Below, piece after piece: positions 1 through 39,990 of a DNA stretch of 39,990 nucleotides. A program made the translations under genes and the position numbers. The notes beneath the pieces were generated by a model, which was given only the letters and a program-made list of their open reading frames with translations, did not search any database and was not told where the DNA came from. The stretch covers positions 1 to 39,990 of the IMG/VR virus record IMGVR_UViG_3300030385_001688; one strand, written 5' to 3'. Source of the stretch: a virus. Positions within the stretch are counted from its first letter, which is position 1; each line of letters begins with the position of its first letter.

Positions 1-99
1 TTTATGAGTCGGTTATTAGTTTGGGTCGCCTTTTCATTTGGATGGCTTACCTCTGAATATTTAGCCGAACGGTTAACGGTTGACAGTTTTCAGGCGCTT
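1..99. repeat. 99-bp direct terminal repeat (matches 39892-39990)
   Basis: The first 99 bases are identical to the last 99. Base 100 is where the window would continue if circularised. A perfect repeat of exactly 99 nt is typical of a de Bruijn-graph assembly closing on itself with an odd k-mer, so it most likely marks a circular contig rather than a biological terminal repeat. A Sf6/P22-type headful packager would give circularly permuted ends and no fixed repeat, which fits. Confidence 0.95.
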
Positions 100-147
100 T
101 ATGTGACAGCAATAGTTCTATCTGCACATTGGATTGCAAACCGATGA
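4..147 (+). CDS. small membrane protein, 47 aa (same gene begins at 39896)
   Basis: Complete copy of the gene that is cut at the window end. The 47-residue product starts MSRLLVWVAF and has two short hydrophobic stretches (about residues 3-16 and 31-43), so a small inner-membrane protein is likely. Its ATG overlaps the stop of the preceding 66-aa gene (ATGA, visible at 39895-39898). Its TGA overlaps the next ATG (144-147). This tight coupling supports it as a real early gene. No family is recognised. Confidence 0.7.
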   Translation: MSRLLVWVAFSFGWLTSEYLAERLTVDSFQALYVTAIVLSAHWIANR

Positions 148-329
148 ACACCACAAAAGCCGACATTTTATTCGTCGCATTAATTTTCATGGGAATAGCT
201 ATGGCTGAACCAACTTTAGAGAAACAGTTTGAGCAAGGCTTGAACGAAGATGAAAGAGCGTTTTTTTATACGCTTTTTGCACAAAGCAACGAGCAAAACG
301 AAAAACAGGAGCAAGACGATAATGAGTAA
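144..329 (+). CDS. hypothetical small early protein, 61 aa
   Basis: The start ATG at 144 overlaps the previous stop as ATGA. A further in-frame start at 129 would extend into the upstream gene and is not preferred. The N-terminus (about residues 6-20) is hydrophobic and could be a signal anchor; the rest is acidic and rich in Gln, Glu and Asn. The end overlaps the recT start by 8 nt. Function unknown; position suggests an early accessory protein expressed with the recombination genes. Confidence 0.65.
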   Translation: MNTTKADILFVALIFMGIAMAEPTLEKQFEQGLNEDERAFFYTLFAQSNEQNEKQEQDDNE

Positions 330-1272
330 TCAACTATCAGTACGTGAAACAAAGGTGATGGATGCCTTTGCTTTAGAGGGCATTAAAGAGCAGCTGAAAG
401 GTTTGCTGGCTAATAACCCTAAAAAGATTGAAGCGTTCAAGGCTCGCATCTTAAAAATGAGCCTGAGTTATGGCCTTGATAAATGCACGCCCGAATCAAT
501 CATTAATTGCGGTCTGCAGGCGTTAACGCTGGATTTACCACTAGAAGCCGGTCAGGGCTATATCGTCAGCTACGGCGGTGCAGCGACCTTCGATTGTGGT
601 TACAAAGGCTGGCAGGTACTTGCCAAGCGTGCTGGTTACTCAGTTGTTGCTGACGTTGTTTATAACTGCGACGAATTCAGTCAGAGCGGTTTCGGCTTTG
701 ATAGAGAGATTATTTTTAACCCTAATTTCACTGAGCGTAAAAGCTCGGATGATACATGGGCTAAGACAAATCTAACCGGCGTAATCGTTTCAATAATGGA
801 AGATAAAACCGGCAACAAAACGCACACCTTTGTTTCTGCAGACTTGATCCGGAAAATCATTGGCATGTCTCCAAGTGCCGGTAAGAAGTCACAAAAGGAC
901 GGTAAGGAATACAGTCCGCACGATAAATGGGCTGAGCAAATGTTTGCAGCCAAAGCTATTAAGCAGGTTCTTTCTAAAGCTCCAATTGATTTGGCCCAGG
1001 CCTCACAGCTGAATGAAGCAATCAATATCGTCAACAGCACTGAGTCAATAGCTCAGCAACAGAAGTCAGCGGAAAGCACTTCATACCCACAAGAACGTAT
1101 GGATGAAATGTTTCCTCAGTGGGCTGACATGGTGCGGGACGGTAAAAAACCAGCCATGTCGATTATTACTACCCTTTCCAACTCGTACAAGCTCACATCA
1201 AAACAGCTTGAAAAACTGATGACGCTTAAAGAGTACGAACCAATCGAAGTGGAGGCCGAAAATGCTGAGTGA
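322..1272 (+). CDS. recT: RecT-family single-strand annealing protein
   Basis: 316 aa, RecT/Bet-type recombinase that anneals complementary single strands exposed by its partner exonuclease during phage DNA recombination. Recognisable RecT signatures include the N-terminal segment around LANNPKKIEAFKARIL, the central LPLEAGQGYIVSYGG block and the CGYKGWQVLAKRAGY block. The length is usual for the family. The start at 322 is chosen because an AGGAG ribosome site lies at 307-311; an upstream in-frame ATG at 250 would lie deep inside the preceding gene. The C-terminal end overlaps the HNH gene by 11 nt. The partner exonuclease follows after that insertion, so the pair was probably once adjacent. 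Confidence 0.93.
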   Translation: MSNQLSVRETKVMDAFALEGIKEQLKGLLANNPKKIEAFKARILKMSLSYGLDKCTPESIINCGLQALTLDLPLEAGQGYIVSYGGAATFDCGYKGWQVLAKRAGYSVVADVVYNCDEFSQSGFGFDREIIFNPNFTERKSSDDTWAKTNLTGVIVSIMEDKTGNKTHTFVSADLIRKIIGMSPSAGKKSQKDGKEYSPHDKWAEQMFAAKAIKQVLSKAPIDLAQASQLNEAINIVNSTESIAQQQKSAESTSYPQERMDEMFPQWADMVRDGKKPAMSIITTLSNSYKLTSKQLEKLMTLKEYEPIEVEAENAE

Positions 1273-1843
1273 GGAAATCTGCACAGCCCCTGGTTGTACA
1301 AAAAATATTTCCGCCAAGGGTTTATGCCAAACACATTACATGCGCCAATACAGAACCGGAGACCATACAAAAGTAAGGACGAATGTAGGGGCAGGGAAAG
1401 GGTTTAAATGGATAGAGTCAATTATTAAAAACCCACCTGAAGGTTGTGCCATCTGGCCTTTCTCTATTCTGAACTCTGGATATGGTCAAGTTGCTTTTAA
1501 CAACAAAAAATGGCTTTCCCACAGGCTAGCGCTACACCTTTTTTCAGGCGAAAGCCGTCCTGGTTTAGTTGCCAAGCATGGCGAATGTAATAACAGGCTG
1601 TGCTGCAATCCACACCACCTTTCATGGGGAACCTATAAAGAAAACTCTGCTGACATGAATCGTGACAATTCAGTTTTGAATGGTCAATTAAACCCGGGCG
1701 CCAAGCTAACAAAGACCCAGGTTATCGAGATACGCTCTTTAAAAGGGGTTGTTCCACAATCAGAGCTGGCAAGACAGTTCAGAGTTTCTCAATCAAACAT
1801 AAGTTTTATCCATAACAATAAGTCTTGGAGAAAGTCATGTTAA
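1262..1843 (+). CDS. HNH homing endonuclease, free-standing, between recT and exonuclease
   Basis: 193 aa. The N-terminus has a Cys/His cluster (CTAPGCTK...GLCQTH, residues 7-25), probably a zinc knuckle. The middle contains an HNH core: SHRLALHLFSG, then a histidine-containing segment and the CNNRLCCNPHHLSWGT zinc/HNH motif (about residues 115-132). The C-terminus (about 146-193) looks like a helix-turn-helix (LTKTQVIEIRSL...SELARQFRVSQSNISFI) for site recognition. Such enzymes cut DNA lacking the insertion and spread by repair. It overlaps recT by 11 nt and the exonuclease by 7 nt, so the operon stays continuously translated. Its first residues MLSE match the first residues of the downstream exonuclease, a possible trace of insertion. 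Confidence 0.88.
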   Translation: MLSEEICTAPGCTKNISAKGLCQTHYMRQYRTGDHTKVRTNVGAGKGFKWIESIIKNPPEGCAIWPFSILNSGYGQVAFNNKKWLSHRLALHLFSGESRPGLVAKHGECNNRLCCNPHHLSWGTYKENSADMNRDNSVLNGQLNPGAKLTKTQVIEIRSLKGVVPQSELARQFRVSQSNISFIHNNKSWRKSC

Positions 1844-2664
1844 GCGAACAGTTACTTAAAGATAGAGCTGGAAATTTTAGCGCCTCAGAGAACTTCAGGC
1901 TGATGGCTGGATGGGATACTCCTGAACCGGATAGCAACTATCCAGAGTTTGCCGAAATTTATAGCGTAATCCAGCCGTTATTTGTTGCTGGAGAGCGCAA
2001 GTTTTTAGTTGGTGATTTAGATGGAAAGTTTGTTTTCAAACTATCAGGAGAACTAATTCAAAAAACGCTTAACGTGATCAAATCAGAAATACCACCAACA
2101 GGCCTTGTGACTTATGCCGAAGAAAAGGCAATGGAGACGCTGTTTGATTTTGACCCTAGCTTGAATTTCAGCACAGCACACACTCGTAACGGTGAAGAGC
2201 GTGAACTGGAATGCATGGAGAAGCTTTCGGAGGCGACCGGCTTAGAGTTTTTACACACTGGTGACAATCAAGTGCATATCCATGCAAGCGAGGTTGGTTG
2301 CACTCCTGACGGCGTTATTTTTGATGAACTGGATCTCGTTCAAACGGGTGCAGAGGTTAAGTGCAAAAGCCCATTAGAGCACGCCAGAAACCTATTGATT
2401 AACACCAATCAGGATTTGATGGATGCCGCCTTTGATCACTTTGTGCAAATACAAACGGCAATGCTGGTGACTGGCACAGATTACTGGTATTTCGCGAACT
2501 ACAACCCGTATGCAAAACGCAAGGATATGCAGTTCAAGCACATCATTATTTACCGTGACGATGCGTTTATCAAAATCCTCAAAAAACGAATTGAAATCGC
2601 CAAGAAAATTAAGGCTGATTTTTTGAGTAAGTTTCATATTGATGAAGTGAGGAAAGCAGCATGA
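1837..2664 (+). CDS. YqaJ/lambda-exonuclease-type viral recombinase
   Basis: 275 aa, PD-(D/E)xK nuclease of the YqaJ/lambda Exo group, expected to digest one strand of duplex DNA and load RecT. Visible motifs: NGEERELECMEKL (117-129), TPDG with catalytic Asp158, AEVK with Glu173 and Lys175, and HFVQIQTAMLVTG (201-213), the usual QxQ helix. The ATG at 1837 has a GGAG at 1827-1830 with good spacing; a TTG at 1825 is less likely. The gene overlaps the HNH stop and ends with an ATGA overlap to the next gene. Confidence 0.92.
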   Translation: MLSEQLLKDRAGNFSASENFRLMAGWDTPEPDSNYPEFAEIYSVIQPLFVAGERKFLVGDLDGKFVFKLSGELIQKTLNVIKSEIPPTGLVTYAEEKAMETLFDFDPSLNFSTAHTRNGEERELECMEKLSEATGLEFLHTGDNQVHIHASEVGCTPDGVIFDELDLVQTGAEVKCKSPLEHARNLLINTNQDLMDAAFDHFVQIQTAMLVTGTDYWYFANYNPYAKRKDMQFKHIIIYRDDAFIKILKKRIEIAKKIKADFLSKFHIDEVRKAA

Positions 2665-3014
2665 GCGAAAACGGCAACCAAGCCCCAACCTACTGCACTT
2701 ACATATACAAAAAGAAACGCTATTCAAGAGACGATCTGGCAGTGCATTTAGGAATAAACAAAAACACCTTCCAGTCATGGGTGTTGAGATACGGCCGGGT
2801 AAACGCAATAGCCATTGCTGAACTACCAAAATCAGAACGTAAAGCAGAAATGCGGAGACTGGTTAATAAAAGAAAGCCTGAAATGAAAAGCAAGATTGAC
2901 CAGTTTGATATACCAAAACTGGATCCGTATTACGAAGAACGGAACAGGCTTAAACACTGGATAAGACGTTACGGAATGGAGGGAGCAATAGCAAAAGCAA
3001 GTTTGAGAATTTAA
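2661..3014 (+). CDS. hypothetical basic protein with two repeated helix motifs
   Basis: 117 aa, strongly basic. It contains two copies of a W-(V/I)-x-R-Y-G-x-x-x-A-I-A motif: WVLRYGRVNAIAIA (about 40-53) and WIRRYGMEGAIAKA (about 101-114). The first is preceded by a helix-turn-helix-like stretch (SRDDLAVHLGINKNTFQ), so DNA binding is plausible. It overlaps the exonuclease stop as ATGA. No named family is recognised. An accessory recombination or regulatory role is inference from position only. Confidence 0.7.
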   Translation: MSENGNQAPTYCTYIYKKKRYSRDDLAVHLGINKNTFQSWVLRYGRVNAIAIAELPKSERKAEMRRLVNKRKPEMKSKIDQFDIPKLDPYYEERNRLKHWIRRYGMEGAIAKASLRI

Positions 3015-3090
3015 CCAAAACCCGATCAACAACCAGCCTCCTTAAATGGGGGCTAAAGGGTGTAAGGAATATAAACGTGAGGATTTAGTT

Positions 3091-3489
3091 ATGAGTAGAA
3101 GCGGATATACAGATGATTGGATTGATAGCCATTGGCCTTTAATTTGCTGGCGTGGCGCTGTTAATTCTGCCTTGCGTGGTAAGCGTGGCCAAGCATTTTT
3201 AAAAGAGCTTGCCGAAGCAATGGATGAGATGCCAGAAAAAAGGCTAATCACTGATGAGCTTGTTGAGGGAGATTCATTTTGCACGCTTGGCGTTATCGGC
3301 AACAAGCGTGGTATTGAAATGAAAAATCTTGACCCGGATGACCGCGATCGCATTGGTAAGAAATTCGATATCGCACCGGCGATGGTGGCTGAAATTGTTT
3401 ATGAAAATGACGAATATTTCAGAGAAGAAACACCAGAGCAACGCTGGACTCGTATGCGTAAATGGGTTCAAGAAAACATTAAGGAATAA
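3091..3489 (+). CDS. conserved phage protein of unknown function, 132 aa
   Basis: The ATG at 3091 is preceded by GTGAGGA (3077-3083), so it is preferred over the in-frame ATG at 3046. The protein begins MSRSGYTDDW and contains WRGAVNSALRGKRGQAFLKE and MPEKRLI, a pattern I recall from many temperate phages of Proteobacteria, usually annotated hypothetical. It is mixed charged, with no membrane segment. Position in the pL operon next to recombination genes. Function unknown. Confidence 0.8.
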   Translation: MSRSGYTDDWIDSHWPLICWRGAVNSALRGKRGQAFLKELAEAMDEMPEKRLITDELVEGDSFCTLGVIGNKRGIEMKNLDPDDRDRIGKKFDIAPAMVAEIVYENDEYFREETPEQRWTRMRKWVQENIKE

Positions 3490-3502
3490 GGCAATGGCCT
3501 CA
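3481..3502 (+). repeat. 22-bp repeated ribosome-binding/start cassette, copy 1
   Basis: A 22-base segment running from AAGGA through an ATGGCCTCA start region is identical to 3855-3876. Both copies place AAGGA 8 nt before an ATG that begins M-A-S. A second shared block, GCAGACATTT, occurs at 3613-3622 and 3841-3850, so the whole unit around the 38-aa gene looks partly duplicated. Confidence 0.85.
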
Positions 3503-3610
3503 CCAAATACAGATAGAAAATTAGCAGTGCCAGTGAATGAGACTCAAGACGTTAATGTTGTTGTGCAGTTCAAAATTAAGAATTGCGACTTCTACGAAAA
3601 GCGTGATTAA
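3494..3610 (+). CDS. small protein, 38 aa, unknown
   Basis: Starts at the ATG of the repeated cassette, 5 nt after the previous stop, with AAGGA at 3481-3485. The product begins MASPNTDRKL and ends FYEKRD, hydrophilic, with no recognised domain. Its first three residues and upstream region are repeated at 3868, where only a 9-residue ORF follows, so the later copy looks like a remnant. Moderately supported as a gene by its ribosome site. Confidence 0.5.
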   Translation: MASPNTDRKLAVPVNETQDVNVVVQFKIKNCDFYEKRD

Positions 3611-3636
3611 CCGCAGACATTTAAAAAGGCAGTCAA

Positions 3637-3840
3637 ATGCAAAGCAAAGAACATGAATTAAAAAAGCAATCTTACCCAGGCTTCGGCAGCTGGCTTCAAT
3701 GCGAAGACTGTGGTTGCACTTTTCATTCAAAAAATTGGTGGTTAGCTGGTTACAAAAGCAAAGAAGAGCCGCCTTGCAATTTAGGCGATTTAGATAACTG
3801 GAAGAAGTCAGCAGTCGAAATTGATATGGGCGAACTGTAA
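3637..3840 (+). CDS. small putative zinc-binding protein, 67 aa
   Basis: The ATG at 3637 follows an AAAGG ribosome site. The product contains CEDCGC at residues 22-27 followed by an aromatic-rich stretch with Trp-Trp, suggesting a zinc ribbon with too few visible cysteines for a full four-Cys site (another Cys lies at about 47). No family recognised. It sits in a run of small early genes before csrA. Confidence 0.6.
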   Translation: MQSKEHELKKQSYPGFGSWLQCEDCGCTFHSKNWWLAGYKSKEEPPCNLGDLDNWKKSAVEIDMGEL

Positions 3841-3854
3841 GCAGACATTTTACA

Positions 3855-3876
3855 AAGGAATAAGGCAATGGCCTCA
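3855..3876 (+). repeat. 22-bp repeated ribosome-binding/start cassette, copy 2
   Basis: Exact second copy of 3481-3502, upstream of csrA. Here it drives only a 9-residue ORF that terminates on the csrA start. It keeps AAGGA at the same distance from the ATG. Confidence 0.85.
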
Positions 3877-3900
3877 AACCAGAAACAAGGAATCAACTGA
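3868..3900 (+). CDS. possible leader mini-ORF (9 aa) coupled to csrA
   Basis: ATG in the second copy of the repeated cassette, followed by eight codons and TGA at 3898-3900. The final A of that stop is the first base of the csrA ATG (TGATG). The peptide would be [10 protein letters not shown] minus nothing recognisable. It could act as a translational coupler for csrA, or be the stub of a duplicated copy of the 38-aa gene at 3494. Evidence is only sequence layout. Confidence 0.3.
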
Positions 3901-4085
3901 TGCTAATCCTCGGAAGAAACGTGGGCGAGTCAATCATGATTGGTGATGACGTGAAGGTTACTGTAACGCGACTGGACAACGGAAATGTAAAGCTTGGGGT
4001 TACATCGCCTAAAGATATTTCTGTCCACCGTGAAGAAGTCTACGACCGGATCAACAGAGAAAAACTGGAGACAGCTAATGACTAA
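3900..4085 (+). CDS. csrA: CsrA/RsmA-family post-transcriptional regulator
   Basis: 61 aa, matching the usual length of CsrA. CsrA dimers bind A(N)GGA motifs in mRNA leaders, usually blocking translation, and control carbon storage, motility and biofilm in gammaproteobacteria. The signature [15 protein letters not shown], the GNVKLGV strand and [11 protein letters not shown] are all present. RNA-contact residues Leu4, Arg6 and Arg44 are retained; the usual basic residue at position 7 is Asn. Its own ribosome site is AAGGA (3887-3891), which is itself an ANGGA motif, so autoregulation is possible. The gene overlaps the next by 8 nt. A phage copy could reprogram host mRNAs or control nearby phage genes. 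Confidence 0.93.
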
Positions 4086-4530
4086 ATCAAATAATGAATG
4101 GGTGCCTGAGGTTGGCGTTGAATGTGAGTATAAAACCAACCCAGCAAACAATGACTGGATTCGATGTAAAGTAATCTTTATTACGAGATTCGGCAGTTAT
4201 CTAGTTGAGGTTTGCGGCACAACGGAAATGCTTTTGCCACGTAGAGCCGAATTTAGAGCTATCAAAACAGAAGCCGAAAAGAGGCGTGATGAGCAGATTG
4301 AAGATTTAGCGTTAACTTTAATCAGTAACTCCCGAGGGTCTGTAAGAGACAGCGCCTTAGCTAGAACATTAGCGGTCGCGGTGATTGACTCAGGATATAT
4401 CAAGCCAAAAAGATTGACGGATCAAGATATTGATTTATTGCTAAAAAATCATTGGTACGTCCTTGGGGTAACTAATAGAGATTTTGCACTGGCTGTAGAG
4501 CTCTACGTTCGAGGAGAGCTAGGCCTATGA
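4078..4530 (+). CDS. conserved phage protein, 150 aa, unknown
   Basis: The ATG at 4078 overlaps the csrA end; the ORF is open upstream inside csrA but that part is csrA coding sequence. The N-terminus ([15 protein letters not shown]...[19 protein letters not shown]) resembles a small beta-rich module seen in many phage early proteins, ending in [14 protein letters not shown]. The second half is helical. The C-terminus overlaps the next gene by ATGA. Function unknown. Confidence 0.72.
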
Positions 4531-4736
4531 ACGCTTGGCCTAACGGAGTAAAGCGCGCAATGAGTCAATCTGAACACGCGGAATGGAACAGCTATAACTA
4601 TCCCGGAACATTGCAACTGTGCTGTCAGTGTGACGAGCCTACGGGTAGATGCGAAGAAGATAGCATCTATCTTGACGATGATACCGGACCACTCTGCGAA
4701 TCATGCTATGAACCGCATAAGGAAAAAACACCATGA
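4527..4736 (+). CDS. small Cys-rich zinc-finger protein, 69 aa
   Basis: Contains CCQCDEPTGRCEED and CESCYEPH, giving two Cys pairs about 25 residues apart, typical of a four-cysteine zinc ribbon. ATGA overlaps at both ends place it firmly in the operon. The GPLCESCYE ending is common in small phage zinc-ribbon proteins of unknown role. DNA, RNA or protein binding cannot be decided from the sequence. Confidence 0.72.
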   Translation: MNAWPNGVKRAMSQSEHAEWNSYNYPGTLQLCCQCDEPTGRCEEDSIYLDDDTGPLCESCYEPHKEKTP

Positions 4737-5110
4737 ACCCCACACCAAACCAAATAACCGAGTGCGATGATGAGCGGCAGTTGCGTGAGTGGGCTGCTGT
4801 TTATTGTATGGGTTGGTCGATTGTTGATATTCAAGGAAAGCCACATTGGGACAAATGGACAGAGATTACCCCAAAAAGTAAATGGCAACCAACATCACCC
4901 ACTGAGAAGGGTAAGGCGCAGTGTTGGGATTTGGCTGTTAAATACAAACTGGACTTGAAGTTCTACGGAAACAAAGAATATCCAAACGGCGCGGCTTATT
5001 GTGAAAGTGGAGAAGATGGATTTAGCTGGTATGTAATTCGCGATGAAAACATACAAATCGCCGTAGTCAAAGCCGCGATATTAGCAACACTGAATGGAGA
5101 AGAATTATGA
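4733..5110 (+). CDS. hypothetical protein, 125 aa
   Basis: Start overlaps the previous stop as ATGA. The protein has no membrane segment. It contains several Trp residues in the first half and the segments GKAQCWDLAVKYKLDLKF and AIAVVKAAILATLNGEEL-like C-terminal helix (actual text IQIAVVKAAILATLNGE). No family recognised with confidence. Four-base overlaps with both neighbours support it as a true gene of the early operon. Confidence 0.68.
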   Translation: MNPTPNQITECDDERQLREWAAVYCMGWSIVDIQGKPHWDKWTEITPKSKWQPTSPTEKGKAQCWDLAVKYKLDLKFYGNKEYPNGAAYCESGEDGFSWYVIRDENIQIAVVKAAILATLNGEEL

Positions 5111-5685
5111 GACACCCTAAGTTCGACCCAACAAGTAAAGAGCATAAAGAAGGCATGAAAAAATTAATGGATGGTTTCGGTTTAAATTCTGCCGAAAGCA
5201 TACCTGTAACTGATAACTCAAAAGTAAATATGAACATGATGCAGCAAATAGAACAACTACAAACAAAGCTCGCTGAGAGTGAGGCGCGGGTTGAGCGATT
5301 ACGTGTTCACGCAGAGATTGCAGTTCAGCGAATGGCAGAAGAGGTTATTCCTTATGCTGATGTACTAAGCAGAATCGTCAAGCAGACCCCCGCCCAATCC
5401 TTATCGGAGCATGATGTTGAGGTGGTTGAGAAAGCAAAAGTTTCATCACAAATGAAAGCTGACTGCATGGGTGAGATTAGTTTCGTGATTGAAAACGGTA
5501 ATTGCTGCCCTCAATGCTGGCATGAGCAGGATGATGATTGTGATATCTGTCATGGTGAGTCAGGGGAAAATGGAAGCTCAAACCTAACCGTTCAAGTGCC
5601 TTGGGACACCATGAAGGATATCTGGAAGATGATGAATGAGTCGTACGCCAGAGAGCTACGCCAACAACAAACCAATGGGGAGTGA
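5107..5685 (+). CDS. coiled-coil protein with C-terminal zinc motif, 192 aa
   Basis: The first third is hydrophilic, followed by a coiled coil (about residues 45-80, QQIEQLQTKLAESEARVERLRVHAE). A Cys cluster, CCPQCWHEQDDDCDICHG (about 133-150), forms two CxxC pairs likely to bind zinc. The C-terminal helix starts at about VPWDTMKDIW. It overlaps the previous gene as ATGA. No enzyme motif is visible. Unknown function. Confidence 0.7.
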   Translation: MRHPKFDPTSKEHKEGMKKLMDGFGLNSAESIPVTDNSKVNMNMMQQIEQLQTKLAESEARVERLRVHAEIAVQRMAEEVIPYADVLSRIVKQTPAQSLSEHDVEVVEKAKVSSQMKADCMGEISFVIENGNCCPQCWHEQDDDCDICHGESGENGSSNLTVQVPWDTMKDIWKMMNESYARELRQQQTNGE

Positions 5686-5690
5686 TGGGG

Positions 5691-5912
5691 ATGAGTGAAT
5701 TAAGTTTAAGTTTTGGTGCAATGTCACCACCAATTGAGCAGCAACTAAACGAAGCTGGCTACACGTTGGGAATGTCTGCCCCGAAGTATGAAAGAGCTGC
5801 TGACAGCATAGTTTATCTTCGTGTGCAGGGTTACTTAACTATGTCGGCATGTGATGCTGCACGTAAAAAGCTAATGAAAGATATTGCAAAAGAAGCTAGG
5901 GAACTGCAATGA
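5691..5912 (+). CDS. hypothetical protein, 73 aa
   Basis: Three nested starts exist (GTG 5682, ATG 5685, ATG 5691). The last is chosen because GGGGAG at 5677-5682 lies 8 nt upstream. The product MSELSLSFGAM... has a helical C-terminal half with several Lys and Ala. No recognised domain. Overlaps the next gene as ATGA. Confidence 0.62.
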   Translation: MSELSLSFGAMSPPIEQQLNEAGYTLGMSAPKYERAADSIVYLRVQGYLTMSACDAARKKLMKDIAKEARELQ

Positions 5913-6163
5913 GTGATTTTGTAGAAGATTTAACAATTCAGTCTTTGCAGAGAAAGTTGAAAACTGCAATGGAGATTGCCGACTCAGCAACCATTATTGT
6001 TCTTGAACGCGAGAAGCAGATTATAGAACTTGAGCAGCAACTGAAAACGGCAAAAATAGACACCGTAAATGATGCGACGGAATACATACGGCTGAACTTC
6101 CACAGAACCTGTGATTTTGAAGGGCTTCTGGAGGAATACGCAAACAACCTAGAGGGTAAGTGA
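5909..6163 (+). CDS. hypothetical coiled-coil protein, 84 aa
   Basis: Residues 10-50 form a predicted coiled coil (SLQRKLKTAMEIADS...LEREKQIIELEQQLKTA). The last 30 residues are likely a separate helix pair. Start overlaps the previous stop. A motif resembling its LEQQLKTA is also present in the next protein (LERQLKTADKT), suggesting a shared ancestry of the two small coiled-coil genes. Confidence 0.62.
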   Translation: MSDFVEDLTIQSLQRKLKTAMEIADSATIIVLEREKQIIELEQQLKTAKIDTVNDATEYIRLNFHRTCDFEGLLEEYANNLEGK

Positions 6164-6164
6164 T

Positions 6165-6431
6165 ATGAGTAATAAATATAAAACCAGCGCGGACGTACCG
6201 ACCGAAGTGCTATCAGCAAGGCTGCGTGAATTATCAGCCGTAGCATCAAAGCCTATTATTCGAGACAGTGAGCTGACAATGCGTATACCCGCAGAGCTTG
6301 ATCGCGATGCTGACTTAGTTTTAAGTGAATCAGCCAGCCGTCTTGAGCAACTACATCGGCGTGTAGCCCTCCTAGAGAGACAGTTAAAAACAGCAGATAA
6401 AACGATTGAAGAACTTATGGTTGACTCGTAA
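6165..6431 (+). CDS. hypothetical coiled-coil protein, 88 aa
   Basis: Starts 1 nt after the previous stop. It has an N-terminal segment with VPTEVLSARLRELSAV, a middle resembling an arginine-containing strand (SELTMRIPAELDRDADLV), then a coiled coil (SASRLEQLHRRVALLERQLK). It looks like a small phage protein of the sort found in Proteobacteria phages. Function unknown. Confidence 0.62.
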   Translation: MSNKYKTSADVPTEVLSARLRELSAVASKPIIRDSELTMRIPAELDRDADLVLSESASRLEQLHRRVALLERQLKTADKTIEELMVDS

Positions 6432-6463
6432 CCGCATCACACCGAATTGAATAAGGATTAACA

Positions 6464-6577
6464 ATGGACAACGCAGGCAAGCTCATAAAAGAAATAGCAA
6501 AAGCCATCCCCTACCTGCTTTTTGTTTATCCGTTTAAGTGGGTTTGGGGGAAATTAACAGGTAAAGGTAAGGATTAA
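6464..6577 (+). CDS. small basic membrane-associated protein, 37 aa
   Basis: Too short for usual gene calling. The ATG has AAGGA at 6453-6457 with good spacing. The product has a hydrophobic segment AIPYLLFVYPF flanked by lysines and the aromatic KWVWGKL, ending in KGKD. It could be a short membrane peptide. It shares its ribosome-binding cassette (TAAGGATTAACAATGG) with the ORF at 6773. Confidence 0.5.
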   Translation: MDNAGKLIKEIAKAIPYLLFVYPFKWVWGKLTGKGKD

Positions 6578-6581
6578 TCAA

Positions 6582-6770
6582 ATGAGCATTCAAGACAGAA
6601 TAAAGGAAGTTGAGCAGTTGCAGAAGGCAACCAATGAGCTGATGGATTTGTTTCAGGAAATATTATCAAAGCCAACACCGCCGCATCCTGATTATTGGCA
6701 ACAGTCAATTCACCATAAAGAGCAAGCGGTAAAAGACGCATATAAAAATTGCTTACTAAGTAAGGATTAA
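6582..6770 (+). CDS. hypothetical protein, 62 aa
   Basis: The ATG at 6582 follows TAAGGATTAA, with AAGGA at 6569-6573. The N-terminal half is a probable amphipathic helix (DRIKEVEQLQKATNELMDLFQEIL), then a Pro-rich linker PTPPHPDYW and a helical tail. No recognised domain. Confidence 0.58.
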   Translation: MSIQDRIKEVEQLQKATNELMDLFQEILSKPTPPHPDYWQQSIHHKEQAVKDAYKNCLLSKD

Positions 6771-6772
6771 CA

Positions 6773-6811
6773 ATGGCCTTAATGAAAGTATCAGGAATAA
6801 TAAACAGCTAA
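6773..6811 (+). CDS. possible leader mini-ORF (12 aa) coupled to DUF4224 gene
   Basis: ATG preceded by the same 16-base cassette as at 6452-6467. Twelve codons end in TAA whose last A is the first base of the next ATG (TAATG). The downstream gene has no strong ribosome site of its own, only a weak AGGAATAA further upstream, so coupling is plausible. Coding status is uncertain. Confidence 0.3.
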   Translation: MALMKVSGIINS

Positions 6812-7002
6812 TGAGCGCCCTACTTCGGTCAGATGAGCTATCAGAGTGGACAGGCTGCAAGCAGCGTTCCAAGCTGATTGCATGGCTGAATGAAAACCAT
6901 ATCCCGTATCGGCTGGATAAAACTGGCGCACCGATTACCACTCTTGAGGCAGTCAATGCTAGTCTTTTAGATCGCAGAGTCAGTGATGAGGTTGCTTTCT
7001 AA
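6811..7002 (+). CDS. DUF4224 domain protein, possible excisionase or integrase accessory factor
   Basis: 63 aa with the DUF4224 pattern: LRSDELSEWTGCKQRSKLIAWLNENHIPYRLDKTGAPITTLEAV. This compact winged-helix-like module is commonly encoded immediately upstream of phage tyrosine integrases. Its stop overlaps the integrase start by one base (TAATG). Its size and location fit a recombination directionality factor, but that function is inferred. No other excisionase candidate is evident in the operon. Confidence 0.8.
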   Translation: MSALLRSDELSEWTGCKQRSKLIAWLNENHIPYRLDKTGAPITTLEAVNASLLDRRVSDEVAF

Positions 7003-8006
7003 TGGCCCCTAAAAAACGTGCAAATGGTCTTCCGCCTTATGTCTATAAACGCAAATCAGGCTTTGAATTGCGAATATACACCGGTGCAAAAACGCCAATG
7101 CGTGCTGTTAAGCTGTGCCCTGCTGATGCGCCAATATCGGAAGTGTGGCGCTGTTATGAGGAGCATGTAAAACACACTGTTAAAAACCTGTCATGGCTGT
7201 TTTCTGAGTACAAGTTAAGTAAAATTTTTACCCAAAAAGCAGATTCTCCACAAAAGTATCAAGCAGACATGATTACTCGTATCTGCAACTACACCATGAA
7301 AAGCGGGAAGCTGTTTGGCAGTGCTGAATTATCAAGAATTACACCTGGCGCTATACGTCAATACCTTGATGCACGGGAGCGTGACGGATCGCCTACGGCG
7401 GGTAATCGTGAGGTTTCACTTATAAGCGTGGCTTGGAACTGGGCGCTTGAACGTGACCTGATACAGAAGGCAAACCCCTGTAGCGTGGTAAGGCGTAATA
7501 AAGAAGAGCCGCGCACTAGATATGTTACGGATGAGGAATACACTGCAGCTTATGACTTAGCGTCTCGCTATCGGTATTTACAGCCAGCAATGGAGTTGGC
7601 CTACCTGTGCCGTATGCGTCGAATTGAAGTTCTGAATGCCAAGCGATCACAAATATTGGAGCATGGCTTTGATACGTTGCGGGCGAAAGGAAGCCGAAGC
7701 GCGATCACGTTATGGTCTGACAGGTTAAGGGATGCTGTAAATTATCAGGCTGGCGATGTAAAAAGCATGTATATCGTGCATGATACAAATGGACAAAAAA
7801 TAACAGAGGCTGCTTTTAAGTCAGCATGGACACGATTAAAAATAATGATGGAAGGTGCCGGTATAGAGCCTTTTAATTACCACGACCTAAAATCGAAAGG
7901 TGTGAGCGATTTTGAAGGCGATAAGTTAAAAGCATCAGGCCACAGAGACGCTAAGATGCTTAAAGTGTACGACAGGAAGAAACATGAAATTGAATCTACG
8001 AGGTGA
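7002..8006 (+). CDS. int: tyrosine site-specific integrase
   Basis: 334 aa. N-terminal arm-binding region, then a SAM-like core-binding domain (about 60-155), and a catalytic domain. Candidate catalytic residues: Arg206 (in RMRRIEVL), Lys229 (RAKGSR), His294 in HDLK, His314 (ASGH) and the nucleophile Tyr323 (KVYDRKK). The second conserved arginine of the usual HxxR motif is Lys297. It would recombine attP with a bacterial tRNA-Pro gene. attP lies about 480 bp downstream. It is last but one in the pL operon, so it is expressed early. Confidence 0.95.
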   Translation: MAPKKRANGLPPYVYKRKSGFELRIYTGAKTPMRAVKLCPADAPISEVWRCYEEHVKHTVKNLSWLFSEYKLSKIFTQKADSPQKYQADMITRICNYTMKSGKLFGSAELSRITPGAIRQYLDARERDGSPTAGNREVSLISVAWNWALERDLIQKANPCSVVRRNKEEPRTRYVTDEEYTAAYDLASRYRYLQPAMELAYLCRMRRIEVLNAKRSQILEHGFDTLRAKGSRSAITLWSDRLRDAVNYQAGDVKSMYIVHDTNGQKITEAAFKSAWTRLKIMMEGAGIEPFNYHDLKSKGVSDFEGDKLKASGHRDAKMLKVYDRKKHEIESTR

Positions 8007-8009
8007 TTT

Positions 8010-8390
8010 ATGAGAGAGATTAAATTTAGAGCATGGCATTACGAGGTTGGCAATCCGATGTATAAACCTTACATGCAATACTCAAGCTCTACTTTTGATT
8101 TGCCATTATTTTGGCGTCACGTTGTAGACGAGCCTTGCTCAGTTGAGGTAATGCAATACACCGGATTGCAAGATAAAAAAGGAACTGAGATTTATGAGGG
8201 GGATATATTGCGAACTGGGCAGGTTGAATCAGCCCAAAAACCTAATGAGTGGCGCGGACAAGTAAAATTTGACTTAGGCAGTTTTGTTGTTGACGATAGT
8301 TATTTGAAAGACAGTGAAGAGTTTCAATTTGAAGTAATCGGAAACATTTACGAAAACCCAGAATTACTACAACATGAGAATGCGGCCTAG
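8010..8390 (+). CDS. YopX-family protein
   Basis: 126 aa. Matches the YopX pattern: MREIKFRAWH at the start, then VMQYTGLQDKKGTEIYEGDIL and a C-terminal EVIGNIYENPELL. YopX proteins are common in temperate phages and their biochemical role is unknown. ATG at 8010 directly follows the integrase stop. The AGGTGA overlapping that stop serves as ribosome site. Confidence 0.9.
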   Translation: MREIKFRAWHYEVGNPMYKPYMQYSSSTFDLPLFWRHVVDEPCSVEVMQYTGLQDKKGTEIYEGDILRTGQVESAQKPNEWRGQVKFDLGSFVVDDSYLKDSEEFQFEVIGNIYENPELLQHENAA

Positions 8391-8632
8391 AGCTGCGAAA
8401 ACAAAAATGAGAAGTAAGTAAAAATGCGGGGTTATGTGGCAATTCTTTTTCGCACATTTTGGGGTAACAAGTTGATTTTATTAGAAAACCACCTTGCACC
8501 CCATGCAAGTGCGCTACCAGTCTGCGCTATGCCCCGACGATTGATTTCATTAGGTTTTTTATTTTTCAGCAAGTAAAAAACCGCCATTTGCGAAAACCTG
8601 TGCGAAAACAAATTTATACAAAAGGCGAACAT
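8391..8632. other. attP region: tRNA-Pro(GGG) 5' half with flanking integrase arm-like repeats
   Basis: Non-coding stretch between YopX and the HNH-AP2 gene. On the minus strand, 8536 down to about 8493 reads as the first 44 nt of a proline tRNA: acceptor strand CGGGGCA, TA, D-arm GCGC...GCGC, then anticodon arm CTTGC-ATGGGGT-GCAAG with anticodon GGG. Similarity stops just after the anticodon stem. The motif TGCGAAAA occurs at 8394-8401, 8589-8596 and 8601-8608, and inverted at 8447-8454, flanking the core on both sides as integrase arm-type sites do. No complete tRNA is present, so this is an attachment core rather than a functional gene. Confidence 0.8.
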
Positions 8633-9121
8633 ATGATTACACAGAAAGAGTTAAAAAGCATCCTTCATTATGATCCGGATACCGGTGTTTTTAAATGGCT
8701 CATATCCAGGGGAAGATCAAAAACCGGAAGCGTTGCAGGCAATGCCCATCACTCTGGATATTTATCAATTATGTACAAGGGGAAGGCTTATCAGTCGCAT
8801 AGGCTGGCTTGGCTATACCAATATGGTGAAATGCCAAATGGAGAGGTAGACCACATAAACCAAGATAAGTCCGATAACAGCATTGTCAACTTGAGAGAAG
8901 TGGACCGTACAACCAACTCTAGGAATATGCCAAAAATATCAACTAATCAATCTGGTTGTGCCGGCGTTTCTTGGTCATCAAGCAAAAAGAAATGGCGAGC
9001 AACCATTGGTATTGGCGGAAAGCAGTTGCACTTAGGTTATTACGGAAGTAAGGAAGCGGCAATCAAGGTTAGAAAGCATGAGGAGGTGTTCCATGGCTAT
9101 ACGCCAATACACGGCTCTTGA
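8633..9121 (+). CDS. HNH endonuclease with AP2 DNA-binding domain
   Basis: 162 aa. N-terminal HNH_3-type nuclease: SHRLAWLYQYGEMPNGEVDHINQDKSDNSIVNLREV (about 61-96), with the D-H-I-N catalytic core. C-terminal AP2-like domain: GCAGVSWSSSKKKWRATIG...LGYYGSKEAA (about 113-147). This is the classic architecture of phage homing endonucleases. The ATG at 8633 has AAAGGCG upstream. The longer in-frame start at 8588 would run through the arm repeats and is rejected. Being next to attP, it lies at one prophage end after integration. Confidence 0.9.
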   Translation: MITQKELKSILHYDPDTGVFKWLISRGRSKTGSVAGNAHHSGYLSIMYKGKAYQSHRLAWLYQYGEMPNGEVDHINQDKSDNSIVNLREVDRTTNSRNMPKISTNQSGCAGVSWSSSKKKWRATIGIGGKQLHLGYYGSKEAAIKVRKHEEVFHGYTPIHGS

Positions 9122-9308
9122 AGCTCCACCATGTCAAGGTGGTAGCGTAAAACGCGCAAACCTACTAGGGGCGGCATTTTACACTGTTTTTAGCCACTGT
9201 CAAAAATGGCAAAATCAGCATAATAAAAACAATGGGTTACAGGTTGGTTTCGGACTCAGTATTTGCTTTTCGCTTTCGCCAAAAATTATTAATTTAAAGG
9301 TGAAAACG
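9122..9308. other. 187-bp intergenic stretch, nothing clear
   Basis: Contains a small hairpin (CCACC at 9126-9130, GGTGG at 9138-9142) with no following T-run, and an AT-rich segment before the next ribosome site. No gene, tRNA or convincing promoter is seen. Confidence 0.5.
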
Positions 9309-9524
9309 ATGGAATATTTAGCGTTATTTTTGTATCTGTGTGGTGGTATCGGAATGTATATTCACCTAAATGAAGATAATCCGCCTGGAACTCAAACTAC
9401 CTACCTTTTAGATATAGGCATAAGTCTTTTTTGGTTTATAGGTGTATTAATTTATTTAGGTGTCACTGCCACAGTCTTGCTGGAAGATCGCCGTAATTCT
9501 TCAAAACCATCTGATAAAGCTTAG
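9309..9524 (+). CDS. small membrane protein, 71 aa, cargo region
   Basis: The ATG at 9309 has AAAGGTGAAAACG upstream. Two hydrophobic helices are evident: about residues 3-18 (YLALFLYLCGGIGMYI) and 33-56 (IGISLFWFIGVLIYLGVTATVLL), joined by a polar loop; the C-terminus is charged. No family recognised. It sits between the attP-adjacent endonuclease and the PEP-CTERM gene, so it may be expressed from the prophage. Function unknown. Confidence 0.65.
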   Translation: MEYLALFLYLCGGIGMYIHLNEDNPPGTQTTYLLDIGISLFWFIGVLIYLGVTATVLLEDRRNSSKPSDKA

Positions 9525-9534
9525 TAATTTGATC

Positions 9535-9563
9535 TTGACACTGGCCCCTTCTAGAAATATTTT
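9535..9563 (+). promoter_or_regulatory. sigma70-type promoter for the PEP-CTERM cargo gene
   Basis: TTGACA at 9535-9540, a 17-nt spacer, and TATTTT at 9558-9563. The -35 is a perfect consensus match. It lies in the gap between two cargo genes and points at the gene starting at 9598, so that gene can be transcribed independently of the phage operons. Confidence 0.65.
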
Positions 9564-9578
9564 GTGATCTCTATCACA
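9563..9578. promoter_or_regulatory. CRP-type palindrome TGTGA-N6-TCACA
   Basis: TGTGATCTCTATCACA is a perfect 6+6 palindrome and matches the core CRP/Vfr consensus TGTGA-N6-TCACA exactly. It overlaps the end of the -10 and the expected transcription start of the promoter above, a position where a bound activator-family protein would normally block transcription. It does not resemble the phage repressor operators. Confidence 0.6.
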
Positions 9579-9597
9579 CTTCTATGGAGGGAGTCCC

Positions 9598-10269
9598 GTG
9601 AAAGTAATCCTGTTTGTTTCTGTTATTTTATTTTCGTGCAATATCAGTGCTGCATCATTATCCACTGCATTAACCTTAAACGGCCTTCAATGGGCTCAAC
9701 TGACCGATACTGAATACTTATACGTCCCCGATGTTTATGCAGCCTGCGGTAATAGTGGTGGAGAATGCTCAGGAACTGTAGGCGGAAAAGACTTAGCCGG
9801 CTGGCGATGGGCTAGTACGGATGAAGTAAATGTAATGTTTTATGAATTAATGAGTTTTAATATTAAAAACCCATCCGGTATACCACCCGATACTTCTATA
9901 TGGTTTGATTATTTTAATATTAACGGCATCAAGTCTAACGTGATTTTTAATATTGGACTGACAGCTGATTTTGTTAATTACTCAGAAACTGATGGGGTTG
10001 CCATTTCTGGGCTACTGGGTAGCATTTCAATTAACTTGAATAATGACGATGGTACTGGATCTATTTTTAGGTTTGACCCTTTTGGATTAACTTACGATCA
10101 ATACGGCTTTGAAGGACCACCATATCCGTATGGATTCTTCATGGTTAAAGGTGATTATGCGCTGCCGTCAGAAGTACCGATTCCTGCCAGCTTGTTTTTG
10201 TTTGCTCCGGCATTGATTGGCTTAATTGGTTTCAGACAAAAATGGTTTAACACGAGCCTGACACGCTAA
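9598..10269 (+). CDS. secreted PEP-CTERM/VPxPA-type surface protein, cargo gene
   Basis: 223 aa, starting at GTG 9598 with a strong GGAGGGAG site (9586-9593). Residues 1-18 form a signal peptide (KVILFVSVILFSCNISAA). The body is polar, rich in Asn, Gly and aromatic residues, with GLQWAQLT and KDLAGWRWAS segments like those in PEP-CTERM sorted proteins. The C-terminus has VPIPA followed by a hydrophobic helix (SLFLFAPALIGLIGF) and basic RQK, the three-part PEP-CTERM/VPLPA sorting signal recognised by exosortase. Eight further residues extend into the convergent Rz gene by 48 nt. Exported, exosortase-processed surface protein is inferred. It is a lysogenic-conversion candidate. Confidence 0.8.
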   Translation: MKVILFVSVILFSCNISAASLSTALTLNGLQWAQLTDTEYLYVPDVYAACGNSGGECSGTVGGKDLAGWRWASTDEVNVMFYELMSFNIKNPSGIPPDTSIWFDYFNINGIKSNVIFNIGLTADFVNYSETDGVAISGLLGSISINLNNDDGTGSIFRFDPFGLTYDQYGFEGPPYPYGFFMVKGDYALPSEVPIPASLFLFAPALIGLIGFRQKWFNTSLTR

Positions 10270-10716
10270 TAGTTGACGCGTCATTCTGGCGATTCCTGAT
10301 TGGAGATCGTGATAAGCCTGTTCAGCGTCTTCTGTAAGTCTGGGGGCGGCTCCATTATCCATGCTGGTACTGGGGCCGGTTTCGGACAGTCTATCGCTAC
10401 TGGCTGGACATGTGGCGTTGACGCGCAACCGCTTACGGCCAGCATCAACATCAGCACGAAGCTGGTTGTTTTGCCTCTCTGCATCACGCAGTAAAGCGTA
10501 TTGTTCAGCTTCAACAGCCGCCCATACAGCTTGCTTTTTATCGAGTTCATTTTGCAATTCCCGTTGTTTATCTGCTGCAGCAACAGCAATTGATTTGAGT
10601 GTTTCAGATGTTCTGGTATTGGCCTCAGCAATCTGCTCACCCATTCGCCATCCTTGCACCTGCCAACCAGTGACAAAGGCAACCAGGAAGCCTGCAAGTA
10701 AAAAGTATTTATTCAT
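10222..10716 (-). CDS. Rz: Rz-type inner-membrane spanin subunit
   Basis: 164 aa. N-terminal transmembrane anchor (about residues 4-20, YFLLAGFLVAFVTGWQV) followed by a long periplasmic coiled-coil region rich in Ala, Gln, Glu and Arg. It spans the periplasm and pairs with Rz1 to disrupt the outer membrane in the last step of lysis. The start at 10716 overlaps the end of the endolysin gene by 8 nt; the ORF is open further upstream within the endolysin. Rz1 is nested within it in another frame. Its last 16 codons overlap the convergent PEP-CTERM gene. Confidence 0.85.
   Translation of the reverse strand: MNKYFLLAGFLVAFVTGWQVQGWRMGEQIAEANTRTSETLKSIAVAAADKQRELQNELDKKQAVWAAVEAEQYALLRDAERQNNQLRADVDAGRKRLRVNATCPASSDRLSETGPSTSMDNGAAPRLTEDAEQAYHDLQSGIARMTRQLLACQARVKPFLSETN
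10281..10484 (-). CDS. Rz1: Rz1-type outer-membrane lipoprotein spanin, nested in Rz
   Basis: 67 aa in a different frame, entirely inside Rz. It has a signal sequence ending in the lipobox LAVSGC (Cys20), then a proline-rich mature part (PKPAPVPAWIMEPPPDL), the hallmark of Rz1. The lipoprotein sits in the outer membrane and contacts Rz across the periplasm. The start at 10484 gives a canonical basic N-terminus (MQRGK). Confidence 0.88.
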   Translation of the reverse strand: MQRGKTTSFVLMLMLAVSGCASTPHVQPVAIDCPKPAPVPAWIMEPPPDLQKTLNRLITISNQESPE

Positions 10717-11227
10717 AAAGCCCAGCCAAACAAAGATTGTCACGCTCAGCCTGCCTGCGGTTGTAAAGCCCCTGAATGAAATTACCACTCGCATAAGACC
10801 AGTTTGGCTTGCCACTGAACGTATTAGCCAGCAATCGACAGCCGTTCAAATAGTCTCCACGGTTAATGTGACGCACTGATTGGCTCTTGCAGGCTTTGGG
10901 AGCGCCTACATTCCATGCCAATGACGAAACAGCGTCAAACACTCCTTGTGGCGGCTCATGCGTTAAACAATTCAACAGCTCCAGCTGAACCTTTGTCACT
11001 GCCACACTCATAACGCGATCGCACTTTTCTTTAGACCAGTATTCACCCACAATCACAGGCTCATCGGTAACGTGCTTTGTTATGCCATAGCAAGCAGTTG
11101 GTAATCCTCCCGCTAACTTATCGGCATAAACCGTCATGCCATCTTGTCCACCTCCCTCCCATAGTGCGAGAAAGGCAACAAGAACAGACGAGCCTAGCGT
11201 TAAACCGCCAACCTTAAATCTATTCAT
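10709..11227 (-). CDS. SAR endolysin (phage lysozyme, glycoside hydrolase 24 type)
   Basis: 172 aa. N-terminal weakly hydrophobic signal-arrest-release segment rich in Gly, Ser and Ala (VGGLTLGSSVLVAFLAL, about 6-22), immediately followed by the catalytic Glu24 in WEGGG. Asp36 (YAD) and Thr44 (PTACYG) complete the E-D-T triad, with longer spacing than in P21 lysozyme. It cleaves peptidoglycan after release from the membrane. The start at 11227 is preferred because GGAG lies upstream at 11234-11237, whereas the alternative ATG at 11242 abuts the terminator. It follows the tailspike, unlike P22. Confidence 0.9.
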   Translation of the reverse strand: MNRFKVGGLTLGSSVLVAFLALWEGGGQDGMTVYADKLAGGLPTACYGITKHVTDEPVIVGEYWSKEKCDRVMSVAVTKVQLELLNCLTHEPPQGVFDAVSSLAWNVGAPKACKSQSVRHINRGDYLNGCRLLANTFSGKPNWSYASGNFIQGLYNRRQAERDNLCLAGLYE

Positions 11228-11241
11228 ATTTACTCCAGACA

Positions 11242-11263
11242 TAAAAAACCGCCCGAAGGCGGC
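11242..11263 (-). terminator. rho-independent terminator between tailspike and endolysin
   Basis: On the minus strand the stem CCGCC-TTCG-GGCGG is followed by six T residues. It is placed between the tailspike stop (11280) and the endolysin ribosome site, so unmodified polymerase would stop before the lysis genes. Confidence 0.75.
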
Positions 11264-11279
11264 TTATATGCTTTTTAGT

Positions 11280-13961
11280 TTAGGTCGGTGTATCTGTCCA
11301 ATCACCTTCGGCAACATTCAGTGTCAACGTTCCTGTGCCAACACTTGCAGCCTCGGTTCCGACAAGCGTTCCTGAATCAACGTCAAATCTAAGGAGGACT
11401 GTACTCGTTGCTATGTCGTAAACCTCAATATCGTAGATGTAATACGCGCCAGCGCCACGAATGTAACCAATGTCTAGCTCAGGCGCCGGGGAGAAAGTAA
11501 CTGTCGGACTTGCGTAAGGAGTTCCGTCAACACTTACTGTAACAGCGGCATTAGCCACCAAAGGCATATCAATTAAATGTTCAGAACCATCCCATATTAC
11601 TGATTGAGCAGGCAAGTCAATGAGAAATTCTGCTGTTTGGCTATAAGTTGCGGCAGCACGTAAGTTAATTGCGCCATTGCCGCCCGGTTTCAGTCTAAAG
11701 AAGTTAGAGCTATCTAATGCCAAGCCTCCACCATTAGTAGTAACTATGTCTGAGGTAATAACTTTGAATCGTAATCCCTGTCCATCATAAATACGGTTTA
11801 AATCAGCACCAACATCAAATGATAGTGTCGCCGCTGTATCACTTGGCGGGTCAAGGTATAACCTACCTACTAATATGGATGGCCAATCTGACCAGCTAAT
11901 GACTGCCTCTGTGTTACCAGTAGAGTTTGTTAGCGCATTTAATGCGGCAAGGTTAGTTGTAGAACCATCTATCTGATATACATTCCCATCTACAGAATTC
12001 GGTGAATAAAATACACAATCCGTAAATGTTGATTCAGACAGAGAGGGCTGGAACGATCTGATTTGGAATATGGTATCAGTGCGTGTATTTACAGACTCAC
12101 AATCAAAAAACTCTACTGTTGGCGTTTGCGCGCCCGCATTGTAAAGCATCGGGCCATAATTTCTGCACCGTTCCATTACGTGATTATAGGCCGGGAGTGT
12201 TCCAGCATTTGTTCTGAAAAATGCAGACTGCCCCTCTGTTGCAGTTGCATAGTGGTCGCAGGCAACCATAAACGAAGATATTGCAGTTGATGGATAGTAA
12301 AAGTCTTGATCTAAATTACTCTGGCATCTAGCAACGTAAATGTTTTCAAAAAACATATCGTCGATATTATCGTGGTTTGAGAAGTCAATTCCCCGTATTG
12401 CGCCACCAAAAAACATATCATGATAAGAAACACCGCGCCGCGTCCATGTCCCCAGGTCTTTTGCCACATTAGTGTTTATACAATAGTTAGAACCAGCACC
12501 TTCTCTAAACCAATTCCATGCAGCGTGATAATGGTCATTTAATCCATTTGGATACCAATGATGATCTAGTGTTGGATTGTCAGCGTCATTGTCTGTGATA
12601 TTACCAATACACCTAAAAGATGACCGATCATTATGATAGGTGAACATGGCAACAGCTTTTGCCTCAGTCCCGACCTTAAGATTATTTAAGTAATTACCCC
12701 ATACAAGAACATCCATTGCCGCACCAAGGCCGTTAGTAGGCGTGCCAGGACTAAATATGCCTGAGCCTGAAGATCCTTTTTGAGTTAAGTGGCGGTATAT
12801 CGCCCTAAACTTGAGCGCCGTGTTAGAGTTTCCTGTTCCGGCTCTGATAGGATTAGACTGAATACCTTGAGAATCCAGCTCGAAGTTAGACAACATTAAT
12901 TTATCAGGAGAAACCGCTGTACCGCTTGGCGAGCCGGTAGCTATTAAATAACTTCCTGCTGCAATGGTATTTGAATATAAGCGCCCCTGACCACCGTAGA
13001 AGTACAACCCACAATGCCCTGTTCTTGTATCAAATGCGATTGGCGAAGCAATTTCATAATCACCCGCCTTGATATGATAAACAGTGTTACTTGATGGTGT
13101 GGTGTCAATAGTTTGTCTTGGACCATTAGATGAGGTTAATCCTGTCTGGTCTGAGCCTAGCTTCCATCTGTCATCTATGCGTACAGAATTAGCATCAATC
13201 ACCTCTGCAATACGCACACGTCCATAACCAAACAAATACATCATATCTGCTGTATCGGTGTCGTATTGTTCATTGTCTAAAACAAGCCCAGTGAACGCAC
13301 CTGCTTGCGACAATATGCCTGTTGATTCAACGTAATTTAGATTCCAGCCACCAGAAGGAATAGGAAGCAGTAATGGGTGAAGCCCATCGTTAGCATCATT
13401 ACCATTAACAGGGTCGATGTAAATGTGATTGTTTGTAGGCTTGGCAATGGTGAAGGAATATTCATCTGTAGCCAGTAAGCATTCGCCTGTGTGCGTCATA
13501 GCATAGACTTCAAGCGTTAACTTGTAGTCACCATGATTCAGCATTAAATCTGTAAATTCAGGCGATATAGTGTCTGTATGGACGTTTACCAGTGCGCCTT
13601 CTACTGCCTGAGTAGCAGCATTGTATCTATAATTATAAACACCATCGTTTTCCTCAGAAATAGCCGTTCCATCGCCTTTTGTCAGCGTCCAGACAGTATG
13701 GCAATGCTCATAGCCGTTTAATGGCTTAGTCGTCAGCCTGCGTGTTCCTGCAATAGCAATGTTGGCATAAGCTGCAACCGAAACCGGAGCCTCTTGTCCA
13801 TCAGGGTCTTCAATGAATCCAATGGTCGCAGACAGGCTGGTTGCGTTTATCCTGCTATGTCCGTAATACGGCGATGGAGCTGTTACGGTTACTGGAGGCG
13901 GAACAGGCGTAAAAGACCCTCTACGCAAACCACCTAAAACAAGCTGCAATCCAAGATTCAT
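11280..13961 (-). CDS. tailspike / receptor-binding protein with predicted beta-helix
   Basis: 893 aa from ATG 13961, chosen for the CGGAG upstream; the in-frame start at 13991 would lie within the terminator. After an Ig-like N-terminal part (to about residue 180), the segment HIYIDPVNGNDANDG (about 183-197) is the typical opening of right-handed parallel beta-helix proteins. Many Asn/Gly-rich turns follow (about 200-680). The last 150 residues resemble a concanavalin-like beta-sandwich ending in LTLNVAEGDWTD. It probably binds or digests a surface polysaccharide; no catalytic residues can be assigned by eye. It lacks an obvious P22 head-binding domain, which the separate 14538 protein provides. 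Confidence 0.8.
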   Translation of the reverse strand: MNLGLQLVLGGLRRGSFTPVPPPVTVTAPSPYYGHSRINATSLSATIGFIEDPDGQEAPVSVAAYANIAIAGTRRLTTKPLNGYEHCHTVWTLTKGDGTAISEENDGVYNYRYNAATQAVEGALVNVHTDTISPEFTDLMLNHGDYKLTLEVYAMTHTGECLLATDEYSFTIAKPTNNHIYIDPVNGNDANDGLHPLLLPIPSGGWNLNYVESTGILSQAGAFTGLVLDNEQYDTDTADMMYLFGYGRVRIAEVIDANSVRIDDRWKLGSDQTGLTSSNGPRQTIDTTPSSNTVYHIKAGDYEIASPIAFDTRTGHCGLYFYGGQGRLYSNTIAAGSYLIATGSPSGTAVSPDKLMLSNFELDSQGIQSNPIRAGTGNSNTALKFRAIYRHLTQKGSSGSGIFSPGTPTNGLGAAMDVLVWGNYLNNLKVGTEAKAVAMFTYHNDRSSFRCIGNITDNDADNPTLDHHWYPNGLNDHYHAAWNWFREGAGSNYCINTNVAKDLGTWTRRGVSYHDMFFGGAIRGIDFSNHDNIDDMFFENIYVARCQSNLDQDFYYPSTAISSFMVACDHYATATEGQSAFFRTNAGTLPAYNHVMERCRNYGPMLYNAGAQTPTVEFFDCESVNTRTDTIFQIRSFQPSLSESTFTDCVFYSPNSVDGNVYQIDGSTTNLAALNALTNSTGNTEAVISWSDWPSILVGRLYLDPPSDTAATLSFDVGADLNRIYDGQGLRFKVITSDIVTTNGGGLALDSSNFFRLKPGGNGAINLRAAATYSQTAEFLIDLPAQSVIWDGSEHLIDMPLVANAAVTVSVDGTPYASPTVTFSPAPELDIGYIRGAGAYYIYDIEVYDIATSTVLLRFDVDSGTLVGTEAASVGTGTLTLNVAEGDWTDTPT

Positions 13962-13976
13962 GTAAAACTCCGGGCA

Positions 13977-13999
13977 ATAAAAAACCCGCACTTGGCGGG
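13977..13999 (-). terminator. rho-independent terminator upstream of the tailspike gene
   Basis: Minus-strand stem CCCGC-CAAGT-GCGGG (arms at 13995-13999 and 13985-13989) followed by a T-run complementary to the A-run at 13978-13984. It separates the tail-fibre accessory gene from the tailspike. Confidence 0.75.
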
Positions 14000-14024
14000 T
14001 TTGTTTGGTGAGGGTGGTTGGTGG

Positions 14025-14537
14025 TTAAAGCTGTATCTGGCTTGCTGCTAAAAAAAGGTTGTCAAGGTCTGTCTCGGTTAATCCTATCTGAGAAGCTGCT
14101 GTAGCTAAAAATGGGCTGTTTCGCTGCCATGTTGTTGTGTCGTACAAGGCAACTTCAGCGAGTGCTTTTTGTGTTGGGTCCGGTATTGCATCAACAAATG
14201 CAACAACAGAAGCCCAATGCCCTGCGCTGATTAATGCAACCTTCCCTTGTGCGCGACTTACTTGCGTGATTGGTTCAGGGTCAGGCGTTGGCTCTGTAGC
14301 TTGCCAGCCTGATGGCGTATCATCTTCGCTGTAAATCTCTTGTGATTCGACTACGTTGTTGACCAACCTATAAACTGTGCGTTTTTCGCCGCTGTAAATA
14401 AAAGGCTCGTCGTTTTTAACCGTAACCGTTTTACCTTCGAGTTTTGCCGCGAGCAATGATTGGTACTGCGCACCGCTAATTTCAATGCCACCCTCAATAG
14501 GAGATTGACTTATGGTGTCGTTTTTCATGTAAGGCAT
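14025..14537 (-). CDS. tail fibre accessory/assembly-like protein, 170 aa
   Basis: Begins directly after the stop of the fibre gene upstream. A small beta-rich N-terminal half (GGIEISGAQYQSLLAAKLEGKTV...) resembles the start of many phage fibre-assembly proteins. The C-terminal helix bundle contains TQKALAEVALYDTTTWQRNSPFLATAASQIGLTETDLDNLF, a common phage tail-region motif. Likely a fibre chaperone or small structural subunit; not certain. Confidence 0.65.
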   Translation of the reverse strand: MPYMKNDTISQSPIEGGIEISGAQYQSLLAAKLEGKTVTVKNDEPFIYSGEKRTVYRLVNNVVESQEIYSEDDTPSGWQATEPTPDPEPITQVSRAQGKVALISAGHWASVVAFVDAIPDPTQKALAEVALYDTTTWQRNSPFLATAASQIGLTETDLDNLFLAASQIQL

Positions 14538-15593
14538 TTATGCGATCCTCATGTAGTATGTTGCGCCTATGTTGCGTGGGCGTGTTTCATCGCCGCCTGT
14601 TGAGCCAGAGCTTACCGTTGCGTTATTTCCAACCGTCCGCCCATTGCCTGCACCAACATAATCAATAATGCCGCCAATACTATGCGTATGCGCTGCAAAT
14701 TGATCGTCTTGCTCTGTACCCGATGCGCCAGGTCTGATGAATTGCCGTGATGAGTTAATGAGCTTGACGGTTTGGCCGTTCATTGGGCTGGGTGCATGAG
14801 AGATTACCGCCGTAGCAACCACATCAGGAGCAGTGCCTGATACGCTTTCACTGGTTAACAGTCCCTCGTTATATTCACCAACACCATCCTCGCCAGCCGT
14901 TAATTTTATAAAGGTTGCTGTCGCGTCATTAGATGGTAGCGGGCAGCCAGTGATGTGATCCCATACTGCAAACGGCTCACCAATGTTGCGTATGGTTGTT
15001 GAAAACAATGCAATGCTTTCGTTTATTTCAACCGTACTAAACGTTAGCGTATCGAACCTGTCACTGAATGCGTTATAGGTTACTCGCTGAATACTGCCTG
15101 CTGACCAGTCACCAGTCACCAGTGCGTCTGCATTATTTTTAATAACTGATTTTGCGCCACCACCAAAATCTAGCGTCACGGCTCCAGTGTTTGAGTTCAC
15201 CACTGTAAGCACATAAACCGCTTTATCTACATAGGCACTAACAGGCGGCACAGCATCAGCTGTGACATCGTTAATCCCCTGCACATTAATTAGATTTATC
15301 GTTGGGGAATCAGCCAGCTCACCGCGCTGCAAGTCCTGAAGTTTTTGAACACCGTTACTGTCTTCAACTTTCAGCGAATAGCGATCTGTTACCCATATCT
15401 TGTTTTGAGCGCGACCATAACTATCAGTGCGTTGCGGATTAGCAAGTGGCGTGGTCAATTCGCGATCTGAATAAATCACTATCGGGTTAAGTTTTGGATC
15501 TTGCCCCGCCGCACCGACATAAATATAGCCGCTGACAATAGGTTTTCCATCTACGCCCTGAAACGACTCATGCTCGCTTATCATTGATGCCAT
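14538..15593 (-). CDS. tail fibre with P22-tailspike-like head-binding domain
   Basis: 351 aa. The N-terminal 110 residues (GVDGKPIVSGYIYVGAAGQDP..., NPQRTDSYGRAQNKIWVTDRYSLKVEDSNG) match the head-binding fold of P22-type tailspikes, which docks on the gp4/gp10 hub. The C-terminal part carries a tail-collar-like tip: DDQFAAHTHSIGG and GDETRPRNIGATYYMRIA. It therefore looks like an adaptor fibre to which the separate tailspike could attach, or a fibre in its own right. Ribosome site AGGG precedes the start. Confidence 0.78.
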   Translation of the reverse strand: MASMISEHESFQGVDGKPIVSGYIYVGAAGQDPKLNPIVIYSDRELTTPLANPQRTDSYGRAQNKIWVTDRYSLKVEDSNGVQKLQDLQRGELADSPTINLINVQGINDVTADAVPPVSAYVDKAVYVLTVVNSNTGAVTLDFGGGAKSVIKNNADALVTGDWSAGSIQRVTYNAFSDRFDTLTFSTVEINESIALFSTTIRNIGEPFAVWDHITGCPLPSNDATATFIKLTAGEDGVGEYNEGLLTSESVSGTAPDVVATAVISHAPSPMNGQTVKLINSSRQFIRPGASGTEQDDQFAAHTHSIGGIIDYVGAGNGRTVGNNATVSSGSTGGDETRPRNIGATYYMRIA

Positions 15594-15597
15594 GTTA

Positions 15598-15625
15598 TTG
15601 CCCTAATTGATAATTGTGATATATT
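15598..15625 (+). promoter_or_regulatory. promoter for the reverse-strand lipoprotein gene
   Basis: TTGCCC at 15598-15603, 16-nt spacer, and extended -10 TGATATATT (TATATT at 15620-15625). The expected transcription start falls at about 15632, at or next to the ATG, so the message would be nearly leaderless. The promoter lies in the 39-bp gap between divergent genes. Confidence 0.5.
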
Positions 15626-15632
15626 CGGGGTT

Positions 15633-15959
15633 ATGCGCTTACTTATCATTCTTTCTGTTGTTCTCTTGGCTGCCTGTCAGTCTCATGCTGTACGCACAGC
15701 TAACCATCACACGCAATGCGATGATTATGGCTTTGTTAAAGGGACTGCTGAATATGGCCAGTGCATGATGGCACTGGAGAATAACGATATTGCCGAGCGT
15801 CAGCGTAAGGCTGCCTTGCTGCAAAATTGGGGTGAAACTGTTCAGGTTCCTGCGCCGCAATATCCTCAATTGACGCCGCGCCCACCGGTTGAGAATTATC
15901 CTTCTTTAAATTGCACATCAACGACAAGCGGCAATCAGGTCTATACAACCTGTAATTAA
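15633..15959 (+). CDS. lipoprotein inserted on the opposite strand of the late operon
   Basis: 108 aa. N-terminal signal ending in lipobox LLAAC (Cys15), followed by QCDDYGFVKGTAEYGQCMMALE, a motif seen in many small proteobacterial lipoproteins of unknown role. The mature domain is about 93 aa, with a Pro-rich middle and a C-terminal Cys pair. It is transcribed against the late operon, with its own likely promoter, and its stop touches the stop of the ejection-protein gene with no gap. The position, between the gp16-like and tail genes, equals the P22 immI (sieA/mnt/arc) site, so superinfection exclusion or lysogenic conversion is plausible but unproven. Confidence 0.82.
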   Translation: MRLLIILSVVLLAACQSHAVRTANHHTQCDDYGFVKGTAEYGQCMMALENNDIAERQRKAALLQNWGETVQVPAPQYPQLTPRPPVENYPSLNCTSTTSGNQVYTTCN

Positions 15960-17819
15960 TTACTGCTCTGGTTTAAAGTTCTTATCCCGCAATACGTCCA
16001 TGATGGATTGAAATGCTTTATCTTCATTTATTTTGCGGTCACGCACTTTTTTGGCGGTCGCACCAGCAACGTCTCTTGCTAGCCCCATTGCCCCGCCATC
16101 CGGTGAAGCAGCATAATCAACACCACGTTTCACCGCTTGATCGATCTGACCTTGAAATGACGTTCTCGCTACTGGACTAAAGACGCGATCCAGTTCATCT
16201 GCAAATAACGCCTGATTTAACAAATCATCGTCAAACTTGCCACCCACCGATTTAGCAACACTCTCAAGCTCGCTGATAGAATCAATAAGGTTCGCTCTTG
16301 ATTGCGTGTTACTCATTAAGCGTCTAAGCAGTGTACCGCTGGCTTTGTCTGCAATCTCGCTGGAAAAGTCCAGTTTTCTACCGGCAACCGCTTGAATGTT
16401 ATCCAGCGCCCCGATGGTTTGAGCGTAATTAGTGTTCGCCGCATTGTATTCAGGAAAAGCCTCGTCTAACTTGCTATCCAGTTGATTCCTGAACTGCTTC
16501 AATATGCGCTCTGTTTCACCGCTTAAACCTCTTTGTGATTTGCCATAAGTGACATTGCGATCAATGATCCGTTTCATCTTATGGACCGAAAGCGCATCGA
16601 CGCTGCCGTCCTGACTTTTCAAGCTCATCTGCCGGATAACTTCTTTCAGCGGACCGCGATCACCTGGCGCAATTTCTGATCGACTGAAATCAGGAATAAA
16701 ATCACCCTTATCATTACGCTTTATTTGTACACCTAAAGAATCAAGCGCATCAGAGAAGCTGGCTGAAGCATCTGCAATATCAACCGGCTGTCCTCTTAGT
16801 TTTTGTGCAGCCTTATCAATATCTGTTCCGGCTTTTCTGTTCGCGGCCTGAATAAACTTAACCCGCGCAACCAGTGAATCACCAGCAATATCAGCAGGCC
16901 GATTCATCACAGCGTAACGGGCGTTTTTCTTGCCACGCTGCATAATATCCACCATGCGCTGCATCTTGATCTTGTCTGAATCTGATGCGTTTTTAATGGC
17001 CGCTATTACCGCTGGATCGAAGCCTTGATCAATAGCGTTAATGGCATAGTTATCTTTAACTGCTCTACCTTGATTCAACACATACTTAGCCGTATCAACA
17101 TCACCTGTTTTATTCTCAATAAGTGCTGCTATACGCTTCTTGGTTGGGGTCTGATACTGGAAGATACCTTCCGTTACTTTCGCCACTGCATTTATAGGCT
17201 GTGCGCTATCGACTGCCGTTGCGACCTTGCTTGTTGCATTCTGCGCACCTTTTGCACCAATGACAGCGCCAACTGCTGATGGAAGTGTTTCGGCTGCTGT
17301 AGCGATTAATGGGCTACCAGTCTCATCAAAGACTCTATCGCCAGCAGTTTTAGATAAACCCGACTCTTGTATGGCTTTGATGGTTTCAACAGCCTGATCG
17401 ACTCCCTGGCCGCTTATAAGCTCTACCAAGCCACCAATACCCGATATAGGGAAGTTGGCAAGGTCAATTCCTTTCTGCATCAAATCGTTGAGGGTTTCCA
17501 TGCCCTTTTGACCGGACTGCGTTTTGGGCGTGAAGGTTTGCGCTTGCTGATCTGCTACCGCCTCAGCGCCCGCGCCTTCCTCAGCCATAGGGTTGAGTGA
17601 TTGGGCTATACCCATTAACCCACCTTCAACCGTGTTTTTTAAGCCGGACACAACAGACATGGCAGGCTCAACAACACTATCCAGTGCCGATCCTTCTGGC
17701 ATGGACTGATTGCCTTGTGCAGCAAATATCTGCTCAAGCTCTTGCTCTGTTGGAGGGGAATCACCCTCTAACTCAAGCGTTTGCCCTGTATCTGGATCCG
17801 TTACCTCATAAACAGGCAT
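15960..17819 (-). CDS. DNA ejection protein, P22 gp16 position
   Basis: 619 aa, the largest of three ejection-type proteins. It starts MPVYEVTDPDTGQTLELEGDSPPTEQELEQIF, a pattern typical of internal virion proteins. Predicted largely helical, Ala/Lys/Asp-rich, with a hydrophobic GAVIGAKGA stretch at about 185. No lytic transglycosylase motif is recognised. Expected to leave the head with the DNA and form the channel through the cell envelope. The assignment rests on gene order (gp7-gp20-gp16) and composition. Coupled to the preceding gene by TAATG. Confidence 0.75.
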   Translation of the reverse strand: MPVYEVTDPDTGQTLELEGDSPPTEQELEQIFAAQGNQSMPEGSALDSVVEPAMSVVSGLKNTVEGGLMGIAQSLNPMAEEGAGAEAVADQQAQTFTPKTQSGQKGMETLNDLMQKGIDLANFPISGIGGLVELISGQGVDQAVETIKAIQESGLSKTAGDRVFDETGSPLIATAAETLPSAVGAVIGAKGAQNATSKVATAVDSAQPINAVAKVTEGIFQYQTPTKKRIAALIENKTGDVDTAKYVLNQGRAVKDNYAINAIDQGFDPAVIAAIKNASDSDKIKMQRMVDIMQRGKKNARYAVMNRPADIAGDSLVARVKFIQAANRKAGTDIDKAAQKLRGQPVDIADASASFSDALDSLGVQIKRNDKGDFIPDFSRSEIAPGDRGPLKEVIRQMSLKSQDGSVDALSVHKMKRIIDRNVTYGKSQRGLSGETERILKQFRNQLDSKLDEAFPEYNAANTNYAQTIGALDNIQAVAGRKLDFSSEIADKASGTLLRRLMSNTQSRANLIDSISELESVAKSVGGKFDDDLLNQALFADELDRVFSPVARTSFQGQIDQAVKRGVDYAASPDGGAMGLARDVAGATAKKVRDRKINEDKAFQSIMDVLRDKNFKPEQ

Positions 17820-19201
17820 TATTTGGCTCTCACTGTAAATCTGCCGACCTGCTGCTCTGATGTGGATTGATCGTTACCGGTCGAAAGTCTGTCAATCATG
17901 CCTTGAACATCCGATATAAATCTCTCTTCTGTACGCTTCCGATTCAAGCCACCACTTGAAAGGTTTTTCAATATGGAGATATCTGACTCACTTAATACGC
18001 CTGTCATTAGGTCAAAATTATCAGCTGTCAGAATATTGCCCGCCTCTTCAATGTCAGCAATAAGCTCGGCCTCTGCATCACTAAATAACCGCGTATCAAA
18101 ACTACCCTCAAGCGAACCAATAACATCATTAAGCTGAGGGTTTTCAATAATCTTTTTAAGCAAGCTGACAGCTCTACCCTGAAACTGCTTACCTTTTTGA
18201 GCCTTACGCTGACTACCCCTTACCTCGCGAGCCCGAGTCAGTCCCGCCTCGGTATTTTCCGCAGCATCCATCACCGACTTAAGCTGAGTCATTTCCTCTG
18301 GTGTTGCATTCGGGAAGCTATCAGCAAGAATATTGGCTGATGATGCGCGTCTATCTTGTTCTGATAGTTTGTCGGTCATTTTGTTCATGGCGTCAATACC
18401 ATCTTTACCGCCACCCGCTGCCACATATACAGCATCGAGTTTCGCGCCAACTTCAGGCGGCAAACCCTGCAATAACACCGGAGGCGTAACAACTGGCGCA
18501 GACTCTCCACCCGTGCCGACATTTACAACCGTTCCTGAGTTTGGATTAAATCTTTCAGCATCAGCAATCTGCTCAAACTGGCCTGTCTGCGGGTTAAACT
18601 GCTCAGTTATGATGCGGTCGCCTTTTTTGACCTCTCTCGTTTCAGGCGGTTTAGGCGGCTCAAGTAATGTCTTGATATCCTGCCCCATGACCTGCATGCG
18701 CTGTAATTCAAGCTCTTGCTGGTCGGGTGACATATTGGCTAGCTCAACATAGCGATCAACTGGTCTATTCTCTGCCGCTGCCGCTGCTGCCAGATTATTA
18801 ATGACATTCATGCGCTCTGCTGGTGTCTTGGCATTACTGATAAGCGTTGCTTCACGTGTACCCCGATCCACTTCCGCCTTAGCCTGCTCCATCTCCACCT
18901 TATCGTTACGCTCCAACATGCCTTGCATCATCTCAGCCATTTTGGGATCAATCTGACCAATTCTGAGAATTTGCTCAGGCGTAACATTGCCATTAAATCC
19001 TGGTGTTGCTCCAGGCATGCCGCCCTGACCGCCGCCTTGACCGCCACCCAAAATCTGTGCAATTTGCTGTTGCTGCGCTTGCTGTGCTTGCTGCGCTCTC
19101 TGACGGTCCATGCGCTGCCCAAAAGCCTGGTTGAGCATATTCAGCCCACCATTGAAGTTAGGAACCAGTGACGCGCCGTTGACGTTCTCAAGTGTTGCCA
19201 T
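17819..19201 (-). CDS. DNA ejection protein, P22 gp20 position
   Basis: 460 aa. The N-terminal part is Gln/Gly-rich low complexity (runs of QAQQ and GGGQGG around residues 35-60), then long helices. The C-terminal domain (about 340-440) is charged. Ejection proteins of P22-like phages share such a mix, and the gene lies between the gp7- and gp16-position genes. Starts and stops overlap by one base on both sides, as in a tightly coupled cassette. Confidence 0.75.
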   Translation of the reverse strand: MATLENVNGASLVPNFNGGLNMLNQAFGQRMDRQRAQQAQQAQQQQIAQILGGGQGGGQGGMPGATPGFNGNVTPEQILRIGQIDPKMAEMMQGMLERNDKVEMEQAKAEVDRGTREATLISNAKTPAERMNVINNLAAAAAAENRPVDRYVELANMSPDQQELELQRMQVMGQDIKTLLEPPKPPETREVKKGDRIITEQFNPQTGQFEQIADAERFNPNSGTVVNVGTGGESAPVVTPPVLLQGLPPEVGAKLDAVYVAAGGGKDGIDAMNKMTDKLSEQDRRASSANILADSFPNATPEEMTQLKSVMDAAENTEAGLTRAREVRGSQRKAQKGKQFQGRAVSLLKKIIENPQLNDVIGSLEGSFDTRLFSDAEAELIADIEEAGNILTADNFDLMTGVLSESDISILKNLSSGGLNRKRTEERFISDVQGMIDRLSTGNDQSTSEQQVGRFTVRAK

Positions 19202-20052
19202 TATGCAGTCTCCAACTCATCAAGCAGTGCCGGATAATCCACCACCATAAATCCGCCAAACTCGTGAATATGTTGCGGGTATTTTTCTTTAACCTCGTCC
19301 GCCATGAAACCGATAGTTGCACAACCTTCGACCAGAGTACCTTTTGTTTCTGGCTTCCAGTCCCACTGATATATTTTTAGATTCTTAGCCTGACCAACTT
19401 CCTCAACATTCTCCTTCAATCTTGGATCTGAGTACATAAACATTGAGCCAATGGTTGCCGCCGTGTTGAGCATGTTTTGCTTGCCCTGAGCATCAGCCTG
19501 TGCGTCAGTGATAATCCCGCTAGAAATAGCGTTGCCTGATGCGCTCAGCATATTGCCGATATTGGCAGAGTTATTCTGTCCCAACTGACCAAGCCCTGTT
19601 GCCGCGCTTAAACCGGTATTCATTAAGTTGGTTTGGCGTCCACTCAAGAGCTGCTCTAGCATCATTCCAATATCGGTTGGCACTCTGGCTGCTTCTGTCA
19701 TAGCTGTACCTGAGCGAGTCAAGCCGCCTGCTGCAAGTTGACCCTGTACACCACGCTGACGCTCATCGACCAGTGAGCCGAATATGTCGCTGCTAAATAT
19801 CTGTGCCAGCATTTCATCCAGCCCGCCAACGGTAGCGCCTGCCTCAACACCAGGAACCGCGCCTTGTCCAGCTTGCAGGAATGGCGCAATGTTCTCTTGT
19901 GTAATACCAAACTGGCGTTTCATTTCATCAATGGATGCTTGATTTGCTTCCTGCTGTGCTCTGGCGGCTTTTTTGCCGCTATCGTCGCCTCCCCCAAACA
20001 CGCCACTAACAACGCTTTTCTGCTTTCTGTAACTATTATCTAATGACCACAT
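19201..20052 (-). CDS. DNA ejection protein, P22 gp7 position, with S74-like C-terminal domain
   Basis: 283 aa. The N-terminal region is helical and Ala/Gln-rich. The C-terminus carries SDPRLKENVEEVGQAKNL...IGFMADEVKEKYP, the signature of the peptidase S74-type intramolecular chaperone domain normally found on tail fibres and spikes. I recall ejection-region proteins of phages with this tail, so it may be a standard variant. Overlaps the GNAT-like gene by 17 nt. Confidence 0.75.
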   Translation of the reverse strand: MWSLDNSYRKQKSVVSGVFGGGDDSGKKAARAQQEANQASIDEMKRQFGITQENIAPFLQAGQGAVPGVEAGATVGGLDEMLAQIFSSDIFGSLVDERQRGVQGQLAAGGLTRSGTAMTEAARVPTDIGMMLEQLLSGRQTNLMNTGLSAATGLGQLGQNNSANIGNMLSASGNAISSGIITDAQADAQGKQNMLNTAATIGSMFMYSDPRLKENVEEVGQAKNLKIYQWDWKPETKGTLVEGCATIGFMADEVKEKYPQHIHEFGGFMVVDYPALLDELETA

Positions 20053-20515
20053 TGCAAACCTCGTCGCGTGTTATGCCCAAATACTCTTGATCGAAATATT
20101 GGCCCTGGTAAAAATAGCTTTTGCGATTAACACCTTCAGTCTTAAATCCGACTTTTTTGGCAAAGTTAATCACTGATTGAAAGCAGCATGGAATCACCGC
20201 ATTTATCTTTTGATGCTCACCGGGCACTTCAGATAGATACCAATCGTAAAATAGCCGCATCATTTCCCTGCCGTACTTTCTGTGACTCTTTAGAAGGTAA
20301 GGGTGTATTTCAAGGCTCACAGATGTGATGCAGTAAACATAAATTAATCCGACAATATGGTTTCCATGACACACTAGAAGCCATTGCTCTCTTTCTGTAT
20401 CTGTCGGCTCATAATCGGCCTCGGAAACTGCATCAGAAAACCTTTCCCATATCTCAGGTGTTGTTGCCACTGCCTTAACGGTCTGCATATCGTTAGTCGG
20501 AATTAAGGTGATCAC
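20036..20515 (-). CDS. GNAT-fold protein, P22 gp14 position
   Basis: 159 aa. GNAT-like elements: EQWLLVCHGNHIVGLIYVY (beta strands), HPYLLKSHRKYGREMMRLFYDWYL (acetyl-CoA binding helix region with the R/K-x-x-G pattern) and INFAKKVGFKTEGVNRKSYFYQG. P22 gp14 (DUF2824) is a head-assembly protein with such a fold, and the gene order agrees. Catalytic activity is unknown; it may be structural only. Confidence 0.72.
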   Translation of the reverse strand: MITLIPTNDMQTVKAVATTPEIWERFSDAVSEADYEPTDTEREQWLLVCHGNHIVGLIYVYCITSVSLEIHPYLLKSHRKYGREMMRLFYDWYLSEVPGEHQKINAVIPCCFQSVINFAKKVGFKTEGVNRKSYFYQGQYFDQEYLGITRDEVCNVVIR

Positions 20516-20793
20516 GTCACAATCGCCCTGTCTGTTACCCTGCGCCAGTTCGTGCCATCACTAAATGCTGGCACTGCGCCGCCTGACTCGTTACTGACAA
20601 AGATCTGACCACCAATATTTCTGGGCGCTGACGGCAATGCTGATACGGTATAAACTGGAAGCCTGACCGACTCGCCCAACAGTCTTGAGTTAAGCAGTAA
20701 TTCAATATCATCAAAGTAAGTTTGCAGGCTTGGACTAGCTGTACCACCAGGCCCGATAATAGGGCTGCCGTGATTCGGTTTGGTAACAATCAT
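20512..20793 (-). CDS. small tail-region protein at P22 gp26 position, 93 aa
   Basis: Lies between gp10- and gp14-position genes, where P22 encodes the 233-aa tail needle gp26. This product is only 93 aa, with a short helix (LQTYFDDIELLLNSRL) and a C-terminal module with GQIFVSNESGGAVPAFSDGTNWRRVTDRAIV, a widespread phage structural motif (a short beta-strand tip). No trimeric coiled coil of needle length is visible. ATGA overlaps at both ends. Confidence 0.65.
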   Translation of the reverse strand: MIVTKPNHGSPIIGPGGTASPSLQTYFDDIELLLNSRLLGESVRLPVYTVSALPSAPRNIGGQIFVSNESGGAVPAFSDGTNWRRVTDRAIVT

Positions 20794-22148
20794 CGTAAGC
20801 TCGCGCTGAGATAGTCGAGAGAGAAATCAACGTCCTCTGTGGTGTAAATTCGCACCCCCATAAAACCCTGATAGCTTCCCAAGCCGCCTGGCGGATTCCA
20901 TTCAAGCTGTCTTGAATATTCGCCAAGGTTGCCAAGGTTGCGATACAAAGGTGGGCCATACAGCATACCATCACGACTCATCTGGATAGCGACTGAACCA
21001 TCAGCCGAGTTAAAGCCCTGAGCAATGCCAAGCTGTATTTTTTGGCAAGCGAACCAGTCACCGTCAGGCTGTTCAAATCCCATATCAACGATGTGCGTGA
21101 TGCGCTCGCCGTAGTCAGTATTAATCTTGGCAATGCGGCCTAATTTATCGCTGAATGATGTGTAATATTCGCCATCAAACTGCGTGATATAACCCGCGCC
21201 CCATGGACGCGACACACCATCAAATACGGTATCGAGTAGAAACCAGTTACCACCAAAGAACGCGAATGAGTGCCTGCGAAGTGTAAACGTTGCTATGTCA
21301 TAGCCACGCCATTTAAAGCGGCATGATATGGCTTCTGCAAGCTCTGCCTGCGTGTATTGATCGAGTATTAAATCAATGGATTCATTTGAAATCTTAGGCG
21401 CTTGACCTTGACCTATTGCATAGATACCAAAGTCCTGCCCTTTCTCGCGACCTATGAATAAAAACGTGCTGTTGTATTCCAGTAAACCGCCGATATAACC
21501 GTTTTGAATGCGTGCGCCTGATACCCGCTGAAACGGGTTTGGTGTTGTGCCGGCATCACGAAACAGTTCAACCGAGTCTGTGCCATAAATAAATAGGGTG
21601 TTGTTAAAATTGCAGCAGGCAATGTTTTTATCCGGCAACTCCTCTGCATCAAAGAAGCTGAGCGCCTGAACCGAGCCAGCATCGCCCACATCAGAGAAAA
21701 ACGCAGGCTCACCATCTGCCGGGATATACACAAACCGGCCATTGATATGCGCCACATCAACGCAGGGCACAAAGTTTGTATTGCCAGATATGTCGGTCAG
21801 CGTATCGCTTGCATCGAGCGTGTAAATCTTGCCACGCTTCACCACAATGACCGCTTCATTAAAGCCGATATCGGTTTCAATGGGTTCAGGACCATCTATC
21901 GTGCCAATAACGGTATATGCGCCTGTTTCAGTGTTTGTGACCTTCACAAGCTGCTGTGAGAGCACATGATAAAGCGCGCCGTTCCATGTAAAGCTGCCAC
22001 GAGCTACTGCATCAGTGGTCTTAATTAATTCAATGCCCGGGCGTGAAATGATTTTATCCGAGCCATTGTTAAAACAATTCTGTAGCACCCTTTTTGTTTT
22101 GGGTAAGTGCTCAACCCCTTCATAACCTAACGGAAATGGAATACGCAT
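20790..22148 (-). CDS. P22 gp10-like packaged-DNA stabilisation / tail hub protein
   Basis: 452 aa, about the length of P22 gp10 (472). The start MRIPFPLGYEGVEHLPKTKRVLQNCFNNG resembles gp10. The protein then alternates beta strands of a propeller-like fold (for example NGRFVYIPADGEPAFFSDVGD, NTLFIYGTDSVELFRDAG). It plugs the portal-gp4 channel after packaging. Located directly after the gp4-like gene, with one-base overlap. Confidence 0.85.
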   Translation of the reverse strand: MRIPFPLGYEGVEHLPKTKRVLQNCFNNGSDKIISRPGIELIKTTDAVARGSFTWNGALYHVLSQQLVKVTNTETGAYTVIGTIDGPEPIETDIGFNEAVIVVKRGKIYTLDASDTLTDISGNTNFVPCVDVAHINGRFVYIPADGEPAFFSDVGDAGSVQALSFFDAEELPDKNIACCNFNNTLFIYGTDSVELFRDAGTTPNPFQRVSGARIQNGYIGGLLEYNSTFLFIGREKGQDFGIYAIGQGQAPKISNESIDLILDQYTQAELAEAISCRFKWRGYDIATFTLRRHSFAFFGGNWFLLDTVFDGVSRPWGAGYITQFDGEYYTSFSDKLGRIAKINTDYGERITHIVDMGFEQPDGDWFACQKIQLGIAQGFNSADGSVAIQMSRDGMLYGPPLYRNLGNLGEYSRQLEWNPPGGLGSYQGFMGVRIYTTEDVDFSLDYLSASLR

Positions 22149-22594
22149 CAGTCTTCCAGCTCACGGTCTTGATCGGCAAACGTGCTGCGCCATACGCCAC
22201 GCGTTGAGCCTGCGCCCATCGGCATAGTAGATGAGACTTTCTTCTTGGGGATGACTACGGGCTGATACATTTTTTTAATGAACGTGTAGCCAATTCGTGC
22301 GCCACGGCTTAATTCAGGTGAAACGACTTGCTTGCCATTAGAGAAGTCAGGCGCAAGCATAATTGCAAGGTTGTAGATGATTCCTAGTTTTGCATCCATC
22401 GGCTCACTGAGTTCATCACCTGGCGCATCTAATGGTACAGCGCCCATATCTATGCCAACAGATAACCATTGCTGCAACATACCATTCAGCACGTTCTTAC
22501 CTGTCACAATCGCTTCAGGTGAAGCTGGGGACGCCACACTGTGCGCCCCAATCTTCTGTAAGGCTTCTGTGATAATCTCAGTGCCTGAGCTCAT
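22148..22594 (-). CDS. P22 gp4-like tail accessory factor
   Basis: 148 aa, close to P22 gp4 (166). Recognisable N-terminal helix segment TEIITEALQKIGAHSVA... VLNGMLQQWLSVGIDM and NLAIMLAPDF...LSRGARIGYTFIKKMY. It attaches beneath the portal and starts tail assembly. Ends in an acidic REDREL-type tail (actual DQDRELED). Confidence 0.85.
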   Translation of the reverse strand: MSSGTEIITEALQKIGAHSVASPASPEAIVTGKNVLNGMLQQWLSVGIDMGAVPLDAPGDELSEPMDAKLGIIYNLAIMLAPDFSNGKQVVSPELSRGARIGYTFIKKMYQPVVIPKKKVSSTMPMGAGSTRGVWRSTFADQDRELED

Positions 22595-22953
22595 TATTTT
22601 GCCTCAAGCATTTCAGTCACTTTCTTGCGTGCAGTTTCCAGCAAGATATTTGCAGGCATTTTCTTATCAAACGTCAACGCAACCGCATGAAGCTCTTCCA
22701 GTGTCATTTCTTCGACTGGTTTCACTTTTTTAGCATCAGCGTCTTCCTGTGCTTTTTTAGCTGCAGCATCAGCCGCTTCTTGATCAGCTTTTGCTTTTTC
22801 GGTTGCTAAGCGTTCTTGCTCAGCTTTGGCTGCAATCTCTGCAGCATCAGATTCAAGTTTGTCTTTTGGATCTTTCTTTTCCCAACCAGCAGGCAAAGAC
22901 CCTTCGTGCCACTTCTGCTTACCATCTTTATAACCAAGTATTAATACAGGCAT
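22594..22953 (-). CDS. Ala/Lys-rich coiled-coil virion-region protein, 119 aa
   Basis: N-terminal MPVLILGYKDGKQKWHEGSLPAGWEKKD, then a long charged Ala-rich coiled coil (about 40-75, EIAAKAEQERLATEKAKADQEAADAAAKK), then a short helical domain. Located between coat and gp4 genes, like small head proteins of related phages. Function unknown; possibly a head-tail joining or decoration protein. Confidence 0.7.
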   Translation of the reverse strand: MPVLILGYKDGKQKWHEGSLPAGWEKKDPKDKLESDAAEIAAKAEQERLATEKAKADQEAADAAAKKAQEDADAKKVKPVEEMTLEELHAVALTFDKKMPANILLETARKKVTEMLEAK

Positions 22954-23015
22954 TTTCAGTCCCCTTAAAACGACAAAGGGAGCCGAAGCTCCCTATTGTC
23001 GAGTTTGTTAAGTGA

Positions 23016-24263
23016 TTAAGATTGACCGCCGATCAAGATGCCGTTTTTCTCAGGATGCTTATTAGTCACACCAAAGAAGATCGTCATACGATAGGTGGTT
23101 TTACCGGTTAACACATCAGACGAACGAGCAAACAATATCTCAATGCCTGATTCAGTTGTCATACGCTCAACCGCAACGTTTGGAGCTGCATCAAACACCA
23201 AGTTACCGCCAAACACCTCAATGGAGTCATTGGTAAAGAAGATATTTGATTGTGCTGCAGTTGTGTTTAACCAGGTTAAAGCGGCTTGATCTGCTGCAAC
23301 TGCTGAACAGTTCGCATAATCGTCCTCAAGCTTACTGTTGCCATCACCCACCACAATTGCAGGGGCAATCTTCAACGTGGTGCCATTAACAACTTCCTTA
23401 ACGGTGAACGTTTTCAATTGTTGCGTATTGTTTTTGTTGATGTGTGAAACAGCAAATACACCGGCAATGGTGAACTTATCGCCCGCCACAACACCGCCTG
23501 TATTATCAACGGTCAGATTCATAAAGCGGTTATCTACTTTTGACTCCTCACCTGTTGAAGCAGTTGATGTTGCTATTGGCACATAACGCTGCGCGCCACT
23601 AACCAATGTTGCGCCACCCGCAGCGGCAGCCACAGTCGGAGCAAACGAGCTGCGGAAAGTGTTAAAGCCAGCAATACGGCCTAATTCACTTTCACTTAAC
23701 GCTTTTTCAGAGCGATTCATTAAAGTTCGTTTTGCCAAATCACCTGACATACGGTTGTAATCCCGTGGCGCAAGCACCATGGTTTTTTCCATGTCAGACA
23801 AATCATTTTCCAGCATTAACGCTTCAACCAATGACACATCATCATAGCCAGCCAGTACAGTTGATTGCGCAACCGTTAACGAACCTTCAATGTTGACCTT
23901 GTTTGCCATTGCGCGGTTAACATAGGCTGACAATGCTTGAGCGCCACTTTTTGCTTTGCGTTCACGATAAGATGGATCACGCAGCTCTAAAGCGTTGAGG
24001 CTCCACGGAACGTTCTCGATGTTGGATAAAGTTGCAGGAACCTGGAACTCACCGATATCACCGATTTTGCCAGTAATATCCAAACCAGATACCGTGGTTG
24101 AAATCATAGGAACATCACGCCAGACTTGATCGCCTTGACGTTGCATATTGCCTTCAGGTTGAGTGAAAAAGTCAGCTTGCTTAGCAACGGTATTGTCACT
24201 ATCAAACTGCTTCACGACTTCCTCGATGAGGGAGACCTCATCCTTATTTAGCTTATTCGCCAT
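23016..24263 (-). CDS. P22 gp5-like major coat protein
   Basis: 415 aa, close to P22 coat (430). N-terminal MANKLNKDEVSLIEEVVKQFDSDNTVAKQADFFTQPEGNMQRQGDQVWRDVPMI has the typical P22 coat opening. The central part includes the LAPRDYNRMSGDLAKRTLM segment and an insertion-like domain (about 215-330) with many Thr/Val residues. The C-terminus has NVAVERMTTESGIEILFARSSD, also seen in P22-type coats. Ribosome site AAGGT upstream. Forms the icosahedral head around the scaffold. Confidence 0.9.
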   Translation of the reverse strand: MANKLNKDEVSLIEEVVKQFDSDNTVAKQADFFTQPEGNMQRQGDQVWRDVPMISTTVSGLDITGKIGDIGEFQVPATLSNIENVPWSLNALELRDPSYRERKAKSGAQALSAYVNRAMANKVNIEGSLTVAQSTVLAGYDDVSLVEALMLENDLSDMEKTMVLAPRDYNRMSGDLAKRTLMNRSEKALSESELGRIAGFNTFRSSFAPTVAAAAGGATLVSGAQRYVPIATSTASTGEESKVDNRFMNLTVDNTGGVVAGDKFTIAGVFAVSHINKNNTQQLKTFTVKEVVNGTTLKIAPAIVVGDGNSKLEDDYANCSAVAADQAALTWLNTTAAQSNIFFTNDSIEVFGGNLVFDAAPNVAVERMTTESGIEILFARSSDVLTGKTTYRMTIFFGVTNKHPEKNGILIGGQS

Positions 24264-24275
24264 GGGTAGTTACCT

Positions 24276-25220
24276 TTATTTTGACCCCGTTATCTGCCGC
24301 TTACGCTGAATATATTGCTGCATGGAAATAGCGCCTTTCTCATACTGTTTCCACGCTGCATTTATCTTGGCTTCGTCTGCAGATGCACCCGGAGTGGATC
24401 CCTCTAATGGATCCACTGGATTAGGGGCCGGTTTAGATTTTGAATTAACGGCAAGGGATGCCGAAATTCTGCCTAGCTCAGCAAGGGCTTTGGCTGTTGA
24501 TACTGACGTGCCTTGTTTAACGAGATCGTTTAACTTATCGAGCTTGGCTTGATTCGCTGGTGTTCCCAGGTAGTTAGCCAGTGCGTGTGAGTCATCAAAA
24601 CCCTGAATAATGACGTTAAACGCCTCCGGGCCTAATGCTTCAATAACCCGATCTTCATGCTTGTCGTAGTCCTTCACTTCCAGTGTTAATGCACGCTCAT
24701 AATGTGCACGCTGAGCCGCTTCCAGCTCTCTGGTCTGTGCTTCCTGTTGACGTTGCCGTTGATCGTTTTCACGCTCTTTGCTTAATAGCTGCTGAACATG
24801 TCCCTCATTTTTTTTCAATAAGTAAGCTTCGTACTGCCGTTTATATTCCGGGTCGTACTCGCCACCATCGAATTTGTCAGGGTCGGGCGCTGCGTCTGAC
24901 GGTTGTTGCTTACCTTGAGTCGCTTGTTGCATTGCTAACGTGAGCAGCTTGTTACGCTCCCGCTCCAGCTCTAATTGACTCTTGGTGTCATCGTCAGGCT
25001 CATCACCTTTTTTCTTGTTCAGTTTCGCTAAACGTTTTTGAACTATCTCGTTAAGTTCTTGCTGAGTAAAAGTCTTCTGAGGTTGCGTTTCCTCAATTTC
25101 CTCGTCACCTTCCTCGCCTGATTCAATCTCATCGGTTTCGACCTCTTCTGTCTCTACCTCTTCAATTTCATTTTCTTCAGACGTGATCGGTTCTAGGTCT
25201 TGTTCCGCTTCAGTACCCAT
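24276..25220 (-). CDS. scaffolding protein, P22 gp8-like
   Basis: 314 aa, about the length of P22 gp8 (303). The N-terminus is intensely acidic (Glu-rich, residues 4-45), followed by FTQQELNEIVQKRLAKLNKK, a helix common to scaffolds. The middle is Gln/Arg/Glu-rich and helical. The last residues WKQYEKGAISMQQYIQRKRQITG form a basic helix-loop-helix able to bind coat protein. Located between portal and coat, as expected. AGAGGT ribosome site. Confidence 0.85.
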   Translation of the reverse strand: MGTEAEQDLEPITSEENEIEEVETEEVETDEIESGEEGDEEIEETQPQKTFTQQELNEIVQKRLAKLNKKKGDEPDDDTKSQLELERERNKLLTLAMQQATQGKQQPSDAAPDPDKFDGGEYDPEYKRQYEAYLLKKNEGHVQQLLSKERENDQRQRQQEAQTRELEAAQRAHYERALTLEVKDYDKHEDRVIEALGPEAFNVIIQGFDDSHALANYLGTPANQAKLDKLNDLVKQGTSVSTAKALAELGRISASLAVNSKSKPAPNPVDPLEGSTPGASADEAKINAAWKQYEKGAISMQQYIQRKRQITGSK

Positions 25221-25286
25221 GGTTTTACCTCTGTAATGGTTTTAGAGTGTGTGGGCGAATGCCCGCCTGCTTATACTCGCAGTGAG

Positions 25287-27314
25287 TTATGCTTGCCGAC
25301 GGCCTAAGATTTGCTCTCTGGCCTTCAGTAGTGAATCGAACTGTTTCACGCCCATATCGGCGTATATCTCTTCTGTTTCCGCCTCAGTTTTCTTGGCGTC
25401 TGCAATTTTCTGTACGGTCGCTGCCTTAAGGTTTTCGGCTTCAGCTAACTGCTGCGCTGCCGCTGCCTGCACTAAGGCTTGCTGTGGATCTTCTTTTGGC
25501 TGCATTTGCTGCTCGTACCATTCTTTATCCTCGTCAGACTCAGGTTCCACTAAGCCTTGCAGCATCATTTGTCTGCGGTTGAGGTCTTTTAATGGACCCA
25601 AACCAACGCCGGTAATGTTGTCCAGAATGGTGGAGATAATGGCGGACATGTATTCAGCGCCAGCCTGTGTATTGCCGAGCATTTCAGCCATGCCTTTGAG
25701 GTCTTCAACGGTCTGCTCACGCATAGAAGAGTATTGCGGCCCAACGTCTGGATAAGCTCTGAATTTCTTGCCGCTGATGGTGTTGGCTTGAATCAATTTG
25801 CCGGTCTTTTCATCAGCCACCACTTTGAGCAGTGTTTCCTTGCCCTCTGTGCCGTCCTCACCCAGTGTTCTGATGATTTGGCGTGAGTTGTATATGTCTC
25901 CAGCAATCGCCTGATAGACGTTGCCGCTGGCTGTTATAGATTCGGTGATGTGTTCATTAACTGGCTGCGTGTTCAGGTTCTCGCGCTTGAGCATGGCGTT
26001 GATGGCCTTGCCTGATGTGGCAGGATCTAATGTTTCCTGTGGCGCGCCGCCCGTAACCTCACGAATGAAGTTAGGGATAATATCCATGAGAGCCGCTGTG
26101 CTTTGGTCGAGCATGGCGGGCTTGTTATAACCGATTGGACCCATAGCGATATTATTGCCATCGTTATCGGTTGCTGGATCAACTACCAGATACGGCTTGT
26201 TGTTCTTGTCTGCCCATTGCTGCTGAACGTCAGTCGCTTCCATCTGTTCACGCAGGAAGATAGGCACTTCTTGACCGGCTGATGCTGCATTCTCAATCAG
26301 TTGTGATATTTGTACGTTCCAAGCGCGCCCAGCATCCTTAAGCTTACGAACCAGGCCGAAGTAGTACTCCACGCCATCCACGTAAGCACGAAACGCATAC
26401 ATCGGGATAATAGGCAGATACTTGCCTGCAATCTCTCTGGGCTCTTCGATAAACTCCTTACCAGTAAAGCGGCTCATCATTACCCGTTTACGGCTGAACT
26501 TACGTTCACGGACGAACTTATGCGCTTCACTCTTTGCCAGTTCGTCCTTGATTAACTCGTGATCTTCTTTGCTGTAAATCTCAACTTCGCCAGATGCCAG
26601 GTTGTTATAAACAAATACTGTTTCCTTGCGAGTCTCAACCTCATAGCGCGTGGCAACATAAACCTCTGCTGTGCTGCCGTTGTAGTTATTCCAGGCTCTA
26701 TCTAGTGGCTGATAGGCTGATACGGGATCAACCTCTGGAAACGCTTCCTCAAACGAGTCTTTGGTGTAAGCGGTTAGCTCTGTGACCCAACGCGCATCTA
26801 GCTTGTCTGAACGCTTTGCGGATTGATCAAAGAACACGCTGTTGTAAGCGTTATGGATTGGCCGCCATACAATGCGTTGCTGTTCGTTCTCGGGGTCTTC
26901 GTCATCTACAAACTCAGTGGACAGACCAAACGCACCAAAGCCACAGGTAGCACACTCATCAACAGCGTTATCAATAGCTGCACGTCCGGAGTTATCACGA
27001 AAATCTGCACGATAGATGCCGTTTAAAAGGTCAGCATCATCATCAGTTGTCTTGTCATCGTCAGGTTTATACTCAACACCAACGCGGTTTTGATTCCACT
27101 CGCCAACGAAACGGTTTTTATAGTTAGATACCAGGTCAAATTCTAGCTTTGCACGACCTTCGTATTTATCTTCAAGAAAGTTTTCCCACTGCCCACCATC
27201 AACGTTAACAAAGCGCATATCCTCATTTGCTTTATCACGCTGCTCTGAGAGAATATCAGCGTCTTTAGCAATGTCCCGCTTGTAGCGGTCGAGCATTTCT
27301 AATTCTTCTTCCAC
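25287..27314 (-). CDS. P22 gp1-like portal protein
   Basis: 675 aa (P22 gp1 is 725). Matches the P22 portal pattern: an N-terminal helical region with LDRYKRDIAKDADILSEQRDKANEDMRF, RAKLEFDLVSNYKNRFVGEWNQNR, and VWRPIHNAYNSVFFD. The C-terminal barrel region is Ala/Gln/Glu-rich. The dodecamer forms the DNA entry vertex. Starts with GTG immediately after the terminase stop (27315); an in-frame ATG lies six codons downstream. Confidence 0.9.
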   Translation of the reverse strand: MEEELEMLDRYKRDIAKDADILSEQRDKANEDMRFVNVDGGQWENFLEDKYEGRAKLEFDLVSNYKNRFVGEWNQNRVGVEYKPDDDKTTDDDADLLNGIYRADFRDNSGRAAIDNAVDECATCGFGAFGLSTEFVDDEDPENEQQRIVWRPIHNAYNSVFFDQSAKRSDKLDARWVTELTAYTKDSFEEAFPEVDPVSAYQPLDRAWNNYNGSTAEVYVATRYEVETRKETVFVYNNLASGEVEIYSKEDHELIKDELAKSEAHKFVRERKFSRKRVMMSRFTGKEFIEEPREIAGKYLPIIPMYAFRAYVDGVEYYFGLVRKLKDAGRAWNVQISQLIENAASAGQEVPIFLREQMEATDVQQQWADKNNKPYLVVDPATDNDGNNIAMGPIGYNKPAMLDQSTAALMDIIPNFIREVTGGAPQETLDPATSGKAINAMLKRENLNTQPVNEHITESITASGNVYQAIAGDIYNSRQIIRTLGEDGTEGKETLLKVVADEKTGKLIQANTISGKKFRAYPDVGPQYSSMREQTVEDLKGMAEMLGNTQAGAEYMSAIISTILDNITGVGLGPLKDLNRRQMMLQGLVEPESDEDKEWYEQQMQPKEDPQQALVQAAAAQQLAEAENLKAATVQKIADAKKTEAETEEIYADMGVKQFDSLLKAREQILGRRQA

Positions 27315-28745
27315 TTAGAATCTCTTCAGGTTAGGGATGGTGATTGGTGTTTTGGGTTTCTTGTTAATGACAGGTTCAATCATGGTCATCATCATGCTGT
27401 CGGCCATGTTGGGTGACGGGATCTCCAGCTTAGCCATTTCGATTTTGCTCATGATTTGAATGACTCCGTTACCGTTGGGCTTTTGTGGGATCCTGCAAAT
27501 CTCTGAGCGTATTACGTCTAAATCTTTGATCTCACTGGATAGGCTAATCAGCTCATCCGGGTCGATGTACACGCCATGAACAACAGCGCGATAGGTGTTA
27601 TAAAACCTGTCACGTAATCGCCAGTAGTACTGAGCGCGTTTATTCTTGAATGTCTGTTTGTTGGTTTTGGCTTTGTGGCGTTCTTCGCCTTCAATCGGCT
27701 GGTATATAGAATCAGGCCTATCGACTGACTCAGAGCCTTTAAACATAACTGGCTCAACCTTCTTACCTTTTAAGCTCTGATTAACCTGGCGCTTGAGCGT
27801 TACGCCCAATCCGTCACAATCCCATACAAAGTGGTCAACCTGCTCTGTAATGGCTTTATCGGTAGCCCAATCACAGCCCTCGTTTACATCGCCGGTTTCG
27901 TTCTCTGATATCTCTGTGAACACTGAACCATGACGTAATGCATAACCCTTACTGTCTCCGCCTTCATCACTTGGATCGTGAGCTGCTATCAGTGCGCCTC
28001 TTGGTTTAAAGCCAAGATTGATGTGCGCATCTATAGCTGCATTGAACCAATCCACCTGAATGATTGATCCTTGCACCTCATCGTTGAATTGACCCTCCCA
28101 TATATGGAGGTACTCAGCCGTTGATAGTGTGGCGTTATCATGTGCGCGCTCTTGCTCTAGCACGTCAGGGAAAAATGGATTGTCGTAATAATTCATCACC
28201 ACGATTAGATGCATGTCATCTTCGTAGTAGCCGTTTTTAATCAGTTCTTTTTCATACGGCTTAATGAATCGTTGACTGAATGGGTCTGCTGAGCTTTTAG
28301 GGTTGCCACTCATCCATATCTCGGACTCATCTTCCCGCAGTGTTGGGGTTAATGCCCTGAGAGACTTTACTGACATTGTCTGAGCTTCTTCTACCCAGAA
28401 GCGTTTAAAGCCATGCATGGACTTAATGCCTTCAGGGTTCCTCGCTAAACCTCTGAACTTGAATGCATCCTGTCCGCTGTAAAGTATTCTGTTTTGCTGA
28501 ACTTCAAAGCCTTCCAGTTCTAGCCGTTCAATCTCACTTTCAAGCAATGAATAAACAGAGTCATCAATTGAGTTTTGAAACTCACGGAAGCAGGCTGTTT
28601 TTATTCCCTGCGTCTGAGCATCCATCAGGCAGATATCGGCAAAGGTCATTGACTTACCGCTACCACGGCCGCCGATCGCTATCTTGAAGCGCTTCTTCTT
28701 CTGAATGAAGGGAAGCAGCTTCCGGGGTATTTGCATTTCCGGCAT
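27315..28745 (-). CDS. terL: terminase large subunit (Sf6 gp2-like)
   Basis: 476 aa, the length of Sf6 gp2 (470). ATPase: Walker A GGRGSGKS (25-32), Walker B FWVEE with Glu119-120. Nuclease domain: AHDPSD (Asp257), VWDCDG (Asp309/311) and NMADSM (Asp449), all in the RNase H-like arrangement of Sf6 gp2. It cuts concatemers and pumps DNA by headful packaging. The order small terminase, large terminase, portal matches P22/Sf6. One-base overlap with the small-subunit stop. Confidence 0.95.
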   Translation of the reverse strand: MPEMQIPRKLLPFIQKKKRFKIAIGGRGSGKSMTFADICLMDAQTQGIKTACFREFQNSIDDSVYSLLESEIERLELEGFEVQQNRILYSGQDAFKFRGLARNPEGIKSMHGFKRFWVEEAQTMSVKSLRALTPTLREDESEIWMSGNPKSSADPFSQRFIKPYEKELIKNGYYEDDMHLIVVMNYYDNPFFPDVLEQERAHDNATLSTAEYLHIWEGQFNDEVQGSIIQVDWFNAAIDAHINLGFKPRGALIAAHDPSDEGGDSKGYALRHGSVFTEISENETGDVNEGCDWATDKAITEQVDHFVWDCDGLGVTLKRQVNQSLKGKKVEPVMFKGSESVDRPDSIYQPIEGEERHKAKTNKQTFKNKRAQYYWRLRDRFYNTYRAVVHGVYIDPDELISLSSEIKDLDVIRSEICRIPQKPNGNGVIQIMSKIEMAKLEIPSPNMADSMMMTMIEPVINKKPKTPITIPNLKRF

Positions 28746-29092
28746 TAGCCAACAACTTTAATTGTCCACTCGCCTTTGATTGGGCCGCCGCCTTCGCCTG
28801 ATATTTCCTGCTTAACCTTAGTGCCCTCTTTGCGATCAACCACCCTGTGAGCGGTGTTTAAATCAGCCTCATCCAGTGCGTTATAAATGATTCGCTTTGC
28901 CTTGAATGTAGGCATGTTTTTTAGGGTTTCTTTTCGGTCCGTAAATGCGGGGTGCTTTTCGCAATACTCATACAGTGTTGTCTTAGCTATATCGGCATAA
29001 GCACATGCCTCTGCATCGGTACAACCATAGGCGAAAGCTTCTTCCAATTTCCGTACTGTTGCCGGGGTCATTTTGGTAGGTCTTCCAGCCAT
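28745..29092 (-). CDS. terS: terminase small subunit
   Basis: 115 aa. N-terminal MAGRPTKMTPATVRKLEEAFAYGCTDAEACAYADIAKTTLYEYCEKHPAF is a helix-turn-helix typical of terminase small subunits. The tail is positively charged. The start ATG at 29092 overlaps the stop of the previous gene (TGATG); a TTG at 29101 is less likely. It selects the packaging site, which in P22-like phages often lies within this gene. Confidence 0.85.
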   Translation of the reverse strand: MAGRPTKMTPATVRKLEEAFAYGCTDAEACAYADIAKTTLYEYCEKHPAFTDRKETLKNMPTFKAKRIIYNALDEADLNTAHRVVDRKEGTKVKQEISGEGGGPIKGEWTIKVVG

Positions 29093-29382
29093 CACGCCCA
29101 ACCCTTAGTGATCTGCACCCGCTTAACCGCATCTACTGTCCAGTTGGGCAGTGTTGCAGTTCTTACGAGATACCAAAGGCCTACATCAAGTGATGCCGTT
29201 TCATCTGGTGTCAGGATAAATTCAATTTTGCTGTTAATAGCTGAACCTTCTTTCTCAATCACTGGATCGCTTCCAGGAAACTGCTTTACCTCAAACGTGT
29301 AAATTGCATCTTCAAATACACCGCAAGCATCAGCAATAAAGTAATAGCTGGTGCCTTGTGGAATTTGGTCTGGTGCTGGCAT
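29092..29382 (-). CDS. hypothetical late protein, 96 aa
   Basis: Beta-rich, with YYFIADACGVFEDAIYTFEVKQF and FILTPDETASLDVGLWYLVRTATL segments resembling an Ig-like or small virion domain. Starts one base from the preceding gene (overlap at 29382). Positioned just before the terminase, where some related phages place small structural or lysis-related genes. No family assigned. Confidence 0.65.
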   Translation of the reverse strand: MPAPDQIPQGTSYYFIADACGVFEDAIYTFEVKQFPGSDPVIEKEGSAINSKIEFILTPDETASLDVGLWYLVRTATLPNWTVDAVKRVQITKGWA

Positions 29383-29657
29383 TAGCCGTTAGCCTGATTC
29401 TTACGCATGTAACAGATAGCTGTTGCTTCTGTGAATGTAACTGTGGTTGCATCGCTAGGAACGCCTATCACCATAAAAGCTGGCAGGTTAACCGCTGCTG
29501 CAAATGAACCAGTGTTGAATGAGAAAATGCAGTCAGCGTCAGCATAAAAGAAACTGATATTAGCTAAGCTGTGTGTGGTTGCTGCGGCTTTACTGCCACC
29601 AGGAACAAAGCCTTGGGCGACTTGGCCGTTAATTTTTGCTACATCTTCATCTGCCAT
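29382..29657 (-). CDS. hypothetical late protein, 91 aa
   Basis: Starts MADEDVAKINGQ, followed by a Gly/Ala-rich N-terminal half and beta strands (NISFFYADADCIFSFNTGSF). Compact and acidic, without membrane segment. Overlaps the next gene by one base. Possibly a virion decoration or assembly protein; no family recognised. Confidence 0.62.
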   Translation of the reverse strand: MADEDVAKINGQVAQGFVPGGSKAAATTHSLANISFFYADADCIFSFNTGSFAAAVNLPAFMVIGVPSDATTVTFTEATAICYMRKNQANG

Positions 29658-29669
29658 GGTTGGCCTCGT

Positions 29670-29981
29670 TTATAAATTAAATTCTTGCTTTGCTGTCGGA
29701 GTTTTCTTGTGTCCCGCTTTACAGGCATCAAACATCAGGTCAAATACCTGGTCAGGACTAAACTCAATTGATGCTTCGTGGTAGACCAGATAAGCAATGC
29801 CTAACAGGTTGTGATAGCCCTCATCATCTTTGTATATTTTCTGTGTTTTGGTTTTAAAGGTTTCCCAGTCATCACCATCATGGCGGGCTTCCTGTACGAT
29901 TCTCGCCACCCCTGCTTGGTAAATACATTGATCTTGAATCTGTTGCTGGCTTAACGCGACTGCAAAAAGGATCTCGATCAT
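29670..29981 (-). CDS. hypothetical late protein, 103 aa
   Basis: Short hydrophobic N-terminus (MIEILFAVAL), then helical, with two Cys (about residues 19 and 90) and a Lys-rich tail. The segment GIAYLVYHEASIEFSPDQVFDLMFDACKAG might be a small globular core. The N-terminus could be a signal peptide. Strong GGGGG ribosome site. Function unknown; it sits next to the putative holin. Confidence 0.6.
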   Translation of the reverse strand: MIEILFAVALSQQQIQDQCIYQAGVARIVQEARHDGDDWETFKTKTQKIYKDDEGYHNLLGIAYLVYHEASIEFSPDQVFDLMFDACKAGHKKTPTAKQEFNL

Positions 29982-29998
29982 GTATTACCCCCTTGGGG

Positions 29999-30295
29999 TC
30001 AAAGTGTTTCGTCAGTCTCGTCTGGATATGGATGATTGTTTGCGTTATTACGGGCGATTTCTGCCTCTATACGCATCTGTTCAAGCTTTAATGTTTTGCT
30101 TTTGAAGTACCACGTCATAAGTGACTGAGTTAAAAAGCCTGCTGCTGCAAAAAAGATACCTGCCAAGATAGCGATAACTGTCCATTCTTCTGGGCTGAGC
30201 CATCCTAAGAACAGTAACCCGGCACTTGCACCGTAGTTTGTCTTTGCTCCTACAGTGGCGGCTGTTTCAGCCAAGTGATGGGTTATGCCTGTCAT
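29999..30295 (-). CDS. putative holin, 98 aa
   Basis: Begins MTGITHHLAETAATVGAKTNYGASAGLLFLGWLSPEEWTVIAILAGIFFAAAGFL, then a cytoplasmic coiled charged tail. One clear transmembrane helix (about 37-55) and a weaker one at about 24-33. The architecture and length resemble small phage holins of the HP1/class II type. It is the first late gene after Q, where P22 has its holin. It would form lesions to trigger lysis, though the endolysin is 19 kb away. AGGA ribosome site. Confidence 0.7.
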   Translation of the reverse strand: MTGITHHLAETAATVGAKTNYGASAGLLFLGWLSPEEWTVIAILAGIFFAAAGFLTQSLMTWYFKSKTLKLEQMRIEAEIARNNANNHPYPDETDETL

Positions 30296-30403
30296 TAGTT
30301 AATCCTGGTTTCTCCGGTGATTGATGCGATACCGATGTTGATTAAAGCGAATATTCAGCGGCAGACCCTCACAGGGTCATGAATCGCATTCATTATGTTT
30401 GGG

Positions 30404-30440
30404 CAATAAAAAACCCCAACACATTTCTGTATTGGGGTTT
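30404..30440 (-). terminator. strong terminator downstream of pR' (tR'-like)
   Basis: Nine-bp stem AAACCCCAA (30411-30419)/TTGGGGTTT (30432-30440) with a 12-nt loop and a T-run on the minus strand (the A-run 30407-30413 on the plus strand). It lies 100-130 nt beyond the pR'-like start and just before the first late gene. Confidence 0.75.
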
Positions 30441-30448
30441 GGTTAATT

Positions 30449-30510
30449 AGAAAGCAGTCTGGTTTGCTACCACACAATGCATTAATTAATAAAATGCCAG
30501 ACTGCTTTCT
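30449..30510. repeat. 14-bp perfect inverted repeat in the late leader
   Basis: AGAAAGCAGTCTGG at 30449-30462 is repeated inverted as CCAGACTGCTTTCT at 30497-30510, separated by 34 AT-rich bases. No T-run follows, so it is not a simple terminator. It may be an RNA hairpin of the leader or a protein-binding dyad. Confidence 0.7.
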
Positions 30511-30542
30511 GATTCAGTCGAGCGCTCGCTCACCTTACCTGA

Positions 30543-30570
30543 ACTATACCAATATCTGGTTGACATACAA
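30543..30570 (-). promoter_or_regulatory. pR'-like late promoter
   Basis: On the minus strand: -35-like TTGTAT (complement of 30565-30570), 16-nt spacer, extended -10 TGGTATAGT (TATAGT complement of 30543-30548). It lies just downstream of the Q-like gene and upstream of a leader and terminator, the arrangement expected for Q-controlled late transcription. Confidence 0.55.
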
Positions 30571-30585
30571 GGGGAAAACCCGGTG

Positions 30586-30900
30586 CTACATTAAGACCTT
30601 TTCTGATACCAGTTCTTTAATGAAAGTTATACGCGCCCTGACCTTTTGCCGGGTCATATTGGCACGCCGATTAACTATCTCTGTTTGAGTTAAATTGACT
30701 CGCCAATGTAGCCTTGCTATATCCTGCAGCTCAAGGCTTAAACTTGACACAACAAGCTCTGTGGCAAAGTCCTCTGGCATTTTCTTTTCCTCCACTGCAT
30801 CCATGCAGCTACGCCCCGCTATACGCTCTTGCTCTGGCGATTGATGTGGATAACCTAAGTCATCAGCCCCATCAAGAGTGAAGAACGCCCAACGCAGCAT
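30586..30900 (-). CDS. Q-like late antiterminator
   Basis: 104 aa from ATG 30900. The ORF is open back to 30993, which would overlap the upstream gene by 122 nt. The N-terminal MLRWAFFTLDGADDLGYPHQSPEQERIAG matches the RWA...LGYPxxSP pattern of small phage antitermination proteins. The C-terminus has a helix-turn-helix (LTQTEIVNRRANMTRQKVRARITFI). It is the last early gene before a pR'-like promoter and terminator, so it probably modifies RNA polymerase to read through into the late operon. Start choice is uncertain. Confidence 0.72.
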   Translation of the reverse strand: MLRWAFFTLDGADDLGYPHQSPEQERIAGRSCMDAVEEKKMPEDFATELVVSSLSLELQDIARLHWRVNLTQTEIVNRRANMTRQKVRARITFIKELVSEKVLM

Positions 30901-31138
30901 CAAGGCGTTTGCTCTGTTCAGCTTTGATTCTTTCGTATTGTTCGATGTGGTGGAGTATATCTTCGAGTATTTGCGATTCGTCTGCTTTTGCATTGTATAC
31001 CCCTATTGTTATGTCTGGCGTGAAACTGTCAATTCTGGTGCTGTCGCTTCGGATCACCTCTACCTTGCCGTTAACGTAAGCGATCAAAACGCTGCCCTTT
31101 AGTTTGGCTCGTCTGAATTTTTGAATTACTTCGTTCAT
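30872..31138 (-). CDS. hypothetical protein, 88 aa
   Basis: Start ATG at 31138 overlaps the previous stop as ATGA. Beta-rich N-terminal half (GSVLIAYVNGKVEVIRSDS) and a helical charged C-terminus (ILEDILHHIEQYERIKAEQSKRLDAA). It lies directly before the Q-like gene. No family recognised. Confidence 0.62.
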   Translation of the reverse strand: MNEVIQKFRRAKLKGSVLIAYVNGKVEVIRSDSTRIDSFTPDITIGVYNAKADESQILEDILHHIEQYERIKAEQSKRLDAALGVLHS

Positions 31139-31461
31139 GATAGTGCCAGCCACGTAATTAACGAGAAAGCCAATGTGACTAGCGCAGCAGAGACAAAAAC
31201 CCAGCACGCCGCCTTCATGTTGCGTCCATATTCTGCTCCATGAATTGACTCGCTTTGCCTTTGCATGTAAACAAGGTGGTCATGATAAAACTTCGTCTCC
31301 CACATATTTATTGTCGTAAGCTCAAATGGTGGGTCTAGCCTTCTAAAAAACAAATCAGCCTCAAGTTTTGACTTGGTTCTTAGCCATACAGTCCAGTGAT
31401 TTTTTATGAGCTTTGCAACGCAGTAATACCCATCAATTAGAAATATGTCGTAACGTTTCAT
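31135..31461 (-). CDS. small membrane protein, 108 aa
   Basis: Soluble N-terminal part with MKRYDIFLIDGYYCVAKL and several aromatic residues. One C-terminal transmembrane helix (about 86-107, WVFVSAALVTLAFSLITWLAL). C-tail anchored topology is likely. ATGA overlaps with both neighbours. Unknown function. Confidence 0.65.
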   Translation of the reverse strand: MKRYDIFLIDGYYCVAKLIKNHWTVWLRTKSKLEADLFFRRLDPPFELTTINMWETKFYHDHLVYMQRQSESIHGAEYGRNMKAACWVFVSAALVTLAFSLITWLALS

Positions 31462-31697
31462 TTCATCTTCTCCTGATGCAATTTCATTTCTTCACCAACC
31501 GATCCAGCCTCTTCGTAATGCCTCTCTGTTTTAGTGCTGTTTGAGGTTAAAACGCAGATGGGTTTGCCGAAGATGTGCTCATGTGCTTTACGGCTTATTT
31601 CGTTACAGTCAAAGCAGTTCATGTTTGCATCGGCTACGGCTGACGGATAAATGCCGTGACAACTTGAGCAGATAAAAATATCTCTTGTTGACTTCAT
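31458..31697 (-). CDS. small zinc-binding protein, 79 aa
   Basis: Contains CSSC (residues 10-13) and CFDC (about 28-31), a four-Cys zinc site, then a helical Glu/Lys-rich tail. Typical of the many small zinc-ribbon genes in this nin-like region. No family assigned. Confidence 0.66.
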   Translation of the reverse strand: MKSTRDIFICSSCHGIYPSAVADANMNCFDCNEISRKAHEHIFGKPICVLTSNSTKTERHYEEAGSVGEEMKLHQEKMK

Positions 31698-31915
31698 CTA
31701 AAATGCCTCCCCAAATGTTCTTCGTTAGCCTTGCATTCCGCGCATCGATCACAGCCGCCAGTTGCCTCTTGTCGTGCTTTTGGAATTAGATTCCCGCAGT
31801 CGATGCAGTCGCGTGACACTGACTTTGGCCTAGCCGCATCAATAGCCCTTTGCTTGTCACGTAGAGCCTGTTCTCTTTCCATACGCTCATCTGTTTGGTC
31901 GAATATGTCAGCCAT
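31694..31915 (-). CDS. TraR/DksA-type C4 zinc finger protein
   Basis: 73 aa, MADIFDQTDERMEREQALRDKQRA as N-terminal helix, then CIDCGNLIPKARQ...GCDRCAECKANEE. The spacing C-x2-C...C-x2-C with IPxAR matches the TraR/DksA family of short phage versions. TraR-like proteins bind the RNA polymerase secondary channel and mimic DksA with ppGpp, altering host transcription. The two coiled-coil tip Asp residues are represented by DQTD near the N-terminus, as in TraR. Overlaps rusA by 8 nt. Confidence 0.85.
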   Translation of the reverse strand: MADIFDQTDERMEREQALRDKQRAIDAARPKSVSRDCIDCGNLIPKARQEATGGCDRCAECKANEEHLGRHFR

Positions 31916-32267
31916 TGCCCATTTCCTTTATTTCAATCGCGCCCTCTTCTGCCCAGACCTTGGTTACTCGGCAGTCCCATATACCACTGTCTTCTTTATG
32001 AATGGCGTCTGATAGGGCCTTAATGAGATTGTCAAAATCGGGTTTTTGCTGGTGCGGCTTTCCTTTCATCATTGCCCGTTTCATTTTTGACCAACTGGCT
32101 GGCATGGGAATGTGAAACACTACCCAGGCACCCGATTCAGGCAGCTCAACCTTGCGTAACCGGCATTCATCAGCAAAAGCCCGGTAGCGCATGACTGCCG
32201 GGCGTTTTTGCCATTTGTCCCGCTGTGTTTGGCGGGGTTTTGATACCGGATTAACCGGATACAGCAC
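31908..32267 (-). CDS. rusA: RusA-type Holliday junction resolvase
   Basis: 119 aa. Signature KPDFDNLIKALSDAI...DSGIWDCRVTKVWAEEG contains the conserved acidic residues of RusA (two Asp in PDFDN and one in IWDCR). N-terminal VNPVSKPRQTQRDKW is also typical. It resolves branched recombination and replication intermediates before packaging. GTG at 32267 is preferred over 32270 for spacing from GGGG at 32274-32277. Overlaps the Gp49 gene. Confidence 0.9.
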   Translation of the reverse strand: MLYPVNPVSKPRQTQRDKWQKRPAVMRYRAFADECRLRKVELPESGAWVVFHIPMPASWSKMKRAMMKGKPHQQKPDFDNLIKALSDAIHKEDSGIWDCRVTKVWAEEGAIEIKEMGNG

Positions 32268-32580
32268 CACTTACCCCGTATTCTGTTTTGCTTAAATGAT
32301 CACGTAGCAGGTAACCCTCTAGTAACCAGATTTTCTCTCTGGCATTTTTGAAGGCGATTTCACGCCCGATTTCTTCATCAAAGTTTTCAGAGCTTGCACA
32401 GGCGCTTTCACCCACCACCGTGAAGCCATTTACCAGCGTTAAACAGCACACTGTTGTCGTTGTGCCTGGGAAAACGTGATACTGACCAGCAACAATGCAA
32501 TTATCGATGTGTTGCGGATTTAGTCTTGGTGCATTCAAGCCTTTGTCATTAATCTTCTGTTCAATTTGCTGTTCACTCAT
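32251..32580 (-). CDS. Gp49-family phage protein
   Basis: 109 aa with the Phage_gp49_66 pattern: INDKGLNAPRLNPQHIDNCIVAGQYHVFPGTTTTVCCLTLVNGFTVVGESACASSENFDEEIGREIAFKNAREKIWLLEGYLL. Widely found in phages and prophages; function not established. ATG 32580 overlaps the stop of a small upstream ORF as ATGA. Confidence 0.88.
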   Translation of the reverse strand: MSEQQIEQKINDKGLNAPRLNPQHIDNCIVAGQYHVFPGTTTTVCCLTLVNGFTVVGESACASSENFDEEIGREIAFKNAREKIWLLEGYLLRDHLSKTEYGVSGAVSG

Positions 32581-32753
32581 AACCACATACTCCAACCAAA
32601 GACTCGGCATAATCTCCGGCGCTCAATAAAAATATTCAGGCAATGCCGTACCTGTTTTACATTCGGGCAACTACTTAACGCCCTTTCCTGCTCTGCCCTG
32701 CTTTGCATCGCAAAAATAGCCTTGGCAATCTCTGCTGGTGCTTTGTCATGCAA
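32577..32753 (-). CDS. small protein with TTG start, 58 aa
   Basis: Fills the gap between DUF1364 and Gp49 in a frame continuous with neither. TTG at 32753 overlaps the upstream stop region (TGA at 32746-32748), and the stop overlaps the Gp49 ATG (ATGA). The product begins MHDKAPAEIAKAIFAMQSRAEQE, an amphipathic helix, and ends in Arg-rich RRRLCRVFGWSMWL. Ribosome spacing for TTG is poor; a downstream ATG at 32708 would give 43 aa. Supported mainly by its clean fit between neighbours. Confidence 0.45.
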   Translation of the reverse strand: MHDKAPAEIAKAIFAMQSRAEQERALSSCPNVKQVRHCLNIFIERRRLCRVFGWSMWL

Positions 32754-33039
32754 CCTTAATCAACCCCATATCCAGCAATAAAAGCTGCGTGTTTTTCATT
32801 GCTATCAAATGCTCAAAATCACGCTCATCTCGGCTGTGTGTTTTGGTGTAGCCGCCATCCAGCCAGTGATGACAGTCTGAGCAGGCAAAACAACCATGAA
32901 GGTCGCTTGCTTTTGTTCCCATACCACTTCCATTTAGGTGGGCGAATACCGTTGTTTCGGGATTGCCGTTGCAGATTCCGGGTAAACGAACTTGGCACTC
33001 TTGGCCTCTGGCTGCATTTCTGATTTTTTTGGATTTCAC
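32746..33039 (-). CDS. DUF1364 family protein, nuclease-like
   Basis: 97 aa from GTG 33039, which overlaps the upstream stop as GTGA. The ORF is open to another GTG at 33048. Signature: KKIRNAARGQECQVRLPGICNGNPETTVFAHLN...HGCFACSDCHHWLDGG, with the Cys/His set of DUF1364, likely an HNH-type fold of the nin region. Its biochemical activity is not established. Confidence 0.85.
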   Translation of the reverse strand: MKSKKIRNAARGQECQVRLPGICNGNPETTVFAHLNGSGMGTKASDLHGCFACSDCHHWLDGGYTKTHSRDERDFEHLIAMKNTQLLLLDMGLIKVA

Positions 33040-33179
33040 ACCAGCCACCCCACAAACAAAGCCACCAACACAATTCCGATTAGAAAAACAATTCCGGCAA
33101 ATAAGATGCAGCCTTCTTCTGTGTAAAGCTCAAAAATATCATCGCTTAAATCGGTTGGTTTTGTTGGTTTGGATTTCAT
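33036..33179 (-). CDS. small membrane protein, 47 aa
   Basis: Not obvious by length. ATG at 33179 overlaps the upstream stop (ATGA), and its TGA overlaps the DUF1364 GTG (GTGA). N-terminal MKSKPTKPTDLSDDIFELY is soluble; residues about 25-46 form one strong transmembrane helix ending FVGWLV. The first codons (TGAAATCCAAA) are repeated at the DUF1364 start, so the two reading starts may be related by duplication. Confidence 0.62.
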   Translation of the reverse strand: MKSKPTKPTDLSDDIFELYTEEGCILFAGIVFLIGIVLVALFVGWLV

Positions 33180-33385
33180 GCGACTCTGAACTCCTGCTGT
33201 TCTTCGATGGTCATTTCCAGGAATCGGCCAAACGTGTTGTAAAACTTCATCCCTGCACGCTTTCTCGGTTCAAAGTCTTTTTTCAAAGGCCAAGGGCCGA
33301 AAGGTTTATTTCTGTCGTACTCAAAAAGCCAGCCTTCAAATTCAAAAATCTTTGCAAAGCTGATATGGATTATTGGATTGCTCAT
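33176..33385 (-). CDS. hypothetical protein, 69 aa
   Basis: ATG at 33385 overlaps the NinB-like stop as ATGA; an in-frame start at 33394 is less likely. Contains IHISFAKIFEFEGWLFEYDRNKPFGPWPLKKDFEPRKRAG, a small basic domain. No family recognised; a nin-region type gene by position. Confidence 0.6.
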   Translation of the reverse strand: MSNPIIHISFAKIFEFEGWLFEYDRNKPFGPWPLKKDFEPRKRAGMKFYNTFGRFLEMTIEEQQEFRVA

Positions 33386-33783
33386 GCTGCCCACCTAGCA
33401 TTAGGTAATTGGATTCCAGCCTCAGCCGCTAATCGGTAACAGGTTTCGATTAGCTCTGAATACTCTTGTTTTTTAAGGGTTTCGCTTGACTTGACGACTT
33501 CTATTTCACGACCTGCCAGGTTTACGACTGTCGTACCCATTAGCTCAAACTTGCACAGCTCTTTAATCTCGCCTTTGGTATATCCCGTCTCGTCCGCAAA
33601 TATGCCGCACAGGGTATGGAAGAAAGCGCGTTGCTCTGCTGTTTTGTCCTCAACGTAATCCTGAACCGTGATCCGATATTTCTTATCTGCCGGTAAAGAC
33701 TTAAGGCATTCGTAAAGACCGACTTTAATTTTGTCGCGTCTCTGGTCATCTAGGAATATGAAGGTGCGGGAGAGTATGCTCAT
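33382..33783 (-). CDS. NinB/Orf-like recombination accessory protein
   Basis: 133 aa, the size of lambda NinB (146). The middle segment RITVQDYVEDKTAEQRAFFHTLCGIFADETGY resembles the NinB core, though lambda's exact motifs are only partly kept. NinB binds single-stranded DNA and substitutes for RecFOR in phage recombination. Coupled to both neighbours by ATGA overlaps. Family call is moderately sure. Confidence 0.65.
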   Translation of the reverse strand: MSILSRTFIFLDDQRRDKIKVGLYECLKSLPADKKYRITVQDYVEDKTAEQRAFFHTLCGIFADETGYTKGEIKELCKFELMGTTVVNLAGREIEVVKSSETLKKQEYSELIETCYRLAAEAGIQLPNARWAA

Positions 33784-34124
33784 TTCATTTGTTCACGAAC
33801 ACAGTCAGGAATTGCTGGCGTGTACTTCATGCTGATGCTGTGACCAAACCCTGCGCTTTGATGAATCTCTCTTGTTGCGTAATGTCCGGCAGGCTTTGCA
33901 GGCGTTAATCCGGCATTCACTAAACAGGCATGCAGATAATCGCTTGCTCTATCTCTTGCGAAACATACGTCTGTTAGACGGTCACTTGCTGCTGCCCTCT
34001 GCTTAACACTGTTATCGTTAAAATTCATTGAGTGAAGTTTTTGGCTTTTCTTTTCAACGTCTTTCATGGCTGAAATTAAAGCCTTCATTGCTTCTTGTGC
34101 TGTTTGTAATTTTTCTATATTCAC
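33780..34124 (-). CDS. hypothetical protein, 114 aa
   Basis: Start GTG at 34124 overlaps the upstream stop as GTGA; the ORF is open to a TTG at 34136. The N-terminal helix IEKLQTAQEAMKALISAMKDVEKKSQKLHSM is followed by a basic segment with SDRLTDVCFARDRASDYLHACLVN. No known family. Between NinB-like and the winged-helix gene. Confidence 0.6.
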   Translation of the reverse strand: MNIEKLQTAQEAMKALISAMKDVEKKSQKLHSMNFNDNSVKQRAAASDRLTDVCFARDRASDYLHACLVNAGLTPAKPAGHYATREIHQSAGFGHSISMKYTPAIPDCVREQMK

Positions 34125-34399
34125 ACCACACCCCAAATCATCTGCTTACCCTTGCCAAAACCAACCACGCCAACTAACTTTCTTTCTTCTAGCTCTGGCA
34201 ATCGACGTGCAAACACATATCTGTCGTAGCCCTCATTAGCGTATTTCTCGCCTAATTGCTTACTGGTCATGTTTGGGGATTGCTTAAGGCGTTTTATGAC
34301 TCCAGCACGTTGGCTTGCTGCACCACCACCCATTTCCATTTTTATTCCGGCAATGTGGCTTGATACTGGGTCTTTTGTTCTGGTGTTAGTTGTGATCAT
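34121..34399 (-). CDS. winged-helix DNA-binding protein, 92 aa
   Basis: ATG at 34399 with AAGGGA upstream. It begins MITTNTRTKDPVSSHIAGIKMEMGGGAASQRAGVIKRLKQSPNMTSKQLGEKY and continues with a recognition helix and LEERKLVGVVGFGKGKQMIWGVV, a winged-helix pattern common in phage early regions. DNA binding inferred; targets unknown. Confidence 0.65.
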   Translation of the reverse strand: MITTNTRTKDPVSSHIAGIKMEMGGGAASQRAGVIKRLKQSPNMTSKQLGEKYANEGYDRYVFARRLPELEERKLVGVVGFGKGKQMIWGVV

Positions 34400-34409
34400 G
34401 GCTGGTCCC

Positions 34410-35261
34410 TTAAATTCGTTTACCGCCCCAACCATCATTCACATGAACAACGTTTGAGGATTGATAAAGGGCTTGGTCTGCGTTGGGCAACTGGTCATCA
34501 CCAGCAACGTTGCTACGGTATGAATCCCAATCAAATGAAACGAACTTGCCGCCACCTTCACGCATACGGTCTAAAGCCCTTTCCCCGATGAATTTCTTAA
34601 TCTCTTGGGCGTTCAGGTTTGAAATTAAGATGGTTGGACGGAAATGGTTGTAACGCTCGTTAATCACTTCAAAAAGTAAGTGTTCCTCGCTCTCACTTCC
34701 TTTCTGTACGCCTATCTCGTCGATGATTAGCAAGTCAACATTTCGCAATTCGTTAATGGCTTGCTGCTCTGTTTTATTGCTGCCTTTCTGGTAGGTTTCG
34801 CGTATACGGCGAATCATTGCGGTGACGGTGATAAATAGTGCGTTTCCGCCTTTGTGCATGTAGTGATTAGCAACAGCACAGGCCAGATGCGTTTTTCCGG
34901 TTCCAGGCTTGCCAGCCAAAATCAAACCAGCGCCGCTTTGCATTTTTTCACTTATGGTTTCGGCATAATCTTTTGCCATCCGCCATGCTTTTTTCTGCTC
35001 ATCGGTAGTCGCTCGGAAGTTATCAAAATTTCGAGTGGTATATCGCGGTGGAATACCTGAACGTTCAAAATCAATTGCCAGCAACCGGCGCTCATGTAAT
35101 TTTTGCTCAGCCAATTCGTCAGCAATCACTTTCTGATTTGCCTCTTTCTGGCATTCAGGGCATTCAGTGATGATTTCTCGATCACGAAAAACCATTACGC
35201 TTGCGGTGTACTCAATGCTGTGTTTCTCGCATTTCTCAATACGTTCTATTGTTTCAACCAT
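34410..35261 (-). CDS. DnaC-like helicase loader (P-protein analogue)
   Basis: 283 aa. AAA+ ATPase: Walker A GKPGTGKT (117-124), Walker B LLIIDEIG (177-184), sensor segment TILISNLN, and C-terminal RMREGGGKFVSFDWDSYR with an arginine-finger-like motif. The N-terminus has C11, H14, C34 and C37, a likely zinc site. It would load the host DnaB helicase at the origin in the O-like gene. Overlaps the O-like gene by 8 nt. Confidence 0.9.
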   Translation of the reverse strand: MVETIERIEKCEKHSIEYTASVMVFRDREIITECPECQKEANQKVIADELAEQKLHERRLLAIDFERSGIPPRYTTRNFDNFRATTDEQKKAWRMAKDYAETISEKMQSGAGLILAGKPGTGKTHLACAVANHYMHKGGNALFITVTAMIRRIRETYQKGSNKTEQQAINELRNVDLLIIDEIGVQKGSESEEHLLFEVINERYNHFRPTILISNLNAQEIKKFIGERALDRMREGGGKFVSFDWDSYRSNVAGDDQLPNADQALYQSSNVVHVNDGWGGKRI

Positions 35262-36006
35262 TAGTGATAAATCCTTCTGTTCCTAGGCTGTAGTCTTTGT
35301 TGGTAAAGTCGTTAGCCGGTTTGTGGTTTCCTGCAAACTGTTTTGAGCGTTTATGCCAACCATGTGCCGCCATGTGCCAATCAACCATTGGCGCTCTACC
35401 ACCTACCTTCCACCCGTTTGAGCAGTAGTATTCGTAGAAGCCGTTAAGGTTCAGATTGTTTGCAGTAGCGAATTGATTTACTTCGTCAGAAGTTGGTGGT
35501 TTGAATTTTTTAGCGGAAGTCTTTTCTTTAGACTTATCACTTATAGGACTTATGTTATTAACTGACTTATATGTCGGATTTAGATCCGAGTGTTTTTCGG
35601 ATTTAGATCCGAGTTTTTCCGGATTTAGATCCGAGTTTTCAGCGTTATTCGGATTTAGATCCGACATAGTGTTTTTATCTAACTCGGATTTAGATCCGAC
35701 ATAGTAAGATCTGCCTATTTTGGTTAATCTCATACAGTCTTTTTTGCCGACTTTTATGTATTCAATTAATCCAATTTCAGCCAGCTTTTTAAGGTTCCGG
35801 TAAATAGTGTCTGGTTTGAGATCGGCTAAAGGTAATTGCTCGCTGATTCGCTGGCGTGATACCCAGTAATAAACCTCACCATCAACAACCTCTGGTGACG
35901 CCCAAGTAGAAGCCCCCGTAAGTAAGTCAAAGATATGTCCTTGCACAAGGTTTTTAATGCCTAAATCCATAGCTTGTTTTTGGTTTATATGGATGGAGTG
36001 CTTCAT
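35254..36006 (-). CDS. phage replication initiator, O-like, containing the origin
   Basis: 250 aa. The N-terminal half is a winged helix (VSRQRISEQLPLADLKPDTIYRNLKKLAEIGLIEYIK), typical of lambda-O/phage initiators that bind iterons. The middle (about 100-150) is a low-complexity linker encoded by five origin iterons and reads SDLNP three times and GSKSE twice. The C-terminal domain (about 165-250) includes TSDEVNQFATANNLNLNGFYEYYCSNGWKVGG, the replisome-interacting type seen in O-like proteins. The start at 36006 lies 4 nt from the CII-like stop. Lambda O likewise contains its origin. Confidence 0.85.
   Translation of the reverse strand: MKHSIHINQKQAMDLGIKNLVQGHIFDLLTGASTWASPEVVDGEVYYWVSRQRISEQLPLADLKPDTIYRNLKKLAEIGLIEYIKVGKKDCMRLTKIGRSYYVGSKSELDKNTMSDLNPNNAENSDLNPEKLGSKSEKHSDLNPTYKSVNNISPISDKSKEKTSAKKFKPPTSDEVNQFATANNLNLNGFYEYYCSNGWKVGGRAPMVDWHMAAHGWHKRSKQFAGNHKPANDFTNKDYSLGTEGFITNG
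35531..35570. other. AT-rich segment with three GACTTAT repeats beside the iterons
   Basis: GACTTAT occurs at 35531-35537, 35547-35553 and 35564-35570, 16-17 bp apart, in an AT-rich stretch next to the iterons. It has the layout of a DNA-unwinding element, as in lambda ori. Confidence 0.55.
35574..35699. other. origin of replication: five TCGGATTTAGATCCGA iterons
   Basis: Near-identical 16-bp palindromic repeats (TCGGAT-N4-ATCCGA) start at 35574, 35597, 35619 (first base C), 35649 and 35684. The fourth and fifth share 22 bases. They lie in the O-like gene next to the AT-rich segment, as in lambda. The initiator product of the same gene probably binds them. Confidence 0.85.
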
Positions 36007-36009
36007 TAA

Positions 36010-36462
36010 CTAAACAGCCCTCACCAACTTGCCAGCTTCCTGCTGATGAATAGCCAGCTTCAAATGCTCGCAGGCTTTCTCGATACGATTTAACTGGCTA
36101 ATGCAGTCTGCTTTCTCACGTTCTGTGTACTTACCATCTGCCTCAGCCTCGGTAATGATGTGAGCCATTGATCCCAATTCGTGCGTGATATGCAGAAGGG
36201 ATTCAGTAACGCCACGCTCAGTTGCTCCAGCACGCTTTTCAGCCAGTCTCATGGCATTGTTAATGCGATAGTCGTCTGTGAGGTTTTGAAGGGTTAGAAG
36301 CTGTTCAGGGGAGAAATGAGAGTTATCAGAAGTTGGGCAGGCTTTGTTACGCATAACCTGCTCACTGATACCCATTAAGGCTGCAAGCTCACGAAAAGCG
36401 CCGTTCTTGCCGCCCTTGTATTCGTGTGTCGTGCTCCAGATTGCTAACTTAACTTGATTCAT
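36010..36462 (-). CDS. CII-like regulator (phage CP76/CII family)
   Basis: 150 aa. N-terminal STTHEYKGGKNGAFRELAALMGISEQVMRNKACPTSDNSHFSPEQLLTLQNLT resembles the CP76-type regulatory CII proteins of phages, followed by a helical C-terminal domain. It follows a terminator after the Cro gene, as lambda cII follows tR1. Likely activates repressor synthesis. AGGAG precedes the ATG. Confidence 0.75.
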   Translation of the reverse strand: MNQVKLAIWSTTHEYKGGKNGAFRELAALMGISEQVMRNKACPTSDNSHFSPEQLLTLQNLTDDYRINNAMRLAEKRAGATERGVTESLLHITHELGSMAHIITEAEADGKYTEREKADCISQLNRIEKACEHLKLAIHQQEAGKLVRAV

Positions 36463-36557
36463 TGTTTGAACTCCTGGAACTTAAATATTTTTTTCTTGTC
36501 ATGGCTCGGTTAATCTGGAGTCATGGATAAATCAGCTTTCAAAAACGTATCAGGCAC

Positions 36558-36583
36558 AAAAAAAGCCCACTCGAAGGTGAGCT
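36558..36583 (-). terminator. tR1-like terminator between cro and cII-like genes
   Basis: Minus-strand stem AGCTCACC-TTCG-AGTGGGCT (one G-T pair) followed by seven T residues, just after the Cro-like stop. Early transcripts from pR would need antitermination or readthrough to reach the CII and O-like genes. Confidence 0.7.
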
Positions 36584-36584
36584 G

Positions 36585-36812
36585 TTATGCGGCTGTATTT
36601 CTTATGTATCCCCAATCAACATCAGGGCGTAATGTTTCGCACCTGATAAGTTGGTTTGATTCCCGCTCTATATTTATACAAAGACTTTCGCCAAGCCTTT
36701 GCCCTATTGAGGAGGCCTTTCTTATGTAGCCAACACTGGTCCCGCAACGAGTGCAAAAATCAACACGTTGATCGGGTTCCAACTGATTTAGGTATGCAAT
36801 TAATTCTTTCAT
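36585..36812 (-). CDS. cro: Cro-like repressor
   Basis: 75 aa. Helix-turn-helix of the Cro/YdaS type: VDFCTRCGTSVGYIRKASSIGQRLGESLCINIERES...LRPDVDW. The ATG lies about 7 nt from the pR -10, so the message would be leaderless or nearly so. It is divergent to the repressor gene with three operators between. Blocks repressor synthesis and early transcription during lytic growth. Confidence 0.85.
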   Translation of the reverse strand: MKELIAYLNQLEPDQRVDFCTRCGTSVGYIRKASSIGQRLGESLCINIERESNQLIRCETLRPDVDWGYIRNTAA

Positions 36813-36818
36813 GTGTCG

Positions 36819-36847
36819 ATATTACCATTCGGTAATGTATCGGTCAA
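36819..36847 (-). promoter_or_regulatory. pR promoter
   Basis: On the minus strand: TTGACC (complement of 36842-36847), 17-nt spacer, TAATAT (complement of 36819-36824). Spacing and -10 equal those of pL. The operator 36821-36836 overlaps its -10. Predicted start at about 36812, the first base of the cro ATG. Confidence 0.75.
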
Positions 36848-36876
36848 CACCTTTTGGTAATTTACTATAAGGTAAA
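36821..36876. promoter_or_regulatory. right operator: three repressor sites
   Basis: Three imperfect palindromes: ATTACCATTCGGTAAT (36821-36836), AACACCTTTTGGTAAT (36846-36861) and TTTACTATAAGGTAAA (36861-36876). The first two are 25 bp apart, as are the pL sites. The first overlaps the pR -10; the third lies near the repressor promoter, as OR3 does in lambda. Confidence 0.75.
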
Positions 36877-36887
36877 TTTAATACAAT
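36859..36887 (+). promoter_or_regulatory. candidate repressor-maintenance promoter (pRM)
   Basis: TACAAT at 36882-36887 is a fair -10; the -35 region (about 36859-36864, AATTTA) is weak, fitting a promoter needing activation by bound repressor. The start would fall at about 36894, next to the repressor ATG at 36896, as for leaderless lambda cI. Confidence 0.4.
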
Positions 36888-36895
36888 ATTTACGG

Positions 36896-37609
36896 ATGGA
36901 AATTAAAATTAAAGACCTTGTTGCCAATAGAAGAAACCGTCTTAAAGAGTGGATTGACCAGCGATATGCTGGCTCCCAGGCTAAGATGGTTGAGGATATT
37001 GGAATCAATCAGGGCGAGCTTTCAGGGCTGCTAAAGTCCAAATCGTTTGGAGAAAAAAAAGCGCGGTCACTCGAAGATCAGGCAGGAATGCCGTATTCCT
37101 ATCTTGACCTAATGGATTTTGAAGGGCAGATTGAGGAATATTGGCAGTCTGAAAAAGATAAAAAGAGATTGTCGGATGACAACCTAATAGAGATTATTCA
37201 ATACAAAGAAATAAACGGATCGATGGGTAACGGTCTTATCTTGTCCGATCAACCAGGTCAGATTGCGGGGTGGAGAGTGACTAAAGAGTGGATAGCAAAA
37301 AATATCCCATCAAACACCGGCGATAAGAATTTAAGAATAGTTACAGGTTTTGGCGATTCAATGAAGGGAATGTTCAATAGTGGCGATCCATTACTGATTG
37401 ATTCGGGTATTACTGAAATAAAATGGGATGGCGTCTATTTCTTTCGTATAGGCGATGAGGGGTTTATAAAGCGCCTACAGCGAATACCAGGTCAAGGAAT
37501 ACGCGCCTTATCAGCCAACCCGGAATATGAGGCTTGGACGATAACGCCAGACATGGACTTTCATGTGCTTGGGCTGGTGCTTAAGGTTTGGGAAGGCTCT
37601 ACATTTTGA
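36896..37609 (+). CDS. cI: CI-type repressor with S24 peptidase domain
   Basis: 237 aa from ATG 36896; the open frame extends to 36854 inside the operators. N-terminal HTH (SQAKMVEDIGINQGELSGLLKSKSFGEKKARSLEDQAG, about 27-64). C-terminal LexA/S24 domain with Ser155 in GDSMKG and Lys192 in GFIKRL, the catalytic dyad for RecA-stimulated self-cleavage. The usual Ala-Gly site is not certain: candidates are Ala124-Gly125 or the GSMGNG stretch at 108-113. It would repress pL and pR and keep lysogeny. Divergent to cro. Confidence 0.9.
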   Translation: MEIKIKDLVANRRNRLKEWIDQRYAGSQAKMVEDIGINQGELSGLLKSKSFGEKKARSLEDQAGMPYSYLDLMDFEGQIEEYWQSEKDKKRLSDDNLIEIIQYKEINGSMGNGLILSDQPGQIAGWRVTKEWIAKNIPSNTGDKNLRIVTGFGDSMKGMFNSGDPLLIDSGITEIKWDGVYFFRIGDEGFIKRLQRIPGQGIRALSANPEYEAWTITPDMDFHVLGLVLKVWEGSTF

Positions 37610-37620
37610 AGGTGGTCTAA

Positions 37621-37839
37621 TTGGACTGGGATGCATTAGTCTGGACTTTAGTGTTTGGCGTTATGCTACTACTAATAACGAGACGCTGGTTTTGGGTGTT
37701 TGTGTTTTTTGTTGCTGGCCTAGCCTGCTTATTTTCACTGATAGCCAGCATAATCCATTTTCAGATCCTTGCAGCAATAGGTCTGTTCTTTCTTATGGGG
37801 ATATGCTTCACCATAATGTCTAAAATTTATAATCCATGA
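37621..37839 (+). CDS. three-helix membrane protein in the repressor operon
   Basis: 72 aa, TTG start at 37621 with a strong AAGGTGG (37609-37615) upstream. Three hydrophobic helices: about residues 8-20 (WTLVFGVMLLLIT), 24-45 (FWVFVFFVAGLACLFSLIASII) and 48-65 (ILAAIGLFFLMGICFTIM). It lies 11 nt after the repressor, before a terminator, so it should be made in the lysogen, like lambda rex or other superinfection-exclusion genes. No family recognised; exclusion or immunity role is inference. Confidence 0.65.
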   Translation: MDWDALVWTLVFGVMLLLITRRWFWVFVFFVAGLACLFSLIASIIHFQILAAIGLFFLMGICFTIMSKIYNP

Positions 37840-37904
37840 CCTATTATTTACGCGCAATCAATGCAATAAAACGACTTATACGCAGATATAAGCGATACAT
37901 ATAA
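37836..37904 (+). CDS. 22-residue cationic peptide ORF in the repressor operon
   Basis: ATG at 37836 overlaps the previous stop as ATGA. Product MTYYLRAINAIKRLIRRYKR-YI is strongly basic, with seven Lys/Arg in the last half, and would form an amphipathic helix resembling a membrane-active peptide. It precedes a rho-independent terminator that closes the operon. Coding status is unproven, but the overlap and composition are suggestive. Confidence 0.4.
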   Translation: MTYYLRAINAIKRLIRRYKRYI

Positions 37905-37935
37905 CCTAGAATTTTCAACACTTAACGCAGTATTA

Positions 37936-37958
37936 GAACCGCTTCGGCGGTTTTTTTT
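37936..37958 (+). terminator. terminator of the repressor operon
   Basis: Stem ACCGC-TTCG-GCGGT (37938-37951) followed by eight T residues. It ends repressor-operon transcription before the left operator and pL. Confidence 0.85.
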
Positions 37959-37976
37959 GTGCCTATGTGAAAATAA

Positions 37977-38017
37977 ATTACCATTTGGTATTGACAAGGT
38001 AATTACCATTCAGTAAT
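37977..38017. promoter_or_regulatory. left operator: two repressor sites
   Basis: ATTACCATTTGGTATT (37977-37992) and ATTACCATTCAGTAAT (38002-38017), 25 bp apart, matching the right-operator repeats. The first abuts the pL -35, and the second spans the -35/-10 spacer and reaches into the -10. Confidence 0.75.
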
Positions 38018-38019
38018 AT
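37991..38019 (+). promoter_or_regulatory. pL promoter
   Basis: TTGACA (37991-37996), 17-nt spacer, TAATAT (38014-38019): near-perfect sigma70 elements. It drives the long rightward early operon that crosses the window end. Overlaps operator 38002-38017. Confidence 0.8.
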
Positions 38020-38056
38020 TGCTTCCAAGTTCACAAGAACACGGGAGCAAAACAAC

Positions 38057-38251
38057 ATGAAGTCAGCAAAGGTTTATCCAACTTATCGAGTCGGTGATTG
38101 TTCTACCGAATATCCAGTGCCTAGAAAGCCTATGGGTGTCTTGGGAATCATCCTGCATGTAATCGCCTGCACCTTCCTTATTTGGATTTTTGCATGGCCT
38201 TTGGCGAACATGGTTTTGCAGCCGCTTCTTAAAGCTATGGGGGTGCTGTGA
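38057..38251 (+). CDS. small membrane protein, first gene of the pL operon
   Basis: 64 aa. Polar N-terminus, then one or two hydrophobic helices (about 27-50, VLGIILHVIACTFLIWIFAWPLANMVL). GGGAGC ribosome site precedes it. It lies where lambda has N and kil/ral-type early genes but shows no N-like basic motif. An early host-interaction function is possible. Stop overlaps the next ATG (TGATG). Confidence 0.65.
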   Translation: MKSAKVYPTYRVGDCSTEYPVPRKPMGVLGIILHVIACTFLIWIFAWPLANMVLQPLLKAMGVL

Positions 38252-38553
38252 TGGGTAATTATCCAGAAGGTATCCGCCAATTCGACAGTCACCCGCTAAG
38301 CCCTTTTGCTGAAACAGGCCTCAGTCACGATATGGATTTGACTATTGGTGATACGAGCTACGAAGCAATCATTACCTATGACATGAATGGCGATAGACCA
38401 TCAGTCACCAAGGCCAGAATAAATATTGATGGCGTTTGGGCTGCAATCGAATCTGACCATTTTGACTTCATTGAAGACCAGATGATTGCTGAGCGTGAAG
38501 AATCAGAATTAAGCCAAAAGCTGGCAGTTATGGAGAGCGATTATGAAATGTGA
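38251..38553 (+). CDS. hypothetical early protein, 100 aa
   Basis: MGNYPEGIRQFDSHPLSPFAETGLSHDMDLTIGDTSYEAIITYDMNG...: beta-rich and acidic, with a charged helical C-terminus. A GTG at 38248 is also in frame. The end overlaps the next gene by 11 nt. No family recognised. Confidence 0.65.
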   Translation: MGNYPEGIRQFDSHPLSPFAETGLSHDMDLTIGDTSYEAIITYDMNGDRPSVTKARINIDGVWAAIESDHFDFIEDQMIAEREESELSQKLAVMESDYEM

Positions 38554-38818
38554 ATGTAAACAAGAAATTGAAGCCCGGCTTTTGGAGCGCGCAAAAGAAC
38601 AGCTTCCTAACAGCTTAGATCATGACGTGACGCTGGACGGTTATTCAATGATTTTTGGCAACAATTCAATATCAATGAAGGCGTCAATGCCAGTAACTAT
38701 AAAGCACAAAGTTTTAGTTAAAAAGACCGGCAATTATAAAGACAAAAAAGATAAAACAAATCTGATTTTTTCTTTCTGTCCATTTTGCGGCGAAAAGGCA
38801 AATGGCGATGAATCATGA
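38543..38818 (+). CDS. early zinc-ribbon protein, 91 aa
   Basis: N-terminal MKCECKQEIEARLLERAKEQL, with a CxC pair, and C-terminal FCPFCGEKA, giving a split Cys4 zinc site that would fold the protein back on itself. The middle DHDVTLDGYSMIFGNN...KHKVLVKKTG is basic. Similar proteins are common in marine and freshwater gammaproteobacterial phages as I recall. Role unknown. Confidence 0.68.
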   Translation: MKCECKQEIEARLLERAKEQLPNSLDHDVTLDGYSMIFGNNSISMKASMPVTIKHKVLVKKTGNYKDKKDKTNLIFSFCPFCGEKANGDES

Positions 38819-38868
38819 AAAACGAATTTTTCTTGCTGGCTGCTACCAAAATTTATAAGGGGCTTTGA
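38815..38868 (+). CDS. 17-residue mini-ORF between two early genes
   Basis: ATG at 38815 overlaps the previous stop (ATGA) and its TGA ends 1 nt before the next ATG (38870). The peptide is MKNEFFLLAATKIYKGL. The AAGGGG near its end also serves as the ribosome site of the next gene. It looks like a translational coupler, similar to those at 3868 and 6773. Confidence 0.35.
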   Translation: MKNEFFLLAATKIYKGL

Positions 38869-38869
38869 T

Positions 38870-39214
38870 ATGGAAACTAAATTTACTCCTGCGCCTTGGG
38901 ATCAAGTTTTGCCACTTGGCGGCGTGATTAAGAATGGCGTTAATTACCCATTATCCGTCAGCGATGAAAAGCTTGATGGTGAGTCATGGCTGGATATGCG
39001 CGAAAGAACAGAGCCGTTGAGACAAGAAAGAGCGCGTGAAGCAGAAGCAAATATTGCTTTACAGAAAGCCGCACCTGATTTGTATGAGGCGCTGCATTGC
39101 TTGACAGAAGAAGTTAAGAAAATGAAAGCCGATATTAAAAACCATCCAAAAATGATTGGGCACTTGTTTGAGGCTGATGCCGCCCTAGCCAAAGCACGCG
39201 GAGAACAATCATGA
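38870..39214 (+). CDS. hypothetical early protein, 114 aa
   Basis: Begins METKFTPAPWDQVLP, a conserved start of small phage early proteins. The C-terminal half has APDLYEALHCLTEEVKKMKADIKNHP and ALAKARGE, a helical pattern seen in many phage proteins of unknown role. AAGGGG precedes the ATG. Overlaps the next gene by ATGA. Confidence 0.72.
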   Translation: METKFTPAPWDQVLPLGGVIKNGVNYPLSVSDEKLDGESWLDMRERTEPLRQERAREAEANIALQKAAPDLYEALHCLTEEVKKMKADIKNHPKMIGHLFEADAALAKARGEQS

Positions 39215-39465
39215 GCATTAAAAACGCAGATTTGCCGGCTATGCCGCAATCAATTTCACAAACCCTTGATAGTGGCTATATCTCAAGCTCTGATTTTGTT
39301 GGAGGCATGGGTTTATCTAAGCGCGAATATTTCGCTGGATTGGCTATGCAGGGGTGTTGGTGGGAGCTGACAGATGCTGCAAGACCTCAACATTTTGCGA
39401 TGGCAGCTGAAAGCTGTGTAGCCATGGCTGATGCCCTTCTAGCAGAACTGGAAAAACAACCATGA
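39211..39465 (+). CDS. conserved phage early protein, 84 aa
   Basis: Contains DLPAMPQSISQTLDSG and GLSKREYFAGLAMQGCWWE, a pattern common in temperate phage early regions. Helical C-terminus. No function known. Overlaps both neighbours as ATGA. Confidence 0.72.
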   Translation: MSIKNADLPAMPQSISQTLDSGYISSSDFVGGMGLSKREYFAGLAMQGCWWELTDAARPQHFAMAAESCVAMADALLAELEKQP

Positions 39466-39701
39466 AAACCTACTGCTTTGAAGAAGTACTCGCTCACGGC
39501 GAAATAACAGAATGGGTTCCGGCTGATGTGGCGCGTGATTTGTTGGAAAACCTTAGTGAGCTGATTGAAGCGAATAACAAGCTGCATCAGGCCGGGGTTT
39601 CTCACGGAATATCTGGCGAGCTAAATATGGCGCTTTGCATACAAGAAAACGTAGAGAGTAAATCTCGTGAAGCCATCAAAAAAGCGTGTGGTGAGTTATG
39701 A
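39462..39701 (+). CDS. hypothetical early protein, 79 aa
   Basis: MKTYCFEEVLAHGEITEWVPADVARDLLENLSELIEANNKLHQAG: acidic and helical, no known domain. In the tight overlap series of the pL operon. Confidence 0.65.
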   Translation: MKTYCFEEVLAHGEITEWVPADVARDLLENLSELIEANNKLHQAGVSHGISGELNMALCIQENVESKSREAIKKACGEL

Positions 39702-39898
39702 GCAAAATAATCATTCATAACAATTCAAGCGTGTGTGACTCGATAGCTATTGATCTTGTAGGTCAGGTGACTGAGTTGGGATTTATTTCAGGTGAAATGC
39801 AGTACTGCTGGATTACAACTGCAGATGCTTACGGCATTGAAATCCACGCCAAAAAAACACGCGGCACAACGCATACGTTTGAGGTGAGGGATTTATGA
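39698..39898 (+). CDS. hypothetical early protein, 66 aa
   Basis: Starts MSKIIIHNNSSVCDSIAIDLVGQVTELGFISGEMQYCWITTADAYGIEIHAKKTRGTTHTFEV; beta-rich. Overlaps the next gene (39896) as ATGA. No family recognised. Confidence 0.65.
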   Translation: MSKIIIHNNSSVCDSIAIDLVGQVTELGFISGEMQYCWITTADAYGIEIHAKKTRGTTHTFEVRDL

Positions 39899-39990
39899 GT
39901 CGGTTATTAGTTTGGGTCGCCTTTTCATTTGGATGGCTTACCTCTGAATATTTAGCCGAACGGTTAACGGTTGACAGTTTTCAGGCGCTT
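39892..39990. repeat. second copy of the 99-bp terminal repeat
   Basis: Identical to 1-99; see the entry at the window start. It contains the first 95 nt of the gene continued there. Confidence 0.95.
39896..39990 (+). CDS. 5' part of the 47-aa membrane protein gene (continues at 4-147)
   Basis: ATG at 39896 in the second copy of the terminal repeat; reading frame continues without stop to the window end and is completed in the first copy. On the circular genome this is one gene, not two. Confidence 0.75.

Follow-up and report, generated by a model that had tools for sequence, protein, structure and literature searches.

The conversion genes of P22- and Sf6-type phages lie near int and attP and vary between relatives; those described so far mostly encode O-antigen-editing enzymes (gtrABC, oac and oacB). 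The proteins handled by exosortases such as EpsH/XrtA carry a signal peptide and, near the C-terminus, a VPxPA motif, a transmembrane (TM) segment and basic residues; to our knowledge, most of these substrates have no known function. Sf101, which has an Sf6-like organisation, carries OacB, an O-antigen acetylase and acyl_transf_3 protein (PMC4159516). The PEP-CTERM protein PepA keeps EPS on cells and restores flocs in another species, Aquincola (PMC9850573). In M. nitratireducenticrescens GP59, four PEP-CTERM/VPLPA genes stand behind c-di-GMP riboswitches, near EPS genes (PMC12530212). Open-access papers yielded no account of a phage that carries PEP-CTERM cargo; the first-pass annotation had called the sorting signal, to its knowledge, unusual in phages and had suggested that the system could be undescribed. 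Here we describe a gene of this type at 9598-10269 of a phage of methanol-eating marine bacteria (Methylophagaceae). Where the cargo of P22 and Sf6 consists of O-antigen-modifying enzymes, this one is a secreted protein that would need a host exosortase.

The window, meaning the whole stretch of DNA analysed, is 39,990 bp long and is closed on itself by a 99-bp terminal repeat. Its genes include those for a P22-type portal, the large terminase subunit, a scaffold, RecT, a DnaC-like loader and a CI-like repressor, together with an integrase, an endolysin and Rz/Rz1; it is a complete temperate P22/Sf6-like podophage. Portal, terminase and scaffold place it in the same phage group as P22, Sf6 and Sf101. 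Window 8498-18801 matches, at 100% identity, a 10,304-bp contig of the metagenome-assembled genome (MAG) Methylophaga sp. UBA2689; this contig and a tRNA-Pro attP link the phage to Methylophagaceae. For this family 57 genomes were available (genomes carry G-numbers below and loci L-numbers).

The integrase, a tyrosine recombinase (7002-8006, plus strand; phrog_1 E=2.4e-34, weak Phage_integrase match), precedes an attP core at 8492-8538 (minus strand) that runs from the anticodon loop to the 5' end of tRNA-Pro(GGG). Over its 47 bp the core shows 96% identity with tRNA-Pro genes of Methylophagaceae, the host copy being tRNA-Pro(ggg). The UBA2689 contig breaks inside it, at window 8498. The tRNA-Pro locus of the MAG itself is uninterrupted and the integrated state is not seen there; integration is therefore unobserved, and the phage contig may be mis-binned. 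From the core to the cargo gene is 1.06 kb, so the earlier placement of the gene next to attP was correct. Between the two lie an AP2-type HNH endonuclease gene (8588-9121, plus strand; PF13392 E=4.7e-15, phrog_99 E=2e-65) and a small plus-strand ORF of 71 aa (9309-9524), with two hydrophobic segments read from its sequence and no match in a Pfam search. A non-coding 186-bp element at 9126-9311 (plus strand), 88-91% identical to counterparts in L168, L172 and L174, contains a tRNA-Val-like anticodon-arm palindrome, CCACCATGTCAAGGTGG, and is conserved upstream of the cargo position in related phages; it is possibly a second att arm, or an older, ancestral one. On the far side, the cargo gene runs in the opposite orientation to the late operon and converges on the lysis genes. 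The minus-strand Rz-like spanin gene (10222-10815; phrog_2466 E=2e-31) overlaps its 3' end by 48 bp and has an Rz1-like frame nested within it (10281-10697, minus strand; PF06085 E=2.5e-12), and beyond it come the endolysin gene at the end of the late operon (10709-11242, minus strand; phrog_7 E=1.7e-30) and a presumed tail fibre gene on the same strand. The gene occupies a slot that follows integrase and attP and lies outside both the early and the late operons.

The product is a PEP-CTERM/VPLPA-type surface protein of 223 aa read from a GTG start (9598-10269, plus strand). Its N-terminus, VKVILFVSVILFSCNISAA, followed by SLS, is a predicted signal peptide over residues 1-19 (9598-9654), with a hydropathy peak of 2.3 and an A-x-A-like end, NISAA; it may instead be a lipoprotein signal (LFSC). 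The tail of an exosortase substrate was expected to combine, in its last 35 or so residues, a VPxPA or PEP motif, a TM segment and a basic cluster. The C-terminal tail, SEVPIPASLFLFAPALIGLIGFRQKWFNTSLTR, has all three elements (SEVPIPASLFLFAPALIGLIGFRQK), the tag SEVPIPA-TM-FRQK covering residues 191-215 (10168-10242). A low-confidence structure model places a helix at residues 198-219. A lineage HMM built from 25 chromosomal Methylophagaceae tails, with the query excluded, scores the phage protein at 52.6 bits (E=7.3e-15 among 4248 ORFs and shuffles), as against E=0.14 for the best of 1000 shuffles and E above 1 for the best viral ORF that has no such tail. The combination of signal peptide, VPIPA, hydrophobic helix and basic tail read by the first-pass annotation is confirmed. 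Compared with single host tails, identity reaches 78% over residues 191-217, and in alignment the phage and Methylophagaceae tags have SEVPxPA and LFAPALxG in common. Tails of the same flavour (VPxPAAxFLFAPALLGxxGxRRK) occur in 33 of the 57 family genomes, the UBA2689 MAG among them. The proposed comparison of the C-terminus with PEP-CTERM/VPLPA models had a divided outcome: the lineage HMM recognised it, but TIGR03370 (VPLPA-CTERM) gave the isolated tail 14.3 bits, below its cut-off of 25.35, and Pfam gave no match. The Pfam model PF07589 matched nothing in the window or in the controls, so its silence is uninformative. Chromosomal Methylophagaceae tags, both proteins of L164 for example, are likewise missed by Pfam, and its cut-off is therefore insensitive for this family. 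The best NCBIfam similarity is to floc_PepA (NF033554; E=0.00015 and 21.6 bits, the cut-off being 80), in the C-terminal region. From this likeness in sequence, the phage protein very probably bears a true exosortase-type tag, in the host family's own version.

The remainder of the protein, the passenger, resembles little else. Neither 50,697 phage records nor 72,556 plasmids contained a passenger homolog, and the full passenger had none in 369 genomes of the class. A 64-aa N-terminal piece weakly matches gammaproteobacterial proteins (E about 0.01-0.1), four of which have PEP-CTERM/VPLPA tags, a likeness that is suggestive only. Structure prediction gave the passenger no usable fold (pLDDT 36 alone, 39 with four relatives).

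In related phages, found through the integrase, the endolysin or the upstream leader described below, the slot is filled differently. L171/L172 have a different PEP-CTERM protein (170 aa) together with an FkbM methyltransferase, and L168/L173 another PEP-CTERM protein (188 aa). Since L168 and L173 are one contig, and L171 and L172 near-identical versions of one phage type, the independent phage PEP-CTERM cases here, the window included, number three. An FkbM methyltransferase occupies the slot in L170 and L174/L178, a hexapeptide acetyltransferase nearest to EpsC/WcaB models in L175/L176, and an OafA-type acyltransferase (Acyl_transf_3), of the same superfamily as Sf101 OacB, in L107. The slots of L106, L113 and L177 contained no PEP-CTERM, FkbM, EpsC/WcaB-like or Acyl_transf_3 gene. 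Judged by their families, these cargoes would act on glycans or the envelope, which supports the view of this position as a surface-modification (lysogenic conversion) slot in the relatives. The three PEP-CTERM passengers keep the tag while the remainder diverges. The 48-bp overlap with the end of the Rz gene could suggest a virion or lysis component adjoining the spanin genes, but the gene lies on the opposite strand with a promoter of its own and is absent or replaced by an enzyme in close relatives. We regard a virion or lysis role as very improbable, and the gene as almost certainly a moron and not a virion part.

The gene starts behind a conserved leader. A predicted sigma70-type promoter, TTGACA-N17-TATTTT (9535-9563, plus strand), has 10 of 12 consensus matches, and its -10 region is part of the leader conserved at four loci, which agrees with the own promoter that had been proposed for the gene. 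A CRP-like palindrome, TGTGATCTCTATCACA (9563-9578, plus strand), follows, with TGTGA-N6-TCACA half-sites that match the CRP consensus; the site occurs once in the window, where 0.03 are expected, and is found at the same position in L168, L172 and G039. The Shine-Dalgarno sequence GGAGGGA (9586-9592) stands ahead of the GTG start. The -10, palindrome, Shine-Dalgarno sequence and start make up a 48-bp plus-strand block (9557-9604) that is invariant over four loci except at two positions in one of them. The block AATATTTTGTGATCTCTATCACACTTCTATGGAGGGAGTCCCGTGAAAG is identical in the window and G039; L171/L172 differ at the first base only, and L168 has two further changed positions. All three phage PEP-CTERM genes carry the leader, which has one chromosomal occurrence in Methylophagaceae (G039), and a blastn search with it against phage and plasmid records gave chance-level matches only. 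The proteins encoded downstream of it at the other loci align with the window protein at 25-33% identity, most of it at both ends. With a 17-bp spacer between TTGACA and TATTTT, the palindrome would cover the transcription start, and a CRP-family regulator would therefore be expected to repress; alternatively, the leader may form an RNA hairpin. CRP-like sites are weakly enriched upstream of host PEP-CTERM genes (0.92 vs. 0.47 per kb with two mismatches allowed), and the one exact match among these genes is that of G039. The leader is sigma70-like, whereas pepA is RpoN-dependent (PMC9850573).

The chromosomal occurrence is at G039:C27 (L164 15777-17108), a tandem PEP-CTERM pair beside the nuo operon, the first gene of which has the phage leader. 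No phage genes are evident nearby, and the pair may be a donor locus or domesticated cargo.

Regulation sets the phage genes apart from most of their chromosomal counterparts. Directly upstream of 16 of the 22 chromosomal Methylophagaceae PEP-CTERM genes examined is a c-di-GMP-I riboswitch (RF01051/RF03167; loci L024-L027, L029, L032-L035, L037-L039 and L061), usually 18-43 nt ahead of the start codon. Four of the 16 have a called start that precedes or falls inside the aptamer, and their true start is therefore probably further downstream. The phage loci (window, L168 and L171) and the G039 pair have no c-di-GMP riboswitch; one in the phage was considered and rejected, no match having been found. 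Display of the phage protein would therefore not depend on c-di-GMP as a signal for biofilm. The phage gene thus shares host family and tag class with the GP59 genes but lacks their riboswitch, and it departs from the EpsH/XrtA system in being phage-encoded and in having a CRP-like sigma70 leader in place of a c-di-GMP riboswitch. To the first-pass annotation we add the leader common to these loci, the exchangeable slot and the lack of a riboswitch. As side observations, the c-di-GMP PEP-CTERM regulon looks family-wide, the earlier report that we found being for one strain (PMC12530212), and the riboswitch-free PEP-CTERM genes L030 and L060 have another upstream motif in common, TAGTACCAAxGTACAATA.

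A sorting tag of this kind needs an exosortase, and PF09721 scored above cut-off in 33 of 57 Methylophagaceae genomes. Tag and exosortase go together: 27 genomes have both, 6 the tag only, 6 the exosortase only and 18 neither (Fisher p=2.9e-5, an optimistic value since the genomes are related). In G041 and G046 the exosortase gene clusters with a prsT-like TPR lipoprotein gene, as in the EpsH/XrtA system, and with glycosyltransferases. The UBA2689 MAG had no exosortase match; the entire exosortase/EPS cluster is missing from it, and a search for the flank of the exosortase gene gave no match there. It nevertheless encodes three PEP-CTERM proteins. G041, which is exosortase-positive, is nearest to it at the tRNA-Pro locus among the genomes compared (87.5% identity). 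The absence of the cluster may be an assembly gap, a variable island or true. The phage genes that were examined showed no exosortase (the PF09721 search did not extend to the window). The first-pass annotation had staked its reading on an exosortase in the hosts. That is borne out at the level of the family, where the enzyme co-occurs with tags, but not in the UBA2689 MAG. We think there is a good chance that the actual host uses the sorting tag.

Our preferred explanation, which we hold with reasonable though limited confidence, is that the gene is a lysogenic-conversion gene (moron) in a surface slot, and that it displays a surface protein via the host exosortase, free of c-di-GMP control. 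Its sigma70 promoter would drive transcription in the lysogen, tuned by a CRP-family protein bound to the palindrome that covers the start site. Sec would export the protein, and the host XrtA exosortase would cut the VPIPA tag and hand the protein to the outer surface or EPS. There it would alter the presentation of EPS and receptors, most likely lowering the adsorption of competing phages and/or changing aggregation, and, as the gene lacks a riboswitch, its display would no longer follow the biofilm signal. Passengers that differ behind a constant leader and tag are as expected of diversifying surface antigens. The cargo and lysogenic-conversion role proposed earlier stands as regards the variable slot, the gene's own promoter and the surface-type cargo in relatives; sorting by a host exosortase, a changed lysogen surface and a block to adsorption are inferred. 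Surface conversion with a benefit to the phage seems to us somewhat favoured. A wider version, in which Methylophagaceae phages hold a dedicated, exchangeable, exosortase-dependent family, with fast-diverging passengers between a constant CRP-like leader and tag, that re-coats the lysogen and blocks rivals, freed from c-di-GMP control, we offer only tentatively. On that version, lysogenic conversion would work through protein sorting and not glycan modification. A phage protein addressed to the exosortase would make an EPS-linked sorting pathway a phage-host battleground. The locus offers a small testable substrate, a natural set of variants that keep one tag and leader, and a comparison of c-di-GMP-gated host genes with a phage gene that has no such gate.

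The tail might be merely tag-like, a plain C-terminal membrane anchor for an inner-membrane protein that acts, for example, in superinfection exclusion at DNA entry. The basic tail, FRQKWFNTSLTR, is longer and less basic than host tails, the curated tag models are not passed, and the UBA2689 MAG yielded no exosortase. A plain anchor would not be expected, however, to have this specific likeness to Methylophagaceae tags, SEVPxPA and LFAPALxG included, to be retained by three different phage passengers, or to share its leader with a chromosomal PEP-CTERM gene, and we consider it unlikely. About as unlikely, if slightly more so, is a passive hitchhiker, a host PEP-CTERM gene picked up once, promoter included, through an imprecise excision, and since then drifting without use to the phage. 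The match of leader and tag to G039:C27 beside the nuo genes and the GC content of the gene (0.397 vs. 0.450 for the phage) fit such a capture; yet two more phages have the same leader in the same slot with other passengers, the frame is open behind a strong Shine-Dalgarno sequence and promoter, and sister phages keep surface-modifying enzymes there. A possible but less than even reading, a sub-case of the preferred explanation and not exclusive of it, is that the sorted protein acts chiefly on the ecology of the host, such as EPS retention, flocculation or biofilm, and not on phage exclusion. The retention of EPS and restored flocculation by PepA in Aquincola (PMC9850573) speak for it, as do the c-di-GMP gating of host PEP-CTERM genes and their nearness to EPS genes in GP59 (PMC12530212), whereas the acyl-, acetyl- and methyltransferases in the slot resemble the receptor-modifying conversion genes of P22/Sf6-type phages. 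On our analysis an effect on aggregation would be as plausible as receptor masking, and we make no firm choice.

Tagged proteins also occur in other viruses. A scan of 2.9 million viral contigs, tuned to the Methylophagaceae tag and hence an undercount, returned secreted PEP-CTERM-like proteins of about 254 aa on L088, L089, L092, L093 and L095-L104 (for example L101 7335-8099). Their contigs, from many metagenomes, carry RecE-like and other phage genes, and the family is absent from named phage records. Further tagged ORFs lie on L086/L087 and L094. A tblastn search of phage records with a generic tag gave no match, probably owing to the low-complexity filter, and does not count as evidence of absence. 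L090 and L091 encode a tagged 94-aa ORF without a signal peptide, in a phage that has a DNA polymerase, primase/helicase and exonuclease; in L091 (7797-8081) this ORF overlaps the upstream gene within a replication operon.
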